NCBI GenBank assembly: GCA_945643635.1
Contig: CALZFC010000062.1
Location: 259,501 to 323,500, forward strand
Length of the DNA stretch: 64,000 nucleotides
DNA from: Allodiplogaster sudhausi
Lineage: Eukaryota > Nematoda > Chromadorea > Rhabditida > Diplogasteridae
Direction: 5' to 3'
Positions 1 through 64,000 of this stretch are shown one piece after another. The stretch's first letter is position 1, and each line of letters starts with the position of its first letter. The notes under the pieces are model-generated. The model saw only the letters and a list, made by a program, of their open reading frames with translations, was not told the DNA's origin and made no database searches. The translations under genes were made by a program, and so were the position numbers.

Positions 1-1348
1 CCTGGACATTGTCCCGGACATTCTAGATGTCCTGGACAAAATATTTTTCCAAAAGTGTCTGAGACATTTCAAAGACACACGAGCCTCATATAGGAGACCC
101 GTGTATTAACATAGGACTTTTCCATAGTGTCCGGGACATTTGTCTGCCACCTCAGAAAATGTCTTGGACATGTCTTAGACATTTGTCCGTGTCCTCGAGG
201 GAGATTAATCGTGCGGCTGTTGTTCAACTGGGGGATGAACTTCATTCAATTATCCACGGCCCCCGGCCCCTACAACCAGGGTCGGCCCCGGCCTCGGGGG
301 TCGGGGCCCGGGGCCGGCCACCCCTGATGCCGACTTGTCCGTTGTGATGAGAGAGCCTTGCAAACTCTGGTTTTATATTAATTATGGAATGCGCATTTCG
401 GACATTTTCATGATTGAAACTTACGTATTTTCCCTATTTGAACCCCTCCTTATTAGAACCCCCCTCCCTAATAGTACCCCCATTTGATAGTGGACAGGCA
501 CACTTCGGCGCTCCCGCACCCTCTGGCAGCGCCTCTCGGAAGGCTACGCCTGGGACCACACGGCCATTCAGCCCATAATAAAACCGTTCATCACTATGCA
601 TTGAATCATGGCAACGGGTAAGTGGGCGGAGCCTGCCTGTACGCAGCCAAAATCGTATTTTTTTATGCGCGAAATTCCAATGCGGGAAATTCAAAGCTGG
701 TTCGGGGCCGTCGGTTATCATAGGACCGCGTTTTGTCAGTTGCTAAAAGTTACCATACCACGGCAGCATTGGCTCAAGCAACCGCGGTTACGCGTTGCAG
801 TCTTTTCAAGGAGCTGCGTATTGGCGTGACCATTTTTGATGACCGGGTTTGAATGGGCGTGACCAGCTATCGGCAGGTAGAACTTGGTTGTAAAGACTTA
901 GATTTGTTTGCAACTTTGGAGAGACACCTCATTTTAGCAGACGCTAAAAGAACATAATCGCCTTCATTTAACAATGATCAATGAATATCTATCATTGAAT
1001 CCATTAGATTATTGGTTTGTAGTGCTCACCATTGATTGTAATGACAACGAAATAATGAAAAGAAGTTGTTTAACTGTTCAAAATATTCGTGCTTATGAGT
1101 TGATAATTTAATGAGCAGCTGAACATTCACGTCATCGGGTTGTTCTGACGCAACAAGCAACAAGTTTGCAGAGCTCGATCCTAGTCAACGGCGTCGCTCG
1201 CCCCCGCCGTCTCCACTTTCAACTATTACAAGTTATCATGACATGAAAAATGCTTGCAAACGAAAGAAGAAATGTGGATATAGTGTAGAAAAATTCCAAA
1301 TGAAAATTCTGTCCACCTTAAAGACGCAGAAGACTCATTCTTGAATTC

Positions 1349-1387
<39 letters not shown>

Positions 1388-1868
1388 AAATGATCAATGT
1401 CCACATCAATTTGTCAAAGTTATTGTACGCACGTGTAATACACGCAACTGAGCAGGTATCCCCTCCCTTTCTCCCACATCTTCAACCTCTCTCTCCCTCA
1501 TCTCCGGCTCTACATCTCAATAGTCTCCATTTTAACCCGTTGATTAGTCTTTCTTCTTGTGCAGTGGAGTTCTCCTTTTTTTATCATTTGGCACTGCTCA
1601 TGGAAAGACGGAGAAACGGAGATTCATAGAGAAAGGAAAGGCTAGAAATGACAAGGGAACCTCTTAATGCAAGAAAGAGCATTGAGAGTGGATCACGCGA
1701 GTAGTCGCGGACATTCAGTTTGCCGTTAAGAACAACCGCTATAAAAGGCGGAGTTAGAGGAGAAAGAGAGAAGGCCAAGGAAACAAATAGTCTCCTCCCG
1801 ATATGATCAACTGCTCCTCGTCTGCACAGCAACAAAGGGCGAATGTTAGCGAAGGTGTGCTGGGAGCA
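1..1868. repeat. Repeat-rich intergenic DNA with TGTCCNGGACA palindromes
   Basis: No convincing gene. Three perfect 11-bp palindromes of the form TGTCCNGGACA lie at 10-20, 28-38 and 128-138, with degenerate GGACAT/GACATT copies between them to about 200. A GC-rich block at about 240-325 is the reverse complement of one at about 12,089-12,150. C-rich TTATTAGAACCCC-type repeats lie at 440-490. A (CT)n tract fills 1,351-1,384. Open frames here look like chance readings of repeats. Confidence 0.6.
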
Positions 1869-4026
1869 ATGGCGACTGAATTTAGACATTTTATGAAACA
1901 TTTCAATTTATCTTATTGTTAGGTATAATTGTACTTAAAAGAATAGTAATAATCTTCCGCTTACTTCAACTTTTCGTAACTTTTATGAGTATATCAATGA
2001 GATAATTGGGATCAAATAAACAATTTCACAGTACATTGAAATAAATAAATAAAATTATAACATGTCTTTTATTTACCAGATATAGAAGACGCAACAGAGA
2101 CGCGGAAGAAGGAGATTGCGACGTTGTCTGCTATCAATTCGTGTTCTTCCTTGCACGGCGACTTCCTCTTCCGGCCCCTGGCCCTCGCTGACATCCCTTC
2201 CGTCGTCCGCATCGCCACCCACGAATTCCTCGAAGATGAACCGCATTGTCGAGTTAGCCATTTATACATTTTCTTCCTTTGGGATAAGGAAAATGAAATC
2301 CATTCTGTAAACTCGTAAATATAAAAAAAATGATGATAAAAAAATTACAAATATTTTTTTAAATATGGGAGGCAGATGTAGTGAATCTTTCCGAAATGCC
2401 CTCAGGCCCTTGGACTGCACGCCGAGAACGCGGGCCAGCTGGTGGAATACATTGTCCGTCGCTGTTGTCACTACGCATGCTCAGTTGTCACCACATTGAG
2501 GAGTACCGGTCAGGTTAGACAACCTTGCTTGGGGGTTCATGGTTGGACATATGATATACACCATGACACCCATTACGGAACTCTTACATAACGCAGTCAT
2601 CTGATAATTTGAATGAACTTCTTTCAACTACAACTCCCTATTTTTATGTGAAATTTTGTGCGAGACAATCAATAATTGTTCCATTTAAAATTTCTCTCCA
2701 AGATTGTTGCCTTTCGCCTGATGTCCATCGGGCATCGCTCTCCTTCGGATGACGTCATTCCATTCCACCCCGTTGTCAAGTCGTCAACCGCTCTTGTGCC
2801 CTGTTCGTTTCCCATATCTCATAATGATGGATATATGTATGTATCTGTCATTTCACCTCATCATGATGCATGCTCAACACCGAGTTGTCAATGGTATAAC
2901 CGCAATAGCGGAAGCGGCGAGATGGGCCAAGTGGAAGATGACTTTTTTAGACAAATCATATATCAATATTAGATCTTGGAAATTTCCTTCGCTATTTCAA
3001 TTTAAAAAGTTTTATCGTTAAGGAATTTGTGTTTTCATACGGAACAGTGACAAATTGTGAGCCACTAGCATGCCATATATGATACACCAATGCATTTCTT
3101 GAAGGTGCCATGAACCAGCAGTTGGAGAACAATTTTTGGACGAACCAGAAGGCGTCGACACTGAAGGTGAGCAATTGAAAGGCAAAAAAAGTCATCATTC
3201 GAGGATGAGTCTGGCAAACTTCGCGGTTGTTCCTTATTAGAAATGAAACTGATAATTGTCAACCTTCACTCGAATTAGTACTGTTGAGATGACTGAAATT
3301 CCTGTCATAATTACTCATATATTGATCACGTTTAGGTAATCACGCTGTCACATTGTTCCCGTGTCTATTCGTAGATTCTGCGTCATGAACTGACCTTCGT
3401 CTCTTCCGTCCATCGCCGCCGTGGAATCGCCTCCCATCTGCTTCATCTCGGCTTGCACTTTAACCAGCTTAAAGTCAATATACGTATTATTATTGACTTA
3501 ACGGATTGTGTATTGTAAAAATTTGAAGTTAAAAAGGTTTTTCATAATTTTTATTTCTAAAAAGATAATTTAGAAATATCCATAAATTAAGGCATTGGGC
3601 ATCACGGGTATTCTTGTAAACGCGTCCACGAATGGGATGCAGTCCCTGCTAGAGCGCGTCGGCTACCGCTGCGCTGCCGAGGTTCTTCCTCTCTCTCTCT
3701 CTCTCCTCATTTTTCAAGACCACCAGCAATTAATTTTTCGGAATCTATACTTTCAGAATAATTAATAATATTCATTGGATTTTTCCACGCTTTCTCGCTC
3801 TCTCTGCCTCTCCCCCCCCCCTCACTCTTGTCTCGAGTGGCGGAAGCTATTGAACATGTTCTCTTCATTTTAGGATAGTCCTCGTTTCTTTCTCTCTCCC
3901 TCTATCTCTTTTCAGGCGACCACCCGGAGTGTCGACACGCCATGGTGCCGTCTTCTCAACGATCCCACCATGCCAACCAACACCGATTCATTGAAGCTGA
4001 TGTACATTGCAATTAAAGAGAGCTAA
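1869..4026 (+). CDS. GNAT-family N-acetyltransferase (arylalkylamine-type, nematode)
   Basis: Probable acetyl-CoA-dependent N-acetyltransferase of the GNAT fold; the substrate cannot be named. Proposed exons: 1,869-1,917 (tentative start), 2,080-2,252, 2,406-2,513, from 2,703 (end uncertain), about 3,120-3,166, 3,375-3,473, 3,592-3,681 and 3,916-4,026 (stop TAA). Order of motifs: FRPLALADIPSVVRIATHEF with FLEDEPHCR (GNAT beta1-alpha1), ALGLHAENAGQLVEYIV, IVAFRLMSIGHR (beta4), then SSVHRRRGIASHLLHLGL, which fits the acetyl-CoA pyrophosphate loop (R/Q-x-x-G-x-A/G), then GITGILVNASTNGMQSLLER and GYRC (beta6/beta7). The family level is clear. The start exon is chosen only because its phase fits, and the join around 2,760-3,120 is unresolved. 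The last intron ends in a CT-rich tract. Confidence 0.8.
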
Positions 4027-5293
4027 TTACGTCATCTATGAAATAAGGCCTCATTCTTATTAAGATGTATTTTCATGTAGTACCATCTTTCAAAGCACTC
4101 ATTTACTAGATGTTTAACCGGAAATAATATCCTCTCTGTCGGCATAAATATCCATTAAGAAAACCGGCATGTGAGTTGTATATAAATGATTATATGCATA
4201 CATAAGTGATATAATGAATGTGATCGCTTCCAGTTCATTTGACTCGAGCGACCAGCAGAAAGATGTCATTGAAGTTTCGTTCAGAGATTTGTTTTAAATG
4301 AGTGGCATGCGAAAACCCCGACCCATTCAAAAAAATTATTATTTTTGCTTTAGTATTGAATATAATTAGAACGAGCATCGAGTGTATTTTGTATTCATGT
4401 TCTGGTTAGAAGAACTTAAACCTTCATAAATAAGTTGCAATATAGGCTGAAGTAATGGCGGGTCTGCAGAGGCTGTTCAAGCAAGGGCTATCGATATGCA
4501 TCGCTGAAGTTTTCTCCCTCTCTTCCCTTCGACTACACGCAAGCAAGCATTGCATTCGACGTTTGCCTATAAAGAATGCGCATACATAAATTATCTTTCT
4601 CTCGCCTGTCTCCTACTTTTCCTCTCTCTCTCTCTCTTACTCTCTCTCTCTCTCTCTTACTCTTTCTCTCTCCATCTTTCTATCTCTTCGTCCTCTCTTC
4701 ATCTTCTCGCTCTCTATCCGAAGCGACTACACAATTGCCATTCCGTGAAGCTGTTCGTAGATATTTAGAAGAGCCGGTGAATGGCATCTCCTATAAAGAG
4801 ACCATTAAACTCTCCCCAATCACTTCTCCAAGATGAAATAATCTCGGAACCTCTCTGAACATCTTCTGAAAAAATGCAACCATCGAATGGTTCGATAAGT
4901 TGGCGGCAACTTGAAGGGCTGACGCTGTTTGTGTTAGGGCCCGGGCACTTATTATATATAGACTTCCCTGGTTTACCTACATACATATGAGTTAACCCAC
5001 AAGGTACCCATAACTTTTTGCTCCGTGGTTCTTAATTTGTATTCTACGGTGCTAAGTTCGCCGCACGTCGAAACCAGTCGAATGAGCGACCTACGGAAGC
5101 ACGGGAAAAAAACGAAGGTTTCACTTGCTTCCCGTTTTGCGACCACTGTAAAAAAAATGGGAGTAGGAAGTATTAAAAAAGATATTTGAAGAAAGTGAAG
5201 AAGGCCCAGAAGCTTCCGAATGATCGGAGAGGCCGTTAGAAGTTCTTCCGTTTGAGCAGCGGCAATCTTTCTCTTTCCATTTAATGAGCACTA
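4027..5293. other. Intergenic region, no gene seen
   Basis: AT-rich spacer between the acetyltransferase and the 41-bp minisatellite. It has a CT-rich stretch at about 4,620-4,700. Short open frames here are low-complexity and show no family similarity I recognise. Confidence 0.5.
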
Positions 5294-5346
5294 ATGGAAG
5301 ACATTTTCATATTTAAGAGCCGAAGACGAGCCGCAGCTTTTGCGGA

Positions 5347-5756
5347 AGCGAGCCCACTCATCAGGCAAACAATCTGTTCAATTTGGAAGCGAGCCCACTC
5401 ATCAGGCAGACAATCTGTTCAATTTGGAAGCGAGCCCACTCATCAGGCAGACAATCTGTTCAATTTGGAAGCGAGCCCACTCATCAGGCAGACAATCTGT
5501 TCAATTTGGAAGCGAGCCCACTCATCAGGCAGACAATCTGTTCAATTTGGAAGCGAGCCCACTCATCAGGCAAACAATCTGTTCAATTTGGAAGCGAGCC
5601 CACTCATCAGGCAAACAATCTGTTCAATTTGGAAGCGAGCCCACTCATCAGGCAGACAATCTGTTCAATTTGGAAGCGAGCCCACTCATCAGGCAGACAA
5701 TCTGTTCAATTTGGAAGCGAGCCCACTCATCAGGCAAACAATCTGTTCAATTTGGA
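5347..5756. repeat. 41-bp minisatellite, about 10 near-identical copies
   Basis: Head-to-tail units starting GCGAGCCCACTCATCAGGCA and ending AATTTGGAA, differing only at an A/G position in the middle. The 41-bp period is not a multiple of three and the unit has no stop codon in any forward frame, so all three forward frames stay open across the array. The long open frames here therefore need no coding selection to explain them. Confidence 0.9.
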
Positions 5757-5859
5757 TTTGCGCGAAATTTCAACGTTCTCTGCTCTTTCTCTATGCCATT
5801 TTCACTATGACAAAATGCACGATGGAAGTACTTTTAATAGCTAAAATGCAAAATTAGGC

Positions 5860-5952
5860 ATGTCGAGATACATCTTAATATTGTTTATCTGCCTGTTGAT
5901 GATTTCGAAGGAATTGACCAACGCTCAGAGAAGATCGAATAACAAGGCTAGT
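5860..5952 (+). CDS. Possible first exon of a secreted protein (signal peptide)
   Basis: The frame from 5,860 starts MSRYILILFICLLMISKE, then LTNAQRRSNNKAS, which looks like a classic signal peptide with cleavage near the NAQ. A GTAAAA donor follows at about 5,953. Without splicing the frame runs on for 270 codons through the GA tract as Arg-Glu repeats to 6,672. A plausible downstream exon after an acceptor at about 6,377 is Gly/Gln-rich in one frame (GGPGQFKQGRIQQQ) and Ser-rich in another, and I could not make the phases decide. Product unknown. Confidence 0.3.
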
Positions 5953-6062
5953 GGTAAAATGTGTTCAAGAGAGACAGAAGGAGAGAGAAAGAAAGGTAAA
6001 AAAGATAGTGAACGAAAGAAAAAAAATGAGGTAAATAGAAAGAGAGAGAAGAAAAAAGGTGC

Positions 6063-6065
<3 letters not shown>

Positions 6066-6137
<72 letters not shown>

Positions 6138-6310
6138 AGAGAGAGAGAGAGAGAGAGAGCAGTGTCAAAGAAACACTGAAAGAGAGAGAGAGGAGTGTCA
6201 AAGAAGGACGAAGAGAGAGAGAGAGAAAGGAGTGTCAAAGAAAGAGGTGAGAGCTAGAGGAGTGTCAAAGAAAGACGGAGAGAGAGAGAGAGGAGTGTCA
6301 GAACTAAGAA
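6066..6310. repeat. (GA)n tract followed by GGAGTGTCAAAGAAAG repeats
   Basis: A GA dinucleotide run of about 90 bp (6,066-6,158), then four to five imperfect units of GGAGTGTCAAAGAAAGACGG separated by GA runs, ending near 6,300. The forward frame reads it as Arg-Glu repeats. Confidence 0.85.
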
Positions 6311-6679
6311 ATATTATTCTGCTACTTACAAAAAAAAAATGGATATGGAAGAGTGGAATAACTCGTACTCCAGCGGGGTGGGAAAGGGCGAGGAGGGCCT
6401 GGCCAATTCAAGCAGGGACGCATCCAACAGCAGCACGCTCAGCCGCAGCCTCAGGCCGCTCAGCAGCAGATCCAACAGCCGATTCAGTCTCAAGATGTCG
6501 GTCACTTCGTGTATTTTTATTTTTGAATTACATTTTAAAAATCCTCAACGATCAAGATGTATTTGTACTGATTATTGAAAAGGACAGAGAAGGAGGATAT
6601 TTCTGCTCGTTTAGGAGATGCTGTACTTCATTAAATGAAGCTGCCAGTGAGAAATTTTATGAGGATGGATGATTCGTCA

Positions 6680-8270
6680 CTGTTTCGACGCAACAACGAT
6701 AAATTGTTATTACGGAACAGTTGTGCTGCCCTGATAAACGTTAAGAAAAGCAAACATGCGAAAAATTAAGAAAGATATATGGAGATTGTTTTTAAAGATT
6801 TATCCAATTCATGCAACACGGTGCTTCAAACCCCACTTTGATACAATTATAGTGCGCGGGTTGGCGCCTTTTCCCATAGAATGTGTGTGAGCTGACAGAG
6901 CTGTGTGTTTGTGTGCTCACACACTAGAAATTGTGATATTTAGCAGAAACTTGATATAAATCTGAAATCTATTTACCGGTAGATTTAGAATTATAAGAGG
7001 AAGAGCGAAAGCAACGCTTGCTTGACGCGTCGCTGCCTGGAAATTTAGCATTTCTTCCCTCCAAAACCATTTATAGTGTCTCCATTTAAACGATATTTGA
7101 ACGATGAATACCAGAACTATCAAAGTGGAGTTTACATTGGCTTGATTCACCGTGGCAAATATATACACTGCTTCATCTGGTGTAGCAATTGAATTGTGCG
7201 TTTTGGGCTTTCATCATGCATCGTGATTTTTCCATATTGTCCTTTCATATTTTATCCAAATATTGAGAGTTGCCTTAGGTAAACATTTTCTGCCTTTGTG
7301 CGATATAATTTCTGATATCTGAAGTATATTCTACTCTTACGCACGCATAATCTGCGTAGTTTGCATGGAGTGCTGGAGTAGTTGGCTGGCTACATCCAGT
7401 TTCATCTGCGATACGAGTATAAACTGACGATGCTGGCTTGTCTTCATTCAACATCGCACTGCTGCGAATGTATGCATGTGTGTATATACTTAGACCTTGT
7501 TGGTGCGCTGTCTGCTTCTCTCGCTACTCTCCTCGCTTTCCACCAACTCTCGTCTTGCCACCCGTGCTTGCAGCCTCCTCGTGTCTCCACAAGTCTAGGG
7601 TTTCGTTTAGCTTTCTCGTTGCCCTCTCGCTTGCGCACACTCCTATGCATTCTATGCCGGCTGTCCATTCTCTTCTTCGCTCCTTTTATTGTTCCCTGTA
7701 AGGGTTAAGCAAATGAAAAAAGTAATGCGAAAAGTCCAATGTAATATGCTCTGCTGTTGTAGCTTACATCCTATTTTCCCTCTTTCGTGCAATTCGCTAT
7801 TCGTCCAGCTTATATTCTTTACACTGAGCCTTGCTATTACGAAGTTAGTTTCCAGTTGAAAAGTAAAAAAAAACAGCCGGTTATGATGAGCATCTGTCCT
7901 GCCAAGTTTTCTGCACCGTCTGAGGCTACGCCGACTACTACCTTTGGTATGAGTTTGCCTTTATTAACTCGTTCCCGTCACCCTGGTAGTGCAACTGCCA
8001 TTAATAGCTTCTTTGTCAAATCAATGTAATATGTATCTTGCTATTTTACATGAAAGAAGTGCAGGAACGTGGAAAATGTCTGTGTTATGCTTTAAAAAAA
8101 AATGTCTTTGTTAAAGCCAAGAGATTTAGATTAACAAACAGCCCAGTTTTCTGTGACAGTAGATCAAAGTTAGTGCGCTAATGACGGATAATAAATGACA
8201 AACTTAAGTAGAATACGATTATTTTTTGTGATAAAATAAGATAAATGAGAAATAAAGTAAGTGAGAGAAT
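6680..8270. other. Intergenic region, no gene seen
   Basis: Open frames at 7,382-7,708 and 7,787-8,029 show no recognisable domain and no good splice framework. Nothing else stands out. Confidence 0.4.
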
Positions 8271-8276
8271 GTTGAG

Positions 8277-11200
8277 ATTGCCGTCTCTACTGCTGCATGC
8301 ACTGCAACGCGCGACGCTGCACGAGCAACGCGCTCTCGCGCCACGTCAAGCAGGCGCACCCGGCGGCCTACCAGGCAGCCTGCCGCTTCCAGTGCCCCGT
8401 TTGCAGCCACCGCGTCCCGCTTCGCATCTCCATCCTCAGTCACATCTCGGTACGAGCAGCTGAAAGTGGTCCGTGTTCAACCCCCGCGGGCAGTTGCAGC
8501 TGAAAGTGGTCCGTGTTCGACCCCCTCGAGCAAGGCAGCTGAAAGTTGGGGACCATGTCAGAATAGCAACGTCAATATAGCAACACGTTGTAAAAAGGAC
8601 ATTTCAACACCGTACTTCTGGCAATGGTACATTTGAGCAACGTAGCCTTATCGCAACGAAACGGCGGCCATTTGAGCAGCTAGTCAAACGAGCGCCAAGG
8701 AAATAGAGCAAAAGCGACACATGAGCGACAAGAAAACGTTTTAGCAATGGGCTAGATACCACTTCTGGTATTGGAAATGGTATTGGGGGCCTCTGAAACC
8801 CAATACCACTTTCACCTGCGACAATTGAGCAACGACATTTGAGCAACGACTTTTGAGCAACGGGCTAAATCTTCGTCCCTGGTATTGGGGGGCCTATGAG
8901 ACCCAATGGGTTCCACCTGTGACATTTGAGCAACGGGCTAAATCTTCGTCCTTGGTATTGGGGGGCCTATGAGACCCAATGGGTTCCACCTGCGACATTT
9001 GAGCAACGACATTTGAGCAACCGGCTTGATCTTCGACCCTGGTATTGGGGGGCCCATGAGACCCAATGGGTTCCACCTGCGACATTTGAGCAACCGGCTT
9101 GATCTTCGACCCTGGTATTGGGGGGCCCATGAGACCCAATGGGTTCCACCTGCGACATTTGAGCAACGACTTTTGAGCAACGGGCTAAATCTTCGTCCTT
9201 GGTATTGGGGGGCCTATGAGACCCAATGGGTTCCACCTGCGACATTTGAGCAACGGGCTTGATCTTCGTCCCTGGTATTGGGGGGCCCATGAGACCCAAT
9301 GGGTTCCACCTGCGACATTTGAGCAACGACATTTGAGCAACGGGCTTGATCTTCGTCCCTGGTATTGGGGGGGGGGCCTATGAGACCCAATGGGTTCCAC
9401 CTGCGACATTTGAGCAACGACTTTTGAGCAACGGGCTAGATCTTCTTCCCCTGCATTGAGGGGTCTTTGTAGACCCAATAGGTCTCGCCTGTGACATTTG
9501 AGCAAGTAGACAGTTGAGCAACGGGCTAAATCCTTTTCGCTGGTATAGGGGGCCTATCAGACCCACTGGATCCAAACTAGCAGTATCTTTTTCTCTCGTA
9601 TAATGGAGACACAATGGGTCCCGTTACCTGCATCTATGTATGTACTTATACAATTGAGCAATAGAAAATCAATGTCAATATGGCTGTTATCCGAGAAACT
9701 CATACTCACAGTCGTGCATGTGTACTTAAAATGTAACATTTGAACAGCGCTGACAATACTACAATTGCATGACAATTATTGTTTTATTTTATGATACTTA
9801 TTTTGTCCACTTCATCTATTATCAGAGAATTATTGAGTGCTGATTTGCATAAATAAGCATATTTTCACCCATAGTAGCAGGAGTAAAAATATTTATTTGG
9901 TTACATTTTATGGCATGATTATCTCTATGGACGGAAGTAAGAGGGAAGTCCAGTGAAGAGCAGCCGTGAGTCTGCTGATCGAAGGTTTATATACCATTCC
10001 GAGATGACGAGACTCACATAGTCAAGTAGCGAATGTATATATATATATATTGTACAATATGTAGATATTCAATATCATATCTAGGTACATAACAATCTCT
10101 TTGTGATCATAAAGAAAATGAAAAGTGAAGAAAACGAAATTTTCCTCTTCTTTCCGGGTTTTCGGGGATCGGAAAGGATCTCTTTCCACACGAATATAAT
10201 AAGAGTGGAAATATGCAAATTTCTGCAAATGTGTCACTTTCGAATTAGAGAAAACTCAAATGACCGAAAATTGGAACCCTGATTAGGTATTTGGAATTAT
10301 CGAGAGTCCTAAGCGACATTAATTGGGCCTGTAGTTTGCTACGAACACTCAAGAATGATCTGATAAGTTTTACATGCGATTTTCAGTAGTTGAAGTGGTC
10401 AAAATAATTATTATGGATTGTCATGTCATTGGTAGTATTGTCAGCGTTTCAAATATCATGGCGAGCTACATTTTAAGTACACATGCACGACTGTGAGTAT
10501 GAGTTTCTCGGATAACAGCCATATTGATTTTCCATTGCTCAATTGTATAAGTACATACATAGATGCAGGTAACGGGACCCATTGTGTCTCCATTATACGA
10601 AAGAAAAAGATATTGCTAGTTTGGATCCAGTGGGTCTGATAGGCCCTCTATACCAGCGAAAAGGATTTAGCCCGTTGCTCAATTGTCTACTTGCTCAAAT
10701 GTCACAGGCGAGACCTATTGGGTCTACAAAGACCCCTCAATGCAGGGGAAGAAGATCTAGCCCGTTGCTCAAAAGTCGTTGCTCAAATGTCGCAGGTGGA
10801 ACCCATTGGGTCTCATAGGCCCCCCCCAATACCAGGGTCGAAGATCAAGCCCGTTGCTCAAATGTCGCAGGTGGAACCCATTGGGTCTCATGGGCCCCCC
10901 AATACCAGGGACGAAGATCAAGCCCGTTGCTCAAATGTCGCAGGTGGAACCCATTGGGTCTCATAGGCCCCCCAATACCAAGGACGAAGATCTAGCCCGT
11001 TGCTCAAATGTCGCAGGTGGAACCCATTGGGTCTCATAGGCCCCCCAATACCAGGGACGAAGATCAAGCCCGTTGCTCAAATGTCGCAGGTGGAACCCAT
11101 TGGGTCTCATAGGCCCCCCAATACCAAGGACGAAGATCTAGCCCGTTGCTCAAAAGTCGTTGCTCAAATGTCGCAGGTGGATCCCATTGGGTCTCATAGG

Positions 11201-12675
11201 CCCCCCCCAATACCAGGGACGAAGATCAAGCCCGTTGCTCAAATGTCGCAGGCAGAACCCATTGGGTCTCATTGGCCCCCCAATACCAGGGACAAAGATT
11301 TCACCCGTTGCTCAAATGTCGTAGGTGGAACCCAGTGGCTCTCATAGGCCCCCCAATACCAGGGACGAAGATTTCACCCGTTGCTCAAATGTCGTTGCTC
11401 AAATGTCGTAGGTGGAACCCATTGGGTCTCATAGGCCTACCAACGAAGATCTAGCCCGTTGCTCAAATGTCGCAGACATTGACCCATTGGGTCTCATAGG
11501 CCCCCAACGAAGATTTAGCCCGTTGCTCAAATGTCGTTGCTCAAATGTCGCAGGCATTGACCCATTGGGTCTCATAGGCCCCCCGGGATTTAGCCCGTTG
11601 CTCAAATGTCGTTGCTCAATTGTCGCAGGTGAAAGTGGTATTGGGTTTCAGAGGCCCCCAATACCACTTCCAATACCAGAAGTGGTATCTAGCCCGTTGC
11701 TCATTTCCCATTGCTAAAAGTGTTCTATGATTGCTCGAATGTCGCTTTTGCTCTATTTCCATGCCGCTCTTTTGACTAGCAGCTCAAATGGACGACGTTT
11801 CGTTGCGATTAGGCTTCGTTGCTCAAATGTTCCATTTCTCAAATGTCGTTGCTATTCTGTCATGGTCCCGAAAGTTGTCCGTGTTCAACCCCTAGCCATG
11901 GCGTCCATGTTGAACCATTCTGCCCTGGCCGTTTCACTGTTTTCAAGGGTTCATCCTTAATGGCCCTTGCTTCGTCCCTTCCCAGCACTAGATTGCATGT
12001 GCTGAAATGCCCACTAGTGGTTCACGGTGATCCAATGAATTTGTAATAGTTAGCCGAACGCTACAGTAGAAAAAAAACATGTCAAGGCCTGGGGTGGCCG
12101 GCCCCGGGGCCTACTCTGGGGGCCAGGGGCCGTGGATAATTGAACGAAATACACCCAAGTTTAGCATCTTATGACCCAAATCAACATGAAATCTGTCTCT
12201 CAGGCGGGATATTTTCGGATAATAATCGTCTTGTATCTGCGTGGGTTGTATAGGGTCGATATTATCTTTTTCGTAACCCAGTAGCCTTGTTATCCACCAG
12301 CCGTTGACTCTGAAGCTAATACACGCTAGCAGGCATAATCAGAACTTTTTCATCTCCTTGCCAGGCTCTTTAATAGTGAAAAAAGGTTGATGGACACTGT
12401 GCTTCAAAACTGACTTGTAGTTCGCTGCTGGCTCCTTTTCCCACGAAATCATTCCTGGCTTGCGGAGCGGTGTCCTTCCTCGGGGTGAACGCCCCATATT
12501 AAGCAATGCTTCATTTCAGCGTGTCCATGGAAGCTCGCCGGATTTAGTACGTGCAATTCGCGAGAGTTCGCCAGAGCCATCTCCGGAGCAGGCAGTTTCT
12601 TCTCTTCTCGCTCTCGCGCTCCCTCAGCGACAGCCAGGTAGTCAGATTGTGGCTATTCCAATGGCTATTCGTTAG
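8277..12675 (+). CDS. C2H2 zinc-finger protein, copy 1 of a tandem trio
   Basis: Two exons are clear: 8,277-8,449 and 12,520-12,675 (stop TAG). Finger 1 is C-x2-C-x12-H-x4-H (CMHC ... HVKQAH). The second is C-x2-C-x12-H-x4-H and is split by the intron between its two histidines (CPVC ... ILSH, then IS/RVH across the splice). The first exon needs one base from an upstream exon; ATG at 8,199 with a donor at 8,212 fits the phase but is weak. The tail (RVHGSSPDLVRAIRESSPEP) matches the tail of copy 3 (RIHGSASLYVDRIRERTPEE), which supports the long-range join. The 4.1-kb intron is long because a foldback element sits in it. Likely nucleic-acid binding; target unknown. Confidence 0.7.
8453..8548. 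repeat. Tandem repeat at the foldback target site
   Basis: Units of the form GCAGCTGAAAGTGGTCCGTG followed by TTCRACCCCC start near 8,457 and 8,502. A third copy, starting near 8,536, is cut after GAAAGTTG by the foldback element and resumes with TCCGTGTTCAACCCC at 11,878. Confidence 0.8.
8549..11869. mobile_element. 3.3-kb foldback DNA transposon, 8-bp target duplication
   Basis: Ends are GGGACCATG and CATGGTCCC. Both sides carry the target duplication GAAAGTTG (8,541-8,548 and 11,870-11,877). Inverted arms run about 8,549-9,772 and 10,421-11,869. Each arm is largely a tandem array of units of about 73 bp (TTGAGCAACGGGCT, TGGTATTGGGGGGCC, ACCCAATGGGTTCCACCTG), about eight on the left and about eleven on the right in inverted orientation. 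The single-copy spacer of about 650 bp (9,773-10,420) has no transposase-like frame, so the element is non-autonomous. Structure resembles foldback/Galileo-type elements; superfamily not assigned (8 bp fits hAT, P/Galileo or Merlin). Confidence 0.9.
12089..12150 (-). repeat. GC-rich dispersed repeat, inverted copy of 240-325
   Basis: The reverse complement reads TTCAATTATCCACGGCCCC and ends GGGGCCGGCCACCCC, matching the block at about 243-325. A related GGGCCCGG-rich stretch lies at 54,018-54,125. Confidence 0.65.
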
Positions 12676-13183
12676 TGACGGGCTTACGATCTAGATTTGA
12701 AGAAAAAGAGTCCAAGATATAGTTGTTATGTATAATGAGCGCTGGTAAAAAATATTCATGTTCACATGCTTTGTTCTTAGGTAGACCTTGAGGTCGAAGC
12801 GTATGCAATATGAACGACTTGGTATTTCAATGTTGCTTCATTTGGTTTGCGTGCAACAAATGCGAGGCAAATACATGACGAAAGAGTGCGAATTGGTGGT
12901 GTCATTATCCTTTTCATATCGCGTTTAGCGATGGAATTGGATGACGAGCTAAGATTGCCGATAGACTGTCGTTCGCCAATGCAAATTAGTATTGGAAGAT
13001 CGGCGTAGGTAAATGTTGGGTACTCGATAGTGCTTATATTCCCTGAACACCAGAGCAGCCGTAAGCGTTAATCAGTGAGACCGTGTGATCTTCTGGTCGA
13101 CGACGTTTCTTCATGTGCTATATTCCAACAAATCCTGGTGCCTTAACCCTTCACCTAAAATCCAGTTGTCTTTTAAGCTAAAG

Positions 13184-13854
13184 ATGAGCCGTCATACCTT
13201 TAAGTGTATTACTTATTGTTTGAAGAAAGTCTGAAATAGTGTGGGGTGGGGGTGGAATGAAAGTTCTTTGCTGTTGCAGCCCCCGCGTCGTTCCGCTGCG
13301 CGCACTGCTCGTGTGTGTTCACGAACGTGAACGTATTGACTTCTCACCTGAAAGCGGATCACCCGGAGGAGTACGTGGCGGGCTGTCGCTACGGCTGCCC
13401 TGTGCCCGACTGCTCTCTCCGCTTCACGAAGCGTGACTCGCTCTTCAACCACATTGGGGTACAGTCGATGCATTTCTATTCCTTTTTGCACTTGGAGGAA
13501 AAAATTTTCTTGTTCAACTTACCATTAACTTACGTTTCATTATTTTTTAATTGATGACGTGATGAGAGAATATGAAAAGAGGAAACTTTAAAGAAGAAAA
13601 AAAAGAGTAAATTTCAGCGTCGCCACATGAACGCGCCGGAGTACGAGGCAATGGCGTTCGCGATTCAGCAGATGAAGAATCGCCCACCGAGAAGACGTGG
13701 ACCCTCCCTCCAGGCTCCTCCTCGTGCCCCTTCGAACGCCGCGGCGAGCAGCAGCGGCATTCTTGCTCTTTTTTCTGCTTCTGGACCTAGTTCATCTTAT
13801 TCCATTTTTTTTTATAAAGATCAGATCCTTGTTACTGAAGATATTAGCGAATAA
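13184..13854 (+). CDS. C2H2 zinc-finger protein, copy 2 of the trio
   Basis: Model: 13,184-13,217 (MSRHTFKCITY, phase 1), 13,280-13,458, 13,618-13,854 (stop TAA). Finger 1 is C-x2-C-x12-H-x4-H (FRCAHC ... HLKADH). Finger 2 is C-x4-C-x12-H-x4-H (CPVPDC ... FNH, then IG/RRH across the splice). The intron falls at the same place in finger 2 as in copies 1 and 3. The tail is basic then Ala/Ser-rich (MKNRPPRRRGPSLQ). The stop codon overlaps an AATAAA, which suggests the gene ends here and does not splice into copy 3. The start exon has a 62-nt intron and fits in phase. Probably nucleic-acid binding. Confidence 0.65.
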
Positions 13855-14037
13855 AATTTGCATTTGTCTTTTTTTTAATCGTTCGGAGGTTATGTGTGAA
13901 TGAGAAAATTCTAAGGAAAAGAGAGAAAAACGCCGAGAGGATACTTTGAAGATGAATCTTTTTTTTATTGATGAGGTATGCAGGTACCTTTTTAAACTTA
14001 ATCGATTAAACAGAAGAGAGGGAAAGATGATTGACAG

Positions 14038-14788
14038 TTCCAGATGCCACCACGAACTGCCCGCATTGCAATGCCGTGGTGTTCACGCGTGTCTTCTCCA
14101 TCCACATGCAGCGAATGCACAAAGCGATCTACCGCGCGAGCTGCCGCTTCGCCTGTCCAGTGCCGCGCTGCAACTACCGCGTACCACTCCGCTCATCTCT
14201 CCTCCAGCATGTTGTGGTACTGTACTTTGGGAGACTGCCTTCGGATACGGCATTTTAGTTTGTGGATAGTATGGAAGATTTTGAGAACTTATATTCTTTT
14301 TTTAGTTTAGAAAACATAACGATCGATATTTTGAACAGCGCATCCACGGAAGCGCCTCGCTGTACGTGGATCGAATTCGAGAGAGAACGCCCGAGGAATC
14401 TGAAGAAGACGGTAAGGGAGAGAGCAAGGCAAGAGGAGAGAGGCGAGAGAAGACCATCAAAGAGCAGAAGAAAGAAGAGGAAGGAGAGACGCAGCCGAAA
14501 GAGAGTAATGGGTTCGTTTTCATTGTAGGAAAGTTGCAACCGATGAAAAGGGTGGTAGTTGAGTATTGCTCACGTCTGAAAATTAACAAAGAAAATGTCG
14601 ATGAATTTGGGATGATAATAAAAAAAATAAGCAAAAAAAGCTGTTTCAGAAATGTAACGACTGCTACTAACGAGAACCATTTCTGGATTGTTTTGGACGA
14701 TGTGGACAGTGAGGAAGAGGAGTCGGAGCGGGATGAGAGGAAGGAACACTTTGTGGAGGTGAAGCTGGAACAACCGAACGAGGCATGA
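14038..14788 (+). CDS. C2H2 zinc-finger protein, copy 3 of the trio
   Basis: Exons 14,038-14,213 (acceptor could be 14,044) and 14,339-14,788 (stop TGA). Finger 1 C-x2-C-x12-H-x4-H (CPHC ... HMQRMH). Finger 2 C-x4-C-x12-H-x3-H (CPVPRC ... LLQHV, then RIH). The C-terminal 150 residues are highly charged (KEQKKEEEGETQ, DDVDSEEEESERDERKEH) and include a 40-residue ordered-looking part (KLQPMKRVVVEYC, ENHFWIVLDDV). The first exon needs one base from an upstream exon that I could not place. AATAAA lies at 14,916. Role in binding nucleic acid is inferred. Confidence 0.65.
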
Positions 14789-15347
14789 GGAGCCCATTGC
14801 ATCATCACTATCAACACAATTCATTTTTCTTCTTGTCGGGTTCCTTCTTCCGAAGATGTTGTAAGCTGTATTTTCATTCATTAGCGGTTTATTTAACGGA
14901 TTCTAGAAGGAACGAAATAAATGGCCTTCTGCATAGCAGTTAATCCTGATCTGTCCCTTCTTACCGAGCTACAACGTTCGTTTCCATAATCATTACATTT
15001 GATCTCTCGCATGAGAATTGCTTAATTTAATTGTGCAGGAGTTTTCATAATAAATTGGTATTTTTGATCTCCTTTGGCTTCGTTAGAAATATAAGACACT
15101 CGTGATCCTAGAGCTAGTGCAGTTTTTGCTGGCCGAACTTTCCTGATCACGCGCGTACCTTAATTGTTGTTTTTTTAATGTAATTGTATTCCTTTCTGTT
15201 TCAGTTGTTAATAAAAAAAAGATTTGAAAGCAAACTGTTAGTTGTCACTGATATCCATCCGGATCATCCCACTTTTCCAAGTTGTTACCAGTGATCGTTA
15301 ATGAGGAAGAGCTGATTGTGAGTTGATCGGAATCATCGCAGTCATGA

Positions 15348-16100
15348 GTGGTGGATCTTGTTCCCTGGGTTATAGCTCTGGGTTTTGCAGTCATTTATAT
15401 CGCTGAGAACCTTCTATTGTTCTCATGTACTCATTTTCACCTATTGCTGCTCATGTTCACCCTCTCGCATGATGTCCTGCTCCCTCGAGCCCCTTCTCTC
15501 TTTTCTCCATATCAATCTTACTCTTTAATTCGCTCTCGCACTCTTTCTATCTCGCTCTCTCTGATTCGAAGTCTACAATGTGCAATTGCCCCAAGGGATA
15601 TCTCATCATTAGCACTTGTCAAGCTAGTCTTTTTTGCCGACCATTTGATCCAAAACTCTCGCTCTCTTGTACTCTGCGAATCGTTCTGTGATACTTTTAT
15701 TGCGAATCTCTACCCGTTACGGCAAGGATGTGTCCTTGCCGTAATAGGTAGAGATTCATTTTTCTCCCTTCCACGCGAATTTGCCATGCCACATTGAATG
15801 TAGAGGACCGCCATTTCGAAAGGGAGATAAATCTTTATCTGTTTTTTTTTAACGAGAAGAAAAGCGAGAGTGAGATGTTCCTCTGACAGTTCCTTTGACA
15901 GAGCGAGAGGGCTGCTTTGAATGGTGCCTCCTCGCTGGCTGCTACCGCCCTTCATCATGCTCTGCTGCTGCGTGCGCTTCCCTGCGGCTCGCCGCGCGCG
16001 CAGGCGTCGTGCTCGAGACGCGTCGCGGTTCGGCCATGACGCGTCGCGGTCTGCACCACCAGTCGAGAAGTGCGTAGCTGTGCCGTCCAAAAGCGAGGTG
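15348..16100 (+). other. Unassigned region with possible short exons
   Basis: A hydrophobic start (VDLVPWVIALGFAVIYIAEN) at 15,348 runs into CT-rich DNA. A second frame at 15,921 (RWLLPPFIMLCCCVRF, then an Arg-rich run) ends at a possible GTGCCT donor. Neither matches a family I know, and no spliced model holds them together. Confidence 0.25.
15704..15757. other. Near-perfect 54-nt hairpin
   Basis: Arms GAATCTCTACC-CG-TTACGGCAAGGA and its inverse TCCTTGCCGTAA-TA-GGTAGAGATTC pair with one 2x2 internal mismatch around a TGTG loop. The loop is short for a microRNA precursor. Confidence 0.75.
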
Positions 16101-16533
16101 CCTCTCTAGGCTCTCACTCAGTCAATCTCGAAGTTGTCTTTTCGCTATGCGGACACAGATGTTTTCTTTTAAAAAAACTTACTGTAAATTTATTTAAAGG
16201 AAAGCAATCATACTCCCAGGGTAATCGCGGCAACTCGAACCTTCGTTAATTATTTTTCAGTGACCGTCCTCCTTTAATTTGTATAGGCCGGTAAGAGACG
16301 AAAAGTTATTACTTTTTTTAATTTTCTCGTTCAGATGACTTTCTCGAATGAGGCCCAGTGTGCCGTTTCTCATAGCTTCCTTTGCTGTCTTCCCGTCTCG
16401 CTCTCATCCTTCAACTCTACTCTCGTCCAGACGCTTGAGGCATCTTTTGTCTAAAATAAGGAATCAATCAAAATTATTATCCAATCGATATTTTGAGATT
16501 CCCCGCTCTCTCCGCGACCCTTTCCTTGCCCAG

Positions 16534-16803
16534 GTAATTGTGGCCGCCTTCCCCGAGCCTGAGCTTCTCGACATGGCGATCCACTACATGGATCGACAAG
16601 TGCCTGCTCGACTCGTCCACCGTATCCGAGCTGGCTTCTTCCTGCCCGTTCTAGGCCCCCCACACCCCCTCCAAGACCACTCAAGATCTTCTTATCAACA
16701 TCCTCCTGTATCATCCGCCTCCCCTCTGAATACCTTCACAGCTCGGGCTTACGCTAATCTCCTTATCCAGATGCTCATGGAGGAACATCAATTTGTCAAC
16801 TGA
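16534..16803 (+). CDS. Unidentified gene, last two candidate exons
   Basis: Exon 16,534-16,647 is open and bounded by CAG and GTTCTA. It reads VIVAAFPEPELLDMAIHYMD then RQVPARLVHRIRAGFFLP. In phase 0 it joins 16,771-16,803 (MLMEEHQFVN, stop TGA). Codon-like composition supports coding, but I recognise no family. Upstream exons are uncertain. Confidence 0.35.
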   Translation, partial: VIVAAFPEPELLDMAIHYMDRQVPARLVHRIRAGFFLPVLGPPHPLQDHSRSSYQHPPVSSASPLNTFTARAYANLLIQMLMEEHQFVN

Positions 16804-17056
16804 TTGTAACGATTTACCCGAGTCTAAACAACCTTTTCATTACCTCAACTGATGATAAACAACATATCTTGCAGTTACAAAGCGTCAGTCATCTCATCAT
16901 CATGAAGTAAGATAGCAAGACATTCGGAATGGCCGATAACGTTATTTTCTTAATTTTTTAAAATTATTTATTCCATGCTCCACGTAACAATACGTTTCAA
17001 CTTGGCAAAGAATCGCAGAATAATAAATTTGGCTGATTGGGTGACTGAATTGTCAG

Positions 17057-17332
17057 TTTCTCATTCGCATCTGGCCGCGAGTGGTCGACTCCCCGCTCTT
17101 CTCTGTGCGCAAGGCGGAGTCGCCATGCTTGACATTTACTGGTTGGTGCATTCTTCCTATTCTTGGAATTTTTTTTTTTTTGAAGTTAAAGAAGTATTAA
17201 CGAATAAATAAAAAGAAATTCACCAATTTTTTAAAATAAAATAATATTTAACTATCAGATTCTGCACTGTCTGCTCTCTCTGCTCCTCGCGACATACGGC
17301 AAGAAGAAGCTGAAGAACGCGGTCCGTGCTAG
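17057..17332 (+). CDS. Unidentified candidate two-exon 3' end
   Basis: Exons 17,057-17,141 and 17,259-17,332 join in phase 1 and give FLIRIWPRVVDSPLFSVRKA ... RDIRQEEAEERGPC with a TAG stop. An alternative frame of the second exon (ILHCLLSLLLATYG) is hydrophobic and ends at 17,357, but its join meets a stop. No family recognised. Confidence 0.25.
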
Positions 17333-17544
17333 ATCTCTGAGCATTCAGCTGCAATAAATCATTGTAAAGAGAAAAAAGAACTATCGATTTTCCATTAGAA
17401 TGAATCCATCACTTCATACTTAAACATTTGTGGATTTTTCTGGACCGAAATTATAGTCATTTAATTCGATTACAGGATCGCATCTACCTCTCTCCTCCTT
17501 TCTTTCGATATTTCTCTCTCTCACTCTCTCGCTCTCTCTTTCTT

Positions 17545-17599
<55 letters not shown>

Positions 17600-18138
17600 A
17601 TCAGCCTTCTCTTTCATTCCTCTTGATGTATCTTTGTCTTTCTCTTCCCATTTCTATCTATACCTCTCTCTCAGTGTCTCCTTCCCTATATATTACAGTC
17701 GAAGCATTTGAAATGTTTTTTGTGCCCCAAATTTGACGGGTGGAGTGGGCCCACCACGTGGGTATTCCGCAGATGTGGAATGTTAAAGAGAGCAGTTCGA
17801 TCTGTTATGATAGAAAAATATCGTTTATGCATTTAAACAAACTTCTTTTAAAATTCGTTCAAGCATTTCAACAAATTCCTTTAAAAATAAGGGTACGGTG
17901 CTCGCTGAAGCCAGTTGTTAAATGGCCGGAGGAATTTGAAAATAATTATGTATTTTCCTAATACACGCTACTACCCACACCATAAATGCACACAATTTTT
18001 GTTTTCAAATTTGACAAGCCAGACAGTCTGCTAACTATCACTATCTTGTCCCGACACTGTTTTATTTATTTTTCTTCCTTTTGCATGTGTTGAATGCACC
18101 ATGGAGTATACTCTTGTTGTGTTGAGGGGTCGTGCAGA
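17333..18138. other. Intergenic region with CT microsatellite
   Basis: A (CT)n tract lies at about 17,515-17,596. No gene seen. Confidence 0.5.
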
Positions 18139-25056
<6,918 letters not shown>

Positions 25057-25078
25057 TTTATTGCTTTTTGCAGACATA

Positions 25079-25239
25079 CCGTGCTGAAATAGCTCTAACT
25101 AATGACAGCGTTGTAACACCCCGGCCGAAGGCCCGGAACTATTTTTAAAAACAGTATTTCACTTTGTAACCCCCCGCCTTAGCAGTTTGACCGTTTGTAA
25201 CCCCCGGCCCGAGTCCAGAGACAGGCACTATTTCAGCAC
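25079..25239. mobile_element. MITE, family copy 1, 8-10 bp target duplication
   Basis: Starts CCGTGCTGAAATAG and ends CTATTTCAGCAC. Flanking direct repeat TGCAGACATA (25,069-25,078 and 25,240-25,249). The interior has several TTGTAACCCCC(GG) blocks. A second copy lies at 35,633-35,811. It sits just after the NDUFAF7 stop codon. Confidence 0.85.
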
Positions 25240-25850
25240 TGCAGACATATTGTTGAAACTGAGATCTTATAATTTTAAGAAATTATTTGCTTTGTTTTCT
25301 TTTTAAGGCTCAACTTGTCCAACAATTTATTGGGTAATTTTTTAGAAGAATTTTTAGAATCTAAAAGTAATTTCTTACTTGGTGAGAGATCTTTCTGTAA
25401 AGATTAGTAAATATATTTTTTGGTTTTGTTTCCGCCGGAATCAGTCTTTGGCTATTTTACGCTTCCAAGACATGTTTTTTTTTTGCTTCCGAATGGAAGG
25501 ATTGATTGCTTTTTGAACGACTGATAATCAGTTCCTCCTTTAGTTTTGCTCGCCTTTTCATATTTTTTGTCGCTTATCTTCCGTTATCTCTGGCTTCAAT
25601 GCAGCACTGTTTTGCTCTCTAGTCAGACTCTCTCTCTCTCTCTATCTATCTCTATCTTTTTCTCTCTCTCTCTCTCCCGCTCTCTTCTTTCCTTCTTGAC
25701 TGATGAGGAGTGATTCCCATAGGCACTCTGTCATCTGTCCACACCGGTGTAATAAAATTCTCTGCTACTGGATGGAATACTTAGACACCAAGCAATTCTC
25801 ATTTGTGTTGGCGTTATTTTTCCGCTCTCTTTCTCTCCTTTCTATCTCCT

Positions 25851-25890
<40 letters not shown>

Positions 25891-26677
25891 CCTTCCTATT
25901 CTTCACTGTCTCTCCTTGTCTCTAGATGTCTCCCATCACTCCTTCGCCTCGCTGCGCTCTTAACGATGAATATTAGGTTATAGTAGTAGAATCGTGGTCG
26001 GTGGAAGTGGATTCCCCTGAGGATTCTCTTGATTGTGCCCCTAAATAGGCTTTCGTCTGATCTGTTAGAAGCCGCACGAAGTTGCAATGCAAACCAGTGG
26101 TCATAATGATGCCAACTAGTAATTATTATACGCGCTTGTATTTAGATCTTGCTAGTCATTAACACCCCTCTTATTAGAATGTCTGCCCTCTAGCCTGGTT
26201 GAGATTTTACTTCTTAAGAATGTTTAGAGATAACCTTTGACTGGAGCCTCACATCAGTGGTGAAAGGCGTCAGGCGACTGATAATGTTTATCTGCCATGA
26301 GAGACGAGCGTGAGAAGAAGAGAGAGTTTAGAGTGAGGGATTGAGGATCATCCGGGCCAAGTGATGGCGAGGGGGAGAACGGGAGTGTGGATAGTTAACT
26401 AAGGGAGAGGTTAAGGAAGAGAGAAATAGAGAGAGAGGAAGAGGAAGGAAGGGAAACATGTAGTGGAAGAGAAAATGTAGACGGAGATGTAATATAAAAA
26501 TGTAGAGAGAGAGAGAGGATGGAATAAAAAAATGTAGAGACGGAAATGCCGTGTCGTACCAATGCAAAGGCTGCAAAATAGGCCACTACCTGGTGCAGCA
26601 ACTGGGCAGGACTACATCTCTCCGGAACTTCCGACCTTTCTAGAATAAAACGCTGTCTTCTCTGCTCTCATTCTCTT

Positions 26678-26732
<55 letters not shown>

Positions 26733-27314
26733 TTCTCTTTCCACATCATCGCCCCTATGCATCCACCCCTCCCCTTTATTATTTACCCTCTTTATATATC
26801 TAGTAGACAATCGAAGTTGCAGGGAATACCGGATTCCGACTCCCCACCCAGCTTTGGTGGCCTTAGAATTGCCCCAGTCTGTTTTTGAAGAGATGTTCTC
26901 TTATAGAAATTCGGTTACTGTGTACAGAAAAACGAGAGGAAAGGGGGAACATTGGTTTTATTGATTACCTCACTGTTTTTCGACCCATTTTTTGAACTAC
27001 GCCACACTGTTGTGGGAAACAGAAGTAGGATGCTGGGGTTTCCTTTTTCCGTTGCAATTTCTCTTGTTATTCCGTTCATTGTTTATTGATTAGCAGTTTG
27101 ATAAACATTTTGAATGAAGCACCAAGAAGAAAGGAATTGCGTGAATGTGGATTGCCCGCTGGCGTTCCTCTCAGAGCAGATATCGGCATTTACTTTCTTC
27201 TGCAGTTGTTAAGAGGTATTAAAAGTTCATTTTTATACTACGTATTTTAAATTGAAAAAGGGTTTTGCTCGGCTTTGTTCTCCAATATAATAGAAGAATT
27301 TTTTCTATGCCACA

Positions 27315-27369
<55 letters not shown>

Positions 27370-27693
27370 CCGCTGCCTAGCCCAACAGCACTCATGCAGC
27401 TCCTCCTTTCCTCCATGCTTTAGCCTCGTTCTGGGTTCTCCAGTTACACTAAAGGCCGCTCCTTCCGACTCATTTTCTAATTTTTTTGTATCTTTCTTAT
27501 TCGTTATTCTTTTAGAGTTCCTTTCTTAGCCTCTCTTCATACTCTATCTTTCTCACTTCACCTTTATTTCTCTACTCTTCTTCCTAAAAAAGTAACCCAT
27601 CTTTCCTGTCTCCTCCTAAAAAGTGTCCGTGAAAGTAATCCTTGACTGTCCTCAGGGCGCTCCTTCGTAGGACGCGGTCAGCTACACAGAATC
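25240..27693. other. Intergenic region, CT/GA microsatellites
   Basis: (CT)n tracts at about 25,628-25,680, 25,852-25,888, 26,678-26,730 and 27,319-27,366. All long frames here are Ser/Leu repeats from CT runs. No gene seen. Confidence 0.55.
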
Positions 27694-29537
27694 ATGGTGG
27701 GATTTGTATTACTATTATTTATTTGCCATGCTCTCGGAAATGCATTAAGTGTCGTAATCTTTTTATATTATTTGTTTTGTTCCTGACTTCTTGCTTAAGC
27801 TCGTCCTTCTGATTGGCGATATTCACATTCCGCATCGTGCCTATGCGATTCCGGCTAAATTCAGGTGAATCTTTCTGATTGCAACATTTAATGTTGCTGG
27901 TTTGATCACCCTATAATTCATACATAATTTTTTCAGAAAGTTGTTGGTGCCTAACAAGATGCAGCACGTTCTTTCGACCGGAAATCTCTGCTCACGCGAA
28001 GTTCTCGACTATCTCAGGTATTAACGACTATACTTTTCGTTATTTTTTGTGGTAGATTTTAAAAGTAATTTGTCGCTCTAAGAGTTAAGTAATGATTTCT
28101 AGCTTTGAAATATATAGCTTCAAAATAATTTGGGCATTATAACGAATTTCGATGCTCGCTGGATCGTAGACGCGAATGTTACATAAAAGTTGAATGTATC
28201 TTTTTACTTTCCCACTTTTCGTATTCTATCTTCAATTTCAGGTCGCTGACTGGCGACGTCCACGTGGTGCGTGGTGACTTTGATGAGGACTCGACTCTCA
28301 GCAAGAATCCGGACACCAAGGTGGGTTTGGGTTTCCGGTTTCTTCTTTCCAGTCACGGTATTTCGTTTAATCCTCTAAATAAAAATTAATTTTTGAAGAA
28401 ATTTTAGTCACATGAACATTTTGTACAGTTTTGCCTGAGCTTTTCAATGTATAGTGATTAAAGTAAATGAACAAAAAGTTTTTAAATAATTCAGGTCGTG
28501 ACTGTCGGCCACTTCCGCATCGGACTCATTCATGGACATCAACTGGTGCCCTGGGGAAGCCATGAGGTTAGCCTTTCCACTATCTTAAATATTGTCCAGA
28601 GATTCTTTCTTGCAAAGTTCTCTCTCTCACACTCCCTCTCGCTCTCTCATTCCCTCTCGCTCTCTCACTCCCTCGCTCTCACTCCCTCTCTCTCACTCTC
28701 TCACTCTCTCTCTCTCACTCCCTCTCGCTCTCTCTTTCCCTCTCGCTCTTTCACTCCCTCGCTCTCACTCCCTCTCTCTCGCTCTCCCTCTCTCTCTCTC
28801 TCTCTCTCTCCCTCTCCCTCTCCCTCTGCAGGCCTTGTCCCAACTCGCCGTCCAACTGGAAGTGGACATCATGGTGTCTGGCCACTCGCACACTTGCTCC
28901 TGCCGATCTGAGAATGGCAAGCTCTTCCTCAACCCCGGCAGTGCCTCGGGTGCCTTCACTCCGCTCAAGACTGACCAGTACGTGGCTTCTAGTCAAACTT
29001 TGGAGCTTGGATTTAATGCGGATTTTGTTCAATTTGTGCTTGTAATTCATTCGGGCTTCCATGTTTTATGACTTGCAATTTATTAGTATAAATTTTTTTA
29101 AATAAATGTTTTGTTTGTCTTATAAATCGTTATTACTCCACAATGTCTCACATGCATTTATTTTAGAAAGCAATTGATTTCGTGATTAAAAAACAAAATC
29201 TTAAACGACACCTGTCATTAAATATTTGGAATGTCTTTGTCTGTCATCGAATTATCGTGCTTCGGGTTTTATGACAAGCTTCAAATTAAGAGGCGAGATA
29301 AAATTCTGAGGCTAAATAATGAGAATGGTGGGAATATGCTATTATTAAGCTAGTCTTTCCTTATGGAATATGTAAGTATGTATTTCTTTCCTTGTGCTTT
29401 GCAGAGAAGTCGTGCCGTCGTTCATGCTTCTGGATGTGCAGGCAGACACGGTGGCTGTGTACGTCTATCGACTGGCGGACGACGCCGTCAAGGTCGAGCG
29501 CATCATGCACAAGAAGCACTCCACCACCGAGGCTTGA
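27694..29537 (+). CDS. vps-29: VPS29, retromer subunit
   Basis: Small scaffold subunit of retromer, with a phosphoesterase fold, acting in endosome-to-Golgi and plasma-membrane recycling with VPS35 and VPS26. Exons: 27,694-27,696 (ATG alone), 27,800-27,864, 27,937-28,017, 28,242-28,320, 28,495-28,566, 28,832-28,977, 29,405-29,537 (TGA). All phases agree. Landmarks in order: [110 protein letters not shown] and DDAVKVERI. About 190 residues, the family's usual length. The first coding exon is just the ATG. The acceptor at 28,831 ends a CT tract of about 210 bp. A polyadenylation signal AATAAA lies at 30,000. Confidence 0.97.
28619..28828 (+). repeat. CT-rich tract ending at a VPS29 splice acceptor
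   Basis: CTCTCT/CACTCCCTCTCG repeats fill most of the intron and run straight into the CTGCAG acceptor of exon 6, forming a greatly extended polypyrimidine tract. Confidence 0.85.
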
Positions 29538-29645
29538 CAACGCGTAGCCCGCATACTGTAATTGACGCACCGTACCCGAGGTTTCTGTATCGCCTTTACA
29601 ATTCATAAATTAATTTATCACGTCATACCATTAAATGAAGCACAG

Positions 29646-29693
<48 letters not shown>

Positions 29694-31153
29694 AATAATC
29701 GTCTGCATTCCCTTTTTATGCATGAGTTCCCGGCAGTTAAATTTCCCATCGTAGTTTTCCTGATCCTGAAAATGAACTGCATCATAAGCTAATTTTTTTG
29801 GTTTGTGCTCCCGATAAATACTTCCAGTGAATACGGGACTGTATTCTTTTAGTCTTAAAATGCTAAAAAGTTGAATAGGTAGCAACAAGCTTATATTCTT
29901 GAATACAAATACATTGCGTGATACTGTTAATTCCATGCGTTTTTAATTTTCACTTGCACATTGAATAATTCTTTGATTTAATTTTGCGAGAAAGCTGTGA
30001 ATAAAGATTGTTTTTACCAGTGACCATGTTTTCTGTTACTTCTTAAGATAAATGAAGGCGTTACCAGAGAAGTCGCCAGCAGTGAACACTGTCTGCTTAT
30101 CTGTCTGTACTCTTACTATTGAAATCTTGTCGTGTTCACCCCCTATTTTGACCTATGATTACCGTATACCCAATTGTACCCATTTCAATTTTGCTGGTAA
30201 TATGTGTATGGTTTTTTAATCCTTTTTTATGGACTTACCGGGTTTTAATGGTTCATGTGTTTTGGTCATTTCTAATCGAGTTCTTATTTCGTGACGAATT
30301 TGTACGTTTGCTGATGATTTATAGAAATTAATATGAAATCCGCGAATAACTTGTCAATTCACATCTACGCTGGGCTGCTGGTGAAGATGCTTGGTGTTCA
30401 CGTGAACACGTGCTTTCTTTTGTCTCTCTCTCTCGCTCTCTCTCACTCACTCTTATCTCTATTCCTCCAACCTTATTTGTTTTGTCCTCGACTTCCTCGC
30501 GTAGTAGATCACGAGTTGTGTTGTGTCTATGAATTTCCTCCTTTGCCCATGACTGTCCTTTGCCATTATGTCTGCCGATGCTTTGCTGTTGCTTTTATTC
30601 GGTTTACATCGCTTTCTATTCTTTCTCTCGCTCGCTCGCACTCTCTCTCTCACTCTTTTTCTGTCTTCTCTAACTCTAACTCTCTATCTTTCTCTCACTC
30701 GCTCTCTTTCACACTCTTTCTGTCTTCTCTAACTCTCTTTACCTCTATCTTTCTCTCACTCTCTCTCAATTTAACTCCTCCGTCTAGCTTCCAAGTATCC
30801 TTGGCCCTCGTCCCCTCTTCTTGCTTGCTAGCATTCTGCGGCCACATGCTGTACTCCATTCCATATGTTGACCGTCTCCACTTTCTCTCCCTCTTTCTTT
30901 CTCTCTCACTTCCTCTCTCCCTGCCTCTCTTTCTATTCTTTCCTCCCTCCCCCTCGTCCCTAGTCCAATCTGCCCTTTGCACCTTCATCTCCTCGCTCTC
31001 CAACTGCTTCGCCCTTTCGTCGTCTGGTCGCGGCCAAATAGCCAATCTTCCCATTGTGCTCCATCTCACACACTTCTCGTACCCATCTTTGATTCCCACC
31101 CGCCGTCTCGCGCAGGCATTCTCTGGCTGGCGTTGCTTGCTCTCTCTCTCTCT

Positions 31154-31202
<49 letters not shown>

Positions 31203-31403
31203 ATTCACTCCCCTCTCTTCTTACCCCCCCCCCACTCATCCTCCCTCTCAGATGTCTCCTGGGCACCCCTCGAATGCCGCCGGAGTGGCAGACTCCCGCA
31301 GAGCGCGCGCGCGATTCTCTCGTCTTATCCGCTGAATCGAGAAGTTTGTCGCCTTGCAAGAGTGCCAGGGTTATCTCTCTCTTCTCTCTCTCTCTCTTCT
31401 CTT

Positions 31404-31434
<31 letters not shown>

Positions 31435-31942
31435 TTCGCTCTCTCTCCTCTCTCTCTCTCTTCTCTTTGTTTCTCCCTCTTCTCTATTTCTCTCGTTCTC
31501 TCTCTCCTCTCTTTCTCTCTCCCTCTTCTCTCTTTCTCTCGCTCTTCCTCTCCTTATTCTCTCTCTCTACCTCTCTCTATGTCGCAGCTCTTTCAGCCAC
31601 TCCAAACTCTCTTCCTCAGAAGATATTTTCTGACTTCTCGTTTTGCAGGCCACCCTGTCTGCTCTCTTCCCGTTCTTGCAATCCCTCGTTGTCGCGAAGG
31701 GGAAGCTCCTTGTAAGTCCATGTCCTTATCCGATGAGCACACCCCGGAGGCGTAGATTCTCCCGGGTTTCCATGCATCTTTCTAATGTTTGTTCGGGGGC
31801 TGGTTCAAATGAAATCTCCCTTCTCTTCTTTCTACACCTCTATTCATGCATTCAGTGTTTGAATAGTTCATTTCGTCATTTCCATTCATTTATAAATAGC
31901 GGATGACACTTGTGCCCATTAATAAGATACCTAAATGTACGA

Positions 31943-32007
<65 letters not shown>

Positions 32008-32150
32008 CTCTCTCTCTCTCTGCTCGTTTATTTACTGGTATACATCGCTTCTGACACTGCATGGGAGTGATCAAAAGGAATGTGAATTTGTTGCTCAACC
32101 TGAATAAGTGGACGTTGACGAGAGAAATGTATAAAAAAAATCGAAAGGGA

Positions 32151-32183
<33 letters not shown>

Positions 32184-32804
32184 TAGGAATAAATGGAAGG
32201 AAGGAACAAAAAGTGAAATTAAAGATGCGTATGACAAAAAAGTGTAAAGTAAGCAAAAGAGGAGGAAGGAAGGAGAGAATTCTTTCGCCAATTTACATGC
32301 ATCGTCGAACGAAGTAGACTGATTGTGAGTGGGAGCATAAAAGGAAACGAGAAAAGAAGGAGAGAAAGGAAGGAGGGAGATATTGCAAGAAGTATAGATG
32401 GACACCTTGGTCTATTGGTTATGACCAGTTCGTCTTCGAGCTATTATTTATGTGCACTGCTTCATGCATCATGCTTTCTCACTCTGTCTTCCTCTCTCCT
32501 CTTTCTCCCTCCCTATCTTCCCTAACTTTCTCCCTCCGTCTCTCTCCCTCACTCTCTAAAATAGCGCTTCTTGTCTCTCTTCTACGGATTTGCCTAACCT
32601 TTTGCTATTTTTAACTCTGATCAATCATTCTCTTGTTCGTGTCCTCCTTCATTCCAACTGTATTTTCCACGAGCCCCTTATCTCCACCAATATCTTTGCT
32701 CCAACAGTTGTTAGTAATGTTAACGCGGCTCTCACGCAGACTTGGTTGATGTTTTCATTTAGTGAGAGAGAGAGAGAGGAAGAGTGAGAGAGTGAGAGGT
32801 TGAA

Positions 32805-32839
<35 letters not shown>

Positions 32840-33515
32840 AGGCTGGCAAAGTGATGGGGAAAGAAGAAAAGGTAGGAGAGAGAACTGAGAGATAGCTTGC
32901 AAAAGAAAGACGGGGAGGACTTCCGCATTACTTTTTTTTCCTCTCCTCAGTTCGTATGGATGCTACATACTTGCATGAGTGGGCGAAATCGAAAGAAAAA
33001 AAATGGTTGAAATCGGAGAGAGAGAGAGAGGGATGGAAGATATCATATCTAGGAAAGAGGTTGTGGTTACAAATGCGTAATCGTGTTATAGAAGCGAAAG
33101 AGGAATCTAAGCAGAGAGCAGAAATGAGGTTATGTTTATTGAAGAGAGATGAAGATGCGCGTGTACTCGCCTCCCCATCAGCAGATTATTCATCAGCCGC
33201 GAATTCATCGGAGTGTCCGGTTCTTCTCGAGAGGGTCAGAGCATTGAAATAAGCTCTTACTTTAAAGCATGTACAACCTCTTCTCCGAACCTGCGCTAGG
33301 GATTTTTAAATATATTTAAATATCAGACCTTTATACTTCTGATCGGTGAAGACTGTTTGCATGCACGTCCCTCTGGCTGAGGCCAGAGGCCGGATCTCCA
33401 TGTACTTGCTTATCCGTCCATCCCGCTCTCTTCTACTTCTGCCCCAGGCAGGCTACCATTACATCATTCACGCATGCGGTTACCAACTCGTGGATCATAT
33501 ACGATCTCCTCTCAG

Positions 33516-33550
<35 letters not shown>

Positions 33551-33555
33551 CCCCT

Positions 33556-33605
<50 letters not shown>

Positions 33606-34505
33606 CTGTCTCTGCCTCTCTTTTTCTCTATCTCTGCGTGTGTGTCTCTCTCTCTTTTCTCTCTCCACCTTTTACTTTCTCTTAGCCGTTCTCTTTCTCT
33701 CGCTCTCTATTTCTCAATCTCTACATCTCATGCTATTTTGCTCTCCCACTAATACTCTCCCACGCACTTTTCCTACCCCGGAAGATTCCTTCGCGCAGTG
33801 TGGTCTTGTTTTCGCGTGTTACGTGTTATCCCGCGACCTCCCGGCTTGTCCATACCTAACCTCTCACAGACTAGCAAACGTCTCGTTCTCTAACGCCTCT
33901 CTCTCTCCTGTCTCTATCTCTCGTTCTCGTTCTCTCTCTCTCTTTCTCTCTCTCTCTTTCTTTCCCTCCCTCTAGTGTCTTTACCATATAGCCCTAGTGT
34001 CTCTACACCCTTCACGGTATAATTGATTCAGCAGCCTCTCGTTACGTGTCTGCGCTTCTCTAGTACACTCACCGACTCGTGGGTATTTATTTCTCTGCTT
34101 CTCTCACCATCCCTTTCTCTCTTTCGCTTCCTCTCTCTCTCAATGCCAGTGTCCAGCAAGCACCCGCTTCTTTCTGCCTCGCGCACCCGTTTGTTTTATG
34201 GCTGTTAGTCTGCATCACCCTTTCTTTCTCTCTATCTCTCGCTCTCTCCCTGTCTCTTTCTCTCTAATTCTCTCTCGCTATCTTTTTCTCAGATCTTCTT
34301 TCCTGTCTGTCTCTACCCGTTCTCTCACATTCTTTCTTTATGCCTTCTCACTTGGCACTCACTGCGTTTTTAATGCATTTTTTGTATCATTCAGAAGAGA
34401 AGTGAGCAGACTGAAGCTGCAGAGTTGGAAAGGAGGAAGAGTGAGAGAATAAGAGACGCAGGCAGGGGAGAGAAAGAGGGACTAAAAACGAGAAGAGGGG
34501 AAGAG
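29538..34505. other. Large intergenic region dominated by CT/GA repeats
   Basis: Contains a (TA)n run at about 29,646-29,690 and many CT tracts (30,420-30,450, 30,640-30,780, 31,139-31,205, 31,375-31,580, 31,940-32,020, 33,520-33,600, 33,900-33,975). GA tracts lie at 32,150-32,185 and 32,762-32,842. The long open frames (up to 460 codons from 30,333) are low-complexity readings of CT DNA. The frame at 32,956-33,252 (98 codons) has more mixed composition (LHEWAKSKEKKWLKSER) but no support as a gene. Confidence 0.6.
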
Positions 34506-39754
<5,249 letters not shown>

Positions 39755-40708
39755 TCCATCCGCCCGGCCAGGAATACGGTATCCACGCAGCCTATTAATG
39801 GCATCTTTAGATTACCGTGAAACTACCATTGTTAAAAGACCAGTTTCTCGAGCCTGCGAGTTCTTGCTATTTGTATGGTCTCTGCTCTCTTTATCTCTCT
39901 GCAATTTCGGTTATCCCACGAGATTTTATACCATTGAGTTTTGGTTCAATGCAAGCAGTTTTTGGACATACATGTATAAGTTTTTGTCCCCATTTAGTGT
40001 GTGGTAAATGCGGGATTGATGGTGTGTCTCGCAATTTACATGAATTGTGAGTATGACTCAATAATATCAATCTTTCCTCTCGTTTTGCGAAATATTTAAA
40101 TACTCCCTGCAATACGAGTTGAGACCTGACGATTTGTTTCAATTGATTCGCTCTTCAACGGAAAACTTGCGCGGCTGGCTACTTCATTATCAATGAGAAT
40201 GAGCAATAATCATTTTGAACTTGCTCTGGTTGTATCGATAGGTGCTTCTACTTGATTTTTTTAATTTTATGTTTTTTTTTTACTTTTTTTCGTTTTCTCG
40301 CTCACCATAAATGTGAATTAAAGTTGCTTGCCATCCTTCTCTAACTTTAATTTCTTTCATTAACCTCTCACATTGTTTTCAGTCTCTTGTTTATTACCTT
40401 CTTGCATTTGTGCATGAGCTGCCAAGAGATTCCCTTTCACACTCAAAGTGTACGATTGCTCCATTCTGACTTTTAATTCATCACCTTTTTTCCGACTGGC
40501 ATTATATCCTTGCTCTGGGTTGATTGCCCGAGAGGTTCAGCGTAATTTTAGTTGTTTGACTTCAAGCGCAAAAAGAGGGTTCATTCTTGGGCATCTGCTG
40601 TTTTGTTCATTTTTGTGCTATGATTCAGAATGTTTATTTGAATCTTGACGGCGCTCAATGGGGCCTCCAATTGTTAGGCCTGCCATTGTTAAACAAATTT
40701 TCGCTTAA
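39755..40708. other. Intergenic region, no gene seen
   Basis: AT-rich DNA downstream of PLXDC. Short open frames have no recognisable similarity. Confidence 0.5.
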
Positions 40709-41257
40709 AGGAGCATGAACACCCAAAACTCCTACACGGAAAGACCTGTAAGTTTCTGATACAGTAATCACAATATTTGTAATGGAACGCGAGCATGCGG
40801 ACACGTAAAATCGTTTCAAAAAGTTTTGGAAGTGAAGCCTTGCCAGTTTATTTCATTGTTTGTTGTTGTTCTATAATGTGTTATGATTGTACTTTGTTGT
40901 CTGGCATGAGTCGCGAGCATGAGAGCAGAGAACAAAATGAGCAGGAAAAAACCATTCTCATTATGAGCACATTTTGCTACTCAAATTGTTTAATTTTCAA
41001 AAAAAAAATTTTCCCGGATGTGGGCCGGTGGTGATATTATATCCTGGAAATAGCTTTCTGTCAAACAAACTACAGAAATATAGTAATCGCACCAAAATTC
41101 CCTTATACAGGAATTTGAAATGGCATTTTTGAATGCAAAAATTTCCCGTTTATCTTTTACTTTTGAAACTTTTTACTTTGCCGGAGTATTCATATTAATG
41201 ACGTAGACTGAATAGTGTAATCGGTTAAGTCATGAAAAAATTGAGTTTCATGCTCCT
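40709..41257. mobile_element. 549-bp MITE flanked by TTAA
   Basis: Inverted ends AGGAGCATGAA / TTCATGCTCCT, each directly bordered by TTAA (40,705-40,708 and 41,258-41,261). The internal frame at 40,795-41,034 looks spurious. The terminal sequence differs from the palindromic element at 19,518, so this is a separate TTAA-targeting family. Confidence 0.65.
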
Positions 41258-41917
41258 TTAAGGGATGAGTTTCAAACATCTTTTTTCTAAATAAGTACGA
41301 AACGTAAATGGCTTTGAACGCTCTGATACCGAAAATCCCGCGTGCTTATGTTCTTTATGGAGCTCTCAGTTAACTTGTCTGTTTAATTGTTTAAAATAAA
41401 ACTTTCTTCAATTTCAAGATTGAACAGTGGATTGGTTTTTTTTTTTTAATTTACTCGACTTTAGACCTTCTTTATCGCCAGTTCGTTCGCTTTACTTGTA
41501 CAACTAAGGTCCCCTTTACCATTCATTTTGATTGAAATTGGAATGTTCTACGTTGTGATCGATCGATGTTAAGTGCTTGTCATCTGCAATAAATAAACGA
41601 CAGTGTAGATCAGAAGTGGAACTGCAGTAGGCTACATCGAAGCGGAAAGTGTTTAATTGAACGCATTTAGAGGTGATTTATTAGTAATCCACTAATAAGA
41701 ATGAGCAAATTGACGAGTTTGGTTGCCATAATGGAATATTGATCCAAAAGATGACAAAAGCATCTTACCATACAACTGAATTTTTTCATGAAATTTCATA
41801 TTTATATTATAATTATAAGTGAGCGAGAGAGAAATGGAAAGCGGGAGAATGAGGAAAATCGAGGCATTCAAAGCAATTAAACACTTAGTGATCATTCGAA
41901 ATATATGAAATGAATGG

Positions 41918-43367
41918 CTAGGCCGCCTTGTGGACGCGGTGCTTGCGATGGCGGTAGGAGTCTCCGCCGAAGCCGCTTCCACCGCCGTTTCCCCCTCCGC
42001 CCCCGTGGTGGCCTCCGCCGGCTCCTCCTCCGACTCCTCCGCCTCCAATATGTCCGCCTGCAGATCCTCCTCCTTGGTGTCCACCACCGCCGCTAGAGCC
42101 TCCCCCGAAAACGCCAATACCTCCTCCGCCTCCGGCCTAGAACTTTATACGTCAATGTTTTATTATTGGAATGAGTTCATGGTCGATAAGTTAGTGATTG
42201 TGAAGAAAAGAAACAACTAAAGATCGTAAAAGAGGAGAAAGGCTCCAACCTGGCCATGCCCACCACCGAATCCACCGCCACTCTTGGGCGGGCAAGGGCA
42301 GTATTCCCCATCGCCTCCAGGCGAGCCTGGGCCTCCGGGACCTCCCGGATGGCCGGGTCCTCCGGGCTGGCCAGGGTGGCCTGCAGGGCCGGGCGCACCA
42401 CGAGCACCGGGGCCACCTGGACCGGCGGGGCGGCCGGCGTGGCCGGGCTGACCAGCCGCGCCAGGAAGGCCAGGGGCGCCAGGCGCGCCGGGCTTGCCGC
42501 GACCGCTGTGTCCAGGCGCGCCGGGGGCACCGGGCTGGCCTGGATGGCCAGACTGGCCGGGTGCGCCAGCATTGCCAGCCGGGCCGGGCGGGCCTGGCCG
42601 GCCACCGCCGCCGCCCGAGCCGGGGGCGCCAGCGTGTCCGGGCGGGCCAGCATGACCCGGCCCACCGGGAGCGCCCGGCGGTCCCGGCCGGCCGGGCGGG
42701 CACGTGAGGCATCCGCTGCCGGAGCCGGAGCCGCCGAAAGGAGCCTTGCGTCCGGGCTGTCCGGCGTTGCCCGGCTGACCCGCTTCGCCGGGAGCTCCGG
42801 GCGCTCCCGGTGGTCCCGGGGGTCCCCGAGGGCATGAACCTCCTCCGCCTCCTAAAGTGCTTGTTATATGTCAATAAATTTATAAATAGCGATTTTATAA
42901 AAGTATTTTTGTTAATGTTAATATTCAGAAATAAAAAGATCATAATTCACCTCCACAACCGCAGCTGCCGGCGCCGCGTTTACCGCGTCCGAGAAGCGCG
43001 GAAGCGCCGGCGGTTCCGCGCGTCTCAGCAATCATGCTTGACCAGGCACGGTCGGCGGTCTCCTTCAAAAGCACATATTATATTTCTTTCATTTCGTTCT
43101 TCGTATGATCTCAAAGAACTTGTTACAAAAGAAGAAAATTTAAGAAACCGTCATTTTTGCACGTCGATAAAGTAAAAACAATTAGTAAATAAATAAGAAT
43201 AATTGTAAGCCTAAGATCGTGCAGACCGTAAACTCGTGAATCTGCGCGAGGGACTGTTCGTGAAAGGCGGAGAGGTCGGCGGCGAGATGGAGAAGGGCGC
43301 CGACGCACGCGGCCACGAGCAGCACACTCGCGCCGCACGTCGCAGTCACCACTCCGTCTGAGAACAT
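41918..43367 (-). CDS. Cuticle collagen A
   Basis: Nematode exoskeletal collagen. Minus-strand exons: 43,227-43,367, 42,951-43,062, 42,250-42,851, 41,918-42,134 (TAG). Order: N-terminal cuticle-collagen domain with a hydrophobic membrane segment ([20 protein letters not shown]), a subtilisin-type cleavage site (LGRGKRG), a cysteine knot (CGCG), Gly-X-Y blocks split by a [13 protein letters not shown] cysteine pair, closing cysteines YCPCPP, a Gly/His-rich domain, and a basic tail ([13 protein letters not shown]). The gene is complete, and its exon layout matches the other two collagens here. Family membership is certain; the orthologue is not. Confidence 0.93.
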
Positions 43368-44259
43368 CTTGGGAGAGGGCTGGAAACTTCTTTCTTTCTT
43401 TTTTGTTTAATTAATTACTTTCTTCTATCATTTCAATTGTTAAAAATAAATTTTTATTCCCTTTCCTTGAAGCAAAAAATAGTATAGCACTTCATACATA
43501 AACATTACTAATATGAGACTAATTTAACAACTAAAAAGGCATATAATCCAAATTGGCTAACGACTGCTGCTGAACAGCTAGCTGAAGCCTGCGTAGACCT
43601 TTCAACGTTCGTCCCTTTTATAGTCGCCGTGTGCGGAACTGTTTTTTTTTTATTTCAAATATTTAGGGTGACTTCTTTGAGAGAAGTAGACAGCGAGAGA
43701 AAAGGAGTACGAAATGGAGAGAGAGAGAGAGAGAGAGAGGTAGAGAGCGATTGAGGGCGAGAGATGAAACTGACGAGAGTCGGGGGAAATTGAGAGAACG
43801 AGGGGGATGTGAAGAAGGGCATTTAAGTTTTATAAGCCATGCATGCTTCACCAAGAATCTGCCAGTGCTCTCTCTTCTACAAGACACTTTCCCTTCGTTG
43901 AATAGAGGAGAGAGCGAGAGACGCAGACTGAACAGCAATGCACTCACTGACTGTACACGCAACTGTTTAGTCTTGCCTTCCAAACTGCGGACGCTGCTTG
44001 GTCACTCAACAAACGGGTGATAGAGAGAAAAGCTAACAAAAACGACGGTTTTGGAGAGTCACGAGGAAAGAAAGTTTAATAAGGTTGGGATTTTAATAAC
44101 AAATAAATGTGAGAATTAGTTCCTTAAGCTTTCTGATTTCTTCCAAGCGAACATTTGATATTTTGTACGAATCGTCCGTCATCCACGGTCTGAACGGATT
44201 ACACTTTTCCTTTTGATAATCGATATTCTTATCCTCTCTGCCTCATATAGTATATATCT

Positions 44260-44300
<41 letters not shown>

Positions 44301-44865
44301 ACCTCTTTGTCTTGCTATCGACTACAGTCTTTTCCTTTCCAATGAAAACCTTCTTACTCTGTCGTATAGCAAGATGAAAAATTATTGTGAAAGCGAAATA
44401 GAGAGAGAAAGAGGAGAGAGAAAGTAAGGGGTGAGTAGAGAAGGGTGAGAGAAGGAAAAAGGGGGCATAGAAACAGATGACATATTCGAAGACTGAATTG
44501 TTCTTATATGTGAAGCGGGCAAACGTTTGGCAACGAATTTAAACTACAATGATTTTGGTGTTTTTCCTTTCTTTTTTTTCTGTTTAGACATTAAATTCAT
44601 AGAGCTAAAAGTTGACTGTGAAGATAGAGAGGCTTCAGATAGATAAAAACATGAGATAGCCCCCTAGACTGGGAATCAAATGATCTGTATGTGTATATGT
44701 GTGTATGTATGTATGTACATATGCATGTATGTACGATTCTTGGGAGATGCATCTATGCAGAATGACTTTATGAAGTTAATAAAGATTTGAACGAATTTGT
44801 ACAAACAAAATAAGGCAGAGATAGTGAGACGACTAGCTATGAGAAGAATGAGAATGGCCAGCTGC
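43368..44865. other. Intergenic region between collagens A and B
   Basis: GA tract at about 43,718-43,740, CT tract at about 44,264-44,294 and short TATG runs near 44,700. No gene seen. It should contain the collagen A promoter, but no specific site could be assigned. Confidence 0.5.
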
Positions 44866-46428
44866 TCAGGCGGTCCTGTGCTTGTGGAGATGGCGGTGGC
44901 GATGGCGGCGGTAGGAGTCGCCCGTCTCGCCCTCGCCGCGATTCATAAACTGCTCAACGTCGGCCGATGTGTAGCCGCCCGGTGCTGAGCCGTGACCTGG
45001 AGAAAAATATATTCATTTTTCTGGCCACGCCCACCCGTCCACAAATATCTTTGTTTTAACATTTTAAGGATGTATGCAACATACCAGAGCCAGAGCTGCC
45101 ACCGACACCAGATCCACCGCCGGTTGAGCCCGAGGACCAACCACCAGAGGAGCGAGAGCCAGAACCAGATCCGCCGAAGCCGCCAGATCCGGAGCCATCT
45201 GAGCCAGATGCAGAGCCAGATCCAGATCCACCGGATCCGCCTCCGCTAGAGCCGCCAAAGCCGGCGGCGCTTCCGCGAGGCGGGCACGGGCAGTACTCGG
45301 CGTCACCGCCGGGCTCGCCAGCTTCCCCGGGCGCGCCGGGACCACCAGGCGAGCCGGCTTGTCCGGGCTGGCCGGCGGGACCAGCTGGTCCGGCGGGTCC
45401 GGGACCTCCGGGACCGGCTGGGGCACCGGGCTGACCGGGCTGACCGGCAGGACCGGCGGGGCCGGGTGCACCAGCGGGCCCAGGTCGGCCGCGTCCGCTG
45501 TGTCCGGGCGCTCCGGGTGCCCCAGGGTTGCCGGGTGCGCCTGGTTGTCCAGGTGCGCCAGCGTCTCCAGCGGGTCCAACTGGACCCGGGGCTCCCTGGC
45601 CGCCACCATATCCGGGTGCTCCGAGTTGTCCGGGAGCGCCGGAGTTTCCGGGAGCACCGGGGGCGCCGGCTGGGCCGGGCGGCCCCTGCGGGCACTGGAT
45701 GCACTCGGAGCCGCCGCTGGAAGAGGAATCGCCCGAGGCTGCGTTACCGGCCTGGCCAGGCTCTCCGGGCGCGCCGTCGTCTCCGGGAGTGCCAGGGGCG
45801 CCGGGTGGTCCGGGCGGGCCTGCCGGGCAGTTCGACGCCTGGGCACCGCAACCACAAGAGCCACCAGACTAAAAATGTTATCATTTATTGTAAACCTTTT
45901 TTCTCAAAATAAAAGTGAAATTCTGTTGTTTGTTATATAAAAAAAAAGCTAGATGTAGCGAGAAATACCTATTATTAGACGGAATACCTGTCTCTTTCCA
46001 CGGAGGAAGATGCCCGAGACGTCGCTGGATGCAGCGCGCGTTGTCGGGACCATGTTGCCCCAGGCTTCGTCCGCGTGTGTCTGGGAAAGGAGAAGCCGTC
46101 ACGTCATCAGCCTTATTTGTTTTTTTTTTGTTAATTACCTGGTTTTTAGCTAAATTTCATGTTGATATTGCAACAAAAAGGTATACATATTTGGCTGTTT
46201 AATCGTTTTACATGCAAATAAAGAAATAAATTATATATATATATATGCACATATATATTGTGATAATCGGCGGAAAATGCGAACCTTGAACGCGGCAATG
46301 TCAAGCATTGCGTTGTCGTAGAAGCCGGAGAGATCGACGGCCAGATAGGCGATGCCAGCCAGGCTGCCCGCCATGAGCAGCGCCGCAGAAGTCACGAGAA
46401 AGGCAGCAGCTCCGTCCGAGGAACCCAT
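44866..46428 (-). CDS. Cuticle collagen B
   Basis: Minus-strand exons: 46,285-46,428, 45,988-46,080, 45,085-45,868, 44,866-44,996 (TGA); all phases agree. N-terminal domain with membrane anchor ([20 protein letters not shown]), then [14 protein letters not shown], cleavage motif FLRGKRQ, cysteines CGCG ... [10 protein letters not shown], a second pair [13 protein letters not shown], two interrupted Gly-X-Y helices, [10 protein letters not shown], a Gly/Ser-rich stretch, and a tail with a His/Arg run ([14 protein letters not shown]). The CIQC/YCPCPP cysteine pattern is shared with collagen C (50,042), pointing to recent duplication. Confidence 0.94.
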
Positions 46429-47012
46429 TGCTTTCTTTTTTTCTAGAATAGATTTAGTTTACTATTTTTTTTAATTATTTTTTATTGTCACCTAAAATAA
46501 AATATTAAAAAAAAACATAATGATAGATCGTTGACAACGTTCCAACATTTTATACATATAAACATTTTCTAGCCACTTAAAAGATCAAACAACCATTTGC
46601 TGAGAAAATTAAAAGAGGAAAAATATAAAAGATTCTTCTTTCAACTTTTTAATTGTCTGACAAAGTGGCGAGAGAAAAGAAAGGGTCTTTCTTACCAAGG
46701 CCGAGATCGAACTCGAGAGGCTTCCTGCTCTGATTTCAACGAGAAAGCGACGTACTTTTATACTCACCACTCGCATCATTGATGGATAGTTTGCTGTAAC
46801 TAGAAAGGACAGAGGAAGAAGTTACCCATGACCAATGATATCAGCAGGAGCCTGAAGGTGTTCTCGAAATCTCTCGTTCTCTATGCTTCTCTGACCCTCT
46901 CTCTTCATTCGAACTTTATTTTCGATCTGCCTGTTCTTTTTCACTTTCTCCTTGACTCTTTTGACAATATTCTGTTCGCTTCTTGTTACTCTTTATTTCC
47001 TCGTTTCCTCCT

Positions 47013-47054
<42 letters not shown>

Positions 47055-49239
47055 TGTATATATTTCTCTGCTCTCTTTCTCTTTTCTCTTAATCTTTTTA
47101 CCACATCAGTTCATCGGCTTATTGTGTCGTTCTCCTCTTTCAATTGCCTCGTGGGCATTGTCAGAGGTTTTTTTATTGGACATTGTACTTGTTCTCTCCC
47201 TTCTCTGTCTCTCTCTCTATCTCTCTCTCCTTCTCTCTCTTCACTCTCCCATTCCATTACTCTGTCGATCTCTCTGCGTCTCTTCATCCCATTTGTTCTC
47301 TTGTGCCACTTTCCGTTCGCGGTTCCGCGTGGGTCAAGCTGACCGGCGTGGCCGCTGTAATTCTCCATGGAGCTCGTTGCTCTTCACTTTCTCTCCTTCC
47401 TCTCTCTCTCTCTCTCTCTCTCTCCTTCCTTTCTCTCTCTCTCTCTCTCCTTCCCTTTCTCTCTCATTTCTTCTTGCTCTCCATTCTATCACACTCTCTC
47501 TCGCAATCCGTCTAACTTTCCAGTGTTCTCTCGCCTTGTTCACTTCCCCCTTTGTGTCCCCCACTTTCTCTTTCAGAAAACATCGCTTGCCGCAATTATG
47601 GTGTTCTCTATGCAACAAGGAACGAAACAAAGAAAGTACCCAGAACCCTGCTATATTTGCTATTTTTTTCACAATCTTCTTTGCTCACCATCAGTTTGAT
47701 TTTTCGTCTTGCTCCGTGATGTACATAGCTATAGTTTATTAAGATTTTCAAATGTAACGTAGTGAATTTGCTGTATTTAATATGATTGGAGGGGCGCCAC
47801 AATTGCGGAGACGAATGGGCGACTTAAAGAATGTCATATACTATTATTCTTTTAATCTGTCTATTTCGAACAATGAATATTCTTCAGATCAAAGGGAAGA
47901 TAGACAAGCGCCTTTTTATAATCATATGGTAACTGACGGTTTTGCCGTCTACGCAAATGTCTCACCTTAACTATATTGCAGATTTGAGGTATGAATAATG
48001 AAGAATTTTTACTTATCAACAACTTGAGATTAAACTTCAATTCGAAAGATAAGATTGAGCTCAAATTAATAATCCAATCTCAGGAAAGGGTGATATATAC
48101 ATTCATAAATCTTCCGCTTCTCTTTATCCGCCAAAAAAAAGAACAGCCAAGTTTTCCCCATCTGACACACCTCGTCCCATTGTGGCTCTCTCGATCCCTC
48201 TCCCTCTCTGTCTTTTTGTTTCATTCTCGTTCTCTCTCTCTCTCTCTCTTCCTCCCTCTCTCTCTCTCTCTCTGTTCACTCATGCATTTACAGGAGAGAA
48301 GGATTGCTACCAGACGCCCTTGGACTGCAATCAGGCGTGAAGGTCCTCTGCACTTTTCGAAGAATGCCTCTGGAATGCTTGGCTTTCAATTAATGCTCTC
48401 ATGGAGTCTTTTGTTCTTGTTATATTAATAAATGGGACGTGTTTGCAAGAGCATGGGATAAAAAAAGCCCAATACGAAATTAAGGTAGATGTAGGACATG
48501 AGTTTTAACAGTTATTAAAATTTCATTTGGGTATGTACCTACATAAATATAAATAAATACTCCACATGCTCAAATTAAATACATATTTCATGAAATAGTT
48601 CATTAATCACATGGTATGGGCGACATTCTATCTCCTTTCTAGAATGCTTTTAAAATGGGAAATATAGCCGGGCCTTATGGCCAAGTATCAAGTCTCTCTT
48701 TGCTCTCCTCCATTACTCAATTATTGCTGACTTTATACGGCAAATTGCACGAGAGCACAAAGAGAAGAATCTCCCTACATTTCTAAGAAACACCCCAAAG
48801 CTTGCGAAAGCTGATCACAACAAGAGCAACCTGTGATTGATTGCACTGAAGAAGTGAGCAGCCAAGGCATATCATAATGTCATTCTCTCTGCATCTCCGG
48901 TCAACTTGTATTCATGAATGGGCTGTACGATCAACGAGTTGATTTCAAGAGAAAGAAGTAGGAAGAAGTCAATTGCACGGCACGCATATTATTATATATG
49001 ACATCAGAGTGAAGATGCGTGACCCATTTATGAAGAATGACATAATTGCATCTCTCTCTGAACATATCCACTCTTTGTGTGCCTCGGGACGGACGGGTGG
49101 GCGAAAGCCTACTCTTGAGAGATAATTGGCATGCTCAAGCTATTCTAAATGTACTTTGGCCTTATGGGCGAGAGTGCATTAGCAGTTGACGTAGAAAACA
49201 GGATGCGTTCCGACGGAGACGAGATGCAGAGAGTGGAGT

Positions 49240-49289
<50 letters not shown>

Positions 49290-50041
49290 GTAAAGAGAGA
49301 AAGAAGAGAGGGAAGAGAGAGAGAGAAGGAAAGGAGAGTGCGCATATTCGCAAGGGAAAATGAACGGTGACAGCTACAGCCATAAAGTGTACGAAATTGA
49401 AGAGAAAAGGGGAAAAAAGAGTCTAATTAGTGTGCGGGCGTTAAGGGAGAACAGAAGGATGAGAGAAGGTTGAGGGAAATAGCATGAAGGTAAAAAAACT
49501 GAGAGAAGTAGAAGAGATAATGTAAGAGTGTGGGAGAGTGCGGGGATCGAAAAGAGATGGATGGAGATAGAGAAAGAGAGAAGTAGAGAGAAAAATGAAG
49601 CGAAAGAGAGAATGGATCAACATAACAGGCCTGTCGAGGGCAGGACTGAGAAGTATATAACCCACAACAAGGGCATATTTCGAACAACTCCGCAGTCTTC
49701 TTGTTCTTCTACTCTAGAAAGGTTCAGATGTCTGAATGTAGCAGAACTGTTTGAATAAACCGACGCTGTCCATCTATTTGTCCATTTTATATGTATTATT
49801 CTATCTTTCATGAGATATTTTAAGCAATTAATCGCTTATTTTGAAATGAGCACACTCGCGTAAAATAATAATTGTTGTCCATCTGCGCCCGGTGTACATA
49901 AAGCACATGAACGTGACGCGGAGAAGAAGAGAATTCTTCTTAAACAAATCCTTAATGTTAAAAAGTGGATGATCAACGTTTGCACTTTCCATTAATGTGC
50001 GGTGTCTCTTCGAGAAGAGTCTCTCCTCGATCTCTTCCAGA
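46429..50041. other. Intergenic region with CT/GA microsatellites
   Basis: CT tracts at about 47,015-47,052, 47,190-47,250, 47,400-47,460 and 48,232-48,272; a GA tract at about 49,242-49,290. Long frames (for example 46,828-47,742) are Ser/Leu readings of CT DNA. It is the shared upstream region of the divergent collagens B (-) and C (+). Confidence 0.55.
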
Positions 50042-50403
50042 ATGGTCCTCTCCGATGGCCTCGTTGCCTTGGTCGCCGTCTCCGCAGCCCTCGGCCTCCT
50101 CGGCAGTCTCGGCGGCATTTCCATGCTCGCCGTCGAACTCGGAGACTTTTACGACGAAGCCGTCAGTGATCTGGCCGTATTTAAGGTTGGTCAATCGATC
50201 TCTATACCGTACAATATAATTAATTATACATCTTACAATTTTCGTGCTCATAAATAATACGTAATGGAATGGAAAATAAATATTAATTCCATGTGTCATC
50301 TCCTCAGGAGTCGGCGGATGAAGCTTGGCAGAGCATGGTGGCAGTGACCAGGACGGCCGGCTCAGACGGTGCAAGCATATTCGCAAGGGGCAAGCGTCAG
50401 GTA

Positions 50404-50477
<74 letters not shown>

Positions 50478-51608
50478 TTTTCTCTCTCACTCTCTCTTTT
50501 TCTCTGCTATTCTCTTTCTCCCTTTATAACCTTCTCTCCTCTCTTTCTCTTTCGCTTTTCCAAACAAAGACTATTAAAATATGTAGCTGCATATATACAT
50601 ACATACATATGTAAATCTACCAAGCAAAATTTGAAAGAATAATTAAAGGAGAAAGAAAAGCTGAATTGTTTGCAGTCGGGCGAGCAGTGCAACTGCGGCG
50701 CGCAGCCGAGAAGCTGCCCGCCGGGTCCGGCGGGCCCGCCCGGCCCGCCCGGAGAGCCGGGCCACGACGGCACGCCTGGACACGCCGCGCCCTCTGGCAA
50801 TGCTGCCTTCGGCGGCGTGCCTCTCGACCAAGTCACCGGCTGCATTCAGTGCCCGGCCGGGCGGCCCGGTCCGCCCGGGCCTTCTGGAGCGCCCGGCAAC
50901 GCCGGCCCACCCGGCCAGCCAGGCGCGCCCGGAGCGTTCGGCGGCTACAGCCGGCCCGGTCCGCCCGGCCCCGCGGGCGACGCCGGCTCTCCCGGTCGCG
51001 CCGGCTCGCCCGGCAATCCCGGACATCCCGGTGCGCCCGGACACAAAGGACGCGGTAGGCCAGGCGCTCCTGGCGGCCCGGGCCGCGCAGGCGCCCCGGG
51101 CCATCCTGGGCAACCTGGACAGAGCGCGCATCCCGGAGCTCCTGGACCGGCTGGTCAAGCTGGCCCTCCTGGCCACCCTGGCCAGGCGGGTAAGCCGGGC
51201 GCTCCAGGCGCCCCCGGCGCTGCCGGAGAGCCGGGCGGGGATGCTGAATATTGTCCCTGCCCACCAAGGGGAACTGGAGTAGCGCCAAGAGTGGGATATG
51301 GTGCCGGCGGCGGCTCTGGGAGTGGTCATCAGACGGTGCCTGAAGGATTCGGCAGTGGCTCCCAGGGAGGCGGACCAGGGACATTCGGAACGGGTTCGGA
51401 GAGCGGCGAGCAATTTGAAGAAACCTTCGGACCGGTCGGAGGACCCTCCGGCTCGGATGAATCTGGCCCGAGGGGCCATTCCACGGCCCCTGGGACAGCC
51501 AGCGGAGATTCTGGAACCCCGCATCGAAGCGAGGGTGGCGACTACCGAAGAAAGAAGCATCGCGCACTGCTAATTGTAAGAAGGCAGCGCAAGCATCGCA
51601 CTGCTTGA
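50042..51608 (+). CDS. Cuticle collagen C
   Basis: Exons 50,042-50,185, 50,308-50,400, 50,676-51,608 (TGA). N-terminal domain [20 protein letters not shown], then [19 protein letters not shown], and in exon 2 [16 protein letters not shown]. Cleavage motif [26 protein letters not shown], second cysteine pair [13 protein letters not shown], long Gly-X-Y runs, [10 protein letters not shown], a Gly/Ser-rich region and a basic tail ([20 protein letters not shown]). An in-frame ATG at 49,997 would add 15 residues; 50,042 is preferred because the family usually starts close to the membrane segment. Unlike A and B, the C-terminal exon is not split. A CT tract follows the second donor. Confidence 0.93.
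50403..50515 (+). repeat. (CT)n tract in collagen C intron 2
   Basis: Starts two bases after the exon 2 donor dinucleotide and runs about 110 bp, mostly CTCTCT with TTTCTC interruptions. Confidence 0.85.
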
Positions 51609-53205
51609 AAGACCAATTCAGGAACTTCATTTTAACTGTCGTTATTATGCAAAGGTACCCGATAAATTCCGTTGCGTCCCAATTGTCGAAACAATAGGAC
51701 GATCTGGAAAAAAAGTTATGTATTTTCAATTTGCACTATCAAATGTGAGCAAACGAGACACTAATCAGAGGGCGGGGAAGGGTGGGTTCAGCAGATCGGT
51801 AACAAAGCAGAGAGGCCTTGCATTTAGATAGTCATTTAATAATGATTCGGTTATAATGAAAAGAGAGCCACTTCTCTGAATTGAAATTAAAAGAAATTGG
51901 GGAAAGGAGCGAGGTGGGCATTGATACATAGGTATGTACATATGTACATACATATGTCTGCATTATGTATGTATGTATGTATGTATGTATGTATGTTTGT
52001 ATGTATGTACATGGGTGCGCAAATTCACTCCCGCAAAATTGGCTTAGTTATCGCAGAGAATTGCAATTCTGCCGCAACAACCAGCTGACGAGACATTCAT
52101 TCAATTCCCCGATATTGGCTGACCATTTCTTCAGACATTAATAGTTCAATTGAAGACAACCCCTAAAGAGACATCATGATTACATAGTATCGCTTTTGCC
52201 ACGTTGTCTTCATAACAACTCTACTGAATCATCTCGAAAGTAGGCTGATGGGAAAAATGGTACGCAAAATATAAAAAAAGCTATACAAAGTAAGAACAAA
52301 CGAACTTCAAGATCAGAAGGCTATTTTAGAGTTTTATTTAGACAAGAAGAAAAAGTAACCTTACTGGCAAACAATGAGACGCCTGTAATCAGCTCTTCTA
52401 ATCAGAGGCTTCCAAGAAAGCAGGAATGATTTCTACGAATGTGCTGCCCTAGTTCATGTTCTCTGTTCTGTTCGAAATATTCGTCGTTCGTGATTCTTGT
52501 GAAGACTGAGAAAAGACAGATGTTTCGCGATTCTTCAGAATGGCGCAAAGAGGCAAGCTTCCGTTCACACTCTGTAATTGCTCATGCCAAGTTGTGCATT
52601 TTTGCCGCACACAAACATATTCGTCAACTAATGTACATACGAAAAATGGAAAAGTACATATGTTCACTCCCACAAAATTGGCCTCATCGGGGTGCTAATT
52701 GTAAGAACGCGAGAATCTTCTGCTCTGCCCCACACTCATCCACTTGCAGTCCTGGTTTGCCCCGTTGTTATCTGCATTTTCAAGCCTCATCGGCTTTAAG
52801 TTGGTTATGCATCTTTTTACATTTAACCGATAATGATTAAAGGTCATTGGGAACCTAATTTATGCAAAGTTCAGGAATGTTCATTTTGTTCACGCATAAA
52901 AACTCGAGTTTTTGAACAACGCTTGTCGGAATGTTTCTTTTCGTTAACTATGTCTTCGGGCCTGATCCCATGGCTAAACTTAATGGGAACAATGAGAATA
53001 AGCTCACACGGTTTAAGCATTCATTATGCCCGAATGTTTCCGATTAAGAAAAGGAGGATTAATTACATCTTTTCTGTTGTATACTTTGAGAGTTCGTCGG
53101 GGACTTCTCTCTCGCTTTGCTGTATGAATGCATACTGGTGATGCGCAAAATAGTGGAAGGCGAGAGAATGTCACCATAGAGCTCCTTATTTCTCCTGGCG
53201 CAGAG
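51609..53205. other. Intergenic region with (TATG)n repeat
   Basis: TATG/TACATA tetranucleotide repeat at about 51,930-52,012. No convincing gene. The AGCTCCTTATTTCTCCTGGCG sequence near 53,180 is part of a short tandem repeat that was the target of the next element. Confidence 0.5.
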
Positions 53206-54173
53206 CTCCTTATTTGGTTGCGAGCCTTAGCTTTCGATTTTTTACTTGGGTCTTAGCTTTCGATTTTCGCAGAGGGGGGGCGTCTTAGCTTTCGAAACAC
53301 ATGCTGCTCAAGTCGCAGTTCAAAGCTAATTAAATCCACCTGCTAATTGACATTTTCATAGTGCCTAAGGTCAGATAAACGTCCAGCACTTCATAATTGA
53401 CTAAAAGATGACCTCGTTGTCAAAGCAAAACGTTTCCTACAGCCGCCGTAGTAAAGTGTCGCTTTTTGAGGGGTAATCCTTAGGATGTTACCCATGAGAA
53501 TAATGTGTCTGAATCTCTGGCATGAGCGTGCTCTCTCGTACTGTCTAGCATGCCACCATTGTTTACCCTCATGGGTAATGGCATGGAAAAGACTGTGGGG
53601 TAATGTTTGGAAAAATCCAGAAATCCTTGCCTGAAGTTATGATATTTCATAATATTACGAACTTTAAAAAAGCGAAATCGTTAAGCAATTGTCAGAGCAT
53701 CTCACCAAACACTTTTTGCAGAATCTTCTTGTCCGCTTCACATATCGAATTCAAGTCGTATTCAGCGCCACTGATGTCACGCATCTCGCTGTTCTACAGC
53801 AATTAGCCTGTAAACAGATTCATAAAAAAATTCCAGCAACAAACGGGGCATACAAATGCCAGCAGCAAATGCGAACATCAATGGAAGTTATTTCATTCCG
53901 AAGTGGAATTGAGTCGTTTAATTACTACTGATCTGCTATATTTTGAATGGTCAATTTGAGCAATAAGAGTTCGGTCGGTCATGAGCATGATCGAATGCAT
54001 ATTTTCGAAAATCGGGCCGAAGCGGGCTCAGGGCCGGGCCTAAGGTTGGGCCCGGCCCGGCCCGGCCCTACAGGGAGGGCCCTAGCTTGGGCCCGGCTCT
54101 GCCCGGCCCGGGCCGGCCCGGGCCGCGTGCAGCTCTGCACGCAATTCATGGAGACGAGGTCAACCTCATGTGT

Positions 54174-54211
54174 AAAATGGTTATGCCAATACGCATTGGC
54201 ATAACCATTTT
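54174..54211. other. Perfect 17-bp hairpin
   Basis: AAAATGGTTATGCCAAT, loop ACGC, then the exact reverse complement. It sits beside a GGGCCCGG-rich block (54,018-54,125) inside the inverted-repeat element. Confidence 0.85.
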
Positions 54212-54386
54212 TACCTTTCATCGTCCAGCGCCAAATTACGAATATAGTATTTGTGGTAAAAGTAACGGCGTGCTGTCCGGAACCATGAGAGATGAAACAG
54301 TTCTGTCTATGATGCTTTATTGTTTTTGTGAATTGTTGTTGTTTTTTGATAACCATGCGGGTTCTCATTACTTTTGCGCCTAATTA

Positions 54387-55274
54387 TATGCCGATTACGC
54401 TTGAGTTACGAACGGAGAGCGAGTGTACCGGCACGTTTCGCGCTGCTTCCACCTTGCTGCTCAACGCAGCACTGCGAATACCTCCTCGTACTCGTTCTCA
54501 TCGCTCCATCTCGAGTCGCTGTAGCCTTGTCGCCTCGCCTCGTCTCTTCCTCCAGCGAACTGCACCGAAGGCACTGCTCAGGTATCTCAAGGAGCTCAAT
54601 CAGAGGTGTGTGTAGTCTAAGTTTTGCTTCAATTTTAGATGATTGGGTTATTTTGTTGTTATTTGGAGAATTCTTTTTATTCGGCGTGTTTAACTTCTCG
54701 ATTAGGGTGTTGCTTTTCAGAATTTTCTCGTTGTCTTCCGCCTGAAAAGTGTGCGTCGTGGGAGAAGAAGCCGACGAGTTGGCGGCCAGTGACGGATCTT
54801 CTTCCGCTTTCCCTCCCGATCTTGAGCGGCAGTAACCCAAGCAGGTTCGCTTTATAGGTGGTAAATTTGTGACTGTTAAGAGAGTTGACTCTCGCTCGTC
54901 TCTCCGCTCTACCAGCATGTGCATTTTACTATTGTTTCTTTTCCTTCCCACTTCTTTTAATATCTTCAGAGCGATTGTTTTGGTGAGATTGGCCGTGCCG
55001 GATGGCTTAACTGGTCAACTCTTTTGTAGCCTGAACGCATCCATTTTTGGGAAGACTAAGTTTTGCACGAAACATGAAGAAAAACTACCCCCTGTACAAG
55101 GTGCTGCACGAGGCGGACGTCGTGTGTTGGCGCGGCCTGCTGACGCACATCGCTGCGGCACCCTTCGCGAGCCGCGACGCGTGGCGATGCAGCCGGGACG
55201 ATAGGAAGGACTCCTTTCTCATTTGCCAAGACTGCAGCCTGATCGTCCACTTTGGCTGTCCATCCACGAAGTAA
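54387..55274 (+). pseudogene. DXO/RAI1 (DOM3Z)-family fragment inside the transposon
   Basis: DXO-family enzymes are nuclear decapping exoribonucleases. The clear part is an open block ending at 55,274 (TAA), with the family-like core ADVVCWRGLLTHIAAAPF followed by ASRDAWRC, resembling the (V/I)xWRGxLTxxxxxPY...W segment before the catalytic centre. Candidate upstream exons (54,387-54,607 ending APKALLRYLKELNQR; 54,724 to about 54,842 with LPPEKCASWEKKPTSWRP) are less certain. The acidic catalytic motifs (E-x-D, E-L-K) that should follow are absent, because the frame stops soon after a cysteine-containing tail (FLICQDCSLIVHFGCP). I read it as truncated host sequence captured by the element. 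Whether it is expressed is unknown. Confidence 0.5.
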
Positions 55275-56329
55275 GACAGCAAGTCGCCCTTCCTCTTCGC
55301 ATGAAAGAAACACGAAGCTCGCATCGCTTCCTTGCGAATGACAAGGGTTTCATCATTCCTGTTGGATTGTCTACTCGAATCGTGATTCCTTCATTATTCC
55401 TTATTTTAAATGGAAATACCTGTTATTTCTTTGGTAGAAGTAAATCTTGCGGTTTTTAACTTGTTCTTGTGCAACAATGCTACTTTATTATTGGATATTC
55501 CTTGTAATTTGGTTGGCAGTGATTGCATGTAGAATGTTCATCTTAATATCCAAACAAATAGCTAATTTTTGTCTGTATTATAAGGGATGCTGTTGAATTA
55601 CAATGCCTGTGATCTGTTCTTGTATTGCTGTTGCTCCGTTCGCTTGGGAATTTTCATTCACTGTTAGATAACATTCTTGCTATAAAAAGCTATTTTTGAC
55701 ATTGTAATCATCAAAGAGCAGGAGTCAGCAAATCACGAGGGCTTCGAGAATGGTGGGATAGTTGTAGTCCGCGTCGTAATATTCCCAAATGGGAGCGACA
55801 GTAGAATGGAGATGAAGCAGGGATGACTCACAACAGCAGAAAAAAGATACGAAAGCGAAAGATAGCATCTTTCAGCTGAGATTACCCTCAGGATAATGTG
55901 CGGCGAAACTAAGTGGTAATGGTTTTACCCTCATGGGTAACAACCTCAGGATCACCCCTCAAAAAGCGACACTTTACTACGGCGGCAGGAAACGACCATG
56001 GAGCAATGAGGCATTGCCAATAGGAATATGTAATCTTTCCATTATGCGAATATCGAAGTTGCAAACCATATTCCATAATCGAAAGCTAAGACGCCCCCCC
56101 TCTCCGAACATCGAAAGCTAAGACGCCCCCCCCTTCTCCAAAATCGAAAGCTAAGACGCCCCCCACTTTCGCGGGCTCGAAAAATTATTTTCGAAAGCTA
56201 AGACTCGCACCCTCCTTATTTCTCCTCGCGGTCCATATTTTGAATCTTTTATCGCTAGATAATGAAGAATGAAAAACTAATAATGATGATCTCTCACCGC
56301 ACCTAGAGACTCGTCACTCTTGGACCCCC

Positions 56330-57770
56330 ATGACCCACGCAACGATCAACCCATTCAGATCGGTCTTACAGATGTCAGGAGAAGATCAGACACTTCCACT
56401 GGTACTCTCTCTTTCGGCGGACTCGCTGATGTTTATCTCGCTTCCTCTGAACATTCGTCTGCTCTGGACGTTGGCGCGGCGGCGAAACGCGCCGGCCGAG
56501 CTGGAGGCGCCCTTCCATACCGCCCTCCAGCATGTCGGTCAGACGATACTTTATTATTATTTCATTTTTTTAAATTAGTTTTATTCATATATAATTTCGG
56601 ATTAAAATGATGTACTCGCTCACTGGTTACGTTTGATTGCAGCGATGCGCAACGTCCTCTACGCCTTCATCAATCTATTCATTCAAGAGCCAGCAAACTA
56701 TGGCTTCTTTCCTCACTTTTACATCGTTGGTGAAAATATGATTTCTAACAATAGGTATTACTGTCTTTCAATGACATTATAAAGGGAGGGGGGGGAGTTC
56801 TATTATAGGGGGTAGGGGGTATTAATGGACAAAATACGGGAATTAAGAGAGAAAAAACAAAAGAGTGTAGAATGAATTCAATTAAATATGTTTGAATAAT
56901 AAAGTAATAGATATTGTGTTGACTGATTTGAGGCCAACGCGTTCTGGATGGGCCCTCTCTACAACGTGCAAGTTTTCGTGCTCGTTGCCCTCGAAGCACA
57001 CATTCACTTTGTCATTGCGGCCAATCGATACACCGCGATCTTCTTGCCGACCAGACACAAAACGGTACTCGCCCTGACTATCCATCTCATCTTTCTCAGA
57101 AAGTTTTTTTAAATAATTTATTTTATATCTGAATTTCAACAAACATATTTATCTTAACGAATTTCCAAGCGGGATAATATAGGCAAGTTCACATTTAGAT
57201 GGTATAAATAACAGTGTAATATATTTCATCGAGAGAGCATTTGACTTAGAGAGACGCAGATACATCATTCAGAGAAATTCAAATAGATTATGGTTGTTCC
57301 GTGCTCCTTTATATCTATGTGCTGCTTGCCTTCAGCTCTGGCGCCGCCGACGGGCGACGTGGGCCTGCGGCGTCGGCTGGGCCATCGGCGCGGTCTACTC
57401 GCTCCCTCTGATCTACCCGATTGACATAGACGTGGAGAGGCGGATGGGCATCTTTGGAATGCCGGGTGTCGCCTACATTTTCCATTACCAAACGAGTCTT
57501 GCATTTCAGGTAACTTTCTATCTATTTTGAATATTTTAAATGTGAATAATCATCATTGGAACAAGAAAGGACTTGTGTCGATTTAAATTTTTTCAATTAA
57601 AAAGGATGTACATTTTTTTATTCCGATCATTATTCTTTCATACTTTTTTCGTCTGCTGCTATAGATTCCGCTTACGATTATCGGAGTTGTTCTCGAAGTT
57701 ACCACGTTTGGGATGTACTTTCGGATTCTGCTGGAACTTTGGCGCCAGGTGCACGGAAGCAGTCATGCGG

Positions 57771-57815
<45 letters not shown>

Positions 57816-59039
57816 TCTTTCTTGTCCTCTCTCTATATCTTTGCTTCTTTCTCTCATCCTCTCTTCTTCTTTCTACATTCTCTCTTTTACTCAATATCTT
57901 CTGTTTGCACTCAAATTATATGTTTTCTTTCTCCTTCCATTTCTCATTCCAACATGGGCAATAGCACCTGCGCACATTCTGCGTAATTCTGTGCTTACAT
58001 GAATATGCACCCTTAGTCATGAATTCTTCTGCAATTATGGAAGAATTAACAATGGCATGAATGCCCCTGCCATTGAGTGCTCCTCTCTTAGAAGCAAGCC
58101 ACTCCGATCAACGCCTCCGCGGTGTACGGTCGACTTCTGCTCGGAGCTACTCGCATGACTCTCGCCTCTGTCATCATGTGCATTGGTAGGCTAGCAATCG
58201 ATATTTATCAATATAATCGAACAATAAATTAGCTTTTTTCGTATTTTTTTTTCCAAATATTTATGTACATACATATGTCAACCTTATAACGAAAAGTATG
58301 CCATATTTACATTTAATGTTTAAAAACGAATACCTTATTTTAAAAAGTAAAACGGCTTTGTTGAGGCGGCTGGATGATAATCGTCATCATGGTAATTAAG
58401 CTGCCCTATGAGGCCTCCACCGGCTTCAGAAAGAAGCTCATTACAGTTTGTTACTTTTTGAATATCAGGAGAAAGAAATAAATGTTAGAGACATACATAT
58501 TCTGCAAATTGCTCTCTTTCTCTCTCCATCTCACCTATTCTTTCTCTCTATTTCCCTTTATCTCTATCTCCACGTCATCGTTATCCATCTCTCTCTCTCT
58601 CTGTCTCTCTCTCTCTGTTTCTCTTTCTGTCTCTCTCTCTCTCTCTCTCAGGTCCCACTCTTCTACGCACTCCTCCGTATCTGCACGGCAGTCACAAGCA
58701 TCACTACGCCGCTCGTTGTCATCACCTTCTTTCCTACAGTACATCTTAATTTTAATTATTTAAAGATAACTATTTGATTATATGTAGATTAAAATTTTTT
58801 TAAATTTTCTAACGTTTTATCGTTTACAGAAAAGTGACGTTTTATTGCCATCAGGCACAGTGATCGGATGAACATTGTGACTTGTTGCATTTGCGCAGAT
58901 CAGACGCCGCTTTGTGCCCGGCCGCCGCTCGACGCAGCAGCTCGCTGCTTCGGTGGCCTTGAACCGGGCGACGACCCACTCCTCGATTCCTCAGTCCAAG
59001 CCGTACTCGCTGCGGTCGTCGAGGGCAACGACGGCTTGA
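56330..59039 (+). CDS. Serpentine chemoreceptor-like GPCR (SRG/SRV-type)
   Basis: Seven-transmembrane receptor of the nematode SR superfamily, probably chemosensory. Exons: 56,330-56,537, 56,643-56,725, 56,933-57,064, 57,336-57,509, 57,665-57,769, 58,092-58,185, 58,652-58,738, 58,900-59,039 (TGA). TM1 LPLVLSLSADSLMFISLPLN; TM2 region AMRNVLYAFINLF; TM3 VQVFVLVALEAHIHFVIAAN followed by the signature NRYTAIFLPTRHKT; TM4 WACGVGWAIGAVYSLPLI; TM5 IPLTIIGVVLEVTTFGMYF; TM6 MTLASVIMCI; TM7 PLFYALLRICTAVTSITTP; then a basic, Ser/Thr-rich tail. The join 58,185 to 58,652 breaks phase, so a small exon may lie between. The ligand cannot be inferred. Confidence 0.82.
58580..58651 (+). repeat. CT tract running into the receptor TM7 exon acceptor
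   Basis: CTCTCT with GTCTCT/TTTCT interruptions, ending TCTCTCAG at the splice site of the exon encoding TM7. Confidence 0.8.
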
Positions 59040-60224
59040 TTCTTCTTTCGATTACATTATAACAATTTTTCTATTTTATCCGTGCTTCTATCTTTGAGTT
59101 ACCAAACCTAAGAATTATTTTCGTTCTAAAATTGTACAAAGAATAATGTGTAAGTCTTATATAAATGTATATTCTTCTAGAGGCATATACATATAGTATA
59201 TCTGTGCATATTAGGCGACAAAATTTCATAATTATAAATCGTTCCCGGCAGTAAAAGTTAAGTCGCCCGTCGTTATCTTAGTAAAAGAATCCTAACTTTT
59301 AGCGTTACATAATGACTCAAAATCAACATAATATTCGTGTTCCCCATGCTCGAAAACCCCTCTGTGCACGATTTGGTTCTGATTGAGGGAATTTGTTTTT
59401 AACTCCCTCGCCCTCTCGGAATTATCCCGCCCAAAATTTTAGTCGGCCAAAGATTCGGCCTCCATTTCCACCTTCTTGTCTGGGGAGGGCCATCAGCTCT
59501 CCTGTCCTGCCACTGATTTCCAACGTAAACGCATCATTCCAACATAAAGAAAACAATATATTTTATAATATTTTCTCATCTCATTCATGGACTACAAAAT
59601 TTCGTTTCAGATACTCCATCTTTATTCACAATTGTTTGGGATGCACGAATAGTTACGGAACACAAGACATTTGTGACCCTAACAATAAAGGAAGCAATAA
59701 GAGGGCGCAAGACCAAATAGACTCCGTAGACCACGAGATCGCACAGACAAGACATGAGCAAGTACAGTCGAATTGAGAATTATATGACAATTCGGAGCTC
59801 AGCTGAGTAAAGTAGAAATAAACAAACCGATAAAATCATAGTAATTCCACAAGAGCACGAGATGAGGAGAGATCGGGCAGAAGGGCGTACTGCTTAGAGA
59901 AAAGAGACACATCCCATACACTAAGCAAGACGTATATGGATATTAGATAACAAAAGATACACAAGCAGCGAGAATTAGTAAAAAAAAACATTCCATGTGA
60001 AGGAACCCGCATGAACAGTGCCAATGAGTGAGGATGCCTGGAACTTCCCTCGACTCACGGGGTGCACTATCGGAATAGATTAGTCAGCAATCATATCACC
60101 TATCGAATACATCAGATTCAAATTGCAAATCATAAGCACAAAGTAACTCGACACAACTTTAACGGTGCCAAAGAGGAGATGGAGGCGTTCAAGTGGGAAA
60201 GATGAGGAAAAATACACAAATGCA
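59040..60224. other. Convergent intergenic region, no gene seen
   Basis: Lies between the ends of the receptor (+) and the NEMP1-like gene (-). A 127-codon frame at 59,393 has no recognisable domain. Confidence 0.5.
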
Positions 60225-62700
60225 CTAGGACAACACGTGTTCTGTCTCCCCTAGTACACGGTACACGGTCTCCTGCTCGTCATCGTCACTAGTCATGTAC
60301 TCCCTCATCGTGTCGGCATCCACGCCCGCTCCGTCCCTCTGGCTATTCGGCGGGGGCGGAGCCGGGGCCGGAACGGGGCGGCCTCCCCTCCGCTTCATCG
60401 GCGTCGCCTCCAGAAAGTCCTCTTCGTCCTGTTCCTGTCCTCCTCCTCGTCCCTTTCCACTTCTCAGTGAAGATGATGAAGAGAGATTCCGAAGGCGGCG
60501 AGGTGCAGAGTACGCCCTGCAAGCAACGCAGCGCCGTTTCAACATATTCAAATGGTGTCATTTCATAAACAAATGATGACAATCGTTAACATTGAATGAT
60601 GCCTTGGAATACTACTTGTCTATCAAAACAGTGAACACCACCGTCTGGATGCTCGTTCTTTCTACCATAAACTTGCCCTCGTATACCTCTTGATATGGAT
60701 GCGATATTTAAATATTTCTGCTATACCCTTTCTAATCATTGTCTGAAGTGAGAGTATCTGGACAATTGATAACTGCTACCGTACTCTCTATCGTAGTTGT
60801 CCCTGTCGCTCTGATGTCTCCGTGAGGTAGAATGCTGCATGGATCGGTTGCTGAGATGTGACTGGGTAGTGATGTGACTGATGTTGCTCTGTCGTGTTCG
60901 TGGTTGAGAGCGGAGAGAGTGGAAAGCGTAGGCGTCATCCTCTGAATCAGAATGCAATTTTGTAAAAAAAAATTAGTCAAACAAATTTTTACAAAAAATA
61001 TCAAGGTGGTATTTTTCCATGAATTTGATTATGTTTTGTTATTCTGAATTGGTCTAATGAAAACCATCAGGGCCTGAAAATTACCTTCCTTTATCGTTCT
61101 ATTCTAGGTTTTTTTTTATTTATGAAACTATATAATCTTTTTGTAAGCTAAAATATCCTTGATAGTCGTCGTTCTCATCGGGATCGAAGAAGTGAGGGGA
61201 CTGCGCGGCTAACGAGCGCTGCGAGGGCAGAGATCTGACAGACACTGTACGGCCAGTCCGGAAACTGCGTCCGTCGTCATCCTGAAAAAGAATTTATACT
61301 AATTATTTACACATAATCTTTCTAATGTTAAAATAAATTAATATTTGCAAAACATTTTGTAAACAACTATGACTAATTTCGCTCTATAAAAATATTTTAT
61401 CCCTAAAAATTTATGCAATGAACAGTTCCACTCTTTTCTAAGTGGATTAAATTCATACCATCGCTGTTTCCAGATGTCATGAGAACTGGCACGAAGTGCT
61501 CACGGTAATTCAAAACGGTAAGGGGAAAAGTAGTAAAATCACACATTGTTGTCCTTTCCAAATATATAGCATAAAATATATAAAAAGAAGAATAGCTGAC
61601 CGAATATTCATCGTCGTCCGTCATGATGATATCGTAGTTCGCCACTTCACGCACATCCACGTGCCCTCCTCCCCCATTCTGCAATGAACACAGTTCAACA
61701 ACTACTAATGTAAAGGAGACATCCCTGTGCTTCTTCTGAAAAAGAAATACAACTATTTCTTTGAAAAACAAAATCCCATAAGTTTTACGAAATGTATCTG
61801 CCGTTAAAGCTTATATTCTTTTTAAAAAAATACATAGTAATAATGGTAAATACCCACCTCCTCGGCTGCTTGAGTTTGTTCGTGAGCAGCCAGGTGTCCG
61901 CAGCGGGGCTGTTTCGGCAGAAGTCTCGCAGGCGGTCGAGCTCCTGCTTCGTGTATTCAGCACCCTGCCAACCACAATTATCCAACCCATTTCCAAGGCG
62001 CGTCAAGAAATTATAAAAAAATTAAAACAACTATTCAACCTTTTAGGGGAAAATAAAGCAAGGTTAACGGGGCGAAATTAAAACTCAGAATAAAACTACG
62101 ACTTATCACCTCTTTAAAAGCCAGTGAAAAGATCTAATAATTTCGCGCTGGAATTCATCCTCAGAGAGAAGCCGACGGGGCTTCGGAAAGAAGTAATCCC
62201 TAAAAGAGTCAATTTGTAAATTGGAAAATAGTATTTTTTTTAAATTATACTCGTTGAAGTACTTTTTGAAAGAGGGACTATGTAAGAAGACGACGAAATG
62301 CCAAAAAATAGTGGAACAAATTAGAAATGAATGAAATATAACTCTTACCAAAGAGAAAGAAAGGCGGAGAAGATGTCCCTGGCGAGGCCACCGAGGAGAG
62401 AATGGAGAACGAGCACGGCGATGGCTGCCAGCGTCACTTCCACCAGCTATAATCTATTCTTAGCTTTTCACTATTTATATTTAGTCGCTTACAAGCATTT
62501 TTTCGAGGTAAACCAAGAAAAAGTCTAAAATAAAATGGAGCCAAACCATACAATAACTACAAATATTAATATACTACCCTGATATTAGCGTAATAAAACT
62601 ACTAGCATGAGAACTGCAGTAAATTAGCGCGCATCCAATCGCTTGGAACGTCCATTGTAGCAGATTCAGCGATCTATAAATAAGAGCTACTTTCTTTCTT

Positions 62701-62743
<43 letters not shown>

Positions 62744-63133
62744 TTGAAGCAAACCTCTCATCAGTTGGTGGGCCGCGTTTGTAGCAATAGGCAAGCGAGA
62801 TCACAACAACAGTCACCTGCAGAGAAATACTATTCAATAAGAATCTCCTTTAAAAATCTCAGAAATACCACCAAAAACTTTTACCATCACGTCATAAGTA
62901 TAGAACGAAACTATTCCCCGAAATATAAGGAAAGGCGAGCTAAATAACTATAAAATCATCCCTAATTTCATAATATCAATATGTACGTGATCATGAGCAG
63001 AAAGCAAAAAAAAACGTACTCGAGTAACCAGCATACTTTAACGCTATTTAAGAGAGCCTCTCCGTATGCTTCCAGTAGGGCCTGCCCCAGATCCAGATGT
63101 TGGATTTCGAGAGCGAAAACTTTGTCGGACATG
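60225..63133 (-). CDS. NEMP1: NEMP1/TMEM194-like nuclear envelope membrane protein (5' part not found)
   Basis: Integral inner nuclear membrane protein that stiffens the envelope and supports fertility in animals. Recognisable minus-strand blocks in order: exon near 63,055-63,125 (FALEIQHLDLGQALLEAYGE), 62,755-62,816 (VVISLAYCYKRGPPTDER), about 62,578-62,673 (SLNLLQWTFQAIGCALIYCS), 62,349-62,446 (TLAAIAVLVLHSLLGGLARD), 62,110-62,199 (FFPKPRRLLSEDEFQRE), 61,857-61,964 (YTKQELDRLRDFC), 61,601-61,678, about 61,160-61,281, 60,736 to about 60,925, and possibly 60,225-60,516. The SFAVCY-x-GPP-like motif, RRLL(S/T)E(D/E)E and (E/Q)LxxLRxFC are family marks. N-terminal exons and early TM segments are not visible. 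Several joints do not keep phase, and the last exon could belong elsewhere. Confidence 0.75.
62704..62741. repeat. (AT)n microsatellite
   Basis: Pure TA/AT run of about 38 bp in an intron of the NEMP1-like gene. Confidence 0.95.
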
Positions 63134-64000
63134 GTAACAAGATTAAATGACAAAACTTTTTTTTCAAAAAATATACATGCGTGAACAGTTAAAAGTATGG
63201 ATAATATGTGATTTGATGTATCTCGCTTCAAAATCAACATTTTTCCATTAACTTTTTTTTAAAGGCATTTCGGTTGAATTCTAATCAAAAACTCTATTGA
63301 TGTATTTGGTCAAATATTTTATTCTCATGCCGAAAAATTATTTTAAATATTTCAATTTCACCGTTGAATACCTTATACTCATTTAGTCCTGGGTTTTATA
63401 TCTCAAAATGTAGAGCATTAAAAACTGTATAACATATATTCTTTTCGTTTAGTGTGTCCTACCCTAAAGGGGTTACAAATAGGCTCAAATCGGAAAAGTG
63501 CCCTATGGATCTTTGAAAAGCCAATTTTCTGGGAAGCCATTTCCGCAGCCGTTATTTCTCGCTGATTGAACATATCACCACATGTTATATGCCATATTAT
63601 AGCTATCGCTCAGACGAACAACTTTCCCATACATCACTTATGTATGATAAATAGCTTGTTTGATCTACTTTTTTGGGTTCGAATATTTTGACCGCTTATT
63701 TGACTTTACCGACAATTTACACTTTTTGGCGGATATATTAATTTCGATAGAGCGCAAAAATAGCTATCGATTGATAGGTCATTCTTTAAGATTGGTTTTG
63801 GCATTTTCCAGAAATGAATTTTTTAATGGCATTTTGGTCCATTGGTTGTGCACGTCGAATGTCATGGGTCACAGGTTCAAAACCGCGCTCGTGCAAACCC
63901 TTTTGCGGGCTTTTAGCACGGGAAATCTGCAATATAAACATCGGCTCTGAACTCATTGTGCTATGGGGAGCAGAATGATGTATAGTATGAGTAGGAATCA
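63134..64000. other. Window end, mostly unassigned
   Basis: Expected upstream intron or exons of the NEMP1-like gene, but no exon is visible on the minus strand. The 96-codon plus-strand frame from 63,660 overlaps the tRNA-like sequence and has no recognised domain. Confidence 0.4.
63830..63900 (+). repeat. tRNA-like Pol III promoter boxes (SINE or tRNA relic)
   Basis: TGGTCCATTGG at 63,835-63,845 fits the tRNA A box. GGTTCAAAACC at 63,874-63,884 fits a B box, 28 bp downstream. No intact cloverleaf can be folded, so it is a degenerate tRNA or tRNA-derived SINE head, not a functional tRNA. Confidence 0.35.

Follow-up and report, generated by a model that had tools for sequence, protein, structure and literature searches.

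The region 53206-56221 of the window (the whole stretch of 64,000 nucleotides of Allodiplogaster sudhausi DNA analyzed here) consists of several distinct mobile elements nested in one another, and is not one Mutator-like element with a DXO fragment, as a sequence-only reading had proposed. Since the carrier of the DXO fragment, an element of a family which we call A, jumped into an outer repeat having its own ends and its own duplication, the locus has to be read as a stack. In the course of events that we regard as probable, a DXO exon would have passed from a host gene into a second transposon family, B, and from B into A, which then multiplied. The features are listed in Table 1, where L numbers denote loci.

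Table 1. Features of the nested elements, in window positions.
Feature	Positions	Strand	Basis or remark
10-bp target duplication of the outer repeat, left copy, CTCCTTATTT	53206-53215	.	sequence, repeat search
Outer repeat, left half; tandem units with (G)TCTTAGCTTTCGA at 53224-53295	53216-53439	+	
3-bp target duplication CAG of family A, left copy	53440-53442	.	empty site in L038
Family A element, DXO carrier, Pack type	53443-55985	+	transposase not found in sister copy
Family A left terminal inverted repeat, CCGCCGTAGTAAAGTGTCGC...	53443-53503	+	inverted-repeat search, ends of copies
Further repeat inserted in the A copy of the window; GGCCC-rich right part	53616-54138	.	
Core common, collinearly, to A and family B	54372-55698	+	
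Chimeric frame, 66 codons plus stop, DXO and PHD-like	55074-55274	+	
Captured DXO/RAI1 exon fragment	55081-55190	+	profile positions 68-100 of 333
PHD-like second scrap, C-x2-C-x4-H-x2-C pattern	55188-55251	+	below Pfam cut-off
Family A right terminal inverted repeat	55925-55985	-	inverted-repeat search, ends of copies
3-bp target duplication CAG of family A, right copy	55986-55988	.	
Outer repeat, right half; four tandem terminal units at 56079-56211	55989-56211	+	multicopy family
10-bp target duplication of the outer repeat, right copy	56212-56221	.	sequence

The 10-bp direct repeat on which the sequence-only reading was based is present at both of the places indicated, with inverted repeats just inside, and a third copy of CTCCTTATTT occurs at 53182-53191, where it forms part of the target's 24-bp tandem repeat. 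When the two halves of the outer repeat are joined, an element of 450 bp is obtained. In the window copy, composite termini made of tandem units are found at both ends together with the 10-bp duplication, and the terminal word TCGAAAGCTAAGAC (with one mismatch at most) occurs seven times in the window versus 0.04 times expected, always in one of the two ends of this repeat. The long matches of the outer family end mostly at query positions 223-224, which correspond to 56212-56213; in five other outer copies, only the right end agrees and the left parts differ from the window copy. Since the site of A is uninterrupted in all five of the outer-family copies fetched (the empty site in L038 reads CGTTTCCTACAGGAAACG), A was inserted into the outer repeat, which is the place into which the DXO carrier jumped.

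The termini of family A begin with CCGCCGTAG... (terminus word CCGCCGTAGTAAAGTG). They all start with CCG, and with CCGCCG except at the left end of L029, where CCGAAG is found. Matching CNG triplets flank all 12 of the A copies having both ends (CAG in six, CTG in five, and CGG in one), L027 and L030, the left end of which is missing, being kept outside this count. The whole DXO piece is present in six of these two-ended copies, and a part of it in L045. The RAI1 scan detected seven other loci, with 89.9-91.2% identity to the A element of the window; its right end is common to all seven and its left end to five. Among the 17 A loci listed, eight carry the whole exon fragment and three a part of it, which gives, in the count of copies with and without cargo that had been suggested at the outset, 11 of 17 with DXO sequence and 6 of 17 with none; these figures are lower bounds, 40 of the 972 candidates having been scored. 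The A element is about 2.0 kb long without its later insert. Among the other forms, L034 and L035 have internal deletions, L043 and L044 are full-size copies with a B-like core and no DXO, and L036, a copy of only 725 bp, is devoid of the whole shared core and joins 54368 to 55702, near the A/B edges. This last copy looks like the pre-capture form of A, and could alternatively be a deletion derivative. With its inverted termini and duplications, its host-derived cargo, and its cargo-free form, A qualifies as a Pack-TIR.

The 523-bp repeat inside the A copy of the window is a recent insertion. None of the other aligned A copies contains it, 518 of its 523 positions are identical to L037, and it occurs at at least 13 other loci (87-99% identity, matching from query position 411). 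No tRNA-type genes were detected by ARAGORN in the 64,000-nt window, and the three Rfam matches obtained in 53000-56500, which overlap a GC-rich stretch, are all below their gathering scores.

As had been proposed, a mobile element does contain here a DXO-family gene fragment, which was taken up from a host gene and exists in copies. The open reading frame 55035-55271 matches the Pfam RAI1 profile with an E value of 2.5e-6 and a score of 27.4 bits, just above the cut-off (26.8), while 55081-55190 is about 88% identical at the DNA level to host DXO exons (97 of 110 positions in two of them and 88 of 99 in the third). Since the profile score taken alone is thin, the DXO identity was accepted on the strength of this DNA match. 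In the genome profile search, all eight A-type RAI1 matches are below the cut-off (16.2-24.3 bits, the window scoring 24.3), as is L031 when compared alone with RAI1 (19.0 bits). The homology was expected to stop before the catalytic part, and it does so, with 33 of the 333 profile positions covered; we take the catalytic residues of RAI1/DXO to be placed outside profile positions 68-100. The idea that elements might spread DXO genes stands in so far as the fragment moves, but not as regards a functional gene, the catalytic part being absent from it.

The search for a parental gene led to three host DXO loci with further RAI1 exons (genome profile search), to which the exon of the eight A copies is 85.9-89.1% identical over 99-110 bp. 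No donor stands out among the three. The 10-kb host DXO stretches (n = 3) match A and B in the DXO sequence only, at the thresholds used, and 10 of the 13 RAI1-profile loci in the genome lie in transposons. All eight of the proteins found with the host exon bear PF08652, and the seven with a named organism are all from nematodes, presumably strongylids. The best match among solved structures searched by sequence was Din1 (E 0.76); the protein database search gave no candidate with the short open reading frame and one with a padded query, none at E 10.

The core of A matches family B outside the DXO sequence too, and the termini of the two families differ: the terminus word of B is CTCTGTAAATGAAA, and the target duplications are of 2 bp in all eight of the B copies with both ends. 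The core runs on into B's own flanks in L022, L023, L046, L047, L055, and L056. In L022, two DXO exons and the intron have been kept (82% identity to L025 over 417 aligned columns), the full-frame Pfam scan gave a RAI1 match, and the non-B stretch is about 0.7 kb long. L022 itself was not the donor to A, since it is missing 32 bp of the exon start that A holds. A CRAL_TRIO piece was found in L023 (2.4e-9) and a ubiquitin piece in L047 (3.5e-11), a host domain scoring above the Pfam cut-off in only three of the seven B loci scanned. L055 and L056 are cargo-free full-length B copies: where A has the 170-bp DXO and PHD-like piece, L056 has 169 bp without detectable similarity, and L055 is likewise dissimilar there. 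The all-against-all BLAST of the loci was performed with low-complexity filtering, and the shared bases at the capture junctions were judged by eye.

We therefore envisage the following course of events as the probable one. The outer 450-bp inverted-repeat element would have landed with its 10-bp target duplication. A DXO exon-intron-exon segment would have been copied from a host gene into family B, presumably a transposon gathering host gene pieces, and this capture would have occurred at the DNA level, since L022 keeps an exon, an intron, and the next exon. The B-derived core may then have reached an A element as a copy, for which template switching in gap repair is the simplest route, and A would have increased in number by normal transposition, using a transposase provided in trans that was plausibly a PIF/Harbinger enzyme. 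A nonautonomous Pack-type A copy, carrying the 110-bp DXO exon and the PHD-like scrap, entered the palindromic center of the outer repeat, where CAG was duplicated, and the 523-bp repeat entered this copy later on.

It is rather unlikely that no transfer from B to A took place, the same host segment having been taken up twice, once by A and once by B, or the core having passed from A to B. The direction of the transfer is one that we infer, the 32 bp of the DXO exon present in A are missing in L022, and two A copies (L043 and L044) have the core without DXO, all of which would fit such a scenario. However, the core is continuous with the B flanks in the six B copies compared, it is missing from L036 at almost the same edges, and the common DXO-to-PHD order would hardly be expected from independent captures. 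Much less probable still is a host exon relay, in which gene pieces would pass between the transposon families of this nematode lineage by template switching and the DXO copies would serve as a source of small RNAs tuning the host DXO/EOL-1-type RNA surveillance genes; if this were true, a second transposase system would become open to fragments taken up through the first.

The DXO fragment is most likely a passenger, since its catalytic part is missing and its variation is like that of the rest of the element. The DXO piece and the PHD-like scrap meet at a shared TGC. Against the Pfam PHD profile, the scrap scores 18.2 bits (cut-off 24); its PHD-like nature is favored by the arrangement of its C and H residues and by another C-x2-C, seen in L022, and the short L022 pieces gave no PHD match in Pfam. 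In the eight A copies, the chimeric frame shows 20 nonsynonymous versus 8 synonymous codon variants, its variable sites number 13, 8, and 12 at the three codon positions (66 of each), and 16.7% of its sites vary versus 17.3% of the element columns; no sign of selection was detected on this frame among the eight copies. That the block might be a host DXO gene, still alive or in decay, amid unrelated repeats is thus scarcely conceivable: the 66-codon frame is open in seven of the eight A copies, but the block covers only 33 profile positions, its DXO sequence recurs at at least 11 A loci (11 of the 17 listed), codon-level constraint is absent, and host DXO genes exist elsewhere without the element. 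A host DXO gene at this locus was rejected on the grounds of the separate host loci and the unconstrained frame. Of the two findings named beforehand as fatal to the sequence-only reading, the first, a profile search rejecting DXO similarity, did not occur, as DXO is accepted both by the profile and by the DNA comparison. The second, a normal gene between unrelated inverted repeats, applies only in its second half: there is no normal gene, and the outer repeats are unrelated to the block.

The target duplications of the Mutator superfamily measure about 9-11 bp, a length which A, with 3 bp in all 12 copies, does not reach; with its CNG duplications and other termini, the DXO carrier is therefore not Mutator-like, and the 10-bp repeat and its termini do not bracket one DXO-carrying element. 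A single Mutator-like element spanning 53216-56211, which would have taken up DXO directly and be mobile as one whole, can be dismissed. Although the block is framed by inverted repeats and by a 10-bp duplication free of mismatches, the DXO copies at other loci are framed by the carrier's own ends with 3-bp duplications, and the site is empty in the five outer copies fetched. As to the enzyme that moved A, six-frame scans of the A copy L031 and of the B copies L022 and L023 gave no transposase family at E 0.1; the weak DUF1506, FAF, and SprT-like matches in these scans were all below cut-off and taken as chance. Harbinger-type transposases (DDE_Tnp_4) occur in the genome, with 150 of the 150 scored matches above cut-off. 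The A duplications are CWG in 11 of the 12 copies and CGG in one, and a transposase of the PIF/Harbinger kind is plausible. CWG target duplications are also given for the NuwaI group of PIF/Harbinger (PHIS) in its description (PMC4482050), which places this group in animals only and names no nematode among its 16 genomes. NuwaI termini usually begin with GGG, whereas those of A begin with CCG, one of the 12 A sites is CGG, and the A copy scanned (L031) gave no transposase.

Plant Pack-MULEs are known to capture gene fragments and to carry chimeric cargo from several genes. In capture and chimeric cargo A resembles them, but it is not of the Mutator type as judged by the length of its duplication. 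The animal survey of Tan et al. (2021; PMC8277862) lists 370 Pack-TIRs in 100 genomes, mostly hAT and Tc1/mariner, with only four multicopy cases (three in frog and one in alligator); its reference genomes yielded no Pack-MULE, and four Pack-TIRs are given for the worm genome. These Pack-TIRs are host fragments in DNA transposons with terminal inverted repeats and, like A, have short shared bases at the junctions; A differs from them in its cargo at at least 11 loci, its CNG duplications, and a cargo common to a second family, and its 85.9-89.1% identity to host exons is under the survey's 90% search cut-off. Besides these worm cases, gene capture has already been published in nematodes for the C. 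elegans Harbinger transposon Turmoil-1 (PMC2572040). Turmoil-1 belongs like A to a nematode, and to a superfamily with 3-bp duplications, and it holds two unrelated host pieces, one of which consists of two exons and an intron. However, a single family bears the pieces there, within its long terminal repeats, and a transposase is present in the full copy, whereas here the cargo is central, is found in two families, and no transposase was found inside.

Capture in animals is already known; multicopy capture with a probable relay between families is new. Pack-type capture in animals has mostly been reported as single copies (PMC8277862). The present genome shows likely successive states side by side, namely host DXO genes, B with and without host pieces, A with the piece at at least 11 loci, core-less A, and empty sites, which allow tests of exon movement between families and of the origin of a chimeric frame. 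The locus also teaches that, in nested repeats, the outermost duplication may belong to another element than the carrier of the cargo. As regards the outer repeat, its termini made of tandem units, as seen in the window copy, are like those of the Mutator/Foldback element Tm1 of root-knot nematodes, in which the number of units varies; host-sequence uptake by Tm1-HH was suggested by the authors (PMC3169594). The duplication is of 10 bp in the outer repeat versus 9 bp in Tm1, and the units measure about 33 bp versus 13-15 bp.

The DXO piece of the window is carried by a transposon family (family A), the window copy of which is inserted inside an outer repeat with tandem-unit termini. The right end of this copy is common to all eight A copies matching the RAI1 profile, and its left end to the six retaining that end; L027 and L030, from which it is missing, were therefore left out of the triplet count. 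With six further copies (L034-L036 and L043-L045) added, the left and right flanking triplets are identical and of the CNG form in 12 of the 12 copies that could be compared at both sides: six have CAG, five CTG, and one CGG. Neither outer arm was matched anywhere in the 10 kb taken for each of these A copies, and the right arm belongs to a separate multicopy family (at least 58 matches, 40 of 117 candidates scored). In all five outer-repeat copies fetched, the insertion point is unbroken and free of A: L038 reads CGTTTCCTACAGGAAACG there, which is identical to the window minus the insert and one CAG. The 10-bp duplication, the inverted repeats, and the DXO/RAI1 gene piece described in the sequence-only reading are all present, but the carrier proposed there, a single Mutator-like element with captured cargo, is excluded by the five uninterrupted outer-repeat copies and by the 3-bp duplications of A.

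Coordinates of the features in the window and elsewhere in the genome (G000)
Feature	Location	Coordinates
Outer repeat, interrupted by A	window	53216-56211
Outer arms	window	53216-53439; 55989-56211
Family A copy	window	53443-55985
Younger 523-bp repeat	window	53616-54138
Interior shared with family B	window	54372-55698
ORF matching RAI1	window	55035-55271
DXO+PHD piece (170 bp)	window	55082-55251
Serpentine-receptor-like ORF	window	56927-57112
Large repeat blocks	window	8623-11836; 19538-21982
Inverted pair	window	19538-20664; 20855-21982
Gly-Pro-rich frames	window	42220-42870; 45059-45868; 50643-51605
Host DXO gene loci (RAI1 profile search)	C242; C103; C10	3.78 Mb; 1.04 Mb; 0.50 Mb
Stretch unmatched in other B copies	L022	5115-5792
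CRAL-TRIO piece of a B copy	L023 (C242)	3988-4146
B copy with ubiquitin-domain piece	L047 (C17)	3963900-3967000
Tandem array of right-arm part	C19	3036392-3037417

Since the left parts of the five outer-repeat copies are unlike that of the window, only the window shows the left end of the outer element and the duplication belonging to it. The left parts of L038, L039, L040, and L042 share a stretch absent from the window's outer element, perhaps reflecting a longer form of it. Part of the right arm also occurs on contig C19 in about a dozen tandem copies with 62-bp spacing, an array which is a terminal repeat expanded to a small satellite.

No transposase was found in the six frames of the A copy L031. 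At least 150 genomic matches to the Harbinger-type DDE_Tnp_4 family (PF13359; 150 of 150 scored above the cut-off, 275 candidates) were identified. Stops are rare in these matches and some scores are identical; judging from their sequences, the Harbinger-type transposases of this genome have probably been active recently. The 5'-CWG-3' duplication is given as a mark of the NuwaI group of the Harbinger superfamily (PMC4482050). According to the same source, NuwaI ends usually begin with GGG, whereas those of A begin with CCG, and since in addition no transposase is tied to the A ends, A is not classed here as NuwaI; we infer that it behaves like a Harbinger-type nonautonomous element.

Against Pfam RAI1, the ORF containing the DXO piece scores 27.4 bits over profile positions 68-100 of 333, with the cut-off at 26.8 bits; PHD-type families follow below the cut-off (PHD, 18.2 of 24 bits). 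The eight proteins nearest the DXO exon of this genome all carry PF08652, and the seven with a named organism are from nematodes, the best match being that of Cylicocyclus nassatus (69% identity over 77%). In the 351.8-Mb genome, where the window occupies C62:259501-323500, the RAI1 profile gave 21 matches at 13 loci, 10 of which lie in transposons: eight A copies including the window's (16.2-24.3 bits, all under the curated cut-off in this search) and two copies, L022 and L023, of a second family (B). The other three are host gene loci, and those on C242 and C103 are similar over most of their 10 kb, being either duplicates or two haplotypes. DXO genes may be widely expanded in nematodes, as proposed in the sequence-only reading; the profile search gives these three gene loci for the present genome.

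At least 17 A loci were counted, a lower bound obtained with 40 of the 972 candidates scored. Among the 17 listed, the DXO piece is entire in eight, partial in three (C6, C45, and C10:2.14 Mb), and absent in six (C259, C21:1.0 Mb, C59, C346, C30, and C86). Among the eight whole-DXO copies, L028, L029, and L033 show 97.8-98.2% mutual identity and L031 and L032 98.6%, while the window copy is 89.9-91.2% identical to the other seven.

The termini of family B are CTCTGTAAATGAAA, and its duplications measure 2 bp in all eight copies with both ends (TA in L022 and L055, TT in L023 and L054, GA in L046 and L052, AT in L047, and AA in L056); L050, L051, and L053, in which both ends are not within the fetched stretch, are outside this count. 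The right-hand 448 bp of L022 matched at least 38 B loci (40 of 218 candidates scored), two second pieces and two matches in A loci being set apart from the 42 rows. Copies L055 and L056 measure 3.8 kb; each shares 94-95% identity with L046, and neither is matched by the host DXO gene in L025. In L022, about 0.7 kb has no match in the B copies compared; it includes a DXO exon, the intron, and the exon after it (82% identity to L025 over 417 aligned columns), then a PHD-like piece with its first C-x2-C. L023 carries the second of these two DXO exons along with a CRAL-TRIO piece (PF00650, E 2.4e-9), and L047 a ubiquitin-domain piece (PF00240, E 3.5e-11). The Pfam scan covered seven of the 11 fetched B loci, in six frames for L022 and L023 and in three sense frames for L046, L047, and the interior parts of the three copies L050-L052: host domains were above the cut-off in three of the seven, L051 gave a weak DUF1258 match below it (E 0.025), and the other three gave no match.

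The interior of A is collinear with B, and at the place of the DXO+PHD piece of A, L056 contains a stretch of 169 bp showing no detectable similarity. L036, a 725-bp A copy with intact ends and a CTG duplication, fuses window position 54368 to 55702, near the limits of the A/B homology; on the simplest reading, it is the form of A preceding the entry of a B-derived core. It could be a deletion product; L034 and L035 are internal deletions of A, the edges of which differ from those of L036. As regards the entry of a B-derived core, the core of L043 and L044 is B-like and devoid of DXO, so that A may have received DXO with the core or afterwards. L022 is excluded as the direct donor, because 32 bp at the exon start are present in A and missing in L022. 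Short runs common to A and its sources were seen by eye at the junctions (AA at the exon start and TGC at the joint between the exon and the PHD-like piece), as expected from template switching in gap repair, by which A would acquire its cargo; PMC8277862 argues for this mechanism in the single-copy Pack-TIRs of animals.

In the 66-codon frame compared between the eight A copies, 20 single-step codon variants are nonsynonymous and eight synonymous, three multi-step variants being set aside. The variable sites number 13, 8, and 12 at the three codon positions and amount to 16.7% of the sites in the frame versus 17.3% of the columns in the whole element, and one of the eight copies has a stop. 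At the sequence level, these values fit the DXO+PHD-like chimera being a passenger.

The 523-bp repeat in the window's A copy is missing in the other A copies aligned and is an insertion younger than this copy, at the site of which a short A stretch was also replaced. It was found in at least 13 other loci (87-99% identity, matching from query position 411), and 518 of its 523 bases are identical in L037. It begins with TCCAGAAATCC and has a GGCCC-rich end; no inverted termini were noticed.

Nematode DNA transposons are already known to capture genes: this has been published for Turmoil-1 (PMC2572040), four worm Pack-TIRs are reported in PMC8277862, and PMC3169594 gives a hint of it for Tm1-HH of root-knot nematodes. 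Mutator elements and Caenorhabditis genome size are treated in PMC10015627. Neither DXO cargo nor a relay between transposon families was described among the papers listed in a literature search that lacked most subscription journals.

Elsewhere in the window, the serpentine-receptor-like ORF shortly to the right of the nest matches 7TM_GPCR_Srx at 17.3 bits, below the cut-off of 23.8. Large repeat blocks are present, including a 1.1-kb inverted pair showing 97.7% identity, and the three long Gly-Pro-rich reading frames look by eye like cuticle collagens.
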